Shown here: positions 1 through 64,000 of the stretch, in pieces | How positions within the stretch are numbered: the stretch's first letter is position 1 | How the letters are laid out: every line of letters begins with the position of its first letter | Assembly: GCF_000010785.1 (NCBI RefSeq) | Contig: NC_013799.1 | Location: 1,612,001 to 1,676,000, forward strand | Direction: 5' to 3' | DNA from: Hydrogenobacter thermophilus TK-6 | Lineage (GTDB): Bacteria; Aquificota; Aquificia; Aquificales; Aquificaceae | DNA length: 64,000 bases | The notes under the pieces: generated by a model | What the model was told of the DNA's origin: nothing | Seen by the model: only the letters and a program-made list of their open reading frames with translations | Databases searched by the model: none | Made by a program: the position numbers and the translations under genes

Positions 1-813
1 TAATCTCTTTACCTTAGTCCACAATTTGTTTATCCTCTCCTCTACTCTGTGATACGGAAGTCTCTTGTTCTTAAGGTTGTCCTTCAAGCTCTGAAGTTTG
101 GCTATCTTCTTCAGATACTTTCTGAGCAAACTTTTGAGTCCTCTCCCATCTACTATGTATGGAGTTTTCACTCCATCTATACCTATCACCATGAAGTTTT
201 CTGAGTTAGGGTCTATGACCATAGCTCTGTTCCCTTCCTGCTCCTTAGTTTCCTTTTCAGCGGAGTATACTATGTGAAGCTCAAACTCATTTCCTTTAGG
301 GACTATTTGAATGTTCCTTATGAGTTCCTCTCTTAGCTCAAGTCCTGTCTCTATCCACAGGTATTTGATATGGATGTCATGTTTTTCCTTGAGAAACTTT
401 CTAAGATCTTTAGACAGAGATAGCCTGATTTTAGTTCCCACAATTTTAAAACCTGTTCTGTCATAAGTTAGTGTTCTATGAGGTTTTGTCTTCTTTCTGA
501 ATTTGGGAGGTTTTATCTCCTGTCCTTTGAACTTCTGAGGATTTTTCAGATATTCAAACCAGTTTCTGTAAGCTCTCACGAGCTGGTCAAGGACTATCTG
601 AGCTGAGCGGGATTGGAGGGCTTTCAGATGGATTGAAGAATTTAACTTATTATACAGGTCAAACATGTTGACTCTTGCAAGCTTATTTTTAAGCAGATAG
701 AGAGCTTGGTTGTAGAGTCTGCCTGAGTGGTAGGTCAGATATCCCAGAGCTATTTTGTATTCTTCAGGAACATCGGTTAAGGCTATGGTGAGACATCTTA
801 GAAGTTTTGGCAT
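1..813 (-). CDS. tnpB: TnpB-like protein of the IS200/IS605 or IS607 type, C-terminal part outside the window
   Basis: The frame is open from an ATG at 813 to the window edge, giving 271 residues with the stop off-window. TnpB proteins are RNA-guided DNA endonucleases carried by IS200/IS605 and IS607 transposons. The N-terminal half is basic and helix-rich. A RuvC-I-like strand (AMVIDPNSENFMVIGIDG, around residues 197-214) supplies the candidate catalytic Asp201, followed by the GRGLKSLLRKYLKKIAKLQS stretch typical of the family. The RuvC-II Glu, the zinc finger and RuvC-III would lie beyond the edge. No TnpA is visible on its 5' side, where bioW ends 63 bases upstream. Family assignment is good; whether the element is intact or mobile cannot be judged here. 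Confidence 0.82.
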   Translation of the reverse strand, partial: MPKLLRCLTIALTDVPEEYKIALGYLTYHSGRLYNQALYLLKNKLARVNMFDLYNKLNSSIHLKALQSRSAQIVLDQLVRAYRNWFEYLKNPQKFKGQEIKPPKFRKKTKPHRTLTYDRTGFKIVGTKIRLSLSKDLRKFLKEKHDIHIKYLWIETGLELREELIRNIQIVPKGNEFELHIVYSAEKETKEQEGNRAMVIDPNSENFMVIGIDGVKTPYIVDGRGLKSLLRKYLKKIAKLQSLKDNLKNKRLPYHRVEERINKLWTKVKRL

Positions 814-876
814 TAGAGCTACCTCTTTAGAGATTATTTTAAACTGCTTATGCAGGGTTTTAGCCCCCAAATTTTT
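814..876 (-). other. possible left end of the TnpB element
   Basis: This is the gap between the bioW stop and the tnpB ATG. It holds two short fold-back motifs: CTGC-TTAT-GCAG at 844-855, and GGG at 855-857 facing CCC at 864-866. IS200/IS605 ends carry subterminal hairpins, so an element boundary here is plausible. The second end is outside the window, so the boundary cannot be fixed. Confidence 0.3.
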
Positions 877-1611
877 CTATAAAAGCTGTTCTATAAGCAT
901 AACTTTCCTTTCCAAGCACTCTATAAGCTCCTGCAGGCTCTCCCTTTTGACAAAATACACTCTACCGCCTGTGGGTGTATGCTCTTCCTTCATGGGTTTT
1001 ATTCTTATGTAGCCAAATTCTTTACTGGCTATGTATCCAGTGGTGTACTCAGGGTCATCGCTCCAACATATCTCCGCTATAACACCGCAATGTATATTTT
1101 TTGTAGCTATAGCGAGGGCATCTATGAGCCTCTCTAAGTAAAACTTCTTTATACCTCTTTCCCTCAGGGCTTCTTTTATAGCTGTGCGATTCCTCCAGTC
1201 TATTCTTGTAGTCCTTATACCCCTTTCCTGATCCGGTTCAAGCCTCTCCCCGCTAACTGGATCCATAAGCACAGCACCTCTCATGTTTCCACCCTTGGGG
1301 TTTGGTCCCTCTGTCAGAAGCTTTAGAGCCTTTTGAGTGATGCTCTCTTCTATGCCTATCTCTTTGAGTTTCTTTATTACAAACTCATGAGCCTGTTCTA
1401 CATCTGCAAAATCATGGCTCTTTATGGGCAAGGATTTTGGTATGGTCTCAAGATTTTCAACCCTCTCAATGGTTATAACTATCTTATCGTACCTTTTTGG
1501 TCTTTTTAAAAGCTCCATCACTACCTTTTCAAGTTCGTAGTGGGGGATTACTCTTTCTGCACCCGAGACATGCATTCCATCCAGCTCAGCCCTCATCCTA
1601 ACGCTACGCAT
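877..1611 (-). CDS. bioW: 6-carboxyhexanoate-CoA ligase (pimeloyl-CoA synthetase)
   Basis: BioW activates pimelate with ATP and CoA to give pimeloyl-CoA, the acyl donor for BioF in biotin synthesis. The 244-residue protein is close to the usual size of about 235-260. Family hallmarks are the N-terminal YSVRMRA-like start (here SVRMRAELDGMHVSGAERV), the central NMRGAVLMD followed by RLEPDQERGIRTTRIDW, and the C-terminal GYIASKEFGYIRI with a Gly-rich GGRVYFV. It lies 12 bases downstream of comM on the same strand and is probably co-transcribed with it. No other bio gene is in the window. The C-terminus looks complete, so the neighbouring tnpB element does not appear to have truncated it. Confidence 0.88.
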   Translation of the reverse strand: MRSVRMRAELDGMHVSGAERVIPHYELEKVVMELLKRPKRYDKIVITIERVENLETIPKSLPIKSHDFADVEQAHEFVIKKLKEIGIEESITQKALKLLTEGPNPKGGNMRGAVLMDPVSGERLEPDQERGIRTTRIDWRNRTAIKEALRERGIKKFYLERLIDALAIATKNIHCGVIAEICWSDDPEYTTGYIASKEFGYIRIKPMKEEHTPTGGRVYFVKRESLQELIECLERKVMLIEQLL

Positions 1612-1623
1612 AGCCTTTCTCCT

Positions 1624-3141
1624 TCAAATTAACAATTTATCCTCCACTCTGAACTGCAGAGCTTCAGAGATGTGATGAGCCTTTATAATCTCCTCTCCAT
1701 CCAGATCCGCTATAGTCCTTGAAACCTTCAAAAGTCTTATGTAAGACCTGCCTGTTAGGTTTAGCCTTTCTATAGCCTGCCTTAAGAAGCTCTTGGCATC
1801 TTTGTCCATAGTGCAGTACTTTTCCACCTCCTTTTCCTTCATTCTCCCGTTAAAGAGCGTATGACTGCCTTTGAATCGCTCCTTTTGAATCTCAAAAGCT
1901 CTCTTTATCCTTTCCCTCACATAAGAGGAGCTTTCACCACCTTTGGCATTTAGGAGGTCTTCTTTATCTACTGGCTCTACCCATACTTTTAGGTCTATAC
2001 GGTCAAGTATGGGACCTGATAGTTTGGACTGATAATTTCTTATTTGTGAAGGACTGCAAACGCAAGCTTTGTAAGGATTTCCGTAATTCCCGCAGGGGCA
2101 GGGATTTATAGCACCCACCAGAAGAAACTGAGCAGGAAATCTCACTCTTCCACCCGCTCTTGTGATGTGGACAAATCCGTCCTCCATAGGCTGTCTGAGA
2201 GCTTCAAGTGCCTTTTTGCTAAACTCTACCATCTCATCAAGGAAGAGTATCCCCCTGTGAGCCAAGCTTATCTCACCCGGAGTGGGGAAAGTCCCCCCAC
2301 CTATGAGGGCTACATCTGAGGCGGTATGATGGGGTGATCTGAAGGGTCTTGTCTTTATTAAAGCGTCAGTTAAAAGTCCTGCAACGCTGTATATTCTAGT
2401 TATCTCAATGGCTTCTCCAAAAGTAAGAGGGGGCATGATGGTAATCATTCTCTTGGCAAGCATGCTTTTACCAGCTCCCGGTGGACCAATAAAAAGCAGA
2501 TTGTGCATACCAGCACAGCTTATCTCTATGGCTCTTTTGGCGAGCGCCTGCCCATAAACATCGCTAAGGTCTATATCAAAGTTCTCACTGTCTTTTAAAA
2601 GCTCCTCTATGCAAACTTTTACGGGATCTTTCTGTTTTATACCTTTCAGATGCTCCACCAGTTCACTTACACTGCTAAAGCCGTAAACTTCCACACCCTC
2701 CACTATACCACCTTCAAAGGCGTTGGCTTCAGGCACAAAAAACTTCCTGTAACCTTCTTCTTTTAAAGACAGCACTATGGGCAGAACACCCATCACTTTA
2801 TTTATCTTTCCATCAAGGGAAAGCTCACCCAACACCACCACATCTTGAGGTACATCTAAAATGCCTGACGTCTGAAGTATGCCTACAGCTATGGGAAGGT
2901 CATAAAGAGTCCCCTGCTTTTTAACATGCGAAGGTGAAAGATTGACAGTTATCTTTTTAGTAGGTATAGAAAAGCCTGAGTTTTTTAGAGCTGACTTTAC
3001 TCTGTCCTTTGCCTCATTTATAGCCTTGTCAGGCAGACCCACTATGTTAAACACGGGAAGTCCCGGCGATACATCCACCTCCACATCCACCTCAAAGCCA
3101 TCTATACCCAACACTCCACCGCTCTTTACCCTACAAAACAT
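1624..3141 (-). CDS. comM: ComM/YifB-family AAA+ ATPase (Mg-chelatase-like)
   Basis: ComM is a hexameric helicase that promotes branch migration when single-stranded DNA integrates during natural transformation. The 505-residue length matches the family. The N-terminal domain (about 1-170) has the SPGLPVFNIVGLPDKAINEA signature. The AAA+ core has Walker A GPPGAGKS (219-226) and Walker B LFLDE (299-303), and a Cys-rich NPCPCGNYG loop lies near residue 345. The ATG is 26 bases from the divergent dapF start and lacks a Shine-Dalgarno sequence. bioW follows in the same direction. The assignment is firm; a role in DNA uptake here is family inference only. Confidence 0.93.
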   Translation of the reverse strand: MFCRVKSGGVLGIDGFEVDVEVDVSPGLPVFNIVGLPDKAINEAKDRVKSALKNSGFSIPTKKITVNLSPSHVKKQGTLYDLPIAVGILQTSGILDVPQDVVVLGELSLDGKINKVMGVLPIVLSLKEEGYRKFFVPEANAFEGGIVEGVEVYGFSSVSELVEHLKGIKQKDPVKVCIEELLKDSENFDIDLSDVYGQALAKRAIEISCAGMHNLLFIGPPGAGKSMLAKRMITIMPPLTFGEAIEITRIYSVAGLLTDALIKTRPFRSPHHTASDVALIGGGTFPTPGEISLAHRGILFLDEMVEFSKKALEALRQPMEDGFVHITRAGGRVRFPAQFLLVGAINPCPCGNYGNPYKACVCSPSQIRNYQSKLSGPILDRIDLKVWVEPVDKEDLLNAKGGESSSYVRERIKRAFEIQKERFKGSHTLFNGRMKEKEVEKYCTMDKDAKSFLRQAIERLNLTGRSYIRLLKVSRTIADLDGEEIIKAHHISEALQFRVEDKLLI

Positions 3142-3167
3142 AGCTTTATTTAGTTTAAAATATCCGT
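3142..3167. promoter_or_regulatory. compact divergent comM/dapF promoter region
   Basis: Only 26 bases separate the two start codons. On the plus strand TAAAAT (3156-3161) ends six bases before the dapF ATG. On the minus strand TAAACT (3157-3152) ends ten bases before the comM ATG. Neither gene has an AGGAGG-type site. This fits leaderless or near-leaderless transcripts. Confidence 0.5.
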
Positions 3168-4007
3168 ATGAGGTTCGTAAAGCTTCACGGTTCAGGAAAC
3201 GACTTTGTGGTTTTTGACAACAGAGAAGGGGAAGTTTATCAGTTTATAAAAAGTGTAAACATCACTTTGAAGGACTTTGTGATAAAGGTATGCGCTCCAC
3301 ACACGGGCGTTGGGGCAGATGGGGTTATACTCATAGAGCATCCGGATGATCCCCAAAACGACTTTAAGTGGCAGTTTTTTAACTCGGATGGGTCAGTAGC
3401 AGGTATGTGTGGGAATGGATCAAGGTGTGCAGTGCGCTTTGCTTACGAAAACGGTATAGCTGGGGAATATGTACGGTTTGAAACGCTGGTGGGTGTTATT
3501 CAGGCACAGGTTCTGGAAGAGGGAAAGAGGGTTAAAGTGCTTCTTACAGAGCCCCACAGCTACAGAGAGATGCAGATAAAGGTAAACGGCACTGAAATAA
3601 GCGGTAGCTTTATAAACACTGGGGTGCCTCATTTTGTGATGTTGGTAGATGACCTTGAAAACTTTGATGTTTTCACCTACGGAAGAGCTATAAGGTTTCA
3701 CGAGGCTTTTTCTCCCGGCGGTACAAATGTCAACTTTGTAAAGACGCTTTCAGATGGTAGTATAAGCGTAAGAACATACGAGAGAGGTGTGGAAAACGAG
3801 ACACTGGCGTGTGGTACAGGTGCCACCGCATCCGCTATAGTGGCATACCAAAAGGGACTTGTAAAGAAAAAGCCCGTGGAGGTAAAGACCAGAGGAGGAG
3901 AGACTCTCAGGATAGACTTTGACAGCCAGCTAAAGAAGGTTTTCTTAGAGGGTAGTGTGTACAAGGTTTTTGACGGCTTTCTTCACAAGGAGGCTCTATA
4001 TTATTGA
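3168..4007 (+). CDS. dapF: diaminopimelate epimerase
   Basis: DapF interconverts LL- and meso-diaminopimelate in lysine and peptidoglycan synthesis, in the cytoplasm, without a cofactor. The 279-residue protein starts with the family's KLHGSGNDFVVFD. Both catalytic cysteines are present: Cys81 in GMCGNGSR and Cys215 in ETLACGTGA. TNVNFV near residue 187 and the YERGVENE loop are also typical. The ATG follows a TAAAAT box by six bases with no ribosome-binding site, suggesting leaderless expression. The ars promoter begins right after the stop. Confidence 0.97.
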   Translation: MRFVKLHGSGNDFVVFDNREGEVYQFIKSVNITLKDFVIKVCAPHTGVGADGVILIEHPDDPQNDFKWQFFNSDGSVAGMCGNGSRCAVRFAYENGIAGEYVRFETLVGVIQAQVLEEGKRVKVLLTEPHSYREMQIKVNGTEISGSFINTGVPHFVMLVDDLENFDVFTYGRAIRFHEAFSPGGTNVNFVKTLSDGSISVRTYERGVENETLACGTGATASAIVAYQKGLVKKKPVEVKTRGGETLRIDFDSQLKKVFLEGSVYKVFDGFLHKEALYY

Positions 4008-4020
4008 TTTTTATCATATC

Positions 4021-4045
4021 ACATAAAAGTTTTTTTATGTATAAT
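4021..4045 (+). promoter_or_regulatory. arsR promoter with an overlapping inverted-repeat operator
   Basis: A perfect inverted repeat, ACATAAAA-GTTT-TTTTATGT (4021-4040), runs directly into a TATAAT box (4040-4045). The arsR ATG begins eight bases after the box, with no Shine-Dalgarno sequence between. ArsR-family repressors bind AT-rich dyads of this kind, so autorepression by blocking the -10 region is the simplest reading. No convincing -35 hexamer was found. Confidence 0.65.
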
Positions 4046-4052
4046 CTTCCCC

Positions 4053-4361
4053 ATGAAGGAGCAAGACCTCTTGAAAGTCTTTTACGCTCTCTCCGACTCT
4101 GTTAGACTTGGTATTGTGAGGAGTCTCCTTGAGTGTGAGGAGCTCTGCGTCTGTCAGATAACACAAGCTTTTGGACTATCTCAGCCTAATGCATCCTTTC
4201 ACCTGAGGGTACTCAGGGAAGCCAACTTAGTCCTCTGGGAAAAGAGAGGAAAGTGGACCTACTACAAGATAAATCACCACAACCAGGTGCTGGCTCAGCT
4301 AAGACCCCTCATAGAAAGCCTTGACACCTTCAGCAGTTTATATACAGCTTGTGAGGCTTAG
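4053..4361 (+). CDS. arsR: ArsR-family metalloregulator
   Basis: This is a 102-residue winged-helix repressor of the ArsR/SmtB family, expected to release DNA on binding arsenite. The metal-binding segment ECEELCVCQI offers Cys28, Cys32 and Cys34, matching the ELCVCDL motif of As(III)-responsive ArsR. The recognition helix follows (SQPNASFHLRVLREANLV), then the wing (EKRGKWTYYKI). It is the first gene of an arsenic operon and is separated from arsC by two bases. An AT-rich dyad overlaps its own -10 box, which supports autoregulation. Confidence 0.92.
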   Translation: MKEQDLLKVFYALSDSVRLGIVRSLLECEELCVCQITQAFGLSQPNASFHLRVLREANLVLWEKRGKWTYYKINHHNQVLAQLRPLIESLDTFSSLYTACEA

Positions 4362-4363
4362 CC

Positions 4364-4780
4364 ATGAGGATAGGTTTTATATGCACAGGAAACTCAGCAA
4401 GGAGCCAGATGGCGGAAGGATACGCCAAATACTTTACCAAGTTGTACGGTAAGGACGTAGAGATTTACTCAGCGGGTTCAAACCCTGCGGACCGGGTTAA
4501 CCCCCTTGCCATAGAAGTTATGAAGGAAGAGGGTATAGACATATCCTTAAATTATCCCAAACCCATAGAAGACATACCCTACCAGCAGCTGGACATAGTT
4601 ATAACCCTGTGTGGCGATGCGGCAGAGACCTGTCCTGCGGTGGTGGGAGCTCGCACAGAACACTGGAACCTCCCGGACCCTGCAAAGGTAGAAGGTTCCC
4701 ATGAGGAGAAACTGGAATTTTTCAGACGCATCAGAGATGAGATAAAGCTAAGGGTAGAAAAGCTTATAAAGGAGTTATGA
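4364..4780 (+). CDS. arsC: arsenate reductase, low-molecular-weight phosphatase (pI258) type
   Basis: ArsC reduces arsenate to arsenite so that it can be exported. The 138 residues carry the P-loop CTGNSAR (Cys7 to Arg13) and a redox pair, Cys83 and Cys90, in LCGDAAETC. These three cysteines define the thioredoxin-coupled branch, as opposed to the glutaredoxin-coupled one. The WNLPDPAK segment with its conserved Asp is present. A small thioredoxin-like protein is encoded immediately downstream and may be the dedicated electron donor. ArsR lies just upstream. Confidence 0.93.
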   Translation: MRIGFICTGNSARSQMAEGYAKYFTKLYGKDVEIYSAGSNPADRVNPLAIEVMKEEGIDISLNYPKPIEDIPYQQLDIVITLCGDAAETCPAVVGARTEHWNLPDPAKVEGSHEEKLEFFRRIRDEIKLRVEKLIKEL

Positions 4781-4781
4781 G

Positions 4782-5027
4782 ATGAAAGAGATAAAGGTGA
4801 TAAGCACCTCTGAGTGCGCTAACTGTCAGCTCCTTTACAACGCGGTGCTTACCATAGTAAAAGTCAAGGGAATAGATGCAAAAGTGGAAAAGGTGATAGA
4901 TGTAAAAGAAGTGGTCAAGTACGGTGTAATGACTACGCCTCTCTTGGTGGTAAACGGAGTTCTAAAACACGTAGGCACACCTATACCTTCACCTCAAAAG
5001 TTAGAGGAGCTTTTGAGCGATGTTTGA
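4782..5027 (+). CDS. small thioredoxin-like redox protein
   Basis: This 81-residue single-domain thioredoxin fold resembles the minimal thioredoxins (TM0996/MTH895 type) often linked to ArsP-like permease genes. The active site is CANC (Cys12, Cys15), with the cis-proline loop MTTPLLVV around residues 50-57. It starts one base after the arsC stop and its 3' end overlaps the permease gene by 8 bases, so translational coupling is likely. The context suggests it recycles the ArsC disulfide. That pairing is inferred from position. Confidence 0.85.
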   Translation: MKEIKVISTSECANCQLLYNAVLTIVKVKGIDAKVEKVIDVKEVVKYGVMTTPLLVVNGVLKHVGTPIPSPQKLEELLSDV

Positions 5028-5973
5028 GATTTACAAGAGTTTAGCAGACTACTTAGTGTATCAAGTTCTTCATCTTCCTCCTAACCAACAGTTGGCGCTC
5101 GCTTTTCACTTTTTTATCTACGATACTCTCAAGATCTTCACTCTTTTGACATTGGTTATCTTTTTAATCTCCTTGGTAAGGAGCTACTTTCCAATAGAAA
5201 AGACAAGGCACATCCTCTCAAAGCACAGGGTCGTAGCTCTTCCACTTGCTGCTCTTCTTGGTGTAGTCACCCCTTTCTGCTCCTGCTCTGCTGTTCCTAT
5301 GTTTATAGGTTTTGTGGAGGCAGGCATACCCCTCAGTGCTGCCTTTACCTTTCTGGTCGCCTCCCCGATGGTCAATGAAGTAGCTTTGGGTCTTCTCATT
5401 TCCGTGTTTGGTTTTAAGGTGGCTGCAGCTTACCTGACCTTTGGGATAGCTGTCGCCATGCTCTCCGGCTTTTTAATAGGTAAGCTAAAGCCTGAAAATC
5501 TTGTGGAAGATTACATTTTTCAGCTCAAGGTAGGAGAAACTAAGGAAAGGGAACTAACCCTAAAAGAGAGGCTAAACTATGCTGCAGAAAATGTAAAGGC
5601 TATAATGAGCAAAATCTGGTTGTACATAACGGTGGCTATCTTCATAGGAGGATTTATACATGGCTATGTACCTGAAAACTTTGTGGAGGGTGTGGTAAAA
5701 GGTGCCAGCTTTCTGAGTGTGCCTCTGGCGGTAGCTATAGGTATACCCCTCTACTCTAATTCAGCAGGCATTTTACCTGTTATACAAGCCCTCATATCAA
5801 AAGGTGTCCCCTTAGGTACAGCTCTGGCTTTTATGATGGCAACCACAGCGCTATCTCTGCCTGAATTTATGATACTCAAGCAGGTAATGAAGCCCAAGCT
5901 CATAGCCATGTTTGCTATCATAGTAGCAACATCCATAGTGATGGCAGGCTACCTTTTTAACCTGCTCTTTTAA
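5020..5973 (+). CDS. arsP: ArsP/DUF318-type permease
   Basis: This is a polytopic inner-membrane protein of 317 residues with about eight hydrophobic segments. The family motif TPFCSCSAVPMFIGF (Cys87 and Cys89 in CSC) is present, followed by GIPLSAAFTFLVASPMVNEV. ArsP members export trivalent organoarsenicals, while relatives in this family have unknown cargo. It sits between the thioredoxin and arsB genes. The CSC motif and operon strongly suggest thiophilic arsenic chemistry, but the substrate (methylarsenite, thioarsenic species or other) cannot be read from the sequence. Confidence 0.85.
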   Translation: MFEIYKSLADYLVYQVLHLPPNQQLALAFHFFIYDTLKIFTLLTLVIFLISLVRSYFPIEKTRHILSKHRVVALPLAALLGVVTPFCSCSAVPMFIGFVEAGIPLSAAFTFLVASPMVNEVALGLLISVFGFKVAAAYLTFGIAVAMLSGFLIGKLKPENLVEDYIFQLKVGETKERELTLKERLNYAAENVKAIMSKIWLYITVAIFIGGFIHGYVPENFVEGVVKGASFLSVPLAVAIGIPLYSNSAGILPVIQALISKGVPLGTALAFMMATTALSLPEFMILKQVMKPKLIAMFAIIVATSIVMAGYLFNLLF

Positions 5974-5976
5974 GTT

Positions 5977-7284
5977 ATGGAAAAGTTCTTGGCAGTAACC
6001 ATATTCATCCTTTCGCTGGCTTTTGTTATAACTAAACCTAAAGGGATAGGTATAGGCTGGTCCGCGTGGGCTGGTGCCATTGCTTGCCTTCTTCTGGGTA
6101 TTGTGTCTATTGGAGATGTCCTGTATATTGCAAGCCTGGTGTGGGATGCTACCCTAGCTTTTGTGTTTCTTGTGCTTATCTCCATAATCTTAGATAAAGC
6201 CGGATTTTTTGAATGGACAGCTCTAAAGGCAATAGGCTACGCTAAGGGGAACGGGCTTTTGCTTTTTGTATTCTTGATGCTCTTAGGAGCTTTTATCTCC
6301 GCCGTTTTTGCCAACGACGGAGCTGCTTTAATGCTTACCCCCATCATCTACTCAAAGATAAGGCATCTAAAACTTCCTCAAAGGATGGTGCTTCCCTACA
6401 TTATGGGAAGCGGTTTTATATCGGATAGCGCAAGCCTGCCCCTCGTTATCTCCAATTTAACTAATATAATAACCGCCCACTTTTTTAATATGGACTTTTG
6501 GCATTACGCCCTTTTGATGTTTTTACCTAACTTGGTCTCCATCTTGACAAGTATATTAGTCCTTTATGTCTACTATAGAAAAGATATGATAAAGAGGTAC
6601 GACACAGATGTGCTTGAAGACCTCCCCCCAAAGTATGCGCTAAAGGACCCCTTTATCTTTAAGGTAGGTTGGTTTGTTATAATCGCTCTTGGTATTGCCT
6701 TTTTGGCGTTGGAGTTATACCATATGGCTAAACTTCCTTACTCTGCTATTCTTGGAGCTGGTGCGCTAATTCTGTCTTTGGCATCAATCAGACATCGTGT
6801 AGTGAAGATAGAGGAAGTCATAAGGTTTACACCCTGGAGCATAGTCTTTTTCTCTGTAGGTATGTATGCTGTAGTTTACAGCCTGAAGAAGGTAAACATA
6901 ACTAACTTTATAACGCATGTGGTATCTTACCTGTATCGTGTTGGAGAGTTCTATGCTCTTTTGGGTACCGGTCTTTTGTCCGCCTTTATGTCCGCAGTTA
7001 TGAACAATCTGCCCACCGTTATGTTAGTGAACATATCTATACAAGATGCGCATCTTCCAGAGAGATTTACACAATTTCTTGCCCTTGCCAACTTAGTAGG
7101 TACCAACATAGGACCAAAACTCACACCCATAGGCTCTTTGGCTACCCTCCTTTGGCTACATGTTTTGGAACACAAAGGCATAAAGATCACTTGGGGTTAT
7201 TACATAAAAGCGGGTTTTGTTTTGACACTTCCCGTACTACTTGCGGTGCTTTTAACTCTGTGCTTTATTTATTACCTAGTATGA
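5977..7284 (+). CDS. arsB: ArsB-type arsenite efflux transporter
   Basis: This is a 435-residue inner-membrane protein of the ArsB/NhaD ion-transporter superfamily with 10-12 predicted membrane spans. Family-like stretches are the SAVFANDGAALMLTPI region near residue 110 and MSAVMNNLPTVMLVN near residue 340. These two inverted half-repeats, each with an Asn-rich helix break, are typical of ArsB. It lies 3 bases after the permease. No arsA ATPase gene is present, so it would work as a proton-coupled carrier. Its stop overlaps the start of the next gene (ATGA). Confidence 0.88.
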   Translation: MEKFLAVTIFILSLAFVITKPKGIGIGWSAWAGAIACLLLGIVSIGDVLYIASLVWDATLAFVFLVLISIILDKAGFFEWTALKAIGYAKGNGLLLFVFLMLLGAFISAVFANDGAALMLTPIIYSKIRHLKLPQRMVLPYIMGSGFISDSASLPLVISNLTNIITAHFFNMDFWHYALLMFLPNLVSILTSILVLYVYYRKDMIKRYDTDVLEDLPPKYALKDPFIFKVGWFVIIALGIAFLALELYHMAKLPYSAILGAGALILSLASIRHRVVKIEEVIRFTPWSIVFFSVGMYAVVYSLKKVNITNFITHVVSYLYRVGEFYALLGTGLLSAFMSAVMNNLPTVMLVNISIQDAHLPERFTQFLALANLVGTNIGPKLTPIGSLATLLWLHVLEHKGIKITWGYYIKAGFVLTLPVLLAVLLTLCFIYYLV

Positions 7285-7490
7285 AAGGCAGAGACTTTCT
7301 GGCTCTCACTGTGGGTTTTAATCTCTTGGGAGGTATATTAGCAGGTCTTTTGGTGGGCTATGCCTTTGATAGGTGGTTCATGGAAGGTCTTTTCAAAGTA
7401 AAGAGTTTTCCTTTTGGTCTGTTTTTTTTCTTCTTTATTGGCATAGTTTCAGGCTTTTGGAATGCATACAGGGACCTGAGAAGATTGTAA
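7281..7490 (+). CDS. AtpZ/AtpI-like small membrane protein
   Basis: This is a 69-residue protein with two hydrophobic helices. It fits the AtpZ/AtpI family: GFNLLGGILAGLLVGYAFDRWF, then a second helix ending GFWNAYRDLRRL. Family members assist assembly of, or ion uptake around, the F-type ATP synthase rotor. I start it at the ATG that overlaps the arsB stop by four bases, not at an upstream start inside arsB. No ATP synthase genes are in the window. Its place at the end of an ars operon is unusual and may be incidental. Confidence 0.72.
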   Translation: MKGRDFLALTVGFNLLGGILAGLLVGYAFDRWFMEGLFKVKSFPFGLFFFFFIGIVSGFWNAYRDLRRL

Positions 7491-7497
7491 TGTCATT

Positions 7498-7513
7498 TTG
7501 ACAAAGCTTTGTC
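7498..7513 (+). promoter_or_regulatory. palindrome overlapping a possible -35 box upstream of the DsrE gene
   Basis: A perfect 14-base palindrome, GACAAAGCTTTGTC (7500-7513), overlaps a TTGACA hexamer (7498-7503). Seventeen bases later there is only a weak CATAGG. The arrangement could be an operator at a promoter for the dsrE-porin pair, or a small hairpin between operons. Confidence 0.35.
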
Positions 7514-7632
7514 TCTTTGGCATAGGTGCAGAGTCCAGCAACACAAAGCTATGGATTGAAGTTCAAGGTTTTGGTGTGACAGCCTTTTTTGGCATGCTCC
7601 TTGCAAATAAAGATGGCAAGGAGGTGGATTTT

Positions 7633-8139
7633 ATGAACAGGAGAAGCTTCTTTAAAGCGCTGACTTTGCTGGGTTCTATGCCTGTGCTGAGCAGAGTAGT
7701 TAGCGCTGCACCTGTTAAAGTGAGTCTCAGCGATATAAAAAAGGAAACACCTGTAGCGGTTGTTTACCACTGCGATTTTCCTCAGGAGGCGCGCTTTAAG
7801 ACTATGCTCACCAACATAGGAAATCACCTTTCTGTATACGATAACGATCCCTTTAAGATAAAGATAGTAGTTGTAGCTCACGGTCCTGGGGTAAAGTTCT
7901 TCATGAAAGACCTTTCGGGAAGCCCGTGGGAGAACGAGCCTATAAATATCTCCGAGCTGGAAAGGAGAGAAAAAGACCTCACTTTGTACGGCGTTGAGTA
8001 CTACATATGCAACATAACCTTGAACAGGCTGAGGTTAGACCCCAATAAGCTCCACGACTTTACCAAGATAGTACCCTCTGGCGTGGGTGCCATAGGAGAC
8101 CTTCAGTCAAAAGGTTTTGGCTACATAAAAGTTCAGTAA
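7633..8139 (+). CDS. exported DsrE-like protein
   Basis: This is a 168-residue protein that I start at MNRRSFFKAL because of an AAGGAGGTGG site just upstream. The frame extends further 5' from a TTG at 7498, but that stretch looks non-family. The N-terminus (NRRSFFKALTLLG, then Ala-rich residues) resembles a Tat-type signal without a fully canonical twin-arginine core. The mature part has the DsrE/DsrF-like fold signature KIVVVAHGPGVKFFM and ends in repeated short strands. Cytoplasmic DsrE relatives carry sulfur as persulfides. Exported versions exist but their role is unclear. It shares a transcription unit with the porin 12 bases downstream. Confidence 0.72.
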   Translation: MNRRSFFKALTLLGSMPVLSRVVSAAPVKVSLSDIKKETPVAVVYHCDFPQEARFKTMLTNIGNHLSVYDNDPFKIKIVVVAHGPGVKFFMKDLSGSPWENEPINISELERREKDLTLYGVEYYICNITLNRLRLDPNKLHDFTKIVPSGVGAIGDLQSKGFGYIKVQ

Positions 8140-8151
8140 AGGAGGGAATGC

Positions 8152-9741
8152 ATGCGAAAAGGGATGCTACTAGGCTCTGGCTTTTTAGCTCTGTCTTTGC
8201 TCTCACCAGAGGTGGCACACGCCATAAGACTCTCGGGTCCTGCGGAGGAGCAGTACCTTGACATTAACTTCCTTATGCAGTTGTGGTTCAGACATCAGGA
8301 CATAAGCTCTCAAAACAGGCCCAACTTCGTAAACGCCAGCGACAGGGACGATGTGTTCTTCAGAAGGATAAGGCTCAGGTTTTTTGGAAGCGCTTCATCA
8401 TGGTTTAAGTTCAATCTGGTTCTGAGGGACAACGACTTTGGCAGAGACCCTTACGATGCACCTTTTGGTGGACAGCCAACACACGCAAAGAGGCAGAGCA
8501 ACAGAAACACAGGATACATACACGAGTTTGACGCAATTCTTGCTCCCAGCGCCATGGTGGATACAAAAGGTTTAACCATAGACCTGCATCTGGGATACCC
8601 AAGAGTACCTTTGGGGAGGGAGCAGTTTCAGAGAGCTTACGACAACATGGACCTGGACAGGACTAACGCCACCTTAAGGTGGACACACTTAGCTATAGGA
8701 GATGTAACGGGAAGGGCTTTTGGTGGCTATGCTCACATAAGGGGTTCTAACAAAGGAACTGGGTACTCCAAGATAACCCTTGATGGTTTTGTGGGTGTGT
8801 TTGGAGGCTTTAAGAATGTGAAAAACCCCTGGGATGAATCTGTGGTGGGAGTTGGCAGTTCTACGCCTCTCTGCGGATACACTTCACCCAATCCTGCCAT
8901 AGCTACCTGCCTCTCTAAGGCAAGGGGGAACGCTTCCAACAACTTCCTGTACACCTTCAGGGGAACCATCCAGCTGGGTGAGCCAGAAGGTAAACCCGTA
9001 ATATACAACTGGCTCTATAGGGACACGTACATAGGTAAAAGAAAGGGTATTACCATAGGAGTATCTTATGCCTTCCAGAACAAGATAAACCAGCACATCA
9101 TCACAGATACTCAGGGTATATCACCGGGGTTTCTTGGCAGTGGTGCGCCCTTTAACGGTGCTGGAACTGTGAATGTGAGAATTCCCTACATGCTACTTCC
9201 CAACCCTATAGGTGTGAACAGCACAGCGGTAGCAAACCAGCTTCTGGACAACAAGGTGGATATGAAGTTTTACGGTGTTGACTTGGCATGGCATCATGGA
9301 CCTTTATCCTTTGTGGCTGAAGCGGGTCAGGTGAAGTTTAACAACCTCCTGCTTGTTGACGGCGCCAACAATCTCTATCCGGGAAGGAGTATAAAGAATG
9401 ACTTCTGGCTTGCCAAGGTGGGATATGTAATAAATCCCAAGTCTGTGCACAAGTTTGAGCCTTATGTGAGCTACTCGGAGTACAAGCCACAGATAGTGAT
9501 GGTAGGCACCGGCGCCAACGCAAGGCTTTACGGGGATGCTACGGATTTTGTGGGTGCTAATCAGCTGACGGCTGGTCAAGACAGGTCAAGCCTTGGCAAA
9601 GTAAAACAGATAGGTATAGGAGTCAATTACTACTATAAGAGTGAAAACTTCAGATGGACCATAGAGTACACCAAGTTTGATGAGCAGAGGAACAAGATTA
9701 ACAACGATGCGCTGACGGTACAGTTTCAGTGGATCTTTTAA
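8152..9741 (+). CDS. outer-membrane porin (OprP/OprO-like beta-barrel)
   Basis: This is a 529-residue protein with a cleavable Sec signal (MRKGMLLGSGFLALSLLSPEVAHA). Many alternating amphipathic strands follow, and it ends in a terminal aromatic (VQFQWIF) as recognised by the BAM machinery. The early segment DDVFFRRIRLRFFGSASSWFKFNL resembles phosphate-selective-type porins, in which the channel lining is rich in Arg/Lys. An AAAGGAGGGA site precedes the ATG. It follows the DsrE-like gene and converges on the Ppx/GppA gene 14 bases away. Solute specificity cannot be told; an anion such as phosphate, arsenate or a sulfur oxyanion would fit the context. Confidence 0.78.
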   Translation: MRKGMLLGSGFLALSLLSPEVAHAIRLSGPAEEQYLDINFLMQLWFRHQDISSQNRPNFVNASDRDDVFFRRIRLRFFGSASSWFKFNLVLRDNDFGRDPYDAPFGGQPTHAKRQSNRNTGYIHEFDAILAPSAMVDTKGLTIDLHLGYPRVPLGREQFQRAYDNMDLDRTNATLRWTHLAIGDVTGRAFGGYAHIRGSNKGTGYSKITLDGFVGVFGGFKNVKNPWDESVVGVGSSTPLCGYTSPNPAIATCLSKARGNASNNFLYTFRGTIQLGEPEGKPVIYNWLYRDTYIGKRKGITIGVSYAFQNKINQHIITDTQGISPGFLGSGAPFNGAGTVNVRIPYMLLPNPIGVNSTAVANQLLDNKVDMKFYGVDLAWHHGPLSFVAEAGQVKFNNLLLVDGANNLYPGRSIKNDFWLAKVGYVINPKSVHKFEPYVSYSEYKPQIVMVGTGANARLYGDATDFVGANQLTAGQDRSSLGKVKQIGIGVNYYYKSENFRWTIEYTKFDEQRNKINNDALTVQFQWIF

Positions 9742-9755
9742 ATGCTGTCAAGCCC

Positions 9756-10682
9756 CTACTCACCTCCCTTTTCTTCCTTTTTTCTTTTTAGATACTCGCT
9801 CACTATTATGCCTTCCTTTAGTCCCCAGTCGCTTACCAGTATTTCCTTCTTGCCAAAGATTACCATGGTTCTGTAGAATATGAGTATCCCCGGAATTATC
9901 ACCTTAGCCCTTTTGGGTTCTATCTGAGGGAAACTCTTTATCCTCTGCTCTTCCTTCATACTGCTTAGAGTCTCAAGCCAAAACATAACGCTGTCAAGGC
10001 TTAAGGTCCTTCCGTGTACTGCGCTGGGGTCATAGGGAAACACTCCGTACTCAAGAGCTGCCAGCGTGGTTATGGTGCCTCCCAACCCTACAAGGATATC
10101 GCACTCATCCTTTATCCTGAGCATCTCCTCATCAAGGAAGTTTTTAAGAGATTCAAGCTCGTAAACAAGAGGAGGGTCGTTATGCAAAAACTCCTCCGTA
10201 AGATTTACAATGCCAAAGGGTAAGGAGACTATCCTGTCCGGGTTAAAACCTCTGCCACAGGCATACTCTGTGGAACCTCCACCCTGGTCCACTATGCAAA
10301 ACCTGCCCTCTGGCTTTAAAGAGTATGCCACCGCAAGGAAGGAGTACCTGCCCTCCTCCTGCGGAGTTATCACTCTTATGTCAAGTCCGGTGCGCTCTTT
10401 CACCATACCGAGAAAATCCTGCGCATTCTTGGCTTTCCTGAGAGCCTGCGTGCCTACCGCCACAACCGCGTCAGCCTTAAACTCCCTCACTCTTTTTAAA
10501 TACTCTTCCAGAACCCTTAGGGTTTCTTCCATTCTGTCTTTTTGAAGAAAGCCCGAATCCTTCAGTCCTGAGCTGAGGGATGTTATGTTGCCTTCCTGAT
10601 ATATGTGAGTGAGTCCGTTTTCTATGTCCGCAATGCTAAGCCGGCAGGAGTAGGAGCCTATATCTATAACCGCTATTCTCAT
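9756..10682 (-). CDS. Ppx/GppA-family phosphatase
   Basis: This 308-residue protein of the ASKHA fold covers only the two-lobed catalytic core; the C-terminal HD-like extension of E. coli Ppx is absent. Phosphate-binding loops are visible: DIGSYSCRL (residues 6-14), DQGGGSTEYA near 137 and LGGTITTLAAL near 205. The family hydrolyses polyphosphate or converts pppGpp to ppGpp, and short forms often do both. It is the last gene of a run from nuoI and overlaps the upstream hydrolase gene by four bases (ATGA). Confidence 0.85.
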   Translation of the reverse strand: MRIAVIDIGSYSCRLSIADIENGLTHIYQEGNITSLSSGLKDSGFLQKDRMEETLRVLEEYLKRVREFKADAVVAVGTQALRKAKNAQDFLGMVKERTGLDIRVITPQEEGRYSFLAVAYSLKPEGRFCIVDQGGGSTEYACGRGFNPDRIVSLPFGIVNLTEEFLHNDPPLVYELESLKNFLDEEMLRIKDECDILVGLGGTITTLAALEYGVFPYDPSAVHGRTLSLDSVMFWLETLSSMKEEQRIKSFPQIEPKRAKVIIPGILIFYRTMVIFGKKEILVSDWGLKEGIIVSEYLKRKKEEKGGE

Positions 10683-11311
10683 AACAGACTTCTCAGATAA
10701 GGATTAAACACTCTCTCATGTCCTATGGTAGTCTCTTCGTAGTGTCCGCATATAACAAGAGTATCATCTGGTAGCTCTTTAAACACTCTTGCTAAGGATT
10801 TTTTGAGGTCCTCTAAGTTGCCTCCCGGTAGGTCCCACCTTCCCACACTTCCCTTAAAGAGAAGGTCCCCCGCTATCAAAACTCCGTGGTCTTTCATATA
10901 AAGACAGCAGAGTCCGGGTGTGTGTCCGGGTGTGTAAAGTACTTCTAAGCTGATGCTACCTACCTTTATCTCACTACCATCCTCCAAAAACTCATCAGGT
11001 TCAGGGCAGGGCAGAGCGCACCCAATTTGTTTTTCAAACCCGGGCCAGATGGGGTCGTTTATAAGGAAGAGGTCGCTCCTGTGCATGTAGAAAGGTACTC
11101 TGTACTTTTCTTTCAAGGTCTTTACCTGTCCCACATGGTCTATATGTCCGTGGGTGCAGATGATGGCTTGCAGCTCAAAACCATCCATAGCTTCCTCTAT
11201 CCTCTCCGCGTCCGCACCTGGGTCTATAACCACCGCTTTCCCCTCCTCCTCGTCAAGTATAACTGAGCAGTTGACAGACAGGATTCCCACAGGGATCACC
11301 TTGAGCATCAT
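10679..11311 (-). CDS. metallo-beta-lactamase-fold hydrolase (glyoxalase II-like)
   Basis: This 210-residue MBL-fold protein has the zinc motif THGHIDHVG (around residues 53-61), a second metal His in YTPGHTPGLC and the bridging Asp in IAGDLLF. The C-terminal CGHYEETTIGHE resembles the GloB-like hydroxyacylglutathione hydrolases found in many thermophiles. Candidate substrates are glutathione thioesters or other small thioesters; the true one is unknown. It overlaps nuoN by four bases upstream and the ppx gene by four downstream, so it is translated as part of the nuo transcript. Confidence 0.83.
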   Translation of the reverse strand: MMLKVIPVGILSVNCSVILDEEEGKAVVIDPGADAERIEEAMDGFELQAIICTHGHIDHVGQVKTLKEKYRVPFYMHRSDLFLINDPIWPGFEKQIGCALPCPEPDEFLEDGSEIKVGSISLEVLYTPGHTPGLCCLYMKDHGVLIAGDLLFKGSVGRWDLPGGNLEDLKKSLARVFKELPDDTLVICGHYEETTIGHERVFNPYLRSLL

Positions 11312-12696
11312 AGCGCGTTAAAGATAAGGTCGTAAAGCACACTTGGGAAAATGCCAAAAAGCACCACCAAAACTGCGCACAGCATTATAACAAAAGCTTC
11401 ACCTGCGGATAGCTTAACCTTTTGCCACCTTCTCTCTTCGCCTTCTAAAAACATGTAAACTATCACCTTAAGGTAGTATCCCGCAGATATTATACTTGCC
11501 ACCACAAAGAGAAGCGCTAAAGGCAAGAGCCCCACCTTGGCAAGACCGGCAAATATGCCCAGCTTACCTATGAATAGAGCCATAGGGGGTATGCCAATGA
11601 GAGCAAAGAGAAATAAAGATAAGACCACAGCCGGAAGGGTATCGTGTCTTCCCAGTCCTCTGTAGTCCATAAAGTGATGGGTAAAGCTCTCTCTCTTTTC
11701 AAGGACTGCAAGAACTATAAAGGAGCCTAAGGTGGCAAAGGCGTAAACGGAAAGGTAAAAGAGCATGGCGGAAGAGAGAATTTTGTCCCACACCACTATG
11801 CCCAACAGAAAGTATCCTGCGTGCGCTATGGAAGAGTATGCTAAAAGTCTCTTTACAGATTTTTGAGCGTAAGCCACAAAACTGGCATAAAACATGGAAA
11901 GGATTGAGAGCAGTGCCACCAAAAGCATCCACTCCTTGACCTGAGAAAAGAGAGCAGACATTTTTACAAGTAGGAAGTATAGAGCTATCTTGGGTGCGGT
12001 GGATATGTAAGCGGTTATGGGAGTAGGAGCTCCTTCGTAAGCGTCAGGCGTCCAGAAATGGAAAGGTACAGCGGACACCTTGAGAGCAAGAGCTGACAGT
12101 ATCAGGAACATTCCCAGAAGAAATAGCGTGTTGCTATCAGAGTATGGTTTTAAAAAGAGGCTCCCTACAGAAGCATAGTAAAAAGCACTTCCAAGAGCTA
12201 GCGTAGCAGTCCCGGTGCTCCCCATCACCAAATACTTGTAAGCTCCCTCCTTTGAAGGATAATCCCGTCTGAAGTTTCCTATTAGCACATACATGGTTAT
12301 GGAAGAAAGCTCAAGAGCAAGAAAGAGCAGAGCCAAGTTGGAGGAAGATAGAAGTATGGAAAGCCCTAAGGAAGATGTAAGAACAAGATACGAAAGCTCT
12401 CCGTAGTCTGCCTCTTTTTTAAGGAAGTAATCGTAGGATGCCAGCAAGCTGAGAGAAGTAATAGCATACAAAAGCCCTTTACCTATCAAATTGTGGGTAT
12501 CAACATAGAAAACATCCAAGAGAGTTTTGGAGGGAACATGCACAAAGAACAAAGAAAGCAGTGCAAAGAGCGGTACAAGTCCTGCAAGTAAAGTCAAAAA
12601 CTTATAATACTTCCTGCTCAGAAAAAGCTCAAGTAAAAAAACTAAAAGGATACCTAAGGATAGCATAAGTTCAGGAAGAAGAGCATTCCAACTCAC
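11308..12696 (-). CDS. nuoN: NADH-quinone oxidoreductase subunit N
   Basis: NuoN is one of the three antiporter-like proton-pumping subunits in the membrane arm of complex I. The 462 residues give about 14 hydrophobic spans. Typical motifs are the conserved Glu in ALELSSITMYVLIG (helix 5), the Lys-bearing ALKVSAVPFHFWTPDAYEGAP and KRLLAYSSIAHAGY. It is the last nuo gene of this operon, two bases after nuoM, and overlaps the following MBL gene by four bases. Confidence 0.95.
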   Translation of the reverse strand: MSWNALLPELMLSLGILLVFLLELFLSRKYYKFLTLLAGLVPLFALLSLFFVHVPSKTLLDVFYVDTHNLIGKGLLYAITSLSLLASYDYFLKKEADYGELSYLVLTSSLGLSILLSSSNLALLFLALELSSITMYVLIGNFRRDYPSKEGAYKYLVMGSTGTATLALGSAFYYASVGSLFLKPYSDSNTLFLLGMFLILSALALKVSAVPFHFWTPDAYEGAPTPITAYISTAPKIALYFLLVKMSALFSQVKEWMLLVALLSILSMFYASFVAYAQKSVKRLLAYSSIAHAGYFLLGIVVWDKILSSAMLFYLSVYAFATLGSFIVLAVLEKRESFTHHFMDYRGLGRHDTLPAVVLSLFLFALIGIPPMALFIGKLGIFAGLAKVGLLPLALLFVVASIISAGYYLKVIVYMFLEGEERRWQKVKLSAGEAFVIMLCAVLVVLFGIFPSVLYDLIFNAL

Positions 12697-12698
12697 CT

Positions 12699-14165
12699 TT
12701 AGCCTCCCAACACATATCTGGAAGTTTGCTCAACTATCCTTACAAAGGGCAGTGGATAAAGTCCCAGCAGAAAGGCAGATGCCAGTATGAGCAGAAAAGG
12801 TAGAAAGTGATGCGTTTCTATGTCTTTGAGATGTTTCCACTTCTCAAGCCTCTGCTCGGGAACCGTTTCCTCCTCAAAGATGACTTTCTTGTACATGTAC
12901 AGAAAGTATGCAGCGCTCAAAACCATACCTACACCTGCTATGAATGCCCAGATGGGATAGTTTTTAAAGGTGCCAAGAAAGACTAAAAACTCTGCTACAA
13001 AACCTGCAAGTCCGGGAAAGCCTATACCCGCAAGCCCGCTTATCATAAAGAGCACCGAGAGCTTTGGAAGGTATCTGGCGAGTCCCCCCAGGTCATCCAT
13101 ATGATAGCTGTGTATCCTATCATAGATAAACCCTGCTGACATAAAGAGAGCTGCAGAAGACAGCCCGTGAGCTATCATCATGTATATGGCACCATTTAAA
13201 GCATTCACATCCAAAGCAAAAGTGCCCAAGGTAACTATACCCATGTGGCTTATGGAGGAGTATGCTATAAGTCTCTTTATATGAGTTTGCGCTATTGCCA
13301 TCATAGCTGTGTATATGATAGCCACAAGACTTAAAAAGAATATAAGTGGAATGTAGTACTTGCTTGCCTCAGGAAAGAGAGGCAAAGAGTAGCGAACAAA
13401 TCCATATGTACCCATCTTGAGAAGTACAGCAGCCAGTATCACAGACCCTGCCGTGGGAGCTTCCACGTGAGCATCGGGAAGCCATGTGTGAACAGGCCAC
13501 ATGGGAATCTTTACCGCAAAACCTACACCAAAGAGAAGGAAAGCCAAAAGTTGCAACCAGATGGGATAACTTAAATTCTTGTGAAATAAATAATTAAAGG
13601 ATATCTGCCCTGTGGTTATGTAAGCGTAAGCTATGATGGAAGCAATACCCAAGAGCAGGAACATGCTACCAAAGAAGGTGTAAACAAAGAATTTGTTGGC
13701 AGCGTAAACCTTCCTTTCGTGTCCCCAAAGACCTATGATAAAGTACATGGGAATTAGCATACCCTCCCAGAAGATGTAAAAGAGAAAAAGGTCAAGTGCG
13801 GAAAAAACACCTAAACAGGCAGTCTCAAGCATCAAAAATAGTGCATGATACAGGTTAGGTCTATCCTCTATCTTCCAAGACCAGACAAAAGAGGCAAAGA
13901 ACATGAGAGCTGTCATAAGGATCAGGGAAATGCCCATACCATCAACACCTATATGGTAATAGATGCCAAGCGTAGGTATCCACTCGTATTTGGCCTCATA
14001 TTGAAAACCCGGCTTGTTCCAGTCAAAGCCAAGAAAGAGCATGAGGGCTATCAAAAGGACTATGCCAGAAGAGACTACGGAGATAATCTTGGAAAGTTTC
14101 TCCCTTCTTAAGACCAGTACCAGCAGAGCGGAGAAAAGAGGCAGAAATATAGCTACGCTTAGCAT
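12699..14165 (-). CDS. nuoM: NADH-quinone oxidoreductase subunit M
   Basis: This is an antiporter-like proton-translocating subunit of complex I, 488 residues with about 14 membrane helices. The helix-5 Glu is present in FYIFWEGMLIPMYFIIG. The helix-7/8 signature reads VGFAVKIPMWPVHTWLPDAH, with the broken-helix Lys. The motif KRLIAYSSISHMGI follows near residue 300. It lies between nuoL (4-base gap) and nuoN (2-base gap). Nothing in the sequence suggests the multiple-resistance antiporter relatives (MrpD) instead. Confidence 0.96.
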   Translation of the reverse strand: MLSVAIFLPLFSALLVLVLRREKLSKIISVVSSGIVLLIALMLFLGFDWNKPGFQYEAKYEWIPTLGIYYHIGVDGMGISLILMTALMFFASFVWSWKIEDRPNLYHALFLMLETACLGVFSALDLFLFYIFWEGMLIPMYFIIGLWGHERKVYAANKFFVYTFFGSMFLLLGIASIIAYAYITTGQISFNYLFHKNLSYPIWLQLLAFLLFGVGFAVKIPMWPVHTWLPDAHVEAPTAGSVILAAVLLKMGTYGFVRYSLPLFPEASKYYIPLIFFLSLVAIIYTAMMAIAQTHIKRLIAYSSISHMGIVTLGTFALDVNALNGAIYMMIAHGLSSAALFMSAGFIYDRIHSYHMDDLGGLARYLPKLSVLFMISGLAGIGFPGLAGFVAEFLVFLGTFKNYPIWAFIAGVGMVLSAAYFLYMYKKVIFEEETVPEQRLEKWKHLKDIETHHFLPFLLILASAFLLGLYPLPFVRIVEQTSRYVLGG

Positions 14166-14169
14166 CCCT

Positions 14170-15972
14170 TCACCTCCACAGAGTTATTAAGAGAAGGATG
14201 AGTGAAAAACCCACATACATGGCAAGAGTGTAGTAATTTATCTTACCATTTTGAAGGACTTTTAAAAAACCTCCCGTGGACTGTGCCACCTGATATGTTT
14301 TATTGACCACACCATCTATGACCTGCCTTTCAAATACCAAGTAAAAGCTCTTAGAAACCACAAGGTATCCGTATGCTATCAGTTTGTGGTAGAGCTTTTC
14401 GGTGTAAAACTGCTCCCTGAAGGTGTCCGCAATGGGTTTTAATGCTCTGTATGCTCTGCGGTGGTCTATTGCCCCCTTCACATACACTGCATACGCTATC
14501 CCTATACCTGTCAGCCCTATCAAAACCGAGCTTATGGCTATGCTAAGGTGAAGCTCACTCTTGCTTCCCATCACTCTCATGTACCAGCCTTCTATAAGCC
14601 CTGATACTACGGAAAGCACACTCAGTGCCACCATGGGTAGCACCATCACCTTCTCACTCTCGTGTGGCTTTTCCTCATACTCTCTCTTTGAGACAAACAT
14701 TACAAATCCTTCCCTGAAGATGTAGTAGGCTGTGAGTAGGCTTACAAAGCTTGCCAAAAGTCCCCATCCTGTACCTGCTTCGTATGCACTGCTTATTATC
14801 CTGTCTTTGCTGAAAAACCCAGAAAGGGGAAATATGCCAGAGAGTGCCAACGCTCCCACTATAAAGCTCCAGTAGGTGGCTGGCATGTACTTCTTTAGCC
14901 CTCCTACTTGGTATATGTCGTACACCTGGTGGTGAAAGGCGTGGATGACCGACCCTGCTGCCAAAAATAGCAGGGCTTTAAAAAAGGCGTGTGTGGTAAG
15001 GTGAAACATGGCTCCTGCTTTGTCTCCCAATCCCAGTGCCAGATACATAAGTCCCAGTTGGCTCATGGTGGAAAAGGCTATTATCTTCTTTATATCCGTA
15101 TGGGATGTGGCAGCCAAAGCTGCAAAGAGCGCAGTTATGCCCCCTATAAGCGCCACCACCTTGAGACTCTCGGGAGTTGCCTCAAACAGAGGATATAGCC
15201 TTGCCACCATATAAACGCCTGCTGCTACCATGGTGGCAGCGTGCAAAAGAGCAGAAACTGGCGTGGGACCTGCCATAGCGTTGGGAAGCCATGTGTGAAG
15301 AGGGAGCTGTCCAGACTTTCCAACAGCACCACCAAAGAGAAGAAGTGCGCAGACAGAAAGAAGAGCAGAAGGCACACTGCTCACCTTTCCAAATATGTCC
15401 AAAAGGGACAAAGACCCAAAAATATAGAAGGAAGAGATTATGCCAAAAATGAAGAGCCAATCACCCACTCTGTTCATGACAAAGGCTTCCAAGGAAGCAT
15501 CCGCAGCCTTCTTCTGAGTGTGGAAGTAACCAATAAGCAGGTAAGAGGCAAGACCAACACCCTCCCAGCCAAAGAAGATACCAAGCAGGTTGTCAGACAG
15601 AACTATAAGGAGCATGGCAAAGAGGAACAGAGACAGGTAAGCGTAGAACTTAAAAGTCCAGTGACCAAATAGGTTGTGCATGTATCCTATAGAGTAAACA
15701 AAGATGAGACAGGCCACAAGAGTGACCACAGCGCTGGTAATGGAAGAGAGAGCATCAAAGTAAAGACCAAAGGAGAGGAAGGGCAGAAAGTCATAGAGCT
15801 TGACGCTGAAGGGTGAAGAGATAGCCTTAGAGAGTATGGTAAGGGAGAGTACAAAAGAGAGCAAGCCTGCGCCTATGGTGATGAGTGCCGAAAGAAGGTC
15901 TCCCATGTATCTGCCCAAAAGACCCACCACCAAAAAGGCAAAGAGTGGCAAAAACAGCACCAGCGCTTCCAT
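14170..15972 (-). CDS. nuoL: NADH-quinone oxidoreductase subunit L
   Basis: This is the distal antiporter-like subunit of complex I, 600 residues. It has the core proton channel (FFGWEGVGLASYLLIG with the helix-5 Glu; GKSGQLPLHTWLPNAMAGPT; KKIIAFSTMSQLGL). A C-terminal extension of about 100 residues includes the predicted lateral helix and final anchor (NYYTLAMYVGFSLILLLITL), which distinguishes NuoL from NuoM and NuoN. It begins one base after nuoK ends. The VMNRVGDW motif near residue 165 is also characteristic. Confidence 0.96.
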   Translation of the reverse strand: MEALVLFLPLFAFLVVGLLGRYMGDLLSALITIGAGLLSFVLSLTILSKAISSPFSVKLYDFLPFLSFGLYFDALSSITSAVVTLVACLIFVYSIGYMHNLFGHWTFKFYAYLSLFLFAMLLIVLSDNLLGIFFGWEGVGLASYLLIGYFHTQKKAADASLEAFVMNRVGDWLFIFGIISSFYIFGSLSLLDIFGKVSSVPSALLSVCALLLFGGAVGKSGQLPLHTWLPNAMAGPTPVSALLHAATMVAAGVYMVARLYPLFEATPESLKVVALIGGITALFAALAATSHTDIKKIIAFSTMSQLGLMYLALGLGDKAGAMFHLTTHAFFKALLFLAAGSVIHAFHHQVYDIYQVGGLKKYMPATYWSFIVGALALSGIFPLSGFFSKDRIISSAYEAGTGWGLLASFVSLLTAYYIFREGFVMFVSKREYEEKPHESEKVMVLPMVALSVLSVVSGLIEGWYMRVMGSKSELHLSIAISSVLIGLTGIGIAYAVYVKGAIDHRRAYRALKPIADTFREQFYTEKLYHKLIAYGYLVVSKSFYLVFERQVIDGVVNKTYQVAQSTGGFLKVLQNGKINYYTLAMYVGFSLILLLITLWR

Positions 15973-15973
15973 G

Positions 15974-16276
15974 CTAATCCCTCAGATGAACTGTTTCTGA
16001 AGACCCTTCGTATCCTCTGAGCCTAAATATTGAAACTATTATGCCTAAACCCACTGCCACCTCAGCAGCAGCCACTGTGAGTATAAAAAGAGCAAAAACC
16101 TGACCGTCTGTCCCGCCCAGCATTTTGTCTATACTCACAAAGGCAAGGTTTATACCATTAAGCATAAGCTCCGTACTGACAAGTATAGTAATCAAGTTTT
16201 TGCGTATTAATATACCAAAGAAACCCAAAAGGAAGAGAAACAAGCTCAAAATAAGGTAAAACTTTTCAACGCTCAC
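15974..16276 (-). CDS. nuoK: NADH-quinone oxidoreductase subunit K
   Basis: This 100-residue protein has three membrane helices, the canonical size. Conserved membrane glutamates involved in proton transfer are visible in VSTELMLNGINLAF and TVAAAEVAVGLGIIV. It overlaps nuoJ by four bases (ATGA) and is followed by nuoL after one base. The order nuoIJKLMN is the usual one for the second half of a bacterial complex I operon. Confidence 0.95.
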   Translation of the reverse strand: MSVEKFYLILSLFLFLLGFFGILIRKNLITILVSTELMLNGINLAFVSIDKMLGGTDGQVFALFILTVAAAEVAVGLGIIVSIFRLRGYEGSSETVHLRD

Positions 16277-16764
16277 TCCTCTTTCCTCCCAAGAAGTATA
16301 GCTCCTATCATAGCAACCAAAAGTATAACAGAAGCCACTTCAAAAGGAAAGAGGTAAGATGTAAACAGATTTTTCCCAACATCTCTTACATTATCACCGC
16401 TAATAACATTCAAAGGCTGGGCAAACTTTCCCTTTAGTACCATATAAGACATTAGTAAAAACGAGATTAGAAAAAACGGTGCTCCCCAAAAAAGCTCCTG
16501 TTTATATATACCTTCAAATCTCTTAACTTTTTCCCAAGGGATAACAGTTATTACCAATACATAGAAGACAACGATGGCAACCGCGTATATGATGAGCTGA
16601 AGCCCTGCCAGAAGCTCTGCTTTCATCTGGAGAAATATACCTGCCATGGCAAGTATAACCGAAAGGAAAGCCAATATAACATGAACAGGATTTTTCATAA
16701 AGATGGTACAGAGTGCAGATAACACAAGCCAAAGAGAGAGAAGAGCGGTGATTACCCACTCCAC
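16273..16764 (-). CDS. nuoJ: NADH-quinone oxidoreductase subunit J
   Basis: This 163-residue membrane protein has five hydrophobic segments. The best-conserved stretch of the family, AGLQLIIYAVAIVVFYVLVI with the flexible helix 3, is present near residue 55. It overlaps nuoI by 13 bases at its start and nuoK by four at its end, consistent with tight translational coupling. NuoJ helps couple quinone reduction to movement in the proton channel. Confidence 0.94.
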   Translation of the reverse strand: MEWVITALLSLWLVLSALCTIFMKNPVHVILAFLSVILAMAGIFLQMKAELLAGLQLIIYAVAIVVFYVLVITVIPWEKVKRFEGIYKQELFWGAPFFLISFLLMSYMVLKGKFAQPLNVISGDNVRDVGKNLFTSYLFPFEVASVILLVAMIGAILLGRKEE

Positions 16765-17357
16765 TGGACCTTCCCCCAGAGTTTTTCCCTTTGATGGTCA
16801 TCTATCCAAATTCTGTCAGGTTCTTTTCCTCTTCTTTTCTTCCAGTCTATGGCGTGTCTTTCCAGGTCCTCCATTCTGTAGACCCCAGATGCCCTTGAGT
16901 AACCCGCAAGCTCATGAAGGTCCGTCATGGTAAGACACCCTACCGGACAGGCATCTACGCAAAGCCCACAGAAAAGACAGTTATAGAGGTTCATGTCAAA
17001 CCTCACCACTTTCTTAGTACCGTCAGGCATCTGCACCGCTTCTATCCTAAAAAGTGTAGGCATGGGACAGGCTGTCTGACACATGTAGCAGGCTACACAC
17101 CTGCTCTTGCCTTTTTCGTAGCTCATGAACTTGCCTATAGCCTTGAGAGAATCTGGCTCTGTACCATCCCACACAAAGTGACCGTGTGCTCCTCTGTACC
17201 TCTTTGGTAAGGTTAGCTTTTCAAGAGGATAGTTTATGGTGATAGGTCTCCTGAGGAGATTTCTAAGAGTTACAGAAAGACCCTTTATAAAATCCACAAA
17301 CAGCACAGCCTCTACTATGTTTAAAAAAGCCTTCCTGTCTACTTTCTTTATTCTCAT
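16752..17357 (-). CDS. nuoI: NADH-quinone oxidoreductase subunit I (8Fe-8S ferredoxin)
   Basis: NuoI holds iron-sulfur clusters N6a and N6b, which pass electrons toward the quinone site. Both 4Fe-4S motifs are complete: Cys87, 90, 93, 97 in CVACYMCQTACP and Cys127, 130, 133, 137 in CLFCGLCVDACP. The 201 residues begin with a membrane-associated helix. It is the first gene of this operon, so nuoA-H must lie elsewhere. A TAAAAT box ends 11 bases before the ATG and no ribosome-binding site is evident. The gap to groES (about 200 bases) holds the divergent promoters. Confidence 0.95.
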   Translation of the reverse strand: MRIKKVDRKAFLNIVEAVLFVDFIKGLSVTLRNLLRRPITINYPLEKLTLPKRYRGAHGHFVWDGTEPDSLKAIGKFMSYEKGKSRCVACYMCQTACPMPTLFRIEAVQMPDGTKKVVRFDMNLYNCLFCGLCVDACPVGCLTMTDLHELAGYSRASGVYRMEDLERHAIDWKKRRGKEPDRIWIDDHQREKLWGKVQWSG

Positions 17358-17492
17358 AGTGAAAGATAATTTTACTACTCACTGAGCCAGCACCCAAAAT
17401 TTAGTGATTTAGATCATCTTTTTTTCCAAAGTATAACACTTCTGGCATCAAAAAAGTTTAGTATAATAGGCTAAAAATTTACTCAAAACCTC

Positions 17493-17521
17493 TTGACAAA
17501 GGGATAGGGTGTTAATATAAT
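17493..17521 (+). promoter_or_regulatory. sigma-70-type promoter of groES-groEL
   Basis: There is a perfect TTGACA (17493-17498), a 17-base spacer and a perfect TATAAT (17516-17521). The leader to the groES ATG is about 27 bases and contains AAGGAGGTAAGG. A second TATAAT at 17462-17467 has no good -35. No CIRCE inverted repeat is visible, so HrcA control is not supported. This is the most consensus-like promoter in the window, as expected for an abundant chaperonin. Confidence 0.9.
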
Positions 17522-17554
17522 TTTTATGTGTAAAAAAATGAAGGAGGTAAGGAC

Positions 17555-17848
17555 ATGGCAAGGCTGAGACCTTTGTACGATAAGATAGTAGTCAAAAGAA
17601 TGGAAGAGCAGGAACAGAAGACGCCGTCAGGTATTATCATACCTGACACTGCAAAAGAAAAGCCCCAAATAGGGGAAGTTATTGCAGTAGGTGATGGGAA
17701 GCTTCTCAGCAACGGTCAAATTGTCTCCCCAAAGGTGAAGAAGGGAGACAAGGTGGTATTTAATAAGTATGCAGGTACAGAAGTGGAGCTGGACGGTGAA
17801 AAGTACTTAATAATGTCCGAAGACGAAGTTCTTGCAGTAATTGAGTAA
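17555..17848 (+). CDS. groES: co-chaperonin GroES
   Basis: This 97-residue co-chaperonin forms the heptameric lid of GroEL. The RLRPLYDKIVVKRMEE start, the mobile loop with KTPSGIIIPDTAKEKPQ and the C-terminal GEKYLIMSEDEVLAVIE are all standard. A strong AAGGAGGTAAGG site precedes the ATG. groEL follows 24 bases downstream with its own GGAGGTGG site. Confidence 0.97.
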   Translation: MARLRPLYDKIVVKRMEEQEQKTPSGIIIPDTAKEKPQIGEVIAVGDGKLLSNGQIVSPKVKKGDKVVFNKYAGTEVELDGEKYLIMSEDEVLAVIE

Positions 17849-19510
<1,662 letters not shown>

Positions 19511-19513
19511 TAC

Positions 19514-19532
19514 TCCCCCCCACAAGGGGGGA
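19514..19532. terminator. hairpin between convergent groEL and cdsA
   Basis: A seven-base stem, TCCCCCC paired with GGGGGGA around a five-base CACAA loop, begins three bases after the groEL stop. No U-tract follows on either strand. It may stabilise the mRNA 3' end or pause polymerase, more likely than act as a classical intrinsic terminator. It could serve both converging transcripts. Confidence 0.5.
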
Positions 19533-19535
19533 CCC

Positions 19536-20264
19536 TTATAAAACTACCAAAGCGGAGTAGACAGGAGCAGTAAAAAGTAATGAATCAAACCTGTCAGTAA
19601 AACCTCCATGACCTCCAAGGATATCAGAGAAGTCTTTTATGCCTACTTGCCTTTTAATGAAGCTTTTAAAAAGGTCGCCAGAAACGTCGCACAAAATTAG
19701 CAAAACACCGCACAGCAGAGATTTAAAAGGTGGAAGACCAGAAATAAAAGAAAAAGTTACTACACCACCTATGGCACCACCTAAAAAACCTTCCCAAGTC
19801 TTCTTGGGAGAGAGTTTAGGAAAGAAGGGATGCTTACCCAGGTGCTTACCCACATAGTAGGAAAACACATCCACAACCCAAGTAAAAATTAGGACCTTAA
19901 GAAGCTGATAATCATGCAAAACCTTTAGGGTGTAAAGGTAAGATGGCAAAATACCTGCGTAAATCAAAACGAGAAAGCTTTTTAAAAAATCTTCCATACT
20001 CCAAGACCTGTAGCCCTTTGTTAAAGACAGTATGGCAGAGAGAACTATACCCATGCCTGTGTGAAGACAAGAAATTAGGAAAACCGTAGAAGCAAATACA
20101 GGATACAGCTCTACCTTTAAAGCTTGAGACACTTCCTTAGCTACTCTGTAAGACAAAAAAGCAACTGCGGGTATGAATATATAAAGGGGAGAAAAGACTA
20201 TCACCAAAGAGACCAAACCTACAAGAAGCCCTACAGTTTCTCTGCTTCTATAAAACCGCTCCAA
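19536..20264 (-). CDS. cdsA: phosphatidate cytidylyltransferase
   Basis: CdsA makes CDP-diacylglycerol from phosphatidate and CTP, the entry point to membrane phospholipids. The 242-residue integral membrane protein has about seven hydrophobic segments. Its C-terminal signature SPKKTWEGFLGGAIGG (around residues 154-169), then GDLFKSFIKRQVGIKDF and GGFTDRFDSLLF, includes the metal-binding Asp residues. It overlaps uppS by 17 bases, forming the common uppS-cdsA pair. Confidence 0.94.
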   Translation of the reverse strand: MERFYRSRETVGLLVGLVSLVIVFSPLYIFIPAVAFLSYRVAKEVSQALKVELYPVFASTVFLISCLHTGMGIVLSAILSLTKGYRSWSMEDFLKSFLVLIYAGILPSYLYTLKVLHDYQLLKVLIFTWVVDVFSYYVGKHLGKHPFFPKLSPKKTWEGFLGGAIGGVVTFSFISGLPPFKSLLCGVLLILCDVSGDLFKSFIKRQVGIKDFSDILGGHGGFTDRFDSLLFTAPVYSALVVL

Positions 20265-20940
20265 ACTTTCTCACCCGTCTTGAGTAATTTTCTATAGCTT
20301 TCAAAAGCTCTGTTTTGTCAAAGTCTGGCCAGTAAGTGTCTGTAAAGTAAAGTTCAGAGTATGCCAGGTTCCAAAGTAGAAAGTTGGAGATCCTCTTCTC
20401 TCCAGCTGTTCTTATAAGAAGGTCTGGGTCTGGTATGCCGTCCAGGTCAAGAAAACTTGAAAAGGTTGTTTCGTCCACACTTTTTAAGCCCGCTTTTAAC
20501 ACTTTATTTATAGCTCTTACTATGTCATTCCTGCCACCGTAATCAAGCGCCATGCAAACTGTTATACCACTACACCTTTTGCTATCTTCTTCCACCTGCT
20601 CCATAAGCATAACTAGTTCCTTAGGTAGTCTATCTCTTCTGCCTATAAACTTCAGCCTTATGTTCCTGCTTATAAGCTCGTCCTTTTTCTCCTTCAGGTA
20701 GGACTCAAAAAGCATAAAAAGCGCTTTTACTTCCTCCTCAGGTCTTTTCCAATTTTCTGTTGAAAAAGTAAAGAGGGTAAGATATTTTATGCCCAGCTCT
20801 ATGCAAGCATCAACAAGCTCCTCTGCCCTCTTAACACCTTGATAATGGCCGTGTATCCTTGATAGCCCTCTCTCCTTTGCCCATCTTCCATTTCCATCCA
20901 TAATGACAGCAAGATGTGTAGGTATTTTTAAAGATGTCAT
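20248..20940 (-). CDS. uppS: undecaprenyl diphosphate synthase (cis-prenyltransferase)
   Basis: UppS extends farnesyl diphosphate with isopentenyl units to give the C55 lipid carrier for peptidoglycan and other glycans. The 230 residues carry the signature AVIMDGNGRWAKERG with catalytic Asp15, the GHYQGVKR motif and the C-terminal DPDLLIRTAGEKRISNFLLW. It overlaps the ybgF-like gene by four bases upstream and cdsA by 17 downstream. Confidence 0.96.
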   Translation of the reverse strand: MTSLKIPTHLAVIMDGNGRWAKERGLSRIHGHYQGVKRAEELVDACIELGIKYLTLFTFSTENWKRPEEEVKALFMLFESYLKEKKDELISRNIRLKFIGRRDRLPKELVMLMEQVEEDSKRCSGITVCMALDYGGRNDIVRAINKVLKAGLKSVDETTFSSFLDLDGIPDPDLLIRTAGEKRISNFLLWNLAYSELYFTDTYWPDFDKTELLKAIENYSRRVRKFGAVL

Positions 20941-21617
20941 TTTCCAAGTTTTCTCTTAGCTATCTGTGCCTCTTCTGAAAGGGGATAGTCCTTCATCAGG
21001 TTTTGATAAAACTCATTAGCCTTCTGCTGATCACCTTTAAGTTCATACAATCTGGCTAACTGGAGATAGGCAGCTGGTGCTTTATTGCAATCTGGAAGTT
21101 CGCCCCTTTTACACCTCTCTACCAGTGTGAGCCAGACAGCCTCCGCCTTATCCAGCTCGTTCAGGTCTCTGAAGGTGGTACCTAACCAGAAGTAAGCGTT
21201 ATCAGTAAGAGGTGTTTGCGGGTTTTTCCTGATAAACTCTATGAACTTTTCCTTTGCTTTGTTTAATTGCTTTTGGTTGTAAAGATTTATTGCCTCGTCG
21301 TACTCCCTCTGGTAATCCTCTTGAGCTTTTTGAGGAACTTCCACCCTTCTTTTGGTCTCCTCGGGAGTTTTTACTGGACTTATGGTCTCTCTGCCTGTTT
21401 TTAATCTTTCCACATCCAATCTCAGCTTGGTAAAGCTTTCCGCAAGATTGTCCACTCTGGTTTCTGTCTTTATGCTCTGCTCCTCAAGCCTCCTCTGTCT
21501 CTCCTCAAGCTTATTTAATCTCTCATCAACCTTGGCAAACCTCTGGTCCAGCTCCTCTTTGGTAATGGGTCCACAAGCTACCAGAGCTACCGTAAAAAAC
21601 AACACCGCTTTTTTCAT
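20937..21617 (-). CDS. ybgF: YbgF/CpoB-like TPR lipoprotein or periplasmic protein
   Basis: This 226-residue protein has a short N-terminal hydrophobic signal with a lipobox-like VALVAC. A Glu/Arg/Leu-rich coiled coil (about 25-75) and C-terminal TPR-type repeats (about 103-225: YDEAINLYNQKQLNKAKEKF, AYFWLGTTFRDL) follow. This is the layout of CpoB/YbgF, which links Tol-Pal and peptidoglycan synthesis during envelope constriction. The rest of tol-pal is not in the window. TATAAT ends eight bases before the ATG, with no ribosome-binding site, so its mRNA may be leaderless. Confidence 0.8.
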   Translation of the reverse strand: MKKAVLFFTVALVACGPITKEELDQRFAKVDERLNKLEERQRRLEEQSIKTETRVDNLAESFTKLRLDVERLKTGRETISPVKTPEETKRRVEVPQKAQEDYQREYDEAINLYNQKQLNKAKEKFIEFIRKNPQTPLTDNAYFWLGTTFRDLNELDKAEAVWLTLVERCKRGELPDCNKAPAAYLQLARLYELKGDQQKANEFYQNLMKDYPLSEEAQIAKRKLGK

Positions 21618-21642
21618 AGAGTAAAATTATAAGTCAACGGAA
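21618..21642. promoter_or_regulatory. 25-base divergent promoter between ybgF and the CLC gene
   Basis: On the minus strand TATAAT (21631-21626) ends eight bases before the ybgF ATG. On the plus strand TATAAG (21628-21633) ends nine bases before the GTG start of the channel gene. The two -10 boxes overlap. Neither gene shows a convincing Shine-Dalgarno sequence. Confidence 0.5.
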
Positions 21643-23349
21643 GTGTTGAGGAGGTATCTACTGGTTCCTGTCCTCATAGGTGTGCTTACCGGAGTCTCTG
21701 CAGTTGTATTTGTCCATCTTCTCAACCTAATAACTCGCTACGTTTTGGAAAGTGTGGTTAGTTATATACAGCCGTTGCCAGCGGGAGAAGGCATAAGGCA
21801 GGAGTTTACACAGGAACCCACAAGACCTTATCTTCTTCCTCTAACAGTAGCTCTTGGTGGGCTAATCTCTGGGTTTCTTACATACTATCTTTCTCCTGAG
21901 TCCGCAGGCGTTGGGACTGATGCTGCAATAAAGGCTTACCATAACAGGGAGAGGCTTTCCATACGCTCCTCCATATTGAAGCTGATAACTTCAGCTTTAA
22001 CCATCGGAACGGGAGGAACTTCAGGAAGGGAAGGACCCATAGCTTTGATAGGTGCCGGAATAGGCTCTACTGTTGCTGGCCTTTTCAGAATGGGGGAAAG
22101 GGACAGAAGAATAGCTATTGCCGTCGGTCTTGGGTCCGGAATAGCTGCCATATTCAAAGCTCCACTTGCAGGAGCTATAATTAGCGCCGAGGTTTTCTTT
22201 AAAAGGGATTTTGATATAGAGGCGGTAATACCAAGTTTTATAGCTTCAATAACTTCTTATAGCGTTTTTGCGCTGTTTTTTGGCTTTCAACCAATATTCT
22301 CTGTAAATATACAAAAACTTTCCAACATTTACCCCACTCTCCTCGCTTACGCAGGATTGGGGGTGGTGTGTGCGCTGATGGTCAGGATATTCATCTTCGT
22401 ATTTTTTATGGTTAAGGAGAGATTTGACAGGCTAAGTTTTCCTCCGTACTTAAAACCTGCTCTGGGTGGCTTTTTAGCGGGGCTGGTAGGCATGTTCGTA
22501 CCTTCCGCAATAGGCAACGGATATGGCTGGCTCCAGCTTATTATGGACGGGAAGCTACATGATATAACTTTAATCCTTTTCAGTGCTTTAGGCATTATCC
22601 TTGGGGCTTCGCTAACGCTTGGGTCAGGTGGTTCGGGAGGTGTTTTTGGTCCATCTGTAATGTTAGGGGGACTTGTGGGAGCATTCTACAGTCTTTTCCT
22701 AAATAGCATGCATAACCTATCTCTGCATGTTCCATCTATGGTGGTTGTTGGGATGATATCCTTCTTTGCAGGCGCAGCTAAGGCTCCCCTTTCAACCCTT
22801 ATACTCATAGCTGAAATGACAGGGGGCTACGAATTGCTTATTCCTGCCATGATTTCTGTATTTATCACCTTCTTCCTGAGCGGTGATAGAAGTATTTTCC
22901 CGAGCCAAGTAGATACGCGCCTTGACTCCCCAGCTTATTCGGATGAGTGGGGACTTTATATAATTGAAAGGCTAAGAGTGAAAGACCATATGAGCGAGCC
23001 TATAACTATAAAACCTTATGTACATATAGAAGAGGCTCAGGATTTGATGGCTCAAAATCTAATAGGAGGGCTTCCAGTGGTCAATGACGGGAAACTCGTT
23101 GGTATTATAACTAAAAGCGATGTGCTAAAAGTCCCTCCCGAGAAGAGAAGTAGCACTAAGGTTTATGAAGTGATGAGTACAAACCTTATAGTTGCTACAC
23201 CTGAAGATACCTTAGGCTATGTGTTCAGGCTTATGATGGGAAAGGGTGTGGGTAGAATTCCTATAGTGGAAAAAAAAGGTAGCTTAAAACTTGTTGGTAT
23301 AATAGCAAGAGCTGACATAGGCAGAGCTATAAGGGAGCATAAAGCTTAA
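21643..23349 (+). CDS. clcA: CLC-family chloride channel/antiporter with C-terminal CBS pair
   Basis: This 568-residue membrane protein has the CLC anion-selectivity motifs GGTSGREGPIALIGAGIGS (around 124-142), the GSGIAAIFKAPLAG stretch and GSGGSGGVFGPSVMLGG. The gating Glu of proton-coupled exchangers is in GREGP. Two CBS domains occupy residues 445-565 (VKDHMSEPITIKP, VYEVMSTNLIVATP) and would bind nucleotides or sense ionic strength. The start is a GTG just downstream of a TATAAG box. It is monocistronic or reads toward murB after a 31-base gap. Confidence 0.92.
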   Translation: MLRRYLLVPVLIGVLTGVSAVVFVHLLNLITRYVLESVVSYIQPLPAGEGIRQEFTQEPTRPYLLPLTVALGGLISGFLTYYLSPESAGVGTDAAIKAYHNRERLSIRSSILKLITSALTIGTGGTSGREGPIALIGAGIGSTVAGLFRMGERDRRIAIAVGLGSGIAAIFKAPLAGAIISAEVFFKRDFDIEAVIPSFIASITSYSVFALFFGFQPIFSVNIQKLSNIYPTLLAYAGLGVVCALMVRIFIFVFFMVKERFDRLSFPPYLKPALGGFLAGLVGMFVPSAIGNGYGWLQLIMDGKLHDITLILFSALGIILGASLTLGSGGSGGVFGPSVMLGGLVGAFYSLFLNSMHNLSLHVPSMVVVGMISFFAGAAKAPLSTLILIAEMTGGYELLIPAMISVFITFFLSGDRSIFPSQVDTRLDSPAYSDEWGLYIIERLRVKDHMSEPITIKPYVHIEEAQDLMAQNLIGGLPVVNDGKLVGIITKSDVLKVPPEKRSSTKVYEVMSTNLIVATPEDTLGYVFRLMMGKGVGRIPIVEKKGSLKLVGIIARADIGRAIREHKA

Positions 23350-23380
23350 ACTGAAGAACTTTCTCGCTTAAAATAAGTCA

Positions 23381-24271
23381 GTGTCCATGAAGTTAGAGAA
23401 AAACGTGCTACTTGCTCCATATACCACCATAAGGATAGGGGGTACTGCGCGTTTTATGTGTTTTCCCTCTGACTTTGCAGAGCTTTCTAAAGCCATAAGG
23501 TGGGCAAAGGAGGAGGGACTGCCTGTATTCTTGCTGGGTAGGGGTGCTAACACAATTTTTGGTGATTACTATGGGCTTGTGATAAACACCTCAAGACTAA
23601 ACGGTATGAAGATTTTCCATGCAGGGGAAAAGGTTCTGCTGGAAGCCCAGTGTGGGGTGAGGCTCTCGCAGGTGGTTAAACTGGCTCTTGAGCTAAACCT
23701 GGAAGGCATATACAAGCTTGCCGGGTTTCCCGCAACGGTGGGAGGTGCTGTGGCTATGAATGCAGGAGCTTTTGGCACGGAAATATCGCATTACCTTAAG
23801 AGCCTTCTTGTCATGGACTGGGAAGGCAATGTGGAGAAGATCAGCGCGGAGGATGTAAAGTTTGATTACAGAAGCTCTCCTTTTCCGGATATGGGCATAG
23901 TTCTTATGGCTGAGCTGGAGCTAAAGAGAGCAGAGCTTGATGTTAGGCACGAGCAGAATCTCATAAAGGAGAGGAGAAGGCGCACACAGCCCATAAACAT
24001 GCCCACATCCGGCTCTACCTTTAAGAATCCGCCTGGGCAGTATGCGGGCAAACTTCTTGAGATGGTGGGTATGAAGGGATACAGAGTAGGAGATGTGGCT
24101 TTTTCCCACCTTCATGCTAACTTTCTTGTAAACTTAGGTGATGGCAGATACGAAGATGCGCTTAAAATACTCTTGGAAGCAAAAAGGAGAGTTTACGAGG
24201 AGTTTGGTATATATCTTGAGGAGGAGGTAAAAGTCGTTGAGAGTTGTAGTACTCATGGGGGGCAGGTCTGA
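23381..24271 (+). CDS. murB: UDP-N-acetylenolpyruvoylglucosamine reductase
   Basis: MurB is an FAD enzyme that uses NADPH to form UDP-MurNAc for peptidoglycan. The 296 residues contain the FAD site (RIGGTARFMCFPSD, LGRGANTIFGDY, AGFPATVGGAVAMNAGAFG) and the C-terminal TSGSTFKNPPGQYAGKLLE with the active-site Ser and a late Glu. A TAAAAT box (23369-23374) ends six bases before a GTG; an ATG six bases further on is the alternative start. The 3' end overlaps ddl by 35 bases. It opens the murB-ddl-ftsQAZ cluster. Confidence 0.94.
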   Translation: MSMKLEKNVLLAPYTTIRIGGTARFMCFPSDFAELSKAIRWAKEEGLPVFLLGRGANTIFGDYYGLVINTSRLNGMKIFHAGEKVLLEAQCGVRLSQVVKLALELNLEGIYKLAGFPATVGGAVAMNAGAFGTEISHYLKSLLVMDWEGNVEKISAEDVKFDYRSSPFPDMGIVLMAELELKRAELDVRHEQNLIKERRRRTQPINMPTSGSTFKNPPGQYAGKLLEMVGMKGYRVGDVAFSHLHANFLVNLGDGRYEDALKILLEAKRRVYEEFGIYLEEEVKVVESCSTHGGQV

Positions 24272-25103
24272 GGAGAGAGAGATATCTTTGAAAACTGGAG
24301 AGGCTGTGTTAAGAGCCATCAGGGAGCTGGGGCACGAAGCAATACCACTTGACTTGGAGGAAAACCTCTGCCAGAAACTCCTTGAGATAAAGCCAGACAA
24401 GGTCTTTATAGCACTTCACGGCACTTACGGCGAAGATGGAAGAGTGCAGGGGCTTCTGGACATCCTGGGCATTCCGTATACAGGCTCTGGAGTGCTGGGT
24501 AGCTGTCTTGCCATGGATAAGGACATAACCAAAAAGATACTGACTTTCCACCGCATACCTGTGCCTGCGGGTATATGTGTGCGCAGAGGGGAGACTTTTG
24601 AATGGCACAGCTTTCCCGCGGTAGTAAAACCTGCTGACCAGGGCTCAAGCGTAGGGCTTTTTCTGGTAAAAGACCATGATGAGCTTGAAAATGCAGTAAG
24701 GGAAGTGCTTAGTATCTCTCACAAGGTGCTGATAGAAGAGTACATAATAGGGAGGGATATAACGGTGGGAATACTAAAGGGCGAGGCTCTTCCTCCCGTA
24801 GAGATAAAACCAAAGAAGGGCATCTATGACTACGAGAGCAAGTACACCAAAGGCATGTCCGATTATGTCTTTTTAGAGGATGAAAAGCTAATCAAGAAGC
24901 TTCAGGACATAGCTTTAATGGTACACAAATATTTAGAACTTAAGGACATTTCACGCGTAGACTTCAGATTGTCTGAGGATGGTGTAGCGTATGTTTTGGA
25001 AGCCAACACCATACCTGGAATGACAGAACTCAGTCTTTTTCCCATGATGTGTAAAAAGAAAGGTATTGAATTTAAAGAGATGATACATATGTTATTATCT
25101 TAG
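24237..25103 (+). CDS. ddl: D-alanine-D-alanine ligase
   Basis: Ddl joins two D-alanines for the peptidoglycan stem peptide. It is an ATP-grasp enzyme of 288 residues with GGRSEEREISLKTGEAV at the N-terminus, ALHGTYGEDGRVQGLLD, VKPADQGSSVGLFLV and the C-terminal YVLEANTIPGMTELSLFP. The start is a TTG placed nine bases after a GGAGGAGGT site inside the murB 3' end. The next ATG would lose the first strand. It lies in the dcw-type cluster between murB and ftsQ. Confidence 0.95.
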   Translation: MRVVVLMGGRSEEREISLKTGEAVLRAIRELGHEAIPLDLEENLCQKLLEIKPDKVFIALHGTYGEDGRVQGLLDILGIPYTGSGVLGSCLAMDKDITKKILTFHRIPVPAGICVRRGETFEWHSFPAVVKPADQGSSVGLFLVKDHDELENAVREVLSISHKVLIEEYIIGRDITVGILKGEALPPVEIKPKKGIYDYESKYTKGMSDYVFLEDEKLIKKLQDIALMVHKYLELKDISRVDFRLSEDGVAYVLEANTIPGMTELSLFPMMCKKKGIEFKEMIHMLLS

Positions 25104-25105
25104 CA

Positions 25106-25834
25106 ATGAAAAAAGAGGGGAAAAAGGCGGGGAGAAGACACGCCGTAATCGGCTACATACTCGTGGCTGCCTGGATATTTTCAATGGCGTTGGCTGGTTT
25201 TTTTATGCCTGTTTTAATGGACACCCTCCCCTACTTTAAGGTCAAAGCCATTCAGGTGGAAGGAAACAGAGTTCTGCCCGCATATGTGTTTTCTAAGGCT
25301 GCTCTTGAACTAAAAAACAACTGGCTGTTTATAACTGAAGGTAGGCTTCTTGCTTTGTTAAATGTATTAACTGGCAATTCGGTGGAGGAGGTAAAAATAG
25401 ACAGGACATTTCAAAAAGATGGAGTTATACTAAAAGTACGTGTAAAAGAAAGGGAACCTTTCCTAACGGTTGTTGAAGGGGAAAAAATGATCTTTTTTGA
25501 CCGAAAAGGTGTACCCTTTTTTTATAAGTATTTCACACCTCAAAGACCTTACATCTACAGCCAGTCTGTAGACCTTGTAAAGGAGAACTTTTCTATACTG
25601 AAAAGTCTTGTGGATATTTGCAAAGAGCATTTATCGCGTGTAGATAACATCTATTTGAGCGAGTCGGACACTGTTATATACGGAAATAACCACACAAGAA
25701 TACTTTTACCCGCGATTGAGCAGATTAGCGACACAACTTTAAAAAGACTGAGCAGTATCTATAATATAAGTATGGAGGCAAAAGAGGTTGACCTGACCAC
25801 AGAAGGTATGGCAATAATAAAAGGTGGGGAGTAA
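25106..25834 (+). CDS. ftsQ: cell-division protein FtsQ/DivIB-like
   Basis: FtsQ is a bitopic inner-membrane protein that links early and late divisome proteins. The 242 residues have a basic cytoplasmic tail (about 1-12), one membrane helix (AVIGYILVAAWIFSMALAGFF, given as about residues 14-34) and a POTRA domain beginning FKVKAIQVEGNRVLPAYVF. The family is poorly conserved, and the call rests on this topology plus position between ddl and ftsA. It begins two bases after the ddl stop. Confidence 0.85.
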   Translation: MKKEGKKAGRRHAVIGYILVAAWIFSMALAGFFMPVLMDTLPYFKVKAIQVEGNRVLPAYVFSKAALELKNNWLFITEGRLLALLNVLTGNSVEEVKIDRTFQKDGVILKVRVKEREPFLTVVEGEKMIFFDRKGVPFFYKYFTPQRPYIYSQSVDLVKENFSILKSLVDICKEHLSRVDNIYLSESDTVIYGNNHTRILLPAIEQISDTTLKRLSSIYNISMEAKEVDLTTEGMAIIKGGE

Positions 25835-25836
25835 AT

Positions 25837-27093
25837 ATGAAAGTGTTAACTTCTTTGGATATTGGAACTGGTAAGGTTACAGTGCTGGTGGGGGAGATAG
25901 ACAGCTATGGTGATATTCACATAATAGGTGTGGGAGAAGCTCCATCAAAAGGTATAGACAGGGGGTATATAACAAGGTTAGACCTTGCAGTTCAGACTAT
26001 ACTTACAGCTCTAAGGGAAGCTCAGGAAATGTCCAGCACGCGCATAGATACTGTTTTTATAAATGTGTCTGGTCCTAATGTAAAAAGTCAGAACGAAAAG
26101 GATACCGTCAGCGTATCACCACAGCCTACTGAGATAGACCAGACTCATATAGATAGGCTCATAGAGAGAGCCATCACCAGAGCCAAAGAGGAGGGATACG
26201 AAGTTATAAGTGCGGTCCCACGAAGGTTCCTCTTGGATGATCAGGAAGGTGTCATAGATCCGGTAGGACTCCTGGGTTCAAGACTTTCTGCTGAGGTGCA
26301 TGTTGTAAAAGTGGGTAGCAGTATGATTAGAAATCTTGAGAAAGCTATAGCTTCAAGCGGACTTAAGATTGGGCATAAGTTCCTGTCCTCTATGGCATCG
26401 TCAGAAGCTGTGCTGACAACGGAGGAGAAGGAGGAAGGGGTACTCCTCATGGATATGGGTGCAGGGCTTACTGACTTTGTTCTGTATGCGGATGGTTCAC
26501 CTGTTATAACGGGAAGTGTCCCCATGGGTGGCATAAACATAACAAAGGACATAGCCCACTTTATGAAGATAGCCAGCGACCAAGCGGAGAGGATAAAGAT
26601 AGAGTACGGTTTTGCCATAGCTGACCTTGTGAATGAAACAGAGAGGGTTAAAATAAAACCCAGAGGAGAGGACAAGGAAACTATGGTGAGTAAAAAACAG
26701 CTCTCGGAAGTTATACAGATAAGATTGGAGGAGATTATGGATAAAGTAATGGGACTTATAAACTCGCATGGTGTGAACCTTGACTCGGCAAACGCAGGTA
26801 TTGTGATCACTGGAGGCTGTGCTAAGCTCTCTGGCATTAGGGAATTTCTTGAGAGATACTTTGACCTTCCTGTAAGGGTAGGCTACCCCACAGGGGTGAT
26901 AGGGCTAAAGGAGAAGGTCCAAGACCCTGCCTACTCTACATCGGTGGGTCTTTTAAAGCTTGCATATCAGGAACAGTTTATGGGCACTGGCACCTTTACT
27001 CAGAATGCGCAGGACAGAAACGCAAGCACAAGAGGGATAGACATCTCATCCTTTCTGGCAAAGATAAAGGCTTTTTTTAAGGATGTTATGTAG
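25837..27093 (+). CDS. ftsA: cell-division protein FtsA
   Basis: FtsA is an actin-like protein that tethers FtsZ to the membrane. The 418 residues carry ASKHA phosphate loops (SLDIGTGKVTVLVGE at residues 6-20; LLMDMGAGLTDFVLY near 206; GIVITGGCAKLSGI near 321). They end in an amphipathic helix, DISSFLAKIKAFFKDVM, the membrane-targeting sequence. The gene starts two bases after ftsQ and ends just before the ftsZ ribosome-binding site. Confidence 0.95.
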   Translation: MKVLTSLDIGTGKVTVLVGEIDSYGDIHIIGVGEAPSKGIDRGYITRLDLAVQTILTALREAQEMSSTRIDTVFINVSGPNVKSQNEKDTVSVSPQPTEIDQTHIDRLIERAITRAKEEGYEVISAVPRRFLLDDQEGVIDPVGLLGSRLSAEVHVVKVGSSMIRNLEKAIASSGLKIGHKFLSSMASSEAVLTTEEKEEGVLLMDMGAGLTDFVLYADGSPVITGSVPMGGINITKDIAHFMKIASDQAERIKIEYGFAIADLVNETERVKIKPRGEDKETMVSKKQLSEVIQIRLEEIMDKVMGLINSHGVNLDSANAGIVITGGCAKLSGIREFLERYFDLPVRVGYPTGVIGLKEKVQDPAYSTSVGLLKLAYQEQFMGTGTFTQNAQDRNASTRGIDISSFLAKIKAFFKDVM

Positions 27094-27103
27094 GAGGTGG
27101 AGT

Positions 27104-28180
27104 ATGGAAAGTTTGAATCCCACACGCATTAAGGTTTTTGGCGTAGGCGGTGGCGGGTCAAATGCGGTCAATCGCATGTATCTGGACGGTATAGAGGGTG
27201 TTGACCTCTTTGCGGTAAATACGGACATACAGCACCTTACTTCTCTCAGCGTTCCCAACAAGATACAGATAGGAGAAAAGGTGACCAAAGGTTTGGGTGC
27301 TGGAGCAAAGCCGGAGATGGGAGAGCAGGCAGCTCTGGAAGACATAGATAAGATAAGGGAGGTTCTCAGAAATACGGATATGCTCTTTCTGGCGGTGGGT
27401 CTTGGAGGTGGCACAGGAACTGGTGCAGCGCCTGTGATAGCAGAAACCGCAAAGGAAATGGGGATATTGACCGTAGCCGTGGTGACCAAACCTTTTGCTT
27501 TTGAAGGTCCCAAAAGGATGCAGGTAGCCCTTGAAGGACTGGAAAGACTCAAAGAGGTAGTGGACACCTACATAGTGATAAACAACCAAAAACTTGCGGA
27601 GATGGCAGACAGGAACTTTAGCATAAAAGACGCTTTCAGGATGGTGGACGATGTGCTCTCAAAAGCCGTAAGAGGCATAACCAGCATAGTTGTCACACCT
27701 GCTTTGATAAATGTGGACTTTGCGGATGTTAAAACGGTTATGGAAAAGGGAGGGCTTGCCCTGATTGGTATGGGAGAAGGACGAGGAGACGGAAGAAGAG
27801 ACAATGCCATAGAACAGGCAATAACGAGCCCACTGCTGGAAGGCAACACTGTTGAGGGTGCAAGGAGGCTTCTTATCACCCTCTGGGTCAGCGAGGATGT
27901 GCCCTTCAGGGATGTGGAAGAGGCTATAAGCAGGATAAGGGAGTCAGCTCACGAGGATGCCCTGATTATATTTGGTGCTGTTTTGGAAGAGGCAAAGGAA
28001 AACTTTATGCGTATAGCGCTTGTGGCAACAGACTTTGAAAACGCTCAGGCTCAGTTCAAAGTGGTCAAAAAACCCGAGCCAAAAGAGGTTAAAAAAGTAG
28101 TCCCGGAGGTCATCATAGAACCCGTACAACCTGAGCTGGATGACATACCCGCCTACCTCAGAAGAAAGAGAAAGCTGTGA
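27104..28180 (+). CDS. ftsZ: cell-division GTPase FtsZ
   Basis: This tubulin homologue forms the Z-ring. I start it at MESLNPTRIKVFGVGGGGSN because a TAGGAGGTGG site stands directly upstream; an in-frame ATG 21 bases earlier lies before that site. The 358 residues include the tubulin signature GGGTGTGA (101-108), NVDFADVKTVM and the T7-loop region. A conserved C-terminal peptide (DDIPAYLRRKRKL) should bind FtsA. The upstream genes ftsQ and ftsA are co-oriented. Confidence 0.97.
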   Translation: MESLNPTRIKVFGVGGGGSNAVNRMYLDGIEGVDLFAVNTDIQHLTSLSVPNKIQIGEKVTKGLGAGAKPEMGEQAALEDIDKIREVLRNTDMLFLAVGLGGGTGTGAAPVIAETAKEMGILTVAVVTKPFAFEGPKRMQVALEGLERLKEVVDTYIVINNQKLAEMADRNFSIKDAFRMVDDVLSKAVRGITSIVVTPALINVDFADVKTVMEKGGLALIGMGEGRGDGRRDNAIEQAITSPLLEGNTVEGARRLLITLWVSEDVPFRDVEEAISRIRESAHEDALIIFGAVLEEAKENFMRIALVATDFENAQAQFKVVKKPEPKEVKKVVPEVIIEPVQPELDDIPAYLRRKRKL

Positions 28181-28446
28181 GAAGGATAGACACCAAAGGA
28201 AACAAAGCTTTATCTTTCGTGTTGGGGCTCGTTTACGGCTACAGAAACGCCAGCATGGAGCTGGTGGTAAAGGACATAAAAGAGTTTTCTCAGGAGGAGC
28301 ATACGCAGGACACAGTTTACTACATTAACAGACAAACAGGTGAGGCATATAGCTCTTTTTGTGATGAGGTGAGTCATGTGTGCGTCATAAGAGAGGATAA
28401 AATTAACAAGAAAGTTGTGTTATTTATCTACAAAAGTGCCGTTTAA
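28177..28446 (+). CDS. hypothetical 89-residue protein after ftsZ
   Basis: I do not recognise a family. The frame starts at a GTG overlapping the ftsZ stop by four bases (GTGA), so it is probably translated by coupling. The protein is soluble-looking and charged, with short predicted strands (KALSFVLGLVYGYRNASMEL, KKVVLFIYKSAV) and two cysteines near the middle (CDEVSHVC). It has no signal peptide or membrane helix. The position suggests a division-linked or housekeeping accessory role, but nothing in the sequence proves this. Confidence 0.6.
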   Translation: MRRIDTKGNKALSFVLGLVYGYRNASMELVVKDIKEFSQEEHTQDTVYYINRQTGEAYSSFCDEVSHVCVIREDKINKKVVLFIYKSAV

Positions 28447-28454
28447 TTAAAGAC

Positions 28455-28483
28455 TTGAACCATCTTTAAGAATAGCTTAAAAT
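28455..28483 (+). promoter_or_regulatory. promoter of the metal-efflux operon
   Basis: TTGAAC (28455-28460), a 17-base spacer and TAAAAT (28478-28483) stand before the tolC-like gene. Its ATG begins seven bases after the -10 box with no ribosome-binding site, so the transcript would be leaderless. No CueR- or CopY-type operator was recognised. Confidence 0.6.
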
Positions 28484-28489
28484 GAATTC

Positions 28490-29668
28490 ATGTTTTTTGT
28501 GCTTTTTCTGTGCCTTCTTTCCCTATCCTGGGCTGGGGAGCTGGAAAAGCTTATATGGTATGCTCTTGAGAACTCACCAAGGATAAAACAGTACGAGAAG
28601 CTCTTGCAGAGTTTTGAATACAGAGAGAGGTATGTAAAGAGCCTGCCAAATCCTTCTGTCTTTGCAGGACTTTCCAATCTGCCCGTAAATAGACCCTATC
28701 CCAACTCAAAAGAACCCATGAGCGCTTTTAGCATAGGTTTTTCTCAGGTCTACACCCTTCCGGTCAAAAGGGAGCTGGAGGCAAAGGTGGCAAGGGAGCA
28801 AAAACTCCAGACTCAAGCAGGCATGCTGTTGCTACAAAAAGAGCTAATAAGGGACATAAAGCTGAGGTATCTGGAGTGGCTTTATACCTTCAAAAAGGAG
28901 AGCCTTCTCAGAGCCATAAAAGAGTCGGTGGATGCCTTGGAAAGCTCAACCAGAGAAAACTACAGATACGGCAGGGCTACCCTCTCGGACCTGCTTTCCC
29001 TGAAGGGAGAGAAGATAAGAGTGCAGAAGCTTCTCATTGAGGTAAAGCAAGATAGGGAGAGGTTAAAAAACGAAATTGATGCTCTGGTGGGCGCAAGCTT
29101 TGAGCTAAAGGGTGAAGAGATAAACCTGCAGGGGCCGGACTTTGAAAGCATAGACCTGCAAAAAAGCCCTTACCTGAGGGAGAAATACGCAAAGCTAAGA
29201 GAGCTGGAGGCACAGCTGGAAAGGAAAAGAGTGGAACACCTGCCGGACATAGAGCTTATGGTAGAGTACATGGCAAGACCTTCCATGAGCGACATGTTTA
29301 GCGTGCGCATAGGCTTTAGCCTGCCCGTCTGGAAGTCAAGAAGGGAAGACCTCATGGTGCTGGAAAAAAGAGAGGAGATTCAGGCAAGCAGGGAAGAGAT
29401 AAAAAACATGGAGCTGGAGCTAAAAAGAGCCATAAGCAACCTGAGGGTAGACTACGAGAGCAAAAGGGAGTTTCTGAAGCTTACACAGGAGCTGATAAAT
29501 CAGAAAAAGGAGGAGCTAAAGGCTCTTGAGCTTGCCTACAGATACAGCAGGGCGGATTTTAGGGACCTTATGAGGCTCTACAGGGAGCTCTGGGAGCTTG
29601 AGTTAAACAGGCTTGACCTGGAGCTGAGGCTAAAGAGCATTCCCATTGAGCTGGAGGCACTCTTATGA
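28490..29668 (+). CDS. TolC/CusC-family outer-membrane efflux protein
   Basis: This 392-residue protein has a signal peptide (MFFVLFLCLLSLSWAGE) and two repeated blocks of long Lys/Glu/Leu-rich helices, as expected for the periplasmic tunnel of an outer-membrane factor. The duplicated segment ENYRYGRATLSDLLSLKG versus LAYRYSRADFRDLMRLYRE is the family's typical internal repeat. It overlaps the adaptor gene by four bases. With the adaptor and the RND pump 3.6 kb downstream it would complete a heavy-metal (Cus-like) tripartite exporter. Confidence 0.85.
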   Translation: MFFVLFLCLLSLSWAGELEKLIWYALENSPRIKQYEKLLQSFEYRERYVKSLPNPSVFAGLSNLPVNRPYPNSKEPMSAFSIGFSQVYTLPVKRELEAKVAREQKLQTQAGMLLLQKELIRDIKLRYLEWLYTFKKESLLRAIKESVDALESSTRENYRYGRATLSDLLSLKGEKIRVQKLLIEVKQDRERLKNEIDALVGASFELKGEEINLQGPDFESIDLQKSPYLREKYAKLRELEAQLERKRVEHLPDIELMVEYMARPSMSDMFSVRIGFSLPVWKSRREDLMVLEKREEIQASREEIKNMELELKRAISNLRVDYESKREFLKLTQELINQKKEELKALELAYRYSRADFRDLMRLYRELWELELNRLDLELRLKSIPIELEALL

Positions 29669-31035
29669 GAAAGCTATTGCTCTTTGCGGTGCTAGTGCTG
29701 GTGGTGGCTCTGGTGGCAGGAGTTTTTTATTACAGGAGTAAGGAGGAGAAAGCTCAGGTACCTTCAGGATACTCCTACCTCTTTTCTCTGCAGGGGGAGG
29801 GTTTTAAGGTGGAGCTCTACGCTCCGGGCGGGAAGCTTGCGGTGGGTAAAAATAGCCTGTTTGTGGTGGTGCATCCATCCTCAAACCTGGAGAACCTTTA
29901 CTTTTACATGCCTCCCATGCCGGGCATGGGGGAGATGAGGGAGGATGTGCTTCTTAAAAGCCTTGGTGGAGGAAGGTACGAGGGCGCTGTGAACATAAGC
30001 ATGGCAGGCTCCTGGCAGATAATAGCCCAGATAAACAAAAGGACCATAAAGAGAGAGATTTCTGTGCCTTTTGAAGCCGGAAAAAGTGTGCAGAAAGGAG
30101 AAGAAGGGGTGATAAATGTGGACCCAACCAAGCTACAGCTTATAGGCATAGAAACAGATCAGGCAAAGAGGGGAGAGCTGACAGAAGGTTTTAACGCTGT
30201 TGGGTATGTTTCCTACGACCTTTCTAAGACTTACGAGATAACCCTCAGAAGCGATGCGTGGGTGCTGGACACCTTCGGAAGGTTTGAGGGAGAGCTAATA
30301 AGGAGAGGAACCCCACTTATGAGGGTGTTGAGTCCTGAGGCACAGATAGCCAGAGAGGAGCTCCGTCTAGCAAAGGAGTTTGGCAAGAAGGACCTTGAGA
30401 AGGCTGCTGCAGAGAGGCTCTCTTACCTGAAGGCGGGAGAGGTAGTTTTTTCTCCTTATGAGGGTGTGGTGCTTGAGAGGAAAGTGTCGCCGGGTGGCTA
30501 CCTCAAGGCCGGAGATGTAGCCTACAGGATAGCGGACATATCAAGGGTGTGGGTCATAGCGGAGGTGCCTCAGGAGTATGCACCCATGATAAGAAAGGGA
30601 ATGCAGGTGCTGGTGAGCCCTGTAGGGAGTCAGGAGAGTTTTGTGGGCAGGGTGGACTACATATTCCCCGAGGCGGACCGGCAGGCAAGGACCATAAAAG
30701 TGAGAATAAGCCTTGGCAACAGAGGGCTGGCTTTCAAAATAAACCAGATGGTGGATATTTACTTTGAGAGACAGCTGGGCAACGCTTTGGTGGTGCCTGC
30801 CTCTGCGGTGGTGGACACAGGCAGGAGGCAAATAGTCTTCGTGGAAAAGGAGAGGGGGGTTTACGAGCCCAGAAGCGTAAAGCTGGGAAGATGCACACAG
30901 GATGTGTGTCAGGTGCTGGAAGGTCTAAAAGAGGGGGAGAGGGTGGTAATAAAAGGCACCTTCCTTCTGGACTCGGAGGCCCAGATAAAAGGAGTGTATT
31001 CTGAGGAGGTAAGAACTCATGAGCACCACCACTGA
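29665..31035 (+). CDS. CusB-type RND adaptor with N-terminal FixH/YtkA-like domain
   Basis: This 456-residue periplasmic adaptor is anchored by an N-terminal helix (LLLFAVLVLVVALVAGVFYY). Residues about 40-130 look like a YtkA/FixH-type beta domain (FYMPPMPGMGEM, GGGRYEGAVNISMAGSWQII) ahead of the adaptor core. The core has the barrel-sandwich/lipoyl part (SPYEGVVLERKVSPGGYLKAGDVAYRIAD) and the membrane-proximal part ending LKEGERVVIKGTFLLDSEAQ. The C-terminus is His-rich (EHHH). Met clusters in the extra domain suggest copper or silver binding. It overlaps the tolC-like gene by four bases. Confidence 0.85.
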   Translation: MRKLLLFAVLVLVVALVAGVFYYRSKEEKAQVPSGYSYLFSLQGEGFKVELYAPGGKLAVGKNSLFVVVHPSSNLENLYFYMPPMPGMGEMREDVLLKSLGGGRYEGAVNISMAGSWQIIAQINKRTIKREISVPFEAGKSVQKGEEGVINVDPTKLQLIGIETDQAKRGELTEGFNAVGYVSYDLSKTYEITLRSDAWVLDTFGRFEGELIRRGTPLMRVLSPEAQIAREELRLAKEFGKKDLEKAAAERLSYLKAGEVVFSPYEGVVLERKVSPGGYLKAGDVAYRIADISRVWVIAEVPQEYAPMIRKGMQVLVSPVGSQESFVGRVDYIFPEADRQARTIKVRISLGNRGLAFKINQMVDIYFERQLGNALVVPASAVVDTGRRQIVFVEKERGVYEPRSVKLGRCTQDVCQVLEGLKEGERVVIKGTFLLDSEAQIKGVYSEEVRTHEHHH

Positions 31036-31036
31036 T

Positions 31037-31132
31037 CTACTTTTTGCTCATAAACCTGCCGTACCAGTAGAGGATATAAAGGGTAAAGCCCGTAAAGGCA
31101 AAAAGACCAAGCATGTAAGCCAGCAGGTCCAT
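31037..31132 (-). CDS. possible 31-residue single-helix membrane protein
   Basis: A short minus-strand frame in the gap after the adaptor gene encodes a start, about 25 hydrophobic residues and a basic tail (LLAYMLGLFAFTGFTLYILY, then GRFMSKK). The composition is what one expects of a real membrane miniprotein, and the plus strand here has no convincing gene. Against it, there is no Shine-Dalgarno sequence and no clear promoter on the minus strand. It may also be a relic of a larger gene. Confidence 0.3.
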   Translation of the reverse strand: MDLLAYMLGLFAFTGFTLYILYWYGRFMSKK

Positions 31133-31160
31133 AAAAAAATTTTAAAAGGAGGTTTATGCC

Positions 31161-31466
31161 ATGAGAAAGCTCTTTGCTTTGGGAGTTTTGACACTCTCAG
31201 CCTTAGCCTTTGTGTACGCTGAGCAGTTAGAGGAACACTCTGGTCATCAGGGCAAGCAAGGTATGATGATGGAAGACATGGAGATGCAAAAGATGATGAT
31301 GGAGCATATGCAAAAATGCCAGCAACAGATGATGGGTATGATGATGGAAAATCCGAAATTTATGGAAAGGCTAATGGGTGCTATGCTTCAGCACAAGGAA
31401 ACCATGAAAAAGGTTTTGGAGAATAACCCACAACTCAAGAAGCAGATGGAGGAGGTGTTCAGATGA
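31161..31466 (+). CDS. Met-rich exported protein, probable copper binder
   Basis: This 101-residue protein has a Sec signal (RKLFALGVLTLSALAFVYA) and a mature part unusually rich in methionine (20 Met overall, including three MMM runs), with His and a single Cys. Met clusters bind Cu(I) or Ag(I) in periplasmic proteins such as CusF and PcoE, but the sequence matches neither clearly. An AAAGGAGG site precedes the ATG, and it overlaps the next gene by four bases. A metal-buffering or metal-delivery role to the neighbouring exporter is inferred from composition and position. Confidence 0.75.
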   Translation: MRKLFALGVLTLSALAFVYAEQLEEHSGHQGKQGMMMEDMEMQKMMMEHMQKCQQQMMGMMMENPKFMERLMGAMLQHKETMKKVLENNPQLKKQMEEVFR

Positions 31467-32005
31467 AGGTTTTAATACTCTTACTTATGTTTCTTTTCTC
31501 CTTCTCTCATGAGATCCACCAGGGCAAAGAAGATGTAGAGTATAGCACTATAACCTACCCGGCTATTGTAAAACTGCATCCACCGGCGGTTCACTTTGGG
31601 ATTGTTTTGCCTTTTGCTACTTTGCTTGTTGGTGCTTATCACGCTTTAAAAGGAAGAGGGTTTGAACCTTTGATTTCTATACTGAGTTTCCTTACGCTAT
31701 TCTCCTTAACACTTTCCCTTTTAACAGGATACTTTATACACGAAAATATAGAAGGCATTATCCCTCAAAAGCCAGCCATGGATCTCTTACACTTGCATCA
31801 GAAAGTAGGTTTTGTATTGCTCTTTATTTCTTCTATTGGTTTTTTAACAGCAGTTTTATACCATATGATAAAACGCAAGGTTCTTATGTACCTTTTTTTA
31901 ATCGTAAACTTAATTCTCTGCATTGGCGTTTGGTACCAAGGATACTTAGGTGGCAGGTTAGTGTATGAGTATTCAGTAGGAGTACCTGTGGAGGTAAAAA
32001 GATGA
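31463..32005 (+). CDS. DUF2231-like membrane protein
   Basis: This 180-residue protein has a signal-like N-terminus (MKVLILLLMFLFSFSHEIHQ) and about four further membrane segments. The motif VKLHPPAVHFGIVLPFATLL matches the DUF2231 pattern of a His pair beside a membrane helix. DUF2231 proteins have no established function; some are suspected to bind heme or metal through these histidines. Its base composition looks more AT-rich than the tolC and adaptor genes (about 22 G+C in 31621-31680 against about 32 in 30661-30720). Both neighbours overlap it by four bases. Confidence 0.7.
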   Translation: MKVLILLLMFLFSFSHEIHQGKEDVEYSTITYPAIVKLHPPAVHFGIVLPFATLLVGAYHALKGRGFEPLISILSFLTLFSLTLSLLTGYFIHENIEGIIPQKPAMDLLHLHQKVGFVLLFISSIGFLTAVLYHMIKRKVLMYLFLIVNLILCIGVWYQGYLGGRLVYEYSVGVPVEVKR

Positions 32006-32430
32006 GAGCTTTACTTTTAATACTGCTTAGCCTTTCCTTAGTTTTTGCTCAGCCTAAGGAGCCCCCTAAAGGAACAAGATGTGTAGTATGCGGTATGGAT
32101 GTAAACATGGAGCCAAAGCTTACCTCTCAGGTAAAGTTAAAGGATGGCACTTACAAGTACGCTGAGTCTCCCAAGCACATACTCCAGTACTACCTTGAGA
32201 ATAAGGACAGAGTGACGGAAATCTGGGTAAAGGACTACAAAAGCGGTAAGTGGATAGATGGCAAAAGGGCTTTCTATGTGGTGATAAAAGAGGGTCCTAT
32301 GGGCTACGACCTTGCTCCCTTCCAGAGCAGGATAGAGGCACAGAAGTTTGCAGGCAGAGGAAAAGTTTATCAGTTTAAGGACATAACTAAGGACTTTTTA
32401 CAGCACCTTGAGATGGGACACATTTATTAA
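32002..32430 (+). CDS. nosL: NosL-family copper-binding protein
   Basis: NosL proteins bind Cu(I) and support copper delivery to N2O reductase or other cuproenzymes. The 142 residues have a signal peptide ending near Ala16 and the motif RCVVCGMDV (Cys27, Cys30, Met32). SPKHILQYYL and the later GPMGYDLAPFQSRIEAQKFA are also typical. There is no lipobox cysteine at the cleavage site, so it is probably soluble periplasmic. No nosZ is nearby; here it more likely serves copper trafficking with CopB and the RND pump. Confidence 0.82.
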   Translation: MRALLLILLSLSLVFAQPKEPPKGTRCVVCGMDVNMEPKLTSQVKLKDGTYKYAESPKHILQYYLENKDRVTEIWVKDYKSGKWIDGKRAFYVVIKEGPMGYDLAPFQSRIEAQKFAGRGKVYQFKDITKDFLQHLEMGHIY

Positions 32431-32445
32431 AGGGAGGTGATAGGT

Positions 32446-32559
32446 ATGATGTGGGATATGCACGGAATGGGATGGGGCATGGGCTTTACTTATTTGCTGG
32501 TGGTTCTCTTCCTAATTTTTGGCATTGCTGCCTTTGTTAAGTATCTGTTAAAAGGCTGA
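32446..32559 (+). CDS. 37-residue Met/His-rich membrane protein
   Basis: This is a short gene between nosL and the P-type ATPase. An AGGGAGGTGATAGG site precedes its ATG. The product begins MMWDMHGMGWGMG, with five Met, a His and two Trp among 13 residues. One membrane helix (TYLLVVLFLIFGIAAFV) and a basic end follow. Miniproteins of this design are frequent beside copper-export genes, but their function is not settled. The ATPase gene starts four bases later, so the two are likely translated together. Confidence 0.75.
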   Translation: MMWDMHGMGWGMGFTYLLVVLFLIFGIAAFVKYLLKG

Positions 32560-32563
32560 AGGG

Positions 32564-34624
32564 ATGCTCTACACCTGCCCTATGCACCCGGAGGTGAAGA
32601 GAGAATCACCGGGTAAATGTCCCAAGTGTGGCATGGACCTTGTCCCAACTGAACATCCTCCAAGAAAACACCACCACACCATGCACATGGAGGAAATGAA
32701 AAGGAAGGCTATAGTTTCAACAGTCCTCACGATTCCCGTCGTTCTTTACTCCAAAAATATACAGAATCTCCTTCGCTTTTCCATGCCAGAGTTTCCTGGG
32801 AGCGAGTGGATAACACCTATTTTATCCGCAATTGTTTTCTTTTACGGAGGGACCTTTTTCCTCAAGGGCATGGCAGAGGAATTAAGGCTCAAAAAGCCCG
32901 GAATGATGACCCTTATAGGCATAGCCATATGGGTTGCCTTTATATACAGCCTCTCAACTCTATTACTTGGTGGAATGGAGTTCTTCTGGGAGCTTGCCAC
33001 ACTCATAGTGGTGATGCTCTGGGGACACTGGATAGAGATGAGGTCTGTACTGGGAGCTTCGCGTGCCGTTGAGGAGCTGGCAAAGCTCATGCCTACCAAA
33101 GCAAACCTTCTAAAGGACGGGGAGATAGTTGAGGTTCATGTCTCTGAGCTAAAGCCCGGTGATATAGTCTTGGTAAAACCTGGGGAGAAGATACCAGCGG
33201 ACGGGATTGTCATAGAAGGATTAACCCACATGAACGAGGCTATGCTCACAGGCGAATCTAAGCCAGTTCCCAAAGGCGTAGGTGACAGAGTCATAGGCGG
33301 TGCCATAAACATGGAAGGCTCCATAAAGGTGAAGGTTGAGAAGACTGGTGAGGAGACCTATCTAAGCCAAGTTCTGAAGCTCGTCAAAGAAGCTCAGGAG
33401 TCAAAAACAAAACTCCAGGACATGGCGGACAGAGTGGCGTTTTACCTCACCGTGATTGCCATAGTGGTCGGAAGCCTTGCCTTTCTTGTCTGGCTGTACC
33501 TCAAGGGGGACCTTCAGTTTGCTGTTGAGAGAGCTGTGACGGTGATGGTAATAGCCTGTCCCCATGCTCTCGGGCTTGCCATACCTCTGGTTGTAGCCAT
33601 ATCCACCTCCTACTCAGCTAAGAACGGGATATTAGTTAGAAACAGGCTTGCTCTTGAAACTATGAAGTATGTTGATACGGTGGTCTTTGACAAGACGGGG
33701 ACTCTGACGGAGGGTAAGTTTGGGGTTTCAGAGGTGGTGGCGGTCGGAATTTCTGAGAAGGAGCTTTTAAGGCTTACTGCAGGGGTTGAAGAACGCTCAG
33801 AGCATGTTATAGCTCGGGCTATAGTTGAGGAAGCTAGGGAAAAAGGGGTGAGCTTTCCAGAGGTCAAAAACTTTAGGGCTGTACCAGGCAAAGGTGTAGT
33901 GGCTGAAGCTGAAGGGAAAGAGGTTGCGGTAGGAACGAGCCTGCTTATGGAGGAGCTTAAGGCGGAGAAAGAAACAAAGATACTAAACAGAGTTAAAGAA
34001 TTTGAATCCTATGGTAAAACGGTGGTTCTTGTTGCTATAAATAGGAAGCTAACCGGTGCGATAGCCCTCTCTGACAAAATAAGGAGGGAGTCTTATGAGG
34101 CTGTATCGGAGCTAAAGAGATTGGGTAAAAGAGTGGTTATGATAACGGGTGATTCCGAAGAAGTAGCCAGCTATGTGGCACGAGAACTGGGTATAGACGA
34201 ATTCTTTGCAAGAGTTCTTCCCCATCAGAAGGCTCAGAAGGTGAAAGAACTCCAGTCAAAGGGTAGAAAGGTGGCTATGGTGGGAGACGGAATAAACGAT
34301 GCACCTGCCCTAGCTCAGGCGGATGTGGGTATTGCTATAGGGAGTGGGACTGATGTGGCTATAGAAAGCGCAGGGATAATCCTTGTAAAGGACGATCCAA
34401 GGGATGTGGTAAGAGTAGTAAGGCTTTCTTCAATAACTGTTAGAAAGATGTTTCAAAACCTCTTTTGGGCAACAAGCTACAACCTTTTTGCCATACCTTT
34501 GGCTGCTGGTATAGGCTACAGATGGGGCATACTGCTTCCGCCGGCAGTGGGTGCCCTTCTCATGAGCTTGAGTACCCTGATAGTATCCGTAAATGCCCTT
34601 CTCATGAGGAGGTCCCTAGAATGA
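32564..34624 (+). CDS. copB: CopB-type P1B-ATPase (copper/silver exporter)
   Basis: This 686-residue P-type ATPase starts with a heavy-metal-binding domain (CPMHPEV, then KCPKCGMDLVP; Cys5, Cys19, Cys22) and a His-rich linker. The membrane metal motif is CPH (Cys332-Pro333-His334), which marks the P1B-3 subgroup. It has TGES, the phosphorylation site DKTGT (Asp376) and GDGINDAP. The P1B SEHP motif reads SEHV: the nucleotide-contacting His is kept, the Pro is lost. Subgroup members export Cu or Ag to the periplasm. Its stop overlaps the cusA start (ATGA). Confidence 0.92.
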   Translation: MLYTCPMHPEVKRESPGKCPKCGMDLVPTEHPPRKHHHTMHMEEMKRKAIVSTVLTIPVVLYSKNIQNLLRFSMPEFPGSEWITPILSAIVFFYGGTFFLKGMAEELRLKKPGMMTLIGIAIWVAFIYSLSTLLLGGMEFFWELATLIVVMLWGHWIEMRSVLGASRAVEELAKLMPTKANLLKDGEIVEVHVSELKPGDIVLVKPGEKIPADGIVIEGLTHMNEAMLTGESKPVPKGVGDRVIGGAINMEGSIKVKVEKTGEETYLSQVLKLVKEAQESKTKLQDMADRVAFYLTVIAIVVGSLAFLVWLYLKGDLQFAVERAVTVMVIACPHALGLAIPLVVAISTSYSAKNGILVRNRLALETMKYVDTVVFDKTGTLTEGKFGVSEVVAVGISEKELLRLTAGVEERSEHVIARAIVEEAREKGVSFPEVKNFRAVPGKGVVAEAEGKEVAVGTSLLMEELKAEKETKILNRVKEFESYGKTVVLVAINRKLTGAIALSDKIRRESYEAVSELKRLGKRVVMITGDSEEVASYVARELGIDEFFARVLPHQKAQKVKELQSKGRKVAMVGDGINDAPALAQADVGIAIGSGTDVAIESAGIILVKDDPRDVVRVVRLSSITVRKMFQNLFWATSYNLFAIPLAAGIGYRWGILLPPAVGALLMSLSTLIVSVNALLMRRSLE

Positions 34625-37600
34625 CCAAGATGGTTGAAGCTCTTCTCAAATATCGCTTTACCATATTCGTACTTGTCATTTTCCTCCTCCTTTACGGTGT
34701 CTACTCTGTAAGGAAAACACCCATAGATGCTCTGCCGGACCTCACCGACACTCAGGTTATCATTTACTCCGAGTGGATGGGGCAGGTGCCACAGGTGATA
34801 GAAGACCAGCTCACCTACCCCCTCGTTTCCTCCATGCTGGGACTTCCTAAGGTTAAGGCGGTTAGGGGCTATTCCATGCCCAACTACTCTCTGGTTTATG
34901 TAGTCTTTGAGGATGGCACTGACATATACTGGGCAAGGTCAAGGGTGCTTGAAAAACTCTCCTCCATAAGAAGCCAGCTTCCTTCTCAGGCAAGAGTGGA
35001 GCTGGGACCGGACGCCACGGGTGTAGGCTGGGTCTACCAGTATGCCCTCTACTCGGAAAGCAGGAGTCTGGACGAGCTTTTGAGCCTTCAGAGGTTTTAC
35101 ATAAAGTACGCTCTTCTCTCGGTTCCCAATGTGGCGGAAGTTGCAGATGTGGGAGGCTTTGAAAGAGAGTACAGGGTGGTTTTGAATCCCGAGCATCTTA
35201 GGCATTACGGTGTGTCCCTTGAGGATGTGGCAAGAGCGGTAAGAGGGGCAAACCTTGAAACGGGTGGCAAGTATGTGGAGATAAACGGGAGGGAGTTTCT
35301 CATAAGAGCAAGAGGGTATGCCAAAGACCGGGCGGACATAGAAAACGCTGTGGTAAAGGAGATAAACGGTGTGCCCATAAGGGTCAAAGACCTTGGCAGA
35401 GTTGTTGAAACGCCAGCGCTCAGGATGGGGACTGCGGACCTAAACGGAATGGGAAACACGGTGAGTGGTATAGTGGTGGTGCGCTACGGTGCGGATGCTT
35501 ACAAAACCATACAGGAAGTAAAAAAGAAGATAGAGGAAGTCAAAAAGGGTCTTCCGGAGGATGTAAAGATACTTCCGGTGTACGACAGGTCAGAGCTTAT
35601 ACAAAAAGCCATAAAGCACCTCTGGAGGGTGCTTCTGGAGGAGTCTCTTGTGGTGGTGCTGGTGGTGGCTATCTTTCTTTTAAACATATTCGAGAGCCTT
35701 GCCATAATTGTATTTTTAGTCCTTTCCCTGCTTGGCACTTTCATACTTATGAACCACCTGGGCGTAAACTCCAACATCATGTCCCTGGGAGGGATAGCTA
35801 TAGCCATAGGCACCATGGTGGATGCGGGAATAGTTCTTATAGAAGCCTTCAGCAGAAAGAGGGAAGAGGGTAAGGATGTAAAGACCGCCATAGTAGAATC
35901 CACCGCTGAGGTGGGAAAGCCCATATTCTTTGCTCTTCTGGTGGTTGCGGTCTCCTTTGTCCCCATGCTCGCCCTTAAGGGTCAGGCAGGCAGGCTCTTT
36001 GGACCGCTGGTTCTTACCAAAACCCTCGCCATGCTGGTGGCTTCTGCGCTTTCCCTTTTGGTCTTCCCGGTGCTTCTTTATTACCTTGGGAGAGGCAGAG
36101 TGCTTGCAGAGGAGAAAAACCCCATAGTTCGAGCCCTGATAAAACTCTACGAGCCTCTCTTTCGCCTGTCTGTAAGGCTTAGGTACTTTATCTTGTTTCT
36201 GGTGCTTCTTTCTTTCCCCCTCTCATACTTTCTCTATGAGAGCCTTGGGAGGGAGTTCATGCCTGACCTCAGGGAAGGCACCCTCCTTTACATGCCCACC
36301 ACAGCACCGGGCATCTCCATTCAGGAAGTCCAGAGGCTTTTAACTCTTCAAGACAAGGTGATAAAGAGTTTTCCGGAGGTGGAGGTGGTTTTTGGAAAGG
36401 CGGGAAGAGCCAACACACCCACAGACCCAGCACCCCTTTCCATGATAGAAACCATCATAAGCCTCAAACCTCAGGAGGAGTGGCGCAAAAGTATGACCTA
36501 CGAAAAGCTCATATCGGAGCTGGACAGAGCTTTGCAGTTTCCCGGCGTGGTAAACAGCTGGACTATGCCCATAAAGGGGAGGATAGACATGATAAGCACG
36601 GGCATAAGGACACCTCTGGGTATAAAGGTTTTTGGCTCGGACATAAACACTCTGTCAGAGCTTGTCCTTGAGTTTGAGAGAGCTCTGCAAGGAATGGAGG
36701 GAGTCATGAGCGTTTACGCGGACAGGCTTACGGGATCTACCTATGTGGAAATAATTCCTGACAGGGAAAAGCTCGCTCTTTATGGTCTCAGGCTTGAAGA
36801 TGTTGTCTCCGCGGTGGAGATGCTCCTGGCAAACAGCCCCGTATCCGTTTACATCTCAGGAAGGGAACGCTACAGCATAACCCTTGGTGTGCCAAGGGAC
36901 TACAGGCAAGACCTTGAGAACCTTATACTACCTCTGGGGGACAAAGCTGTGCCTCTCAAAGCGGTCGCTCAGGTAAAAAAGGTGGAGAGCCCAGCGGAGA
37001 TAAAGTCAGAAAACGGCCTTCTGACAGCTTATGTTTACATAACACCAAAGCCAGGTGCGGACATGGGGAAGGTCCTTCAAGAGGGAGAAAGGAGGATAAA
37101 AGAAAGCGTAAAACTGCCATCGGGCTACTACTACCAGTGGAGCGGTCAGTTTGAGTACTGGCAGAAGGCTTTGCAGGACCTGAAATTAATAGTTCCTCTG
37201 GTGCTCCTTCTTGTGGTGCTTCTGGTCTACCTGAGCCTGGGGAGAGTTTTTGAGACCCTGCTGGTGCTTCTGACTTTGCCTTCTTCTCTTCTGGGTGGGT
37301 TTTTACTCATGTGGCTCTTTGGCTACAGGCTGTCCATAGCTTCCATAGCAGGCTTTCTGGCTCTTCTTGGCATCGCTGCCGAGATGGGCATAGTGATGGT
37401 AGTTTATATTATGAAGGCTCTGCAAGAGAGAGGTGATAAAGCCTTTAAGGAGGCTATTTATGAGGGCGCGGTGAGAAGGATAAGACCCAAAGCCATGACG
37501 GTGCTTGCCATAAGCGCGGGTCTTTTGCCCGCGGTATACCTAAAGGGTGTTGGAGCGGAGGTGATATCCCGTATAGCCATGCCTATGCTGGGTGGTGTTA

Positions 37601-37659
37601 TCTCCTCCTTTTTGACTGCTCTCTTTGTGGTGCCAGCTTTGTACAGTTTGAAAAGGTAA
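34621..37659 (+). CDS. cusA: CusA-like heavy-metal RND efflux pump
   Basis: This 1012-residue inner-membrane pump is of the HME-RND family with 12 membrane helices. I start it at MTKMVEALLKYRFTIFVLVI, which overlaps the copB stop by four bases; a longer frame reaches into copB. Family motifs are KTPIDALPDLTDTQVIIYSE, VGWVYQYAL and GGIAIAIGTMVDAGIVLIEA with the proton-relay acidic residues. Methionines in LLYMPTTAPGIS and SWTMPIKGRIDMISTGI match the Cu/Ag-binding cleft of CusA. Its outer-membrane and adaptor partners lie upstream beyond the inserted copper genes. Confidence 0.93.
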   Translation: MTKMVEALLKYRFTIFVLVIFLLLYGVYSVRKTPIDALPDLTDTQVIIYSEWMGQVPQVIEDQLTYPLVSSMLGLPKVKAVRGYSMPNYSLVYVVFEDGTDIYWARSRVLEKLSSIRSQLPSQARVELGPDATGVGWVYQYALYSESRSLDELLSLQRFYIKYALLSVPNVAEVADVGGFEREYRVVLNPEHLRHYGVSLEDVARAVRGANLETGGKYVEINGREFLIRARGYAKDRADIENAVVKEINGVPIRVKDLGRVVETPALRMGTADLNGMGNTVSGIVVVRYGADAYKTIQEVKKKIEEVKKGLPEDVKILPVYDRSELIQKAIKHLWRVLLEESLVVVLVVAIFLLNIFESLAIIVFLVLSLLGTFILMNHLGVNSNIMSLGGIAIAIGTMVDAGIVLIEAFSRKREEGKDVKTAIVESTAEVGKPIFFALLVVAVSFVPMLALKGQAGRLFGPLVLTKTLAMLVASALSLLVFPVLLYYLGRGRVLAEEKNPIVRALIKLYEPLFRLSVRLRYFILFLVLLSFPLSYFLYESLGREFMPDLREGTLLYMPTTAPGISIQEVQRLLTLQDKVIKSFPEVEVVFGKAGRANTPTDPAPLSMIETIISLKPQEEWRKSMTYEKLISELDRALQFPGVVNSWTMPIKGRIDMISTGIRTPLGIKVFGSDINTLSELVLEFERALQGMEGVMSVYADRLTGSTYVEIIPDREKLALYGLRLEDVVSAVEMLLANSPVSVYISGRERYSITLGVPRDYRQDLENLILPLGDKAVPLKAVAQVKKVESPAEIKSENGLLTAYVYITPKPGADMGKVLQEGERRIKESVKLPSGYYYQWSGQFEYWQKALQDLKLIVPLVLLLVVLLVYLSLGRVFETLLVLLTLPSSLLGGFLLMWLFGYRLSIASIAGFLALLGIAAEMGIVMVVYIMKALQERGDKAFKEAIYEGAVRRIRPKAMTVLAISAGLLPAVYLKGVGAEVISRIAMPMLGGVISSFLTALFVVPALYSLKR

Positions 37660-37661
37660 TC

Positions 37662-37690
37662 TTGCAAAGAAGAGCTTAAGGTATTATATT
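37662..37690 (+). promoter_or_regulatory. promoter of hypC-hypD-hypX
   Basis: TTGCAA (37662-37667), a 17-base spacer and TATATT (37685-37690) follow directly after the cusA stop. The leader of about 25 bases contains AAGGAGG before the hypC ATG. This is a standard leader with ribosome-binding site, unlike the leaderless pattern at several other first genes. Confidence 0.6.
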
Positions 37691-37722
37691 TATGAATAAG
37701 TATTCGTTTAAGGAGGACTAGC

Positions 37723-37965
37723 ATGTGTTTGTCCATACCTTCAAAGGTGGTTGAGGTGAGAGAGGACAATACTGCGGTTGTTGATACAATGGGGGTCAGA
37801 AGGGTAGTGTCCCTTGACCTCATGCAGGAACCCGTCAAGGAAAATGATTGGGTGCTTATACATGTAGGTTTTGCTATACAGAAGCTTGACGAGGAGGAGG
37901 CGCTTAGGAGTCTTGAACTTTTTGAAGAGATACTCAGCATGGAGGAGAGCTATGAAAACTACTGA
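37723..37965 (+). CDS. hypC: [NiFe]-hydrogenase maturation chaperone HypC
   Basis: HypC is an 80-residue OB-fold chaperone that binds the Fe(CN)2CO unit with HypD and then the hydrogenase large subunit. The N-terminal MCLSIPSKVV carries the essential Cys2, exposed after Met removal. DTMGVRRVVSLDLM is also typical. It overlaps hypD by 14 bases. HypA, B, E and F and the structural hydrogenase are not in this window. Confidence 0.95.
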   Translation: MCLSIPSKVVEVREDNTAVVDTMGVRRVVSLDLMQEPVKENDWVLIHVGFAIQKLDEEEALRSLELFEEILSMEESYENY

Positions 37966-39085
37966 GATAGACATAAGGAGTGAATTCAAAGACAGTGAGA
38001 GAGTAAGAGCTTTTGAATTGAGGATAAAGAGGGATGTGGAAAGGCTTGGAAGCGAAGTCCACATCATGGAGTTCTGCGGTGGGCATACTCACTCCATCAT
38101 GAAGTATGGCATAGACGAGCTTTTAAAGGGATATGTAAGATTCGTTCATGGTCCTGGCTGTCCTGTATGCGTAATGCCCATGCAGAGGGTAGACCTTGCT
38201 ATAGAGCTTGCAAAGCTTCCCAACACGATATTATGCACTTACGGTGACCTTCTGAGAGTCCCAGGCTCTGGCAGGAAGAACCTTCTGAACTTAAGGTCAG
38301 AAGGCTACGACATAAGGATGGTCTATTCCTGCCTTGACACTTTAAATATAGCTCAGGAGAATCCTAAGAAGGAGGTCATATTCTTTGCAATAGGTTTTGA
38401 AACCACAACTCCTCAAACAGCGGTGCTCATCCAGAAGGCTAAGATGATGGGTTTAAAGAACCTCTCCGTTGTTTCCAACCATGTGATAACACCTGCCGCA
38501 ATACAGCACATACTCAACTCTCCAGAGATGAGGGAGATAGGTAAGGTGAGGATAGATGCCTTCATAGGTCCGGGTCATGTCAGCGTCATAATAGGTACAA
38601 AGCCTTATCACTACTTTGCGGAGGAGTTTCAAAGGCCGGTGGTCATATCCGGGTTTGAACCGGTTGATATCATGCAGTCCGTTTATATGATCATCAGGCA
38701 GATAATGGAAAAAAGGGCGGTTGTGGAAAATCAGTACACCAGGTTTGTATCTTACGAAGGCAATCTCAAGGCGCAGAAGCTCGTGTCTGAAGTGTTTGAG
38801 CTGAGGAAAGAGTTTGAGTGGAGGGGCTTAGGGCTTGTACCATACAGCGCATTAAAGATAAACAAACGCTATGAAGACTTTGATGCGGAAAAAAGGTTCA
38901 GCGTAGACCTTCCCAAGCCTAAGGAGCACCCTTCGTGCATATGCGGTAAGGTTATAAGGGGTGTTGCTCTGCCAACAGAATGCAAACTCTTTGGGACAGT
39001 ATGCACACCTTCCAACCCCATAGGCTCCTGCATGGTATCCTCAGAGGGTGCTTGCGCCGCTTACTTTAAGTACAAAAAGCTATGA
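37952..39085 (+). CDS. hypD: [NiFe]-hydrogenase maturation protein HypD
   Basis: HypD is a 4Fe-4S scaffold on which the Fe(CN)2CO cofactor is built. I start it at MKTTEIDIRSEF, inside the hypC 3' end; the longer frame would overlap hypC much more. The 377 residues contain EFCGGHTHSIMKYGI, HGPGCPVCVMP with catalytic Cys, GFETTTPQTAVLI and the C-terminal cysteine set (CICGKVIRG, PTECKLFGTVCTPSNPIGSC). It overlaps hypX by four bases. Confidence 0.95.
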   Translation: MKTTEIDIRSEFKDSERVRAFELRIKRDVERLGSEVHIMEFCGGHTHSIMKYGIDELLKGYVRFVHGPGCPVCVMPMQRVDLAIELAKLPNTILCTYGDLLRVPGSGRKNLLNLRSEGYDIRMVYSCLDTLNIAQENPKKEVIFFAIGFETTTPQTAVLIQKAKMMGLKNLSVVSNHVITPAAIQHILNSPEMREIGKVRIDAFIGPGHVSVIIGTKPYHYFAEEFQRPVVISGFEPVDIMQSVYMIIRQIMEKRAVVENQYTRFVSYEGNLKAQKLVSEVFELRKEFEWRGLGLVPYSALKINKRYEDFDAEKRFSVDLPKPKEHPSCICGKVIRGVALPTECKLFGTVCTPSNPIGSCMVSSEGACAAYFKYKKL

Positions 39086-40770
39086 GGATACTCTTCTTCT
39101 GCCACAGGTTTAACTCCCTATCCCAGAGGCTTTACTGTGAGCTCACTGACAGAGGGCATGAGGTATCTATTGAATTGGATGTTCATCCAGACCTTATGAT
39201 AGAAGCGGCGGAGCTTTACAAACCTGACCTCATAATAGCACCCTTTTTGAAGAGGAAAGTGCCCGAGGAGGTCTGGAGAAAGTACCTTACTCTCATACTG
39301 CATCCGGGACCACCCGGTGATAGAGGACCCTCCGCTCTTGACTGGGCTATACTCAGAGGCTTAAAGGTATGGGGTGTTACGCTTCTTGAGGCGAGCCATG
39401 AATACGATGCAGGGGATGTGTGGGCTTGGAGGACTTTTCCCATGAGGTTTGCAAGAAAGTCAAGCATATACAGGAACCAAGTAACGGAAGGGGCTGTGGA
39501 GTGTGTGTTGGAAGTCCTTGAAAATCTGCAGAAAGGTAGAATTCTCAAGAAACCTCAAAGGCACAGTGTGTGGAATCCTTACATGGAACAGGAATACCGA
39601 AAAGTAGACTGGCAAAAGGATACAGTTCTGGATGTTCTCAGAAAGGTTTACGCTTCAGACAGCCAGCCGGGGTCTCTCAGCCAGATAAAAGGTGAAGATT
39701 ACTACCTGTTTAACGCTTATCCTGAGGAGGAGCTAAAAGGTACACCCGGAAGTTTGCTGGCTATAAGGGATGAGGCTGTGTGCATAGGCACAGCTGACGG
39801 CGCTGTATGGATTACTCACATGAGAAGAAAAGAGAAAGGCTCTATAAAACTGCCTTCCGCAAGAGTTATATCCCATCTTCTGGACGGTGTTAAGGAAGAG
39901 CCACTAAAACCTTGGGAGAGTGTAGACTTTAAAACTTACAGGGAGATAATTTACAAAGAGGAAGGGGATGTGGGATACATAACCTTTAACTTCTACAATG
40001 GAGCTATGTCCACGGAGCAGTGCGAGAGACTTTTAGAGACCGTAAAGTACGCTAAAAGAAGACCCGTAAAAGCTATAGTGCTTCTCGGACAGGAGGACTT
40101 TTTCTCCAACGGCATGAATCTCAACACCATAGAGAATGCGGAAAGCCCTCCCGATGAGTCGTGGAGAAACATAAACGCAATGGACCATGTGTGCGAGGAG
40201 ATACTCAGAACGGAAGACAAGCTGACGGTGGCGGGCATGCAAGGGAACGCGGGTGCAGGTGGCGTCTTTCTGGCTCTTACCTGCGACTTTGTTTTTACAA
40301 GAGAAGGGGTTGTACTAAACCCTCACTACAAGAACATAGGAAATCTTTACGGTTCTGAGTTCTGGACTTACACACTACCCAAAAGGGTAGGCTGGGAAAA
40401 GGGTAGAGAGATAATGGAGAACAGAATGCCCATAAGCTCACTGAAAGCGTATCAGATAGGGTTAATAGACGGCGTTTTTGGAAAAACACCTGAGGAATTT
40501 AGGGACAAACTCAGAAGGTGGCTTGTTGATTTCCTGAACTCCCTTGGCTATGAGGAGTTTATAAAGAGGAAGAGAGAGGAAAGAAGGAAGGATGAGCTTG
40601 AAAAGCCCCTTTCTGCTTACAGGGAGGAGGAGCTGGAGAGGATGAAACTTAACTTTTACGGTTTTGATACCAGCTACCACATTGCGCGCTACTACTTTGT
40701 CAGGAGAATACTGCCCTTCAGAACACCCCCATACCTTGCCATCCACAGGCGCCTGGGCTTTAGCTCCTGA
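39082..40770 (+). CDS. hypX: HypX/HoxX, CO-forming hydrogenase maturation enzyme
   Basis: HypX makes the CO ligand of the [NiFe] site from N10-formyl-tetrahydrofolate, allowing maturation in air. The 562 residues show both halves. An N-terminal formyltransferase-like domain has LHPGPPGDRGPSALDWAI near residue 73. A C-terminal crotonase-like domain has EDFFSNGMNLNTIE near residue 338 and GMQGNAGAGGVFLALTCDFV near 386. HypX of Aquifex aeolicus is the structurally studied case. It overlaps hypD by four bases, and its 3' end overlaps the convergent tetR by 11. HypX implies aerobic or microaerobic hydrogen use. Confidence 0.93.
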   Translation: MRILFFCHRFNSLSQRLYCELTDRGHEVSIELDVHPDLMIEAAELYKPDLIIAPFLKRKVPEEVWRKYLTLILHPGPPGDRGPSALDWAILRGLKVWGVTLLEASHEYDAGDVWAWRTFPMRFARKSSIYRNQVTEGAVECVLEVLENLQKGRILKKPQRHSVWNPYMEQEYRKVDWQKDTVLDVLRKVYASDSQPGSLSQIKGEDYYLFNAYPEEELKGTPGSLLAIRDEAVCIGTADGAVWITHMRRKEKGSIKLPSARVISHLLDGVKEEPLKPWESVDFKTYREIIYKEEGDVGYITFNFYNGAMSTEQCERLLETVKYAKRRPVKAIVLLGQEDFFSNGMNLNTIENAESPPDESWRNINAMDHVCEEILRTEDKLTVAGMQGNAGAGGVFLALTCDFVFTREGVVLNPHYKNIGNLYGSEFWTYTLPKRVGWEKGREIMENRMPISSLKAYQIGLIDGVFGKTPEEFRDKLRRWLVDFLNSLGYEEFIKRKREERRKDELEKPLSAYREEELERMKLNFYGFDTSYHIARYYFVRRILPFRTPPYLAIHRRLGFSS

Positions 40771-41359
40771 GAGCGTTCCATATGTTCTCCGCCACCTCCT
40801 CTGCATAGTCCATAAGGGGTTTGTCTAGAACACCTTCGTTGTGAAGGAACACCATACCACCCAGAGGACCCATTATGGTAGTAAAAGCCGGGAAGAAGCT
40901 CTGGTTTCTAAGCTCGCCTCTCTCCACTCCATCGGAGAGCAAAACCATTACCTCAGTCACCACCTCACCTACGCAGGCAAAACCTTCACACCCCTCCTTG
41001 AAGACCTCCCTGTTTACTAAAAAAACCCTCAGAAAGTAGTTTATAAGCTCAGGCTCGTTCAGCGCGGTTTCAAAAAATGCCTTTGTAAAGTGGTAAATTT
41101 TTTCCTTAGTAGATACATTCATCTCATTGACTTTTCTGAGTTTTTCTGCCACCCATCTTGATACGGTGAGCATTATTTCCTTTGCCAACTCTTCCTTTGA
41201 CTCAAAGTAGTTGTAAAGGTTGCCTACGCTCATACCAAGAGCTTCCGCAATGTCAGGGATGGTCGTGTTATAGTACCCTTTTTCAGAAAAGAGCTTACAG
41301 GCAACTCTTATAATTTCAAGCTTTTTCCTTTCTTTTAAGGATGCCCTGTGCATAGTCAT
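40760..41359 (-). CDS. TetR-family transcriptional regulator
   Basis: This is a regulator of about 199 residues with an N-terminal helix-turn-helix (TTIPDIAEALGMSVGNLYNYF) and a variable ligand-binding domain. I start it at MTMHRASLKERKKLEI. The longer frame would run into the divergent dienelactone hydrolase gene, and an ATG two codons on is equally possible. It is divergent from the hydrolase-cstA-hisG operon with 28 bases between starts, so it most likely controls that operon and itself. The ligand is unknown. Its 3' end overlaps hypX. Confidence 0.88.
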   Translation of the reverse strand: MTMHRASLKERKKLEIIRVACKLFSEKGYYNTTIPDIAEALGMSVGNLYNYFESKEELAKEIMLTVSRWVAEKLRKVNEMNVSTKEKIYHFTKAFFETALNEPELINYFLRVFLVNREVFKEGCEGFACVGEVVTEVMVLLSDGVERGELRNQSFFPAFTTIMGPLGGMVFLHNEGVLDKPLMDYAEEVAENIWNALRS

Positions 41360-41382
41360 ATAATATAGATCATCAGGAGGTG
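41359..41382 (+). promoter_or_regulatory. -10 box and ribosome-binding site of the dienelactone hydrolase gene
   Basis: TATAAT (41359-41364) is followed by AGGAGGTG (41375-41382) and the ATG at 41388. No good -35 is seen; activator control, or a TetR site over this AT-rich stretch, would fit. The -10 box abuts the first codon of the divergent tetR gene. Confidence 0.5.
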
Positions 41383-41387
41383 AAAGG

Positions 41388-42092
41388 ATGGGTAGAGAGC
41401 TGAAGTTTAAAAAAGATGGCGTTGAGATAAGCGGGTACCTTGCTGAGCCTGAGTTTACCAAAGGACCCCTGGTCATAGTCATTCACGAGTGGTGGGGGCT
41501 TGTGCCTCACATAAAGGATGTGTGCGATAGGTACGCCAGAGAAGGCTTTTTTGCCTTTGGCATAGACCTCTACAAGGGGAAAACTGCGGATAATCCCGAC
41601 GATGCTGGCAGGCTCATGCAGGAGCTTCTGGGCCAGAGGCTTTCCGAAGCGGAAGCTATGATAAAGGCAAGCCTGGACTACTTTAAAGAGAACGACATAG
41701 GCTTTGTGGGAAGGGTGCAGGATTACAGGATAGGTATGACGGGCTTTTGCTGTGGTGGCACTTGCACCTGGTACTTTGGAGCCAAGTTTTCCGATGAGTT
41801 TAGCGCTCTGGCACCTTACTACGGGCTTTATTCTCTGGTTCCCATAGATTTTTCTGCCATCAAGGCTCCCGTCCTTGCTGTGCATGCAGGCAAAGATGCC
41901 TTTGTACCCCTCAGCGAGGTGCTCAAAGCTATAGAGGAGTGCAACAAGTACGGAGTAAAAGCTCAGTTTCTCATATACTCGGGTGTGGACCACGCCTTTT
42001 TCAACGACACGAGACCAGAGGTTTACAACGAAGAGTATGCGGTAGATGTGTGGGGTAAAACGGTAGAGTTTATGAAAAGACACCTGACATGA
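41388..42092 (+). CDS. dienelactone hydrolase-family protein
   Basis: This 234-residue alpha/beta hydrolase has a Cys nucleophile in GFCCGGTCTW (around residue 123), Asp in HAGKDAFVP and His in GVDHAFFND, the Cys-Asp-His triad of dienelactone hydrolases. In aromatic degradation these open dienelactones to maleylacetate. Family members in autotrophs without such pathways have unknown lactone or ester substrates. It is the first gene of an operon with cstA (4-base overlap) and faces the divergent tetR gene. Confidence 0.88.
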   Translation: MGRELKFKKDGVEISGYLAEPEFTKGPLVIVIHEWWGLVPHIKDVCDRYAREGFFAFGIDLYKGKTADNPDDAGRLMQELLGQRLSEAEAMIKASLDYFKENDIGFVGRVQDYRIGMTGFCCGGTCTWYFGAKFSDEFSALAPYYGLYSLVPIDFSAIKAPVLAVHAGKDAFVPLSEVLKAIEECNKYGVKAQFLIYSGVDHAFFNDTRPEVYNEEYAVDVWGKTVEFMKRHLT

Positions 42093-44110
42093 AACTAAAA
42101 GATTACATTTTGTTAGGCTTAGTTTCTTTAGTAGGTGCCTTTGCTTTTGCTGTTTTAGCTCTCAGCAGGGGTGAAAGAGTAGGAGCTGTTTGGATATTAA
42201 TAGCTGCGCTCTGCATCTACTTTATAGGCTACAGGTTTTACAGCTACTTTATAGCTTACAGAGTTTTTGAGGTAAACGACCAGAATCCTACTCCAGCTCA
42301 CAGGTTTTACAACAAGCTGGACTATGTTCCCACCAACAGGTGGGTGCTTTTTGGTCATCACTTTGCCTCCATTTCAGGTGCGGGTCCCTTGGTGGGACCT
42401 GTGCTAGCAGCTCAGATGGGATACTTGCCCGGCACTCTCTGGATACTCATAGGTGCGGTGCTGGCAGGATGCGTGCAGGATATGGTGATGCTCATCATAT
42501 CCATGAGAAAAGGTGGGAGGAGTCTGGGACAGATAGCAAAGGAAGAGCTAGGCTCTCTGGGAGGACTGCTCTCACTTACCGTCATATACACCATCCTGAT
42601 TATACTTCTGGCAGTTTTGGCTCTTGTGGTGGTAAAAGCTCTCGCTCAGAGCCCGTGGGGAACCTTTTCCGTCTTTATGACCATACCCATAGCCATGCTG
42701 ATGGGCATTTACATGTGGCACATAAGACCAGGTGCAGTGCTTCATGCATCTCTTTTTGGATTTTTAGCTCTTATGCTATCCCTTTACATGGGTAGATGGA
42801 TAGCTACAAATCCCCATACCGCAAAGGCGTTTACGCTGTCTGAACCTCAGCTTGCCATAGCCCTTATGATTTACGGATTTATGGCATCCGTCTTACCTGT
42901 TTGGCTTCTTCTTGCTCCAAGAGACTATCTTAGCACCTTTCTAAAGCTTGGCACTGTATTGCTCATAGCTCTTGGTGTTTTTTTGGTAAATCCTGAGATA
43001 AAGATGCCTGCCATCACTCAGTTTGCCATAAGTGGCAACGGTCCTGTGCTTAAGGGAGACCTTTTTCCCTTTCTCTTTATCACCATAGCCTGCGGTGCCG
43101 TCTCTGGCTTTCACTCTCTTATATCTTCCGGAACCTCTCCCAAGCTCATAGACAAGGAGAGTCATGTAAGGCTGGTGGGGTACGGTGGTATGATAGGTGA
43201 GTCCTTTGTAGCTATAATGGCTATGATAGCTGCAGTCTCTATGGAACCAGGCATATACTTTGCCATAAACAGCCCAGCCAGTGAGATAGGAAAGACTGTT
43301 TTGGAAGCCTCTCAGAAGATATCCTCCTGGGGTTTTTACATAACTCCGCAGGAGCTGGAAAGATTGGCTCGTATGGTGGAGGAAAAGACTATACTCTCAA
43401 GAACAGGGGGGGCTCCTGCCTTTGCCATAGGTATGGCTCTCATTTTTGCAAAAATCACAGGTGTGTCTCTTTTAGCCTTCTGGTACCACTTTGCCATACT
43501 CTTTGAAGCTGTTTTCATTCTTACCACCATAGACGCAGGCACACGGGTAGGGAGGTACATCCTTCAGGACCTTCTGGGAAACTTCCTCAGCTCTTTCAGA
43601 AACTACGGAGACCTGAAGGTTAACCTCATCACCAGCTTTATCACCGTTGCCAGCTGGGGATACTTTTTGTATGCCGGTGTAGTAGACCCTTACGGAGGTA
43701 TAAAGACCCTGTGGCCTCTTTTTGGCATAGCCAATCAACTACTTGCCACTTTGGCTCTGACCGTAGCGACTGTTTACATAGTCAATATGGGTAAAGGTAA
43801 ATATGCATGGATGACGGGTTTGCCGGCGATGCTTATGTCCGTAAACACCATAAGCGCAGGCATTCTAAAGGTGGTTCATCCGGACAAGGATATAGGCTTT
43901 CTGGCTCACGCCCGCTGGCTCTCAGAAAAAGTATCTCAGGGAACTCTCCCGCCAGCTATACCTTCCGTAAATGTAGCTCACAAGGTCATCTTGGGAGATT
44001 ACATCAATGCGGTGCTTGCTACCATTTATGTGGCGCTTGTGTCGCTTGTTATTCTCAATGCTCTTTATGTGATAGTCAAAAGACTAAAACTTAGAGAGGC
44101 TACAGCTTGA
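42089..44110 (+). CDS. cstA: CstA-family carbon-starvation transporter
   Basis: This 673-residue membrane protein has about 16-18 hydrophobic segments. The family signatures are HHFASISGAGPLVGPVLAA near residue 88, GCVQDMVMLI and SGFHSLISSGTSPKLI. CstA and its relatives take up pyruvate or peptides when carbon is scarce. Next to a hydrolase and a TetR gene it could import or recapture a small organic acid. It overlaps the hydrolase gene by four bases and hisG by four. Confidence 0.92.
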   Translation: MKLKDYILLGLVSLVGAFAFAVLALSRGERVGAVWILIAALCIYFIGYRFYSYFIAYRVFEVNDQNPTPAHRFYNKLDYVPTNRWVLFGHHFASISGAGPLVGPVLAAQMGYLPGTLWILIGAVLAGCVQDMVMLIISMRKGGRSLGQIAKEELGSLGGLLSLTVIYTILIILLAVLALVVVKALAQSPWGTFSVFMTIPIAMLMGIYMWHIRPGAVLHASLFGFLALMLSLYMGRWIATNPHTAKAFTLSEPQLAIALMIYGFMASVLPVWLLLAPRDYLSTFLKLGTVLLIALGVFLVNPEIKMPAITQFAISGNGPVLKGDLFPFLFITIACGAVSGFHSLISSGTSPKLIDKESHVRLVGYGGMIGESFVAIMAMIAAVSMEPGIYFAINSPASEIGKTVLEASQKISSWGFYITPQELERLARMVEEKTILSRTGGAPAFAIGMALIFAKITGVSLLAFWYHFAILFEAVFILTTIDAGTRVGRYILQDLLGNFLSSFRNYGDLKVNLITSFITVASWGYFLYAGVVDPYGGIKTLWPLFGIANQLLATLALTVATVYIVNMGKGKYAWMTGLPAMLMSVNTISAGILKVVHPDKDIGFLAHARWLSEKVSQGTLPPAIPSVNVAHKVILGDYINAVLATIYVALVSLVILNALYVIVKRLKLREATA

Positions 44111-44715
44111 GTCTGACTATAGCACTCCCCAAGGGTCGGCTGTTTGAAGAAAGCATAAGACTTCTAAAGGAAAAGGGTATTCTATCAAAAGACATTCAGG
44201 AGGGTAGAAAGCTACTTGTTGAGTCCGACGGGTTTAGCTTTCTCTTGGTCAAACCGTCAGATGTGCCTGTGTATGTAGAAAACGGCGTTGCAGACCTTGG
44301 CATAGCAGGCTACGATGTGCTGTTGGAGAGAGAACCTAACCTCTACGTACTGCTTGACCTTGGCATAGGTTTGTGCAGGATAGTGGTGGCAGGAAGGGAG
44401 GAGAGCAAAGAAAGGTACTTCAAAGAAACCTATATAAAGGTTGCTACCAAGTATCCCAACATAGCCAAAAAGTTCTTTTCAGAAAGGGGGGTAAAGAGCA
44501 AGATCATTTACCTTAGCGGTTCTGTGGAGCTGGCACCGGCTATAGGGCTTTCCGATTATATACTTGACATTGTCCAAACCGGCAGGACGCTCAGAGAAAA
44601 CAAGCTGGTGGTTATAGAGGAAGTGGCAACTTCAACAGCAAGGCTTGTGTGCAACAAGGCAAGCTACAGAAACAAGAGGGACAGGATAACGGGATTCTTT
44701 AGCAAATTAATGTAG
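44107..44715 (+). CDS. hisG: ATP phosphoribosyltransferase, short form
   Basis: HisG starts histidine synthesis by joining ATP and PRPP. The 202 residues represent the short HisG lacking the C-terminal regulatory domain; such forms need HisZ. LTIALPKGRLFEES, GVADLGIAGYDVLLE and the PRPP loop DYILDIVQTGRTLREN are present. The start is a TTG whose last bases form the cstA stop (TTGA), so translation depends on coupling. No hisZ is in the window. Its 3' end overlaps the convergent orphan gene by 17 bases. Confidence 0.93.
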   Translation: MSLTIALPKGRLFEESIRLLKEKGILSKDIQEGRKLLVESDGFSFLLVKPSDVPVYVENGVADLGIAGYDVLLEREPNLYVLLDLGIGLCRIVVAGREESKERYFKETYIKVATKYPNIAKKFFSERGVKSKIIYLSGSVELAPAIGLSDYILDIVQTGRTLRENKLVVIEEVATSTARLVCNKASYRNKRDRITGFFSKLM

Positions 44716-45346
44716 GTCTGGTAATGGGTGGAAGCACCATCTCCTCATGGTCAATTTTTATAGGCTTTGTGATAAGCTCTTCTATAAATTTCAGCTTGTC
44801 TTCAAGGGTTTCCATATTGGCACTTTGCATCTTGGCAAGTTCCTCAAGCTCTGGTGCCTTGCCCTTTACCTTAGATATTTCTCTTGCTATCACATACAGC
44901 TTGCTGTCTATTTCTGGGTATATATCCTTTATGTAAGTGACCACATCGTAGGAGTAAACTACAACTCTTGGATACTTAGCCATTTCTCTGACCATTTCCT
45001 CAAGATGAAGGTGGTCAAACACAGCGGGATCTTTATCCTTTGGCAAAAGGCCAGCCAGCAATTTGTCTCCATCAAACTGAGCGTGAAATACCACATAACT
45101 ATCCGGCACCACCTCCCAGCCATACTCCATAGCATTGCTCAAAAATGCTCCCATGGCTTCTTCCTTGCTCTGAAAGATATTTGTGAGCTTTTCAAACTCC
45201 TCATCTGGCACCTCCATAACCATCAAGTAGCACCCCTCATACTCAGAAACTTCCACCCTATAAACTATCTCCTCCCAGTTTTTCAAAAACTCTAGCTTTT
45301 CCTGCTTTTCCTCTGGGCTTTGCACAAGTGTCTGTATATTCATCAC
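44699..45346 (-). CDS. hypothetical 215-residue acidic protein co-transcribed with holB
   Basis: I do not recognise a family. The protein is acidic and soluble-looking, with an N-terminal mixed alpha/beta part (YRVEVSEYEGCYLMVMEVPD, FQSKEEAMGAFLSNAMEYGW) and a helical C-terminal third (AKMQSANMETLEDKLKFIEEL). No signal, membrane helix or metal motif is evident. Its start overlaps the holB stop by four bases, so it is made with the clamp-loader subunit. Its 3' end overlaps convergent hisG. Confidence 0.75.
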   Translation of the reverse strand: MMNIQTLVQSPEEKQEKLEFLKNWEEIVYRVEVSEYEGCYLMVMEVPDEEFEKLTNIFQSKEEAMGAFLSNAMEYGWEVVPDSYVVFHAQFDGDKLLAGLLPKDKDPAVFDHLHLEEMVREMAKYPRVVVYSYDVVTYIKDIYPEIDSKLYVIAREISKVKGKAPELEELAKMQSANMETLEDKLKFIEELITKPIKIDHEEMVLPPITRPTLIC

Positions 45347-46278
45347 ACTACCTCCGATAGCAATATTTTCAAGTAAAAAACAAAAAGACTCAACTTCAAA
45401 CCTCTCTTTAAATTATCAGACACCAAGACTGTCCTGTCAATCAACCTTTCGTAAATTTCGTAATTTTCTTTATTTTCAAGCATTTTTTTATGTAGCATAG
45501 CTTCAAGCGTATGAAGAAAAAGCTTTTGGTCCTCATAGCTTAGATTTTCTAACTGAGTTGATAGCTTATAAACATCAAGCACAGAGCCAGAAAGCACTTT
45601 TTTAGCCATGTCAATTATGTGGCTCTTTTGCGAAAGCTCCTTAGCCTTTGTGATGCTACCTTCCGACAGCGAGAGTATAACCCTATCCTCTATACCTGTG
45701 AGCTTTTTTATGTCCTCCTCAGAAAGCTCTTCAAACTCTACTGTATAACTGCGAGACCTTATTGTGGGGAGTATCCTGTCTAGCATATTACACACCAGTA
45801 TAAAATGAGTATCTTCAGGAGGCTCTTCCAGCGTTTTTAAAAGGGCATTCTGAGAGTAGGGATTCATTGCTTCCGCAGGCCAAACCAGCACTACCTTTTT
45901 TGGCGACAAAGCAGGTCTTAGATTAACAAAGTCTATAACACCCCTTATCTGGTCTATCTTTATCTCGTCCTTTTCTGGCTGAAGGTAAATAAAATCAGGA
46001 TGATCCCCCTGAAGGTAGAGGAAAACTTTCCTTCCGGTGGATGTATCCGAGTAGACCCTTAGCTCCTCAACGGGCTTTTTGCTAAACTCATTCATATGAA
46101 AGCACGAAGGACAATCATTGCAAGCAGGAAAAGTCCTTTTCATACACAAAAGAGCCTTTGCAAAATCAAAAGCAACCGTCTTTTTACCTACGCCTTCTTT
46201 ACCAAAAAATAGGAGAGAAGAAGGCACCCTTCCGAGTTTGTACATACTCTCAAGCAGTTTCTTAGCTTTATGGTGCAT
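45343..46278 (-). CDS. holB: DNA polymerase III delta-prime-type clamp-loader subunit
   Basis: This AAA+ protein of 311 residues is started at MHHKAKKLLESMYKLGRVPS; the longer frame would cross the divergent nuclease start. It has a P-loop-like FFGKEGVGKKT (around residues 22-32), a zinc-module cysteine cluster (CNDCPSC), TLEEPPEDTHFILVC and the arginine-finger-like RSRSYTVEF. Delta-prime works with DnaX and delta (holA, also in this window) to load the sliding clamp. It overlaps the orphan gene downstream. Confidence 0.9.
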   Translation of the reverse strand: MHHKAKKLLESMYKLGRVPSSLLFFGKEGVGKKTVAFDFAKALLCMKRTFPACNDCPSCFHMNEFSKKPVEELRVYSDTSTGRKVFLYLQGDHPDFIYLQPEKDEIKIDQIRGVIDFVNLRPALSPKKVVLVWPAEAMNPYSQNALLKTLEEPPEDTHFILVCNMLDRILPTIRSRSYTVEFEELSEEDIKKLTGIEDRVILSLSEGSITKAKELSQKSHIIDMAKKVLSGSVLDVYKLSTQLENLSYEDQKLFLHTLEAMLHKKMLENKENYEIYERLIDRTVLVSDNLKRGLKLSLFVFYLKILLSEVV

Positions 46279-46297
46279 GTGAAATATTATTATATAT
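46279..46297. promoter_or_regulatory. 19-base divergent promoter of holB and the PLD nuclease gene
   Basis: The whole gap is an AT run. On the plus strand TATTAT (46285-46290) ends seven bases before the nuclease ATG. On the minus strand TATAAT (46294-46289) ends ten bases before the holB ATG. Neither gene has a ribosome-binding site, so both transcripts would be leaderless or nearly so. Confidence 0.5.
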
Positions 46298-46828
46298 ATG
46301 CTAAGGCTCTTTTTCTTACTCCTTTTTGTGATCCTTTCGTGCCAAAAGGAGAAGCCTGCGACTTTTGAAAGCATAAGCGTTTACTTTTCTCCCAAGGGTG
46401 GTGCAAGGGAAGCCATCTTGAGGCAGATAAATAGTGCAAAAGAAAGCATAGACATTGCCATGTTTGCCTTCACTTCAAGGGAGATAGGTCAGGCGGTGCT
46501 GGACGCTCACAGGCGTGGGGTAAAGATTAGAATAATTTTGGACCAGAAGCAGGCGGAGGAAAAGTTTTCCAGGTATCCCATCTTCCTCCAAGAGGGTATC
46601 CCAGTTAAACTTCTGCCAGTATCTGGTAAAAAGTTCGTAAAGGGTCTTATGCATAATAAGTTTGCAATAGTGGACAAACAGGTGGTGATTACGGGGTCTT
46701 ATAACTGGACTGCAAGTGCAGAGGAGATAAATTACGAAAACTTGCTCATAATTAAAAGCCATGAATTAGCTAAAAGATATGAAGAGTATTTTGATAGTAT
46801 GTGGAAGAAAGCGGGCGACGGGATTTGA
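46298..46828 (+). CDS. phospholipase D-family (Nuc-like) lipoprotein nuclease
   Basis: This 176-residue protein has one HKD motif, HNKFAIVD (around residues 139-146), followed by GSYNWTASAEEIN, as in the small dimeric PLD endonucleases (Nuc). The N-terminus RLFFLLLFVILSC looks like a lipoprotein signal with Cys16. Such proteins degrade DNA in the periplasm or act on phospholipids. The last codons and the stop lie inside the antisense of the tRNA-Gly gene, so the C-terminal residues AGDGI are dictated by the tRNA. It is divergent from holB. Confidence 0.85.
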   Translation: MLRLFFLLLFVILSCQKEKPATFESISVYFSPKGGAREAILRQINSAKESIDIAMFAFTSREIGQAVLDAHRRGVKIRIILDQKQAEEKFSRYPIFLQEGIPVKLLPVSGKKFVKGLMHNKFAIVDKQVVITGSYNWTASAEEINYENLLIIKSHELAKRYEEYFDSMWKKAGDGI

Positions 46829-46881
46829 ACCCGCGACCTTCTGCTTGGGAAGCAGACGCTCCACCCCTGAGCTACGCCCGC
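46810..46881 (-). tRNA. tRNA-Gly (anticodon CCC)
   Basis: The 72-base cloverleaf folds cleanly: acceptor GCGGGCG/CGCCCGC, D-stem GCTC/GAGC, anticodon stem TCTGC/GCAGA with loop TTCCCAA, and T-arm GCGGG-TTCAAAT-CCCGT. Bases 34-36 are CCC, decoding GGG. No CCA is encoded after the discriminator, so a CCA-adding enzyme is required. The 3' end overlaps the end of the convergent nuclease gene by 19 bases. It is followed upstream by the CPBP-protease gene on the same strand. Confidence 0.95.
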
Positions 46882-46895
46882 TATTAATTTATATT

Positions 46896-47393
46896 TTATA
46901 CCAGTCTGATGACCCAAGCATTATAAAGTAAATTAGAGTAAAGATGCACAAGGCTTACAAAAATCAAGGAATCAGTTTTCTTATAAAGAAAGCCAAAAAG
47001 CAAAGAGGGAAAGAAAGTAAGAAGGGATACAAAGTTTTGGTATATCAAAAAGTGGGGCAATGCAAACATGGCAGAGACTGTTATATTTCCATACCTGCGC
47101 ATAAGGTATGCTCTGAAAAAAACCTCTTCCGCAAGTGCAGAAAGGAAAGCATTAAGCAGCGTTTTTATGTCAAACCCCAGAAGGAGGCAAATGGGAAAGG
47201 TAAGTATAAAAAGATTCCACGGATTTTTCCATCTGAAGATGTTTTCTAAAAAAACAAGTGGTGAAAGAAGCACTACAATAGAGAAGTCAGGAAAGTCCAA
47301 AAGCCTGTGGGATAAAAGAGTTGCTATAAGCACAAAGTAAAGAAGCATCTCAGAGTATCTTTTTGTAAACGATCCTATCACCTTGCCTGTCAT
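46896..47393 (-). CDS. CPBP-family intramembrane metalloprotease (CAAX-protease-like)
   Basis: This membrane protein of about 165 residues has the CPBP motifs AEEVFFRAYL (EExxxR), a second His in FALPHFLIY and VHLYSN near the end. Several hydrophobic helices separate them. Family members are glutamate-dependent membrane proteases or have related roles. I start at an ATG behind GAGGT; this overlaps the gspK-like gene by 44 bases. A downstream ATG at 47348 would avoid the overlap. It is the last protein gene of the secretion operon, so action on a pilin-like or secreted substrate is possible but unproven. Confidence 0.72.
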   Translation of the reverse strand: MTGKVIGSFTKRYSEMLLYFVLIATLLSHRLLDFPDFSIVVLLSPLVFLENIFRWKNPWNLFILTFPICLLLGFDIKTLLNAFLSALAEEVFFRAYLMRRYGNITVSAMFALPHFLIYQNFVSLLTFFPSLLFGFLYKKTDSLIFVSLVHLYSNLLYNAWVIRLV

Positions 47394-48204
47394 ATATAAC
47401 CTCAAAGGTAGAAGTGTATCCCCCGGACCTTAGGTCCATAACTATGTGAAAGTAGTTGCTTTTTACATCCACAAGGTTTTTTATGGCGTAGAGTATGTCA
47501 AAGGTAAAGCCATCCACCAGAAGGAGGTCTTCTACTTTTTTGAAGGGTTCTCTGTTTCTTCTTTCTATTATCTTGCTTGCCAGCGCCTGGTCTATTCTTG
47601 GGTCAAGAGCCATAAGTATGTAAGAGTTGGCAGTGTTTATGTTTATCTTCCCTGAGGAATAAACGGTGGTGAGACTCAAAAGTCCGGGGTAAAATTCATT
47701 TCCTATGGTTTTACCAAGAAGGTCCTCACTTTTAAAGCCTGCCCACCTTATCTCTTCCTTTGAGTCCAGAGGTCCTCTCTTTATGGGATAGTCAGTATCT
47801 ATGTGAGCATTGCTTTTGCCTTCCCACGCAAGAAGGTTATCTTTGTAAGAGGGGTCTATGTTAAGTAGTCTCAAAAGCCTCTCAAAAAACTTTCCATAAG
47901 CTCCGCTGTCCACATAGTTTAGGTTGAGAAATCTCTCCTCGTCGTATATGTTTATGCTCAGCTCTCCCTTCTGAGTTTTGAAACTAAGGGGATACGCCCA
48001 TCTATCTTGCAAACTGTCAACGGAAGGGTCATCTCTTTTGAGACTATCAATAACCACGGGAAGAGCTGACATAAAAATCTGATAAGCTTGCTCTTTGAAG
48101 TAAAATTGCTCTACTGTAAGGTCTGCCTGCCTTACGCTGCTATATGTGTCCAGCACATAATAAACGGAAGAGATAAAAAGCAGAAGAACTAAAAGCACTA
48201 TCAT
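47350..48204 (-). CDS. gspK: GspK-like minor pseudopilin
   Basis: This 284-residue protein has an N-terminal hydrophobic stalk (MIVLLVLLLFISSVYYVLDTY) but no obvious prepilin-peptidase Gly-Phe site in the visible start. The large exported domain includes GspK features: NLNYVDSGAYGKFFERLLRL and helix-hairpin-helix-like motifs (KININTANSYILMALDPRID; FKKVEDLLLVDGFTFDIL). GspK caps the pseudopilus tip in type II secretion. It overlaps the gspM-like gene by four bases. Confidence 0.82.
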   Translation of the reverse strand: MIVLLVLLLFISSVYYVLDTYSSVRQADLTVEQFYFKEQAYQIFMSALPVVIDSLKRDDPSVDSLQDRWAYPLSFKTQKGELSINIYDEERFLNLNYVDSGAYGKFFERLLRLLNIDPSYKDNLLAWEGKSNAHIDTDYPIKRGPLDSKEEIRWAGFKSEDLLGKTIGNEFYPGLLSLTTVYSSGKININTANSYILMALDPRIDQALASKIIERRNREPFKKVEDLLLVDGFTFDILYAIKNLVDVKSNYFHIVMDLRSGGYTSTFEVIYDRQGDRIVYKKIL

Positions 48205-48605
48205 CTTATGAGCATCTCAACATCAAATAAGCCTTGACCTGTGTTGTCAACAGCTTTGAATTTTACTATCTTTATACCACGCTCCTCAAGGGTATAAACC
48301 ATCTGGGGAATTTTTGCTCCCGGCAGTTTTCTGCCTTTGACCTCGTATCCCACATCCGTCTGTCTTAAAGAGAGCAGTTCCCCACCTGCACTGGATAATA
48401 CGCTTCTTAAAAGATCCTCCGAGGGCTCCTCTCTCTTTCTATCCCTGTAGTTCTTCATCAAAAGCATAACCTCTTTGTACCTAAGGTAATCTCTGTAATA
48501 GGCTTCTCTGAGCTGATAGTATCTGTTTAAAAGTATATAGACCATAAGAAAGGTAAGGAGCAATGACAAGCCCATAAGATTTTTCTTGGTGAGCATTTGT
48601 CTCAT
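48201..48605 (-). CDS. gspM: GspM-like secretion/pilus assembly protein
   Basis: This 134-residue bitopic membrane protein has a short basic N-terminus, one helix (LMGLSLLLTFLMVYILLN), a coiled segment and a small periplasmic ferredoxin-like domain (GGELLSLRQTDVGYEV, MVYTLEERGIKIVKF). This matches GspM/PilO topology. Assignment rests mainly on topology and its place between gspL and gspK. It overlaps both by four bases. Confidence 0.72.
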   Translation of the reverse strand: MRQMLTKKNLMGLSLLLTFLMVYILLNRYYQLREAYYRDYLRYKEVMLLMKNYRDRKREEPSEDLLRSVLSSAGGELLSLRQTDVGYEVKGRKLPGAKIPQMVYTLEERGIKIVKFKAVDNTGQGLFDVEMLIR

Positions 48606-49756
48606 TTTATCTCCAGTTCAAACTCTACGCTTCCCGTAGGTGTCTTTTTTACCTTCTGAGGTTTCATAAGGCTTACCACTTCCTCTTTCCCCTCCCCCTT
48701 TATCCTCAAACTACCTTCTGCAAACTCTATGGAGTATATCTTTACGCCTTGCTTTACCCTTTTTGTGAGTTCTGACAGTTTTTTGGTAAGCTCATAAGGT
48801 TCGCCAGTTGATACCTTTGACTTTACCTGATCATACAGAGAGACTATAGGCTCGTTGGGAAAAGTCTTTTTGAACTCTTCCCTTTCTACACTCTCCATCT
48901 TTTGGGAAGACCAGAGAAAGCCCAAAAGCAGGTAAGAGGCAAAAAATAGCGACATGCTTGTAGCTGCTAAAATGGCGCTAACTTTTAACTCTTTGTCAGT
49001 CAGCTCTCTTTTGACAAAGTCAGGATATGGATTTTTTACAATGAACTTAAGACTTGCGCCAAAGGCTGAGGTAAGCTCAGGCTCACAAAAGTGGTGGCTT
49101 TCCGCCCTTGGAAGAAGGTCTTTCAAGCCTTTTGTTTTAGAACCACCTCCGCTAAGGATCAGAGGTTCACTCTCCGCACTTAGCCCCACAGAAGAAAGTA
49201 TATGCTTTATACCCTGCAATACTTCTTCCAGTTCCAAACCTTTTTCTATTTTCCATCTTTCAGCATGCTCTTTGGTTATTCCTCTTTTTTGAGAGACCAC
49301 ATCTGTAAGATAGTCCCCGCCTTTTAAAATTACTCGGTAGCTCTTTAAAAGCCCCTCCTCACACTTCACCAGCGTGGTCTTTCTCCTGCCCATGTCCAGA
49401 AGGTAGCCATCCTGATAGCCAAGCACTTGCAAAACTCTTGCCAGAGCAAAGACCTCCAGCTCTACATTAAAACAGTCTTGCGCTGCAAAGTTCCTGTATA
49501 CTCCTAGGAATACAAGGTCATTGTATAAAGACACATCCCAGTTTACCCTGCCGTATCTTTCCTCCACATCAAGGGTGTAGAAGCTTTTAATCTCGCTTAT
49601 CTTCTTTGAAAAAGCCTGCTCAACTTTCACCAGACACAAGTCAGATGGAATTACGCATATTTTTTTGCCAAGCTTTTTGGTAGCTCTCCAGTCCTTCTTT
49701 AAAAAGGGCTTTTCAACGCTGAAGACTTTTTCTCCATCAACGCCTGTGTATATCAT
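48602..49756 (-). CDS. gspL: GspL-like actin-fold assembly protein
   Basis: This 384-residue protein combines a cytoplasmic actin-like domain (about 1-235; DMGRRKTTLVKCEEG and LILSGGGSKTKGLKDLLP are its phosphate-type loops) with one membrane helix (SAILAATSMSLFFASYLLLG, about 257-276) and a periplasmic part. This is the PilM-PilN fusion layout of GspL. GspL ties the GspE ATPase to the inner-membrane platform. Overlaps of four bases with gspE and gspM indicate one coupled operon. Confidence 0.82.
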   Translation of the reverse strand: MIYTGVDGEKVFSVEKPFLKKDWRATKKLGKKICVIPSDLCLVKVEQAFSKKISEIKSFYTLDVEERYGRVNWDVSLYNDLVFLGVYRNFAAQDCFNVELEVFALARVLQVLGYQDGYLLDMGRRKTTLVKCEEGLLKSYRVILKGGDYLTDVVSQKRGITKEHAERWKIEKGLELEEVLQGIKHILSSVGLSAESEPLILSGGGSKTKGLKDLLPRAESHHFCEPELTSAFGASLKFIVKNPYPDFVKRELTDKELKVSAILAATSMSLFFASYLLLGFLWSSQKMESVEREEFKKTFPNEPIVSLYDQVKSKVSTGEPYELTKKLSELTKRVKQGVKIYSIEFAEGSLRIKGEGKEEVVSLMKPQKVKKTPTGSVEFELEIK

Positions 49757-51165
49757 TCTTCTACCTTAACCGCTCTTATGAGTTCCTCAGGTGTTGTTAT
49801 TCCCATTATAACTTTCTCAAGCCCATCCTCGTACATACTTCTAAAACCCTTTTCTTTGGCTTTCTTCCTTATATCGTTGGCATCCTGAGTTTTTAGGATT
49901 AGCTGTTTTAACTCTTCGTCAAGCTCCAACACCTCGTATATGCCCATCCTTCCCCTGTAGCCTGTACCCATACACATCTCACAGCCCCTTCCTCTGTAAA
50001 AGGTGTAATCTCCATCAAGTCCCAGCTGATGGAGTTCCTCCTTCGTAGGTTTGTAGGGTTCTTTACAGTACTCGCACACCTTTCTTACAAGTCTTTGAGC
50101 CAGCACGCCCTCCAGAGAGGAAGCTATTAAAAATGGCTCAATGCCGAGGTCTGAAAGTCTTGTGATGGCGGAAGGAGCGTCGTTGGTGTGAAGAGTTGAA
50201 AGAACCAAGTGACCTGTCAGAGCTGCGTGGACTGCTATTTGAGCTGTTTCGCCATCTCTTATCTCCCCCACCATTATCACATCTGGGTCCTGTCTGAGGA
50301 TGGCTCTCAGTCCGCTGGCAAAGGTGAGTCCTACCTTTGGATTTACCTGTATTTGACTCACACCTTTTACTTGATACTCGGGCGGGTCTTCTATGGTTAT
50401 TATGTTTTTGTGCGGACTCTTTATGTGTAAAATCATGGCATAAAGTGTAGTACTTTTGCCTGCTCCGGTGGGTCCAGTTGCCAGCACTATACCGTATGGC
50501 TTTTGAGCGAGTCTCTTGACTTTTTCTAGGTCTTCCTCCGAAAGCCCAAGTTCCTGCAGAGTAAGCATAGTGCCAGACTTGTCAAGGAGTCTCAGCACCA
50601 CCCTTTCTCCAAAAGTTGTAGGCACTATGGAAACTCTTATGTCCAAGTCCCTTTTACCTATCCTCACTCTTATCTTTCCATCTTGAGGCACCCTTCTCTC
50701 CGCCACATTGAGGTTTGCCAGAACCTTTATGCGCGAGACAACAGACTCGTGAAGGGAAAGAGGCAGGCTTACATAGTCGTGAAGCACACCATCAAGGCGA
50801 AGTCTCACCAGAGAGCCATCCTCGTAAGGCTCTATGTGTATGTCGGAAGCGGATAAAGTGGTTGCCTTTATAAGCGTGGAGTTTACAAAGCTCACCGCCG
50901 GACTTTTTTCTTCCTCCAGGAGTATGTCCCTTTTGGAGTCCTCCTCTTCTTTTAGCTCCTCCACATAAACTTCTTCCTGAGCCAGCCTGTTTTGAAGCTC
51001 CTTTGAAAACTCCTCCCCATCCACTTCAAGAGCTTCTACACTTTTTCCTGTTAAGAACCTTATCTCCTCTATTACTAAAGGGTCGTATCCTCTGGGAACT
51101 AAGAGCTTTATGTAATCTTCACCTTCCTCCACAGGCACAAGCCTGTAGGTTTTTAGTATGTCCAT
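49753..51165 (-). CDS. gspE: GspE/PilB-type secretion ATPase
   Basis: This hexameric ATPase of 470 residues powers pseudopilus or pilus assembly. Walker A is GPTGAGKS (231-238). The Asp box, Walker B (DVIMVGEIRD, 295-304) and His box (TGHLVLSTLHTNDAPSAITR) are all intact. A four-cysteine zinc motif (CEYC, then CEMC) is near residues 366-395. The N-terminal domain is short compared with PilB. It starts four bases after the heme-sensor gene. The secretin, platform protein and major pseudopilin are not in the window. Confidence 0.93.
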   Translation of the reverse strand: MDILKTYRLVPVEEGEDYIKLLVPRGYDPLVIEEIRFLTGKSVEALEVDGEEFSKELQNRLAQEEVYVEELKEEEDSKRDILLEEEKSPAVSFVNSTLIKATTLSASDIHIEPYEDGSLVRLRLDGVLHDYVSLPLSLHESVVSRIKVLANLNVAERRVPQDGKIRVRIGKRDLDIRVSIVPTTFGERVVLRLLDKSGTMLTLQELGLSEEDLEKVKRLAQKPYGIVLATGPTGAGKSTTLYAMILHIKSPHKNIITIEDPPEYQVKGVSQIQVNPKVGLTFASGLRAILRQDPDVIMVGEIRDGETAQIAVHAALTGHLVLSTLHTNDAPSAITRLSDLGIEPFLIASSLEGVLAQRLVRKVCEYCKEPYKPTKEELHQLGLDGDYTFYRGRGCEMCMGTGYRGRMGIYEVLELDEELKQLILKTQDANDIRKKAKEKGFRSMYEDGLEKVIMGITTPEELIRAVKVEE

Positions 51166-51169
51166 GGGA

Positions 51170-52066
51170 TTATTTTAACAGGTCCATAACCTTCTTTATG
51201 CTGACTCTCATTCTTTCAAAAGCCTCCGCCAGCTTCCCAATCTCGTCGTCGGATGTGATGTCTACAGGCTCATCCACATTGCCTTTGGCTATCTCTTCTG
51301 CCTTTCTTTCAAGCCTCTCTATGGGTTTGAACACCAGCCTGTCAAGGGAGATAAGGATAAAAAGCGTCAGCAGTAAAAATATGCCAAAAATGGAAAGTCC
51401 TCTGTAAAGACCTGTCAGCTGGGCTTTTAGCACCGTGGATTCAAAGGGGACAAAGACCATGACTGCTCCCTGAACCTTACCTACCTCCCAGTTTAGGTCT
51501 CTCTGGGGTTTGTAAAGAGCCTGTATAACCTTGGGCATGTTCTGAACCTGACCGTGGCATCTCAGACAGCTACCGTCAGGCACCACTGCGGAGGCATAAA
51601 CAAAGTACCTCTCCCCTCTGTAGTTTACTATGTCTGAGTATTCCCTGTGTGTTGAATTTCTCATGAAATTTATCACCCCCGCTTCCAGCTCGTTGGGTTC
51701 GTCCTTTGGGTTTAGGGGATTGAAAGCCACCTGCCTGAGGCTAAAGTTGGGAAGCTCCTCGCTAACTTTTTTGAAGATGGACGCAGTAAAAAAGCTGGAA
51801 GACTGCCCCTCAAGTATAAAGTCCTCCTTAGAGCAACCGCTTGCCAAAAGCTCATCAATCTTTGGTCTTAAAGTGCTTCTCACGTACTCCCTTGAAGCTT
51901 TGGTAAAGGTCATGGCGGTTTTTATCTTCTCCTTTGTGGTCTCTTTGGCAGTTTCTATGGTGTTTTGATAGGAGTAAAAGCCTACTACTAAACCTAACAC
52001 TGTCCCCAGAAGTATCACAGGTAGTCCCACCTTCCACCTTATGCTTTTGGGCAAAGGTAACCTCAT
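51170..52066 (-). CDS. membrane sensor with CxxCH heme motif (DUF3365-like) and HAMP domain
   Basis: This 298-residue protein has two membrane helices (about 13-32 and 224-242) that bracket a periplasmic domain resembling DUF3365/Tll0287-type sensors. The domain holds a c-type heme site, Cys167-Leu-Arg-Cys170-His171. A HAMP linker (about 243-296; FKPIERLERKAEEIAKGNVD, DEIGKLAEAFERMR) ends the protein. There is no kinase, cyclase or chemoreceptor output. The signal must pass to a separate partner, most simply the co-operonic proteins. It overlaps the 385-residue gene by four bases. Confidence 0.8.
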   Translation of the reverse strand: MRLPLPKSIRWKVGLPVILLGTVLGLVVGFYSYQNTIETAKETTKEKIKTAMTFTKASREYVRSTLRPKIDELLASGCSKEDFILEGQSSSFFTASIFKKVSEELPNFSLRQVAFNPLNPKDEPNELEAGVINFMRNSTHREYSDIVNYRGERYFVYASAVVPDGSCLRCHGQVQNMPKVIQALYKPQRDLNWEVGKVQGAVMVFVPFESTVLKAQLTGLYRGLSIFGIFLLLTLFILISLDRLVFKPIERLERKAEEIAKGNVDEPVDITSDDEIGKLAEAFERMRVSIKKVMDLLK

Positions 52067-53220
52067 GTTAACAACCTCCTCGCTTTTTCTAAAAATTTAC
52101 TGGCATGTGCGCTATCTGGGATCTCCATGTAAAGCTCCTCTATCAATCTTTTGAGATCCTCCTCTCGCATCTGTCTTTCTGAATATCCCTTTTCCTTCAG
52201 TATTTTACTCCACAGCAGTGCTCCTATTGGTCCTATCTCCTCTATAAAGTAAGATCTTATCAATCTTACCTTTTCTTCTTCTACATAAGTACTTTCAGAG
52301 GGGGAAGGCTCTTGAGTGTAAAACTCAACTTCCATGGCTGGAAAGGTCTCTCTTACTTGAAGGCTGTATAAGAAAAAGGTATTTTTAGTGCCTGGGCTTA
52401 TTTCAAGGCTCCGATTTTCTATCTGGTCCATCATGTGAGCAAGTCTCAAAAGGAAAGTGCCTTTGTAAAAAAATTCGTACATCCTACCTCCTTTTTGGAG
52501 ATGCACATCAAGAATAGCACTGAGTTTCCTATCACTTACCTCCTTCCTGACTATACCCAGCTCCTCATTACTCCTAAAGGTGTCCTCTATTTCTTTCTTT
52601 AGGGTATTCATAGAAGACAAAAACAATGGTAATTCTGGCTCTGTGGCATAAACTGCTATGCAATCGCCATCCTTATCAATACTGATCCTTTGGCGTGTGC
52701 CTATGGTATAAGTGTTATCGTGGTAAGAGCATATGGCAAGTCCCTTCTGGAACATGATCATGTGCGTAAACCCTCTTCTGCTGCAAAGCACCAAATAGCC
52801 ATCTAAGTGGGACCGTTTTACCTGCTCCATAAGTCCGCTGATATTAACATGAGAAAACTTCATGCAGGTGAGAAACTCGTGTCCATAAGACACAAAGTTG
52901 TAAGGACACGGTGGGGTCCTCTGCTGGTCTCTGAAAGTGATTAAATTAATAAGGGACACCTCATAAAAAGAGACAGTCCCAGCATTACTTTTTGGCTTGT
53001 AATTTTCTACATCTAAATTATTTATACTTCCATCTCTATCTATGCTTACACCCCATATGGGTTGGCCTTCCGCATACAGTATGTAGTCATCCAGATTCCA
53101 GTAAGATATCTTGAAATATCCTGTGAGCTTCTTTGTAATAACCTCCTCAAAGAGTTTTCTTAAGTCCACCGCCTCCAAACTGAGTTCTTTATAGAGCGCT
53201 ACTCTTTCCATGTTTGGCAA
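52063..53220 (-). CDS. 385-residue protein with duplicated PATAN/DUF4388-like motif
   Basis: No family can be named with certainty. Two similar blocks are visible. Residues 31-58 read KLTGYFKIS, then ILYAEGQPIWGV. Residues 138-165 read HLDGYLVLC, then IMFQKGLAICSY. Each has Gly-Tyr, a strand, then a turn with Gly and a hydrophobic strand, as in the PATAN (DUF4388) domains that often accompany bacterial small GTPases. The C-terminal half is helical and charged with no motif. The start overlaps the GTPase gene by 32 bases; an ATG at 53211 is an alternative. It lies between the GTPase and sensor genes. Confidence 0.65.
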   Translation of the reverse strand: MPNMERVALYKELSLEAVDLRKLFEEVITKKLTGYFKISYWNLDDYILYAEGQPIWGVSIDRDGSINNLDVENYKPKSNAGTVSFYEVSLINLITFRDQQRTPPCPYNFVSYGHEFLTCMKFSHVNISGLMEQVKRSHLDGYLVLCSRRGFTHMIMFQKGLAICSYHDNTYTIGTRQRISIDKDGDCIAVYATEPELPLFLSSMNTLKKEIEDTFRSNEELGIVRKEVSDRKLSAILDVHLQKGGRMYEFFYKGTFLLRLAHMMDQIENRSLEISPGTKNTFFLYSLQVRETFPAMEVEFYTQEPSPSESTYVEEEKVRLIRSYFIEEIGPIGALLWSKILKEKGYSERQMREEDLKRLIEELYMEIPDSAHASKFLEKARRLLT

Positions 53221-53758
53221 CCAGTATGTTTTTTATTATCTTTACAAAGGTTTCTAAAACACCCTTGCCTTCTATAGCCACAGATTCTACATAGTCGGTA
53301 TCCCATGGATTGAACATCATCTGCATGTCATCAATGGGCATAGCGCTGGGAAGATCCCTCTTATTGTACTGCACCACCACAGGGAAATGTAGGAGGTCAT
53401 GCCCTTGCTCCTTTAGGACCGCTGCAGTTTCTCTCATCACAAGAAAGTTAACCTCTTTTCTTTCTACACTGCTATCCACTACAAAGACTAATCCATCAAC
53501 ACCCTTTACTATAACCTTTCTGAGAGGATGAAGCCTGAACTGACCGGGTGTTGTCATGATCTTTACATCCATCTCCACGCCCTCTATGTTGAGGCTGCTA
53601 ACAAACATTTCTACAAAGAGGGTTCTCTGCTCGTCGGTTTCCATGCTGACAAATTCCCCCTTCGCCAGTCCTCTTTCCTTTAGTATCTCGTAGAGCTTCT
53701 TCACATTGGTGCTTTTACCTGCAAGGCTTGAGCCAAAGTAAACCACCTTGAGCTTCAT
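53189..53758 (-). CDS. MglA-like small Ras-type GTPase
   Basis: This 189-residue GTPase has P-loop GSSLAGKS (9-16), the switch/G3 region TTPGQF (69-74) and G4 NKRD (132-135). The contexts KVVYFGSSLAGKSTN, TDEQRTLF and KGVDGLVFVVDSSVER closely track MglA, the polarity switch of Myxococcus and Thermus. MglA cycles with its roadblock partner MglB, which acts as its GAP. Such a partner is encoded one base upstream. The operon continues into secretion/pilus genes, suggesting control of pilus assembly or placement. Confidence 0.9.
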   Translation of the reverse strand: MKLKVVYFGSSLAGKSTNVKKLYEILKERGLAKGEFVSMETDEQRTLFVEMFVSSLNIEGVEMDVKIMTTPGQFRLHPLRKVIVKGVDGLVFVVDSSVERKEVNFLVMRETAAVLKEQGHDLLHFPVVVQYNKRDLPSAMPIDDMQMMFNPWDTDYVESVAIEGKGVLETFVKIIKNILVAKHGKSSAL

Positions 53759-53759
53759 C

Positions 53760-54245
53760 TCATAGGCCTACCAGCTTACTTAACTTCTCTTCAAGACTTT
53801 TTACATCCACCTTTACCGTTTTAACTGGTACGAGTTTTACACTGGAGAATATCTCTTCAAGCTCTTGAGAAGCATCTCTCAAAAAGAGCCTTACGCTTCC
53901 CAAGGCTACGCCTTTATCCACCATTATACCTATGAGGAATCTTGGTTTTATTGCCTTTATTACCACATCAACCTTTTTGCCCTCAAACTGCAAAATGTCC
54001 AGCTCTTCTACAGATAGCATCTTTGACATTTCAGCTGCCGCACCAAACATTCCACTGATTAAGCTTGCTATAAATTCCGCTCTGTCTTCGTCTATCCTTT
54101 TGCCCTTTAAGCTTATGATCCTACCTGCATCATCAGCAAGAATGACAAGCTCCGCAGATGTTTTAGAAAAAAGATTTTTAAGCACCTCATCCAGCTTAGC
54201 CTTTGTATCCTGGTCAAGCTCATACTCTACAAGGTCAAGCTCCAT
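53760..54245 (-). CDS. roadblock/LC7-domain protein (MglB-like)
   Basis: This 161-residue protein has a roadblock/LC7 fold (SAELVILADDAGRIISLKG, ASLISGMFGAAAEMSKML, KPRFLIGIMVDKGVALGSVR). A charged C-terminal helix (VKVDVKSLEEKLSKLVGL) follows. Roadblock proteins act as GAPs or scaffolds for MglA-type GTPases. The gene precedes the GTPase by one base. A TATATT box (54269-54264) and an AAGGGGGG site lie upstream. glyA ends 33 bases before it, so it may have its own promoter or follow glyA. Confidence 0.87.
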   Translation of the reverse strand: MELDLVEYELDQDTKAKLDEVLKNLFSKTSAELVILADDAGRIISLKGKRIDEDRAEFIASLISGMFGAAAEMSKMLSVEELDILQFEGKKVDVVIKAIKPRFLIGIMVDKGVALGSVRLFLRDASQELEEIFSSVKLVPVKTVKVDVKSLEEKLSKLVGL

Positions 54246-54278
54246 AATTCCCCCCTTTCTTATAATATAAGGGCTAAC

Positions 54279-55562
54279 TCAGTATGTAGCCTTTATTTTA
54301 GCCAGATGGTTTATCTCCTCCCTCAGCTCAGGATACAGGGGAAACTGTTCACACATTTCTATAACTTCCTGTCTAACATACTCAATTACCTTCTCGTCTC
54401 CTATGTTTTTTATCACCTTTGATATTAGCCTTGCAATGATCCTCATTTGGTCTTCTTTCATCCCCCTTGTGGTCATGGCTGGTGTGCCGAGCCTTATGCC
54501 GCTGGTCTTAACAGGTGGCAGTGGGTCAAAGGGCACCGCATTTTTGTTAACAGTAATGTTGGCTTTCCCGAGTGCCTCTTCCACTTCCCTGCCGGTGAGT
54601 CCCGTGTCTCTGAGGTCCAAAAGCACTATGTGGCTATCTGTTCCACCGGAAACTACCTTAAACCCCTCTTTTATAAACTCCTCCGCCAGCACCCTGGCAT
54701 TAGCTACAACCTGTCTGGCATACTCCTTAAACTCCTGGCTCATAGCTTCTTTGAAGGCTACCGCTTTTGCGGCTATAACATGCATGAGGGGTCCACCCTG
54801 AATGCCCGGAAATACCGACTTGTCTATGTCCTTGGCAAACTCTTTTTTACAGAGAATAAAACCGCTTCTGGGTCCGCGCAGGGTCTTATGGGTGGTGGAG
54901 GTGACAAAGTGGGCGTAAGGCACGGGGTTAGGGTAGACTCCACCTGCTATTAGACCCGCATAGTGTGCCATATCCACCATAAGGTAGGCTCCCACGCTGT
55001 CTGCTATCTCCCTGAGCTTTGCCCAGTCTATCACCCTTGGGTAGGCTGAGGCTCCACCCACTATTAACTTTGGCTTGTGCTCCTTTGCAAGTCTGTAGAG
55101 CTGGTCGTAGTCTATGAGGTGTGTCTCTGGATGCACTCCGTAGTAGACCGCGTTGTATATCTTTCCCGAGAAATTAACTTTGGCACCGTGGGTCAGATGC
55201 CCACCGTGGGAGAGGTCCATTCCCATAATGGTATCTCCGGGCTTTAGCACCGCCATGTAAACAGCCATGTTTGCCTGTGTGCCTGAATGAGGCTGTACAT
55301 TGGCATGCTCCGCATCAAAGAGAGCTTTTGCTCTTTCTATAGCCAGGTCCTCTGCTATATCAACAAACTCACACCCACCGTAGTATCTCTTGTGAGGTAA
55401 TCCTTCCGCGTACTTGTTGGTCATCACAGACCCCTGAGCCTCCATCACCGCAAGGGATGTGAAGTTTTCGGAAGCTATGAGTTCCAGGTGGTAAAACTGT
55501 CTCTCGTACTCTTTTACAATAGCCTCGTAAATCTCCGCGTCGGTATTAAAAAGGTGTCTCAT
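54279..55562 (-). CDS. glyA: serine hydroxymethyltransferase
   Basis: GlyA interconverts serine and glycine with tetrahydrofolate, feeding one-carbon units that also supply formyl-THF to HypX. The 427-residue PLP enzyme has [36 protein letters not shown] and the PLP lysine in [21 protein letters not shown] ends eight bases before the ATG, and the upstream 20 bases are shared with divergent argH. No ribosome-binding site is visible, so a leaderless mRNA is likely. Confidence 0.97.
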
Positions 55563-55582
55563 TTGATAAAATTATAGTCCAA
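55563..55582. promoter_or_regulatory. 20-base divergent glyA/argH promoter
   Basis: The minus strand has TATAAT (55576-55571) ending eight bases before the glyA ATG. The plus strand has TAAAAT (55567-55572) ending ten bases before the argH ATG. Both -10 boxes share the same bases, and each transcript would start at or within a few bases of its start codon. Simultaneous use of the two promoters should be mutually exclusive. Confidence 0.6.
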
Positions 55583-56956
55583 ATGCAAAAACCGTGGGAA
55601 GGAAGATTCAGGGAAAAAACGCAGGAGTTTGTTGAAAAGTTTACCCAATCGGTGAGTTTTGACAAGAGGCTTGCTCTTGAGGACATTGAGCAAAGTTTGG
55701 CTCATGTAAAGACTCTTCTCAGAGCTAAAGTGCTGTCGCAGGAAGAAGCTGATACCCTCAAAAAGGCTCTTGAAGAGATAAAGCAGGACCTTCAGAGAGG
55801 TAACTTCCAGCTTAGAGAGGAGTTGGAAGATGTTCATATGAATATAGAGGCTGAGCTAACAAGAAGGATAGGAGAGTTAGGAGGAAAGCTCCACACTGCC
55901 AGGTCAAGAAACGACCAGGTGGCTACCGATGAGAGGCTATACATAAAGAGGGAAATAAAGGAGTGCATAAGGCACCTTAAGGATATGAGAAGAGAGCTTA
56001 TCAGACTTGCAGAAAACTCTCTGGAGATAGTTGTCCCTGCATATACGCACCTTCAGAGGGCACAACCTATAAGGCTTTCCCATTACTTCTTAGCATACAG
56101 GGAGATGTTTTTAAGTGATGAGCTGAGGTTTGTAGATGCTTACAGGAAGGTGGATGCTCTGCCTTTAGGCTCTGGAGCCGTTGCAGGCGTTGACTTTCCC
56201 CTGGATAGGTTTTTTACGGCGGAGGAACTGGGCTTTAGGACTCTTGTCAGGAATTCCATTTATGCTACTGCCGACAGGGATTACATTCTGGATACGCTGT
56301 ATGCGTGTGCCACCGTGGGCACACACCTTTCAAGAATGGCTGAGGACCTCATACTTTGGTCAACGGAGGAGTTTGGATTTGTAGAGCTTCCTGACAGGCT
56401 ATGCACAGGAAGTTCTATAATGCCACAGAAGAAAAATCCAGACATTTTGGAACTCATAAGGGGTAAAACCGGAAGGCTTTATGGTAATCTCATATCCCTA
56501 TTTACCGTCCTTAAAGGTCTTCCAATGGCTTACAACAGGGACCTCCAAGAAGACAAAGAACCCCTCTTTGATAGCCTTGATACGGTCAAAGCTTGTATAA
56601 AAGGTATGACTTTGGTGCTGGAGGGTATGAGCGTAAGAGCAGAAAGAATGATGCCTCAGCTGGGTGATCCCATGGTGGCTACAGACCTTGCCAACTATCT
56701 GGTAAATAAAGGTCTGCCCTTCAGGGAAGCCCACCGCACAGTGGGAAATCTTATAGCTTATCTTATTTCTGAGGGTAAAAGCCTCAAAGACCTAAACCTC
56801 AAAGACTTAAAAGAATTTTCCTCCCTATTTGAGGAGGACGCTCTAAAGCTCCTTGACCCAAAATGGGTAGCAGACAGGAGGAAAACTTACGGAGGAACAG
56901 CCAAAGAAGAGCTGCTCAGACAGATAGAGATAGCAAAGAGAGAAGAAGGCATATAA
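55583..56956 (+). CDS. argH: argininosuccinate lyase
   Basis: ArgH splits argininosuccinate into arginine and fumarate. The 457-residue fumarase/aspartase-superfamily enzyme begins MQKPWEGRFREKTQEFVEKF. It contains HTARSRNDQVATD, the catalytic His region TYTHLQRAQPIRLSHY and the signature GSSIMPQKKNPD with active-site Ser. It is divergent from glyA and followed one base later by the archaemetzincin gene. Confidence 0.97.
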   Translation: MQKPWEGRFREKTQEFVEKFTQSVSFDKRLALEDIEQSLAHVKTLLRAKVLSQEEADTLKKALEEIKQDLQRGNFQLREELEDVHMNIEAELTRRIGELGGKLHTARSRNDQVATDERLYIKREIKECIRHLKDMRRELIRLAENSLEIVVPAYTHLQRAQPIRLSHYFLAYREMFLSDELRFVDAYRKVDALPLGSGAVAGVDFPLDRFFTAEELGFRTLVRNSIYATADRDYILDTLYACATVGTHLSRMAEDLILWSTEEFGFVELPDRLCTGSSIMPQKKNPDILELIRGKTGRLYGNLISLFTVLKGLPMAYNRDLQEDKEPLFDSLDTVKACIKGMTLVLEGMSVRAERMMPQLGDPMVATDLANYLVNKGLPFREAHRTVGNLIAYLISEGKSLKDLNLKDLKEFSSLFEEDALKLLDPKWVADRRKTYGGTAKEELLRQIEIAKREEGI

Positions 56957-56957
56957 C

Positions 56958-57482
56958 ATGTACATATACCTGATAACCTTTGGAAGCATAGAAAAGAGAC
57001 TTCTCTTTGCAACTGCCAAGAGCATAAAGGAAACTTTCGGTTTTGATGTGAGGCTATCTTGGGTGGCATCTGGCTTCAGGCATGCGTATGACCCTATAAG
57101 GAAACAGTACAGAGGAGAAAAGATCCTTGAGTATCTTTCTACTCTTTACTATCCAGAGCTTCTAAAAATGGTAGCCCTTATAGATGCAGACATTTACGAA
57201 AACGGCTTTAACTTCGTATTTGGTCTTGCAAAGCTCTCTGGTAGAGAGGCAGTGGTAAGCACCTTTAGACTTTTGTCCTCGGATGAAAGCCTCTTTTTTG
57301 AGAGGGTTTCAAAGCAGATCCATCACGAGCTTGGACACACTTTTGGTCTTACTCACTGCGATAATCCCAAGTGCGTCATGAGTTTTTCAAGGTCCGTCTT
57401 GGATATAGACAGCAAGAGCAAGAGCTTCTGTGAGAGTTGCGGGATGAGACTAAAGACTGCTCTTTCCCAACTTGCCCTCTGA
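56958..57482 (+). CDS. amzA: archaemetzincin-type zinc metalloprotease
   Basis: This 174-residue protease has the full archaemetzincin motif: HELGHTFGLTHC (three His ligands and catalytic Glu, around residues 121-132), the next Cys, the Met-turn CVM and a later CESC. Together the four cysteines bind a second zinc. The family is widespread in archaea and patchy in bacteria; peptidase activity on model substrates is known but the physiological role is not. It starts one base after argH. Its last 33 bases overlap the convergent MFS gene. Confidence 0.93.
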   Translation: MYIYLITFGSIEKRLLFATAKSIKETFGFDVRLSWVASGFRHAYDPIRKQYRGEKILEYLSTLYYPELLKMVALIDADIYENGFNFVFGLAKLSGREAVVSTFRLLSSDESLFFERVSKQIHHELGHTFGLTHCDNPKCVMSFSRSVLDIDSKSKSFCESCGMRLKTALSQLAL

Positions 57483-58655
57483 GTATAGACTGCTTAGCCA
57501 CACATAGCTGATAAGAAACCACACTACGCAAACGCCAACCGCGGATAAAAGGAGGTAAAGCACTCCGTACTTGAGGACAAGCCCGCCCCAAAGACCTCCC
57601 ACAAAAGCTCCCAAAAACTGATTGGTGTTAAAAAATCCCAAAGATAGCCCCCTGATATCTCTGTGGGTAAGCTTGGTAAGGAGAGAAGGCACCAAAGGCT
57701 CCAAAAGATGAAAACCGATAAAGAAAAAGAAGACCAGAGCAACGCCTCCCCAGAAACCCCTTATAAGGTCGTAAACTAAAAAGCCGGCAAGTATGGAGAG
57801 AATGCCTGTAAGATACACCTCTTTAAATTTGCCTCTCTTTTCTGCCACTATAGTGGAAGGCACCATAATCATGAGGGATATAAGAACCGCAGGCAAGTAT
57901 ATCTCCCAGTGTCTTGGTTTGGGAAAGTGGTAAGTGTATACCAGCTCGTAGGGTATAACGGTAAATATGGCAACCAAAAAGGCGTGGAGTATTCCTATGG
58001 AGAAGTTTAGTATAAGCTGGTTTCTGTCTGTAAGCAGTAGAGTAAAGTTTTTGAGCGAGGGTCTTATCTCTCTGTCTTTGGCATGGATCTTTGGCTCTGG
58101 TATGAAAAAAGCCAAGTAGAGAGTTGCCACAAGGCTCAAGAAGGCTGTTAGAAAGAAGAGAAAGGGAACACCTATGTATCCAGCCAGCAGTGGAGCAAAG
58201 GTTATGCTAAGAGCAAAAACTATACCTATGGAGGCACCTATGTGGGCAAAAGCTCTAGTTCTTACTTCCTCTCTTGTAAGGTCCGCAGCAAGAGCTATCA
58301 TGGCAGAAGACACAGCACCAAATCCCTGTATAAACCTTGCCAAGACCATACTCCATATGTTGGTGGCAAGTCCACCCATAAGGCTCCCAATTATGTAGGT
58401 GATCATGCCAAACACAATAACAGGCTTTCTGCCATACTTATCAGAAATGTATCCAAAGGGTATCTGCAGAAAAGCCTGCGCAAAGCCATATATGCCAATG
58501 GCAAGACCTATAAGCTGAGGAGAAGCACCTTCAAGAGTCTTAAGGTAAGGCGAAAGAACGGGCAGGAGTAAAAAAAGACCCAGCATCCTTACAGCCACCG
58601 CAAAGGTGATGCCCAAGACAGCCTTTATCTCTTGAGGTGTAAACTCTTTAAGCAT
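57450..58655 (-). CDS. MFS transporter (YajR/drug-efflux-like)
   Basis: This 401-residue protein has 12 predicted membrane helices and is started at MLKEFTPQEIKAVLG, which sits seven bases after GGAGGT. The upstream frame runs into hisB. The MFS signature after helix 2 reads FGYISDKYGRKPVIVFG and motif C-like Gly-rich stretches follow. The pattern is that of proton-coupled exporters of the DHA1/YajR type. The substrate is unknown. It is the last gene of the aminotransferase-to-hisB run on this strand and overlaps the convergent archaemetzincin gene. Confidence 0.87.
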   Translation of the reverse strand: MLKEFTPQEIKAVLGITFAVAVRMLGLFLLLPVLSPYLKTLEGASPQLIGLAIGIYGFAQAFLQIPFGYISDKYGRKPVIVFGMITYIIGSLMGGLATNIWSMVLARFIQGFGAVSSAMIALAADLTREEVRTRAFAHIGASIGIVFALSITFAPLLAGYIGVPFLFFLTAFLSLVATLYLAFFIPEPKIHAKDREIRPSLKNFTLLLTDRNQLILNFSIGILHAFLVAIFTVIPYELVYTYHFPKPRHWEIYLPAVLISLMIMVPSTIVAEKRGKFKEVYLTGILSILAGFLVYDLIRGFWGGVALVFFFFIGFHLLEPLVPSLLTKLTHRDIRGLSLGFFNTNQFLGAFVGGLWGGLVLKYGVLYLLLSAVGVCVVWFLISYVWLSSLYSEGKLGKSSL

Positions 58656-58674
58656 GAGCATACCTCCAACGAAA

Positions 58675-59253
58675 CTATATGGCTCCTTTTGTGGAAGGAA
58701 GGTCCACACCACGCACCAAAGTAGCATCCTTTAGAGTTCTTGCAAAGGACTTAAAGCACGCCTCTGCCACATGGTGAAGTATCCTACCGCTTATAACCCT
58801 CATGTGGAGGGTGCTTTTGGATGAGAGAGCAAAGCCCTTGAAAAACTCCCATATGAGTTCAAAGTCAAAATCCGTTATCTTACCCCTGAGGTTCAGGTCT
58901 TCATAAAAGAAGAGAGGTCTGCCTGAGATGTCCACACTGCTCAGCACAAGGGCTTCATCCATAGGTATTATACTGTAGCCAAACCTGCTTATACCCCTTT
59001 TATCACCGAGGGCTTTTTCAAAAGCTTCCCCAATAACTATTCCCACATCCTCCACCGTGTGATGGTGTGAGACATGCACATCTCCCTGAGCATAAACCTT
59101 TAAGTCAAAACCTGAGTGCTTAGAAAAGGTTTCCAGCATATGGTTCATAAAGCCTACGGGAGTCTCCACCTGATAAGAGCCAGAGCCATCAAGATTTATA
59201 TAAACCTCTATCTTTGTCTCCTTGGTTTCTCTTACTGCTTTAGCTTCTCTCAT
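58675..59253 (-). CDS. hisB: imidazoleglycerol-phosphate dehydratase
   Basis: This is the sixth step of histidine synthesis, a Mn-dependent dehydratase. The 192 residues carry [16 protein letters not shown], the metal motif [10 protein letters not shown] and [16 protein letters not shown]. The second [16 protein letters not shown] motif is near the end. It is monofunctional (no phosphatase domain). It overlaps holA by 14 bases at its start, and the MFS gene follows 19 bases after the stop. Confidence 0.96.
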
Positions 59254-60229
59254 AACTTATGTATTCTACCACGAAATCTTTTAAGCTTTCCTGCGGGTCG
59301 GTGTAGTATACCTTCTCCGAAAGGTCAAGAAGGTGAAGCCTATGAATAAGGTTTTTCAAATCCTTTAGCTTAAACTTCTCCAGGTATGTTTTAAAACTGT
59401 GCTTGAGGTAAGGATTAGTTATGCCAAGCTCGCTAAAAGCTTTATCTATATCGTATCCGTTCTCAACAAGGTATGCACACACAAAGAGCTTTAGAGCGTA
59501 ATTTACCAATACAGCCTGTATCTGCAAAGCTGGCACCCCCCATCTTACAAGGGAAGAGAGAGAGTTAAGAGACTTTTCTAAGTCCTTGGTGTAAAAGGCA
59601 TTTATAAAGTCAAAAACTGTGTACTCTATATTGGAGATGCAAATAGCTTTTACATCCTCAAGGGTAATCCTTTCATCTGCGTAAAGTATCAGCTTATCCA
59701 CTTCGTTTTTTAGCTCCATAAGGTTATAAGAGGTTATCTCCAGAAGGTAATCAAGGGCTGAGTCATCTATCTGCTTTCCCTCTTTAACAAATCTGTTTTT
59801 AACCAGCTCTCTTATCTTCCTCTTGTCTGGACTCTTTGCTTCAAGCAAGTCTCCTATGCTGAGCAAGGTCTTTAGTGGCTCCTTTTCAAGCTGTTGCTTG
59901 CTTAGTTTTTCTGAAATGACAAAAAACACGCTGGAGTTATTTAGTTTTTTTGCCAAAGAAGTAAAGTATTTACCGTCTTTTACTCCTTTGAAAAGCTCCT
60001 CTGCGTTTTTTATCACAAATGCTCTCTTTTTTTTGATAAACATCTCGCTTTCTGTGATGGACAGCAAAGACTTCCTATCTAATTCATCACCCCACAGGAT
60101 TTTAACATGGTAAAGGCTTGAGAGTTTGTCAATGAAAGCTTTTAAAACATACTCGTCCTGTGCTTGTATGACATTTAAGGGTTTTATCTCCCTACTTTCT
60201 AAGTTTTTTTGGTACTCAAGCAGGTTCAT
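59240..60229 (-). CDS. holA: DNA polymerase III delta subunit
   Basis: HolA opens the sliding clamp in the clamp-loader complex. I start it at [20 protein letters not shown]; the longer frame is rho read out of frame. The 329 residues show the divergent AAA-like layout of delta with [35 protein letters not shown] and the helical collar ([20 protein letters not shown]). The ATG shares one base with the rho stop. hisB overlaps its 3' end. The delta-prime subunit is at 45343-46278. Confidence 0.9.
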
Positions 60230-61527
60230 CAGGAGTGCATAGCTTTTAAGAAGTCTCTGTTGGTCTTGAATTTCTTGAGCTTGTCCAGGAGAAATTCCAT
60301 AGCCTCTATGGCATCCATGGTGGCAAGGAACTTTCTGAGCACCCAAACCCTTTGAAGCTCCCAATCTTCCAAAAGAAGCTCCTCCTTTCTGGTACCTGAT
60401 TTTTCTATGTTTATAGCCGGGAATATTCTCCTCTCCATCAATCTCCTATCCAGGTGTATCTCCATGTTGCCCGTGCCTTTAAACTCTTCGTATATAACAT
60501 CGTCCATCTTGGAACCTGTTTCTATGAGAGCGGTGGCTATTATGGTAAGGGACCCACCTTCCTCTATGTTTCTTGCCGCACCAAAGAACTTTTTGGGTCT
60601 TTGGAGGGCTGTTGCTTCTATACCTCCCGTCAAAACTCTTCCCGTAGGAGGAGTTACCGCATTGGATGCTCTGCCAAATCTGGTCATGGAGTCAAGAAGT
60701 ATCACCACATCTTGCTTAAGCTCTACCAATCTCTTTGCCTTTTCTACTACCAACTCAGCCACCTGCATGTGCCTTTCGGGTGGCTCGTCAAAGGTGGATG
60801 CTACCACCTGTGCACCTTCTCCTACTATCCTTCTCATCTCTGTAACTTCCTCAGGTCTTTCGTCTATGAGCAGGATGATGAGGTGAACTTCCGGATGGTT
60901 CTGGATGAGGGCTCTGGCTATCTTCTGAAGCAGGACTGTTTTTCCAGCTTTGGGTGGAGCTACTATAAGACCTCTCTGTCCTTTCCCTATGGGCGTCAAA
61001 AGACTTATGACTCTGGTGGATAGCTCTGTGGGAGATGTCTCCAAGTTGAACCTTTCGGTGGGGTGATAAGGCGTCAGTTTTTCAAATACAGGTCTTGACT
61101 TTAAGACCTCCGGGTCTGGGGGTAGACCGTTGACAGACTCTATCTTTATAAGAGCCTGATACTTCTCCTTTTCTTGTGGAGGCCTTGCAAAGCCTATTAT
61201 GGTGTCTCCAGTCCTCAGCCCAAACTTCTTTATTTGGGAAGGCGATACATAAACATCAGTAGAACTTGGCATGTAATTGTTCTCAGAACTCCTTATAAAG
61301 CCATAACTTTCTGGCAGTATCTCAAGGACACCTTTTATAAAGTTGAGTCCCTCCTCTTTCGCCTGCGTGGCAAGGATCTTCTCTATAAGCTCCTCCTTTC
61401 TAAGACCAGTTACTCTGGAAAGGTCAAATTCTCTTCCTATCTTTTGAAGCTCTCCGAGGGACATTTTTTTAAGCTCCTCATAAGAGTAAACCTTTTTTTC
61501 TTGAGTGGTTTGTGTTTCCTGCTCCAT
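60229..61527 (-). CDS. rho: transcription termination factor Rho
   Basis: This hexameric RNA helicase ends untranslated transcripts. The 432 residues include the N-terminal SAP-like helices ([20 protein letters not shown]), the cold-shock-like RNA-binding domain ([20 protein letters not shown]) and Walker [22 protein letters not shown] and [13 protein letters not shown] follow. A strong AAAGGAGG site precedes the ATG. Few intrinsic terminators are visible in this window, in line with Rho-dependent ends. Confidence 0.97.
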
Positions 61528-61542
61528 ATCAATCCTCCTTTC

Positions 61543-62895
61543 TTATTTTCCTATGCAAAATCTTGAAAAGATAGCGCTTAGTACGTCCTCCGTTGTAATG
61601 GCTCCCACCATTTCATCCAAATAAACAAGAGCTTCTCTAAGCTCCAAGGCAAGGATCTCTGGGGATATATCTTGCTTTTCCAAGCTATGTATGAGAGGCT
61701 CTATTATTTCTAAGGACTTTTTTAGCAACTGAGCATGGCGTGCCGACACATAAACCTTCATCCCTTCATAACCAAAAACACCCAACTTTTCCAACATCAC
61801 CTTTTTCAGGTCTTGCATACCATCTCCCATCTTGGCGCTGACCCTAACACCATCCGGAAAGATCTTTGCAATAGAAGGGTCTAACCCCAGGTCCACCTTG
61901 TTCAGTACCTTTATGTGATCCCTTTGCTTAACTAAATTATAAACATCCCAATCGTCTTTTTCAAGGGGTTTTGAAGCATCCACTACAAAAAGCACCATGT
62001 CAGCACTATTAATGCTATCTATGCTTCTTTTTACTCCTATGCTTTCTACTACATCTTCAGTCTCTCTTATGCCCGCAGTGTCTATGAGGTTTATCGGCAC
62101 CCCTTCCATGTGAAGCTCTTCACTGAGAAAGTCTCTGGTGGTACCCGGCACTTCTGTAACTATTGCTCTCTCTCTTCCAAGTAGTGCATTAAACAGCGAG
62201 GATTTACCTACATTGGGCTTGCCTACTATTGCCAAGTTTATACCTTTTCTTAATAGCTCGCCCGCTTTAACTGTTGACATAAGGGTTTCTATGCTGTTTT
62301 GCACTTCTTTAAGCACCTGGAGTATCTCCTCCCTGCTGATGGTGGGAATGTCCTGCTCGGAGAACTCTATGTCCGCTTCTACATAAGCCAGAAGCTGTAT
62401 AAGCTTTTCTCTGAGAGAGTTTACATACTTGGAAAGCTCTCCCTGAAGCTGTCTTATAGCCACTTTTCTTGCAAGGTCCGTTTTGGCGTTTATAAGGTCT
62501 GCAACAGCCTCTGCTTGTGTCATGTCAAGTTTACCGTTTAAAAAAGCCCTCTTGGTAAACTCTCCCGGCTCTGCAAGCCTTATGCCCTCCTTTAAAAACA
62601 GCTCAAGGGCTCTTTTGAGTATAAGGGGGTTCCCATGAAGGCACATCTCTATCATATCCTCACCCGTGTAAGATGCGGGAGATTTGTAGTATATGAGCAC
62701 CCCCTCATCCAGCACCTGACCGTCTTCATCCAGAAGTGCAAAAAAGTGAGCATAGCGAGGTTTTATCTCTCCCTTTGTGCGTACGTACTTTTTCACCTTT
62801 TCAAGCACACCCAGACCAGAGATCCTTATCATTCCTATAGCACTCTCACCGTAAGGCGTGGCTATGGCAATTATAGGCTCTCTTTGTTTTACCAT
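61543..62895 (-). CDS. mnmE: tRNA modification GTPase MnmE
   Basis: MnmE, with MnmG, installs the (carboxymethyl)aminomethyl group at wobble uridine 34. The 450 residues have an N-terminal folate-binding domain (IAIATPYGESAIGMIRISG), the central GTPase insert (GKPNVGKSS; TEVPGTTRDF; DTAGIRETEDV) and the C-terminal catalytic FCIGK. It is 15 bases upstream of rho and 50 bases downstream of the aminotransferase, on the same strand. Confidence 0.96.
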   Translation of the reverse strand: MVKQREPIIAIATPYGESAIGMIRISGLGVLEKVKKYVRTKGEIKPRYAHFFALLDEDGQVLDEGVLIYYKSPASYTGEDMIEMCLHGNPLILKRALELFLKEGIRLAEPGEFTKRAFLNGKLDMTQAEAVADLINAKTDLARKVAIRQLQGELSKYVNSLREKLIQLLAYVEADIEFSEQDIPTISREEILQVLKEVQNSIETLMSTVKAGELLRKGINLAIVGKPNVGKSSLFNALLGRERAIVTEVPGTTRDFLSEELHMEGVPINLIDTAGIRETEDVVESIGVKRSIDSINSADMVLFVVDASKPLEKDDWDVYNLVKQRDHIKVLNKVDLGLDPSIAKIFPDGVRVSAKMGDGMQDLKKVMLEKLGVFGYEGMKVYVSARHAQLLKKSLEIIEPLIHSLEKQDISPEILALELREALVYLDEMVGAITTEDVLSAIFSRFCIGK

Positions 62896-62945
62896 CTGCG
62901 ATTGCTATCTGTGTGCTTATTAAGATAGTGCTTTCTGGAAAATTT

Positions 62946-64000
62946 TCAAGCTAAATAGGATTTTATCTTATCAAGAGCCTTTTTTATGCCTCTTACTGCT
63001 TGCCTTATGCGGTGCTCGTTTTCCACAAGGGCAAACCTAACATAGCCTTCTCCGTACTCCCCAAAACCTATCCCAGGTGAGACAGCCACCTTTGCCTCCC
63101 TCAGAAGGAAAAGAGAGAAGTCCAGAGAGTTCATACCTACTTCTTCCGGCACCTTTGCCCACACAAACATGCTTCCCTTTGGTTTTTTCACCTCCCAGCC
63201 AACTCTGTTTAGACCCTCCACCAGCACATCCCTTCTTCTTCTGTATATCTCTCTGTTTTTTTCCACCACTTCGTATGGGCTCTCAAGAGCTATTATGGAT
63301 GCCACCTGTATAGGTGTGAAAACACCGTAGTCCAGATAGCTCTTAAGGTGGGCAAGGTTTTTTATGAGCATTTCATTGCCTACCACAAAGGCTACTCTCC
63401 AGCCTGCCATAGAAAAACCCTTTGACATAGAGTAGAGTTCCACTGCCACATCCAGCGCACCCTCCACCTGAAGGATGCTGGGAGGCGTGTATCCGTCAAA
63501 CCCAAGGTCTGCGTAGGCAAAGTCATGCACTATCCATATGCCTTCCTGCTTGGCGAGTTTTACCACCTCTTGGAAAAACTCCAGGTCCACACATAGCGTG
63601 GTGGGGTTGTGAGGAAAGCTAAGAACTACAGCTTTGGGCTTTCTGAAGGAGGTCTTTATAAGGTCGTAAAGTCTCCTCAAAAAAACCTCAGGAAAGTCCT
63701 CTTCCGGAAGGATAGGTACAGATATGGCATCACCACCACATATGATGGGTGCATAGTAGTGAATGGGGTAAGTAGGATTGGGGACTATCACTGTATCTCC
63801 GGGCTCCAGCATGGCAAGCATTAGGTGTGAGTATCCTTCCTTCGCACCTATGGTCATTATGGCGTTTCTCTCGGGGTCTAACTCCACACCGTAGCGTCTC
63901 TTGTAAAAATCGCATATGGCTTTTCGAAGTCTGGGTATTCCCTTGGATGCAGAGTATCCGTGTACATTGGGTCTGTTGGCAACTTCACAGAGTTTGTCTA
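62946..64000 (-). CDS. class I/II PLP aminotransferase, N-terminus outside the window
   Basis: The frame stays open to the window edge, so the start is off-window; an internal ATG at 63887 is not the true start. Visible features are [16 protein letters not shown], the PLP-phosphate region, [11 protein letters not shown], the Asn/Asp/Tyr set ([21 protein letters not shown]) and the Schiff-base lysine in [15 protein letters not shown]. The pattern is closest to alanine/aspartate-type transaminases of the AlaC/AspC group. A homoserine or diaminopimelate pathway role is possible, but substrate is not decided by what is visible. Confidence 0.9.

Follow-up and report, generated by a model that had tools for sequence, protein, structure and literature searches.

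Several described systems share parts with the locus reported here. In Archaeoglobus fulgidus the receptor Af1503 has a HAMP domain as its only cytosolic part and is translationally coupled to the STAC protein Af1502, a four-helix bundle with the motif LGPx(x)A at helix 1-2 (PMC4834066). The small GTPase MglA controls type IV pili in Myxococcus xanthus (PMC11580455), where its known inputs arrive via response regulators and the Frz chemosensory system, and PATAN-type proteins have been noted beside small GTPase genes (PMC4316618). The pilus motor is a target of PATAN regulators, one of which, PixE, is reported to bind PilB1 (reviewed in PMC7690835).

Within a window of 64,000 nucleotides of the Hydrogenobacter thermophilus TK-6 genome, by which we mean the whole stretch of DNA analysed, lie eight co-directed genes for a roadblock protein, an MglA-like GTPase, an adaptor, a HAMP-terminated receptor and four gsp-like proteins, all on the minus strand (Table 1). 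Roadblock and GTPase genes are separated by 1 base, GTPase and adaptor overlap by 23 (counting from the adaptor ATG at 53211), adaptor and receptor overlap by 4, receptor and gspE are 4 bases apart, and gspE/gspL, gspL/gspM and gspM/gspK overlap by 4 each. A sequence-only reading had taken these genes for a single operon, and its positions, direction and tight junctions hold. However, the co-directed run extends beyond the eight genes, since the end of glyA lies 33 bp upstream and the end of gspK is overlapped by the gene of an intramembrane protease of the CPBP family. It comprises two evolutionary units rather than one: a signalling cassette made of the first four genes and a separate gsp module. 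A scan of the locus for promoters and terminators gave results near shuffled expectation, and we give it no weight as evidence.

Table 1. Features of the signalling cassette and the adjoining gsp module (positions in the window).
Feature	Positions	Strand	Evidence
Roadblock/LC7 protein, MglB-like, 161 aa	53760..54245	-	Robl_LC7 4.9e-10; MglB chains in PDB 3.6e-10
MglA-like small GTPase, 189 aa	53189..53758	-	Ras 1.7e-8; top PDB match MglA 1.3e-35
Adaptor, 382 aa (ATG start; 385 aa from TTG at 53220)	52063..53211	-	AlphaFold pLDDT 90.0, pTM 0.72
PATAN-like repeat 1, residues 4-95	52927..53202	-	alpha/beta repeat in model; hhalign to PATAN core P 0.011
PATAN-like repeat 2, residues 111-190	52642..52881	-	model; hhalign P 0.005, same register
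PATAN-like repeat 3, residues 205-283	52363..52599	-	model; hhalign P 0.0013, same register
STAC-like C-terminal four-helix domain, residues 309-381	52069..52287	-	profile match to Af1502 5A1Q; model
HAMP-terminated receptor, 298 aa, TM - sCache_heme (Tll0287) - TM - HAMP - KKVMDLLK	51170..52066	-	PF11845 5.5e-33, PF00672 1.2e-13
Cys78, the receptor's only other cysteine, 89 residues before CxxCH	51833..51835	-	same in 21/22 Aquificaceae relatives
CLRCH c-heme attachment motif, residues 167-171	51554..51568	-	CxxCH invariant in heme-type orthologues
HAMP domain + C-terminal tail	51173..51340	-	constant part when periplasmic domain is swapped
gspE-like ATPase, first gene of separate module	49753..51165	-	T2SSE 4.5e-135; TIGR02533 615.9 bits vs cut-off 630.25
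gspL-like (FtsA/PilM-type) protein	48602..49756	-	weak FtsA/PilM profiles
gspM candidate, 134 aa, named by position only	48201..48605	-	no family match
gspK-like minor pseudopilin	47350..48204	-	T2SSK 1.2e-9; NF037980 4.1e-24
CPBP intramembrane protease	46896..47393	-	PF02517 7.1e-11; myxosortase core 5.3e-15, below cut-off

The roadblock gene is the conserved first gene of the cassette and shows both marks of MglB, a roadblock/LC7 fold in its product and an mglA gene alongside. The GTPase carries the P-loop GSSLAGKS, RT in G2 at the group-1 arginine finger position, TTPGQ in G3 and NKRD in G4, with RTLF and TTPGQF present in all 19 readable orthologues. As in the MglA-MglB pairs of M. xanthus and Thermus, the group-1 features RT and NKRD occur together with an adjoining MglB-like roadblock gene, whereas the G3 motif differs from the TVPGQ of group 1 and is intermediate between it and the GTPGQ of groups 2-5 (19/19). 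The family and structure matches of the two proteins, Robl_LC7 and Ras on the one hand and MglB and MglA chains on the other, bear out the MglA/MglB-type pair that had been proposed from the sequence. Unlike M. xanthus mglA, which does not lie near the genes of its response-regulator partners, the GTPase is encoded here with a putative receptor and an adaptor. In this it resembles the actinobacterial conservon (CvnA-D), where a HAMP membrane receptor, a roadblock protein, an uncharacterised protein and a small GTPase share one operon (PMC4316618), but in the conservon the receptor CvnA is a histidine kinase and the GTPase CvnD belongs to MglA group 2, whereas the locus here has no kinase and instead has a PATAN-like/STAC-like adaptor.

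The receptor combines the PF11845 fold with CXXCH, as expected of sCache_heme proteins; its structure superposes on Tll0287 (5B82, TMt 0.74) and on the Af1503 HAMP (TMt 0.90), and the top PDB matches of its HAMP are Af1503 HAMP structures. The earlier proposal of a periplasmic c-heme sensor with a HAMP domain is thus supported by domain families, heme motif and superposition. No kinase, MCP or cyclase output follows the HAMP, and the receptor has no further Pfam or NCBIfam domain. As in Af1503, HAMP is the sole cytosolic module and the protein stops a few residues beyond it; because the cytoplasmic part ends in HAMP, the receptor lacks an enzymatic output of its own. Non-heme paralogues are 84-90% identical to it in the second half of HAMP and the tail, compared to 19% in the periplasmic domain, so that the sensor is swapped over a constant HAMP end. 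The same layout, TM-Cache-heme-TM-HAMP with nothing after HAMP, is found in the HAMP-only sCache_heme (DUF3365/Tll0287) protein of P. azotoformans, from which the present receptor differs in having an extra cysteine at constant spacing, a candidate axial heme ligand, and in being tied to an adaptor and a GTPase; the paper on the P. azotoformans receptor makes no mention of a GTPase or roadblock protein.

The adaptor has orthologues in the Aquificaceae, yet it belongs to no family in Pfam or NCBIfam and has no Pfam match at E <= 1. Its AlphaFold model consists of three PATAN-like repeats and a C-terminal four-helix domain. Foldseek with the whole model returned sliding clamps and dioxygenases at low TM and probability <= 0.2, which we take as noise from repeated alpha/beta domains, and a whole-adaptor profile found no credible match among PDB chains. 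We call the repeats PATAN-like only, because the 382-residue protein does not match PF14332 (DUF4388) and aligns weakly to the PATAN core. The earlier description as a PATAN-like protein, of 385 residues when counted from the TTG, is supported by the weak hhalign scores and by counterparts in family f5, which match DUF4388 (1.6e-13) and have the architecture DUF4388 plus the same C-terminal domain. The adaptor is unlike the cyanobacterial PATAN regulators PixE, PixG and LsiR, which have a receiver domain, in that its repeats are fused to a STAC-like domain and it pairs with a kinase-free receptor; a canonical PATAN-MglA2 set occupies a separate locus in the H. thermophilus genome.

A profile of the C-terminal domain, searched against the whole PDB at E <= 0.1, had Af1502 (5A1Q) as its sole match (E 6e-5, or 3e-4 with a smaller profile), a relationship to a known STAC domain that is local (~43 residues) and modest. 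The model places helices at 312-326, 330-341, 350-363 and 367-381, a bundle within the ~60-90 residues of STAC domains, with high pLDDT over residues 312-381 and a less confident linker at 302-307. At the junction of helices 1 and 2 lies IGPIG (326-330), whose GP is invariant in 33 diverse members, with variants IGPAA and MGPMG; the STAC motif LGPx(x)A is present in relaxed form only, because the final Ala is often Gly. Like Af1502, the domain is thus a four-helix bundle with an (L/I)GP motif at helix 1-2, but here it forms the C-terminus of a multi-domain protein. The likeness extends to the gene pair, since the receptor stops at HAMP without an effector and the two genes overlap, as Af1503 and Af1502 are translationally coupled. 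In contrast to that pair, the order here is adaptor then receptor, the sensor is a heme-Cache domain, and the neighbours are MglA and MglB rather than solute transporters; no SLC5 fusion of the STAC-like domain was seen in the loci read.

The order roadblock-MglA-adaptor-receptor is kept across genera of the Aquificaceae, without gsp genes. We read 98 loci encoding adaptors with the STAC-like domain in other Aquificota genomes, and in 85 of them a HAMP or heme-Cache membrane protein directly adjoins on the same strand, a count that does not represent 98 independent events because the loci share ancestry; of the 13 loci that lack such a neighbour, 5 lie at the edge of a contig. The coupling to HAMP-bearing membrane proteins is thus that of STAC domains. 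The loci fall into classes with a periplasmic heme-Cache, with a non-heme periplasmic domain, with HAMP-only proteins of ~120-140 aa, or with DUF4388-STAC adjoining sCache_heme-HAMP, and the STAC-like domain and HAMP are the only parts common to all. Of the long Aquificaceae adaptors, 33/39 have a GTPase no more than 2.5 kb away, as do all 29 adaptors of family f2, where the GTPase is of a different MglA group (GTPGQ) and is linked to another roadblock type and another adaptor N-terminus. The family f5 and short adaptors have no GTPase nearby, so the HAMP-STAC pair does not require one as a partner. The search for related loci from the receptor alignment returned only Aquificota, an outcome that depends on the peptide patterns chosen and does not prove that such loci are confined to the phylum.

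The gsp module has its own distribution. gspE-L-M-K-CPBP forms a stand-alone operon in four relatives (G028, G052, G038 and G042), in which the gspM candidate is conserved between gspL and gspK and the CPBP gene keeps its place after gspK, making it the 3' partner of gspE-L-M-K and not of the cassette. A gspL orthologue is found in 53/64 genomes of the family, at other loci. In H. thermophilus no single locus joins gspE, a secretin, GspF and pseudopilins as type II secretion loci do; secretins and GspF-type proteins are encoded at various other places in the genome, and gspE and gspK are themselves T2SS-like. Cassette and gsp module appear to be neighbours only in H. thermophilus, by local juxtaposition. 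Four genomes of another genus, g3, hold a different trio, HAMP-HAMP-adaptor, convergent with gspE, which leaves a residual hint of a link.

These observations suggest a kinase-free relay from HAMP through a STAC-PATAN adaptor to the MglB/MglA switch, with type IV pili as the probable target, a reading that we favour by a modest degree. A periplasmic c-heme event, most likely a redox change or alternatively NO binding, would alter the conformation of HAMP. As one might suppose for Af1502 and Af1503 too, the STAC-like domain would then dock on the receptor HAMP, a contact to which gene order and domain conservation point. The adaptor plausibly lies between receptor and GTPase in this putative signal path, and its PATAN-like repeats may pass the state on to MglB-MglA and change nucleotide exchange, hydrolysis or location of MglA. 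MglA-GTP could in turn act on a polar machine, for which the type IV pilus motor is our best guess from homology. The phylogenetic profile of PilT is uninformative here because type IV pili are universal, with homologues in 64/64 genomes of the family.

The sequence-only reading had gone further and proposed that all eight genes are one system, in which a heme signal acts through the GTPase to gate GspE, the assembly ATPase of a pseudopilus or type II secretion machine. Co-transcription of receptor and gspE is plausible in H. thermophilus, since the genes are co-directed, the gap is 4 bases and no terminator-like site is found there on that strand; GspE also belongs to the PilB family, of which PilB1 is reportedly bound by a PATAN protein in Synechocystis, and the convergent HAMP-HAMP-STAC trio of the four g3 genomes adds to this side. 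Against it, in none of the 98 loci in relatives does a same-strand gspE lie 2.5 kb or less from the adaptor. Within the genus the two modules occupy separate places in G025, G027 and G028, G026 lacks the cassette but has gspL, and the gsp module stands alone in the four relatives named above. We therefore regard the single system as very improbable: the cassette is never followed by gspE in relatives, and the neighbourhood comparison that might have revealed co-conservation found the four upstream genes mostly apart from secretion genes, which leaves GTPase gating of GspE unsupported.

The HAMP-STAC pair and the MglA-MglB pair might themselves be independent modules that only co-regulation keeps side by side, in which case the receptor would not signal directly to the GTPase. 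The HAMP-STAC pairs of f5 and of the short g3 adaptors, which have no GTPase nearby, and the adaptor-GTPase combination of G057, which has no adjoining receptor, are in keeping with such independence, but the tight, overlapping gene order in Aquificaceae and the second, differently assembled linkage in f2 (other GTPase group, roadblock type and adaptor N-terminus) make it improbable. More of a contender, and still rather unlikely, is a receptor that is primarily a periplasmic NO sensor tied to denitrification, like the HAMP-bearing P. azotoformans protein; the rest of the proposed relay would be compatible with this. The H. thermophilus genome carries NirS-type genes. However, the P. azotoformans protein has no axial cysteine, whereas the H. 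thermophilus receptor and those of 21/22 Aquificaceae relatives have a single extra cysteine 89 residues from CxxCH, the pattern expected for Cys/His ligation (Tll0287, P. putida); the family f5 receptors, which lack this cysteine, fit the NO type better. NirS and the heme cassette also do not go together, NirS being found in 9/22 genomes with the cassette and 16/42 without it (Fisher p = 1.0 over all 64 genomes; p = 0.52 over a set of 42 good genomes).

What looked temptingly like an eight-gene operon for secretion gating is, in our analysis, two modules that lie side by side locally. Whether HAMP-STAC is a general kinase-free transmembrane relay, coupled in Aquificota to MglB/MglA probably at least twice, is a wider proposal to which we give slightly less than an even chance. 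HAMP-only receptors such as Af1503 lack an effector domain, and the loci described here offer a testable answer using thermostable proteins: if the relay is correct, HAMP would bind a STAC-like domain carrying PATAN-like repeats that leads to a small GTPase. An environmental heme sensor would then reach MglA without passing through a kinase or response regulator, a Ras-like GTPase would gain a dedicated receptor for environmental signals, and Af1503-like receptors would be given the effector that they are missing.

The eight co-directed genes form two modules and not one. The sequence-only reading had placed them in a single operon in which a heme signal passes through an adaptor to an MglA-like GTPase and on to gating of the GspE ATPase; its observation and its parts list hold, but the second half of this eight-gene interpretation fails. 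All eight open reading frames are present where it put them, on the minus strand, with junctions, in gene order, of +1, -23, -4, +4, -4, -4 and -4 bases, the 23-base overlap being that of the GTPase gene with the adaptor gene when the latter is read from its most likely start. The proposed end points did not stand, since the co-directed run continues on both sides, into a CPBP gene downstream and into glyA, which ends 33 bp upstream of the four-gene cassette and is linked to it likewise in G025 and G027, two genomes of the same genus.

Coordinates of the features discussed (positions in the window unless a genome or locus is named)
Feature	Position	Strand	Remark
Adaptor start codon	53211	-	ATG, most likely start; 382 aa
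CPBP intramembrane protease	46896-47393	-	overlaps gspK; myxosortase-core match 5.3e-15
Phospholipase D-type nuclease-like ORF	46298-46828	+	by eye: lipoprotein-like start, HNKFAIVD motif; strand opposite to the run
Second roadblock-PATAN(DUF4388)-MglA2 operon	G000:C1:543431-545035 (L096:6432-8036)		window's genome; canonical, GTPGQ-type G3
Heme receptor gene, genome G057	L119:7462-8364
Adaptor-GTPase pair, genome G057	L043:8830-10459

A protein search of 136 Aquificota genomes found full-length relatives of the 382-aa adaptor in many Aquificaceae, and at their loci the order roadblock-GTPase-adaptor-receptor is repeated across genera, with no gsp gene after the cassette in the loci examined. 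Within the window's genus the cassette is followed by a mog/moaB-like gene and dnaJ in G025 and G027 and by a response-regulator gene in G028 (names assigned by eye). Orthologues of gspL occur in 53 of 64 family genomes at loci away from the cassette, G026 of the same genus has gspL and lacks the adaptor, and gspE-L-M-K-CPBP is an operon of its own in G028, G052, G038 and G042. Because the secretion set lies elsewhere in relatives, and gspE was found on the adaptor's strand within 2.5 kb at none of 98 adaptor loci examined there, the cassette in relatives stands apart from secretion genes, which the sequence-only reading had itself named as evidence against one unit. As the receptor-gspE gap is 4 bases, co-transcription of the cassette with gspE is likely in H. 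thermophilus, in an arrangement specific to one species.

The cassette is patchy inside genera (the adaptor occurs in 3 of 14 genomes of genus g6 and is missing from G026) and thus behaves as an accessory module. G057 carries a natural split, with the heme receptor gene ~460 kb from the adaptor-GTPase pair. In four genomes of genus g3 (loci L113, L117, L161 and L173) two HAMP genes and a short STAC adaptor gene form a trio that abuts gspE and converges on it; shared ancestry may account for this, the only other adjacency of HAMP-STAC-type signalling to gspE. The window's genome, one contig of 1,743,135 bp, holds three secretins, three GspF/PilC-type proteins, three GspE/PilB-type ATPases and two PilT-type ATPases, all scattered. 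The CPBP gene also follows gspE-L-M-K in four relatives; in Myxococcota a myxosortase is coupled to type II secretion (PMC11980579), and by analogy the CPBP protein, although its match lies below the myxosortase cut-off, is possibly a C-terminal sorting protease with the same coupling.

The adaptor matches no Pfam or NCBIfam family. Its model (pLDDT 90.0) has three alpha/beta repeats followed by a C-terminal four-helix domain. All three repeats align, each weakly, with one and the same PATAN (DUF4388) core, and the adaptor's counterpart in family f5 (probably Desulfurobacteriaceae) joins a true DUF4388 (1.6e-13) to the same C-terminal domain ahead of an sCache_heme-HAMP receptor; "PATAN-like" is therefore a reasonable label for the repeats as a likeness, though not as a family assignment. 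A profile of the C-terminal domain from 18 sequences found one credible PDB chain, Af1502 of Archaeoglobus fulgidus (E 3e-4), and with 33 sequences Af1502 (E 6e-5) was the sole match at E <= 0.1. Af1502 is a STAC protein, and STAC folds as a bundle of four helices, the first two of which are joined by an LGPx(x)A motif; the Af1502 gene adjoins and is translationally coupled to that of Af1503, an archaeal receptor with HAMP as its sole cytosolic part (PMC4834066). The adaptor domain likewise has IGPIG at its helix 1-2 junction. The receptor of the cassette consists of a TM, a Tll0287-like domain, a TM and HAMP, where it ends; its model superposes on Tll0287 (5B82) with TMt 0.74 and its HAMP on that of Af1503 with TMt 0.90. 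Searched separately, the receptor HAMP and the adaptor's C-terminal domain thus each resemble one member of the same known receptor pair.

At E <= 0.01 the STAC-like domain is present in 83 of the 136 Aquificota genomes, and at 85 of 98 loci in relatives a HAMP or heme-Cache membrane protein lies directly beside the adaptor on the same strand, five of the other 13 loci being at contig ends. Since loci share ancestry, a fairer measure is the number of arrangements, of which there are several: (i) the cassette order roadblock-GTPase-adaptor-heme receptor; (ii) in g3, an adaptor paralogue accompanied by a receptor of 371 aa without CxxCH in its periplasmic domain, which is 19% identical to that of the window receptor, compared with 84-90% for the HAMP end; (iii) in g3, two HAMP-only membrane proteins (125-143 aa) together with a short adaptor of some 222-231 aa; (iv) in family f2, probably Hydrogenothermaceae, the order HAMP-only protein-adaptor-roadblock2-PATAN-MglA2, where all 29 loci have a GTPase near the adaptor; and (v) in f5, DUF4388-STAC with a heme receptor and without GTPase. 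No part recurs in every arrangement except the HAMP end and the STAC-like domain, as would be expected if the two were in contact, which we infer.

The MglA/MglB-type pair was supported: the best PDB match of the GTPase is M. xanthus MglA (1.3e-35) and the roadblock protein matches MglB. The GTPase shows NKRD and the arginine finger position of group 1, but its G3 reads TTPGQ. No HAMP protein is attached to the second roadblock-PATAN-MglA2 operon of this genome. Aquificaceae and f2 join HAMP-STAC to MglA and roadblock proteins of different types, so the linkage has probably been established, or re-established, on more than one occasion.

The Tll0287 family has been redescribed as sCache_heme, a Cache domain that binds c-heme covalently; a HAMP-bearing member from P. 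azotoformans behaves as an NO sensor and is without axial Cys, and the free-standing protein of P. putida has Cys/His ligation and is redox-like (PMC12889525). A single additional Cys, always 89 residues ahead of CxxCH, is present in the window receptor and in 21 of 22 heme-type relatives among the Aquificaceae, and the 12 complete f5 receptors have no additional Cys. The distribution of this Cys suggests a Cys/His-ligated heme with redox-type signalling in Aquificaceae, and in f5 chemistry of the NO type. The phylogenetic profile gave no association of the heme cassette with NirS.

We propose that a signal at the receptor heme would change the HAMP domain, that the adaptor's STAC-like domain would dock on it, and that the PATAN-like repeats would then act on MglB/MglA. 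The least certain step is the last, in which the GTPase would act on a polar machine, probably type IV pili. Three points led to this choice: in M. xanthus these pili are under MglA control (PMC11580455), PilB1 of Synechocystis is reported as a binding partner of a PATAN regulator (PMC7690835), and every family genome surveyed has PilT.

PATAN proteins had already been noted in MglA/MglB neighbourhoods (PMC4316618); the open-access literature covered yielded no description of the STAC-like fusion, of the pairing with HAMP-only receptors in bacteria, or of an MglA linked to such a pair. The four-gene cassette is of greater interest than the sequence-only reading had allowed, since in it a receptor type that is known but unexplained, with HAMP as the only cytosolic part, is linked to a small GTPase.

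Follow-up and report, generated by a model that had tools for sequence, protein, structure and literature searches.

A heme-Cache receptor ending after HAMP in Hydrogenobacter thermophilus probably signals in trans through a STAC-like domain encoded by the overlapping gene

The window considered here is a stretch of 64,000 nt from Hydrogenobacter thermophilus TK-6, and coordinates given without a locus name are positions within it. A compact gene cluster on its minus strand reads, in order of transcription, roadblock/LC7 protein, small GTPase, a 385-aa ORF, a membrane receptor, a T2SSE/PilB ATPase and further pilus/secretion genes. The roadblock protein (161 aa, 53760..54245) is MglB-like (Pfam Robl_LC7, E 5e-10; the NCBIfam MglB model matched with E 2.8e-10, under its cut-off) and lies adjacent to an MglA-like small GTPase of the Ras/Arf type (189 aa, 53189..53758; Pfam Ras, E 1.7e-8, and Arf, 2.1e-7), the two representing an MglA/MglB-type pair. 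The PilB/GspE ATPase (49753..51165, Pfam T2SSE) is encoded directly downstream of the receptor, and PilB/PilM-like and T2SSK genes are found in the stretch 47350-51165. Five T2SSE matches exceed the cut-off in this genome, which is the only one with PilB directly behind the receptor among the regions fetched around homologues.

The receptor gene (51170..52066, minus strand, ATG start) encodes 298 aa. Residues 39-207 (51446..51952) constitute a periplasmic Tll0287-like or sCache_heme domain (Pfam PF11845, E 5.5e-33, 114.9 bits against a cut-off of 24.1), and residues 243-291 (51194..51340) a HAMP domain (Pfam PF00672, E 1.2e-13). From the sequence and the long helices of the AF2 model we read two predicted membrane helices. 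The best PDB match of this model (mean pLDDT 85.7) is Tll0287 itself (5b82, Z 14.6 over 148 residues, rmsd 2.8). The original prediction had described a receptor of 298 residues that stops right after HAMP and carries an intact CxxCH in its periplasmic domain. Both points hold: seven residues follow the Pfam HAMP before the stop, leaving HAMP as the sole cytosolic part, and the heme c attachment motif (residues 167-171, 51554..51568), with C167, C170 and H171, is invariant in 29/29 receptors of our alignment, 21 of which are Aquificaceae rows.

A frameshift or sequencing error in front of a kinase domain, the check named along with the original prediction, can be dismissed, because the T2SSE/PilB ORF begins 4 bases downstream on the same strand and the frames of the 28 relatives in the alignment also end just past HAMP; the stop is genuine. 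The aligned Aquificaceae receptors terminate at one common column, e.g. with FERMRVSIKKVMDLLK followed by the stop. Three HAMP residues (R285, R287 and S289) are invariant across the 29 sequences, and the last 25 residues, comprising the AS2 helix and the C-terminal tail with the motif [ED]R[MLIF]RxS (residues 274-298, 51173..51247), are in the Aquificaceae the best-conserved segment of the receptor. The mean majority fraction in the 21 Aquificaceae rows is 0.87 for this segment, compared with 0.67 in the heme domain and 0.55-0.56 in the membrane helices. A tail so strictly kept, with nothing behind it, would most simply be a contact surface, and we propose that it serves for docking of a STAC domain.

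Such a domain is encoded immediately upstream. The 385-aa ORF (52063..53220) overlaps the receptor gene by 4 nt (ATGA, 52063..52066, partner stop and receptor start) and probably starts three codons later, at the ATG at 53211, where most homologues start. According to its AF2 model (mean pLDDT 92.2), the partner protein consists of three alpha/beta repeats followed by four C-terminal helices. Repeat 1 (residues 7-100, 52921..53202, taken from the model) is weakly DUF4388-like; repeats 2 (residues 114-207, 52600..52881) and 3 (residues 208-300, 52321..52599) were delimited by AF2 and hhalign. The latter yielded 95.5% for repeats 1 and 2, 66% for 1 and 3 and 3% for 2 and 3, and 4-8% for each repeat against DUF4388 (PF14332), all at one segment (repeat 1: 8%). 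The 385-aa protein belonged to no family in Pfam (DUF4388 included), NCBIfam or PADLOC. A fold search with the model, in which the STAC part was barely covered, gave no convincing match: the top Foldseek rows had TM values near 0.1, and the best VIA match was acetolactate decarboxylase (Z 7.4 over 79 residues). The C-terminal four-helix domain (residues 315-384, 52069..52278, delimited by AF2 and a PDB profile search) is the best-conserved part of the partner (0.53 versus 0.37-0.46 elsewhere).

A profile of 52 such C-terminal domains was searched against 177,635 PDB sequences. The top match was Af1502 of Archaeoglobus fulgidus (5a1q, E 7.2e-5; runner-up 0.041). Its two hairpins make up a four-helix bundle carrying an LGPx(x)A motif, a domain named STAC, and the protein is monomeric on its own (PMC4834066, in part). 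The predicted helices of the partner span residues 315-329, 333-344, 353-366 and 370-384, with a linker of 8 residues where about nine would be expected for STAC. The LGPx(x)A position reads IGPIGA; across the 52 rows, G is invariant and P nearly so, L and A being variable. Among the Pfam matches listed (25 of 37 families), no family had more than two matches to the 52 segments, the best with E 0.0023. The sequence evidence shows homology of the partner's C-terminal domain to Af1502/STAC. In a separate search of PDB sequences, the receptor profile found Af1503 as its best HAMP match (9.9e-13), with weaker matches to a HAMP-chemoreceptor fusion (9.8e-8), to sensory rhodopsin transducer/chemoreceptor entries (from 1.9e-7) and to NarQ (about 0.01). 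Af1503, the source of the first HAMP structure (PMC3570549, in part), shows a run similar to the tail motif in the printed alignment. Excerpts of PMC4834066 describe Af1503-like archaeal receptors as HAMP-terminated, without a recognizable effector and often coupled to proteins of 60-90 residues such as Af1502; Af1503 and Af1502 are translationally coupled.

What STAC does is called unclear or unknown in the consulted parts of PMC13022988 and PMC5715377; growth showed no obvious difference once STAC had been deleted from either CbrA or CrbS (PMC5715377, same parts). In the cryo-EM structure of CbrA, STAC docks beneath the transporter and is proposed to relay transporter motions (PMC13022988, in part), a picture in keeping with a STAC that reads how membrane domains move. 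The STAC-like domains described here are not tied to SLC5 transporter or two-component modules; they are linked to HAMP receptors, DUF4388, roadblock-like proteins and Ser/Thr kinases.

Among 136 Aquificota genomes, Tll0287 was matched in 81, the 385-aa protein in 61 and its C-terminal domain in 80. Two of our family labels were assigned by inference: f1 would be the Aquificaceae, f2 the Hydrogenothermaceae. The usual gene order in the fetched Aquificaceae regions is roadblock, GTPase, 385-like protein and receptor, and in most of them the gene immediately preceding that of the receptor encodes the partner homologue. Some Aquificaceae genomes hold a second pair, in which the receptor is a dCache_3-HAMP protein without output, and some contain an additional set that includes two bare HAMP proteins. 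In the Hydrogenothermaceae, a bare HAMP protein with two TM helices (about 130 aa) accompanies a STAC domain on a roadblock-like protein (hhalign 91.8%), and the cluster continues with roadblock, DUF4388 protein and GTPase. In a further family (f5) the receptor/STAC pair stands alone, no GTPase or roadblock gene being detected next door. The f5 partner combines DUF4388 (Pfam E 1.6e-13 and 2.6e-14 in the two tested) with the same C-terminal domain, and its gene overlaps that of a heme receptor of 323-330 aa in 12/13 regions, the two being apart in genome G127. In a phmmer run, an f5 partner matched only designed TIM barrels (best E 1.7e-7), over about 30 residues, and these were judged unrelated. 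Sensor (sCache_heme, dCache_3 or none) and effector (DUF4388 or roadblock-like) vary, then, and the HAMP end and STAC are constant.

Two sets of loci deserve separate mention. Output-less receptors of 371 aa (L079 11730-12845, L081 11186-12301, L082 6375-7490 and L173 7209-8324; dCache_3-HAMP by Pfam in L079, the others alike) each adjoin a STAC protein of their own, and their terminal tail is nearly that of the heme receptor. In L159-L164 and L166-L169, one STAC protein (222-231 aa) occurs with two different bare 2TM-HAMP proteins (about 125-143 aa), which suggests a HAMP heterodimer.

There were 101 STAC matches. In 87 of these, the immediate neighbour is an output-less HAMP gene in the same orientation; 7 others lie at contig ends and could not be scored, 6 lack such a neighbour, and one (L170, a secretin-like ORF of 596 aa, E 1.3e-4) was judged a chance match, so that adjacency among resolvable STAC loci is 87/93, the window counted in. 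For the first 77 loci besides the window, a script scored 67 as adjacent, 3 at contig ends and 7 as non-adjacent; the gap between STAC and HAMP genes in the 67 has a median of -4 and a maximum of 39 nt, with 40 overlapping. One locus that the script scored non-adjacent (L164) has two bare HAMP ORFs, the nearer of which overlaps the STAC gene by 4 nt. The remaining 22 loci comprise 18 adjacent ones, with the HAMP frame broken to 63 aa in L310 and the STAC gene cut by the contig end in L298, L299, L304 and L314, and 4 unresolved at contig ends (L294, L297, L301 and L305). The six non-adjacent cases are split pairs in G057 and G127, a receptor match with an internal stop near a contig end in G114 (L156), and the loci of G022 (L165), G072 (L138) and G122 (L157). 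In L165 (5484-6620) the STAC loop has GQ instead of GP and the genome lacks a Tll0287 match; decay of this STAC protein after receptor loss is possible. When loci fetched for the C-terminal domain alone (61) were tallied, 49/54 resolvable ones were adjacent. For the converse, 74/79 output-less HAMP proteins of the first set lie no more than two genes from a STAC domain, a count that is not independent since each region had been picked for one of the two partners; the five misses are one contig end, two split pairs, G067 and G068. Output-less heme receptors without an adjoining STAC gene were seen in L088 (2651-3526), L089 (1383-2252) and L254 (3836-4744). A search for HAMP-STAC fusions returned 0 ORFs. 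Output in trans via the overlapping 385-residue protein, as the original prediction had proposed, is well supported by the STAC homology of its C-terminal domain and by this phylum-wide gene pairing.

The ligand of the receptor may be NO or a redox signal, both being candidates. NO dissociates slowly (koff 6.25e-4 per s) from an sCache_heme protein with HAMP of Pseudomonas azotoformans, in which the axial Cys is missing; this Cys is present in a stand-alone, redox-like sCache_heme protein of P. putida (PMC12889525, in part). Cys78 of the window receptor (51833-51835), found in 20/21 Aquificaceae receptors and in 0/8 other aligned receptors, is a candidate distal heme ligand and could give Cys/His ligation. 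The redox-like behaviour of stand-alone sCache_heme domains and the retention of Cys78 would also suit a HAMP-ended protein acting mainly as heme electron carrier or membrane anchor, in which case the pairing with the 385-residue protein would reflect co-expression and not signalling. We regard this as improbable. dCache_3-HAMP and bare 2TM-HAMP proteins occupy the same place beside STAC, no heme being required, and since the output-less neighbours of STAC can be heme-free, heme is not what the partner needs.

Another reading starts from the other HAMP proteins with long frames in this genome: the receptor could be a decoy or tuning subunit that forms mixed dimers, or competes, with an output-bearing HAMP receptor (kinase or chemoreceptor) encoded elsewhere. 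The genetic tie between output-less HAMPs and STAC genes makes this very unlikely, as does the tail motif. Thirteen genomes were searched for HAMP, and 12 of them gave 37 matches in all. Among the 29 matches that fall in fetched loci and could be aligned, [ED]R[MLIF]RxS occurs in 9/9 output-less and 0/20 output-bearing ones (19 proteins), a count in which output-less HAMPs may be favoured by the alignment model, which was built from them. Across the larger Aquificota set, 72/79 tails conform strictly and 78/79 loosely.

The pairing extends beyond the Aquificota. Searching 72,556 plasmids, we obtained matches in 8 records with the window receptor and in 10 with a proteobacterial relative as query. 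The six nearly full-length proteobacterial matches (three Caballeronia, Paraburkholderia, Rhodovulum and Skermanella) all show one arrangement, an output-less receptor with a gene for a Ser/Thr kinase behind it; type VI secretion genes were seen within the stretch in five of the six records, none being shown in Rhodovulum. Behind the kinase domain, each of the six kinases (Pfam was run on three) carries two GPxG/GPxA repeats. Aligned with the Aquificota STAC domains by hhalign, the 12 repeats scored 97.1% (P 5.1e-11), as opposed to 0.3-0.9% for the controls HAMP, roadblock and DUF4388 and 0.8% for the best of 40 column shuffles. HMMER alone was borderline on the kinase tails (5/6 at E 7.7e-10 to 1.8e-3, Paraburkholderia missed), and a kinase-tail profile searched against PDB sequences did not find Af1502 directly. 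When the Skermanella kinase tail was searched against all plasmids, it matched 5 records, all of them Ser/Thr kinases and 5/5 beside a receptor. We call the kinase repeats STAC-like because of the hhalign result with its controls and column shuffles, and because of this plasmid search. In phages, only the kinase part of the kinase was matched (among the matches listed, 5 of 54).

A seventh proteobacterial record, from Vibrio campbellii, matched over 34% only, with neither HAMP nor STAC shown. The cyanobacterial plasmid of Rippkaea is an exception to the pairing, as it encodes an output-less receptor with no STAC-bearing neighbour. The other two cyanobacterial records have the domain, in Kovacikia within a 524-aa ORF and in Sphaerospermopsis within one of about 907 aa. 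As for the surroundings of the receptor-kinase pair, TagF recurs beside it in L255, L257, L260 and L261, and genes for a FecR-domain protein and a PP2C phosphatase in L255 and L260.

These kinases also bear on the idea that HAMP acts directly on the GTPase or the roadblock protein, with the 385-residue protein as a mere scaffold. In most of the Aquificaceae regions, roadblock and GTPase genes do indeed cluster together. We nevertheless consider this idea very unlikely, given that the pair occurs with Ser/Thr kinases in Proteobacteria and that f5 has it with neither GTPase nor roadblock gene detected next door. Moreover, 56/72 loci with a called GTPase have neither STAC nor output-less HAMP, 13 have both and 3 have STAC alone, in a sample chosen by GTPase, in which some genomes are shared; it comprised the best 80 of 105 loci, less 8 in which no GTPase ORF was called. 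It appears more likely that the GTPase is reached through the 385-residue protein than directly by HAMP. That the DUF4388-like repeats would act on the GTPase is suggested by the gene neighbourhood and by the occurrence of PATAN genes near some MglA genes (PMC4316618, in part).

The Aquificaceae have a second GTPase cluster (roadblock, DUF4388, GTPase), in which an upstream protein of roughly 236-242 aa replaces HAMP and STAC (L200 8198-8926, L210 8222-8935, L221 8207-8917); this protein seemingly combines a coiled coil with two membrane helices. DUF4388-GTPase clusters that closely resemble the Aquificota ones were also seen in L198 and L199, on contigs titled as Gammaproteobacteria and Acidobacteria MAGs, which are possibly misnamed bins. 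Four loci of the bare-HAMP type (L160 4205-5614, L164 4553-5962, L167 5663-7072 and L168 795-2204) encode a close homologue of the window PilB (469 aa, E about 1e-218) beside the STAC gene, in the opposite orientation. Together with the PilB gene after the window receptor, this hints that the GTPase module may act on pili. PilB itself is a possible direct target.

We favour signalling of the output-less receptor in trans, from its HAMP domain to the STAC domain of the partner and on to the GTPase/roadblock module, and put the probability of this reading at roughly 0.78. Several observations count against it: output-less heme receptors that lack a STAC neighbour, STAC genes that lack a HAMP neighbour, the absence of an obvious growth effect when CbrA or CrbS loses STAC, the monomeric state of isolated Af1502, the failure of the kinase repeats to find Af1502 directly, and the lack of any HAMP-STAC fusion among the ORFs searched. 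The predicted periplasmic c-type heme Cache domain would sense a gas or redox signal, which the two membrane helices and a homodimeric HAMP would carry inward. There, the AS2 helix of HAMP would act, through its conserved end, on the C-terminal STAC-like four-helix domain of the overlapping gene's product, presumably by direct contact. STAC would then alter how active its fused effector is, or how this effector is recruited to the membrane, the effector in this case being three DUF4388-like repeats of a Ras-like GTPase/roadblock module of the MglA/MglB type. We further lean, with some reserve, towards HAMP-to-STAC signalling in trans as a general mode by which bacteria and archaea pass signals across the membrane, in addition to kinase, cyclase and chemoreceptor outputs fused to the receptor. 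Receptors with [ED]R[ML]RxS tails would dock on the STAC domains of interchangeable effectors, such as small-GTPase regulators, roadblock proteins and secretion-system Ser/Thr kinases.

Archaea were already known to couple a STAC protein with a receptor that ends in HAMP; what is added here is the heme receptor, the GTPase operon and the version with kinases. As in the window, the receptor of the Af1503-Af1502 pair ends after HAMP and its coupled neighbour is a STAC four-helix protein. In this archaeal system, however, STAC forms a protein of its own, 60-90 residues long and often encoded near transporter genes (PMC4834066, in part), whereas in the bacterial one it is fused to an effector (385 aa), the receptor has a heme motif and the neighbours are GTPase and roadblock genes. 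Target 2 of P. azotoformans shares the heme Cache, two TM helices and HAMP, no further domain being mentioned in the available part of PMC12889525. That study measured NO binding; the same part does not use the wording 'in trans' and has 'output' once, with reference to other architectures. The SLC5-STAC histidine kinases CbrA and CrbS likewise place STAC under a membrane input domain (PMC13022988, in part), but unlike the receptor and partner described here they are single chains with transporter input and histidine kinase output. Conservons (CvnA-D) resemble the window in that a single operon encodes a HAMP membrane sensor, a roadblock protein, a small GTPase and one further protein (PMC13343842 and PMC4316618, both in part). 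CvnA carries a histidine-kinase module, with no STAC reported in these parts, whereas Pfam finds no kinase domain in our receptor. MglA/MglB polarity modules have the Ras-like GTPase and roadblock protein in common with the window and are sometimes located near PATAN-domain genes; unlike here, no heme receptor or STAC is reported for them in the consulted part of PMC4316618. Full-text searches of PMC, which did not extend to the original STAC paper (Korycinski et al. 2015), brought up no account of STAC joined to DUF4388, a roadblock domain or a Ser/Thr kinase.

The present findings place STAC on proteins of recognizable function, beside HAMP-ended receptors in two bacterial phyla. Two old questions, namely the signal target of HAMP-ended receptors and the role of STAC, thereby become simple binding and mutant tests with proteins of a thermophile. 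A possible route emerges from periplasmic heme sensing (of NO or redox state) to Ras-like GTPases and, in Proteobacteria, to kinases encoded among type VI secretion genes. If the proposal is true, STAC would be a receptor-coupling domain that supplies the missing output of Af1503-type receptors.
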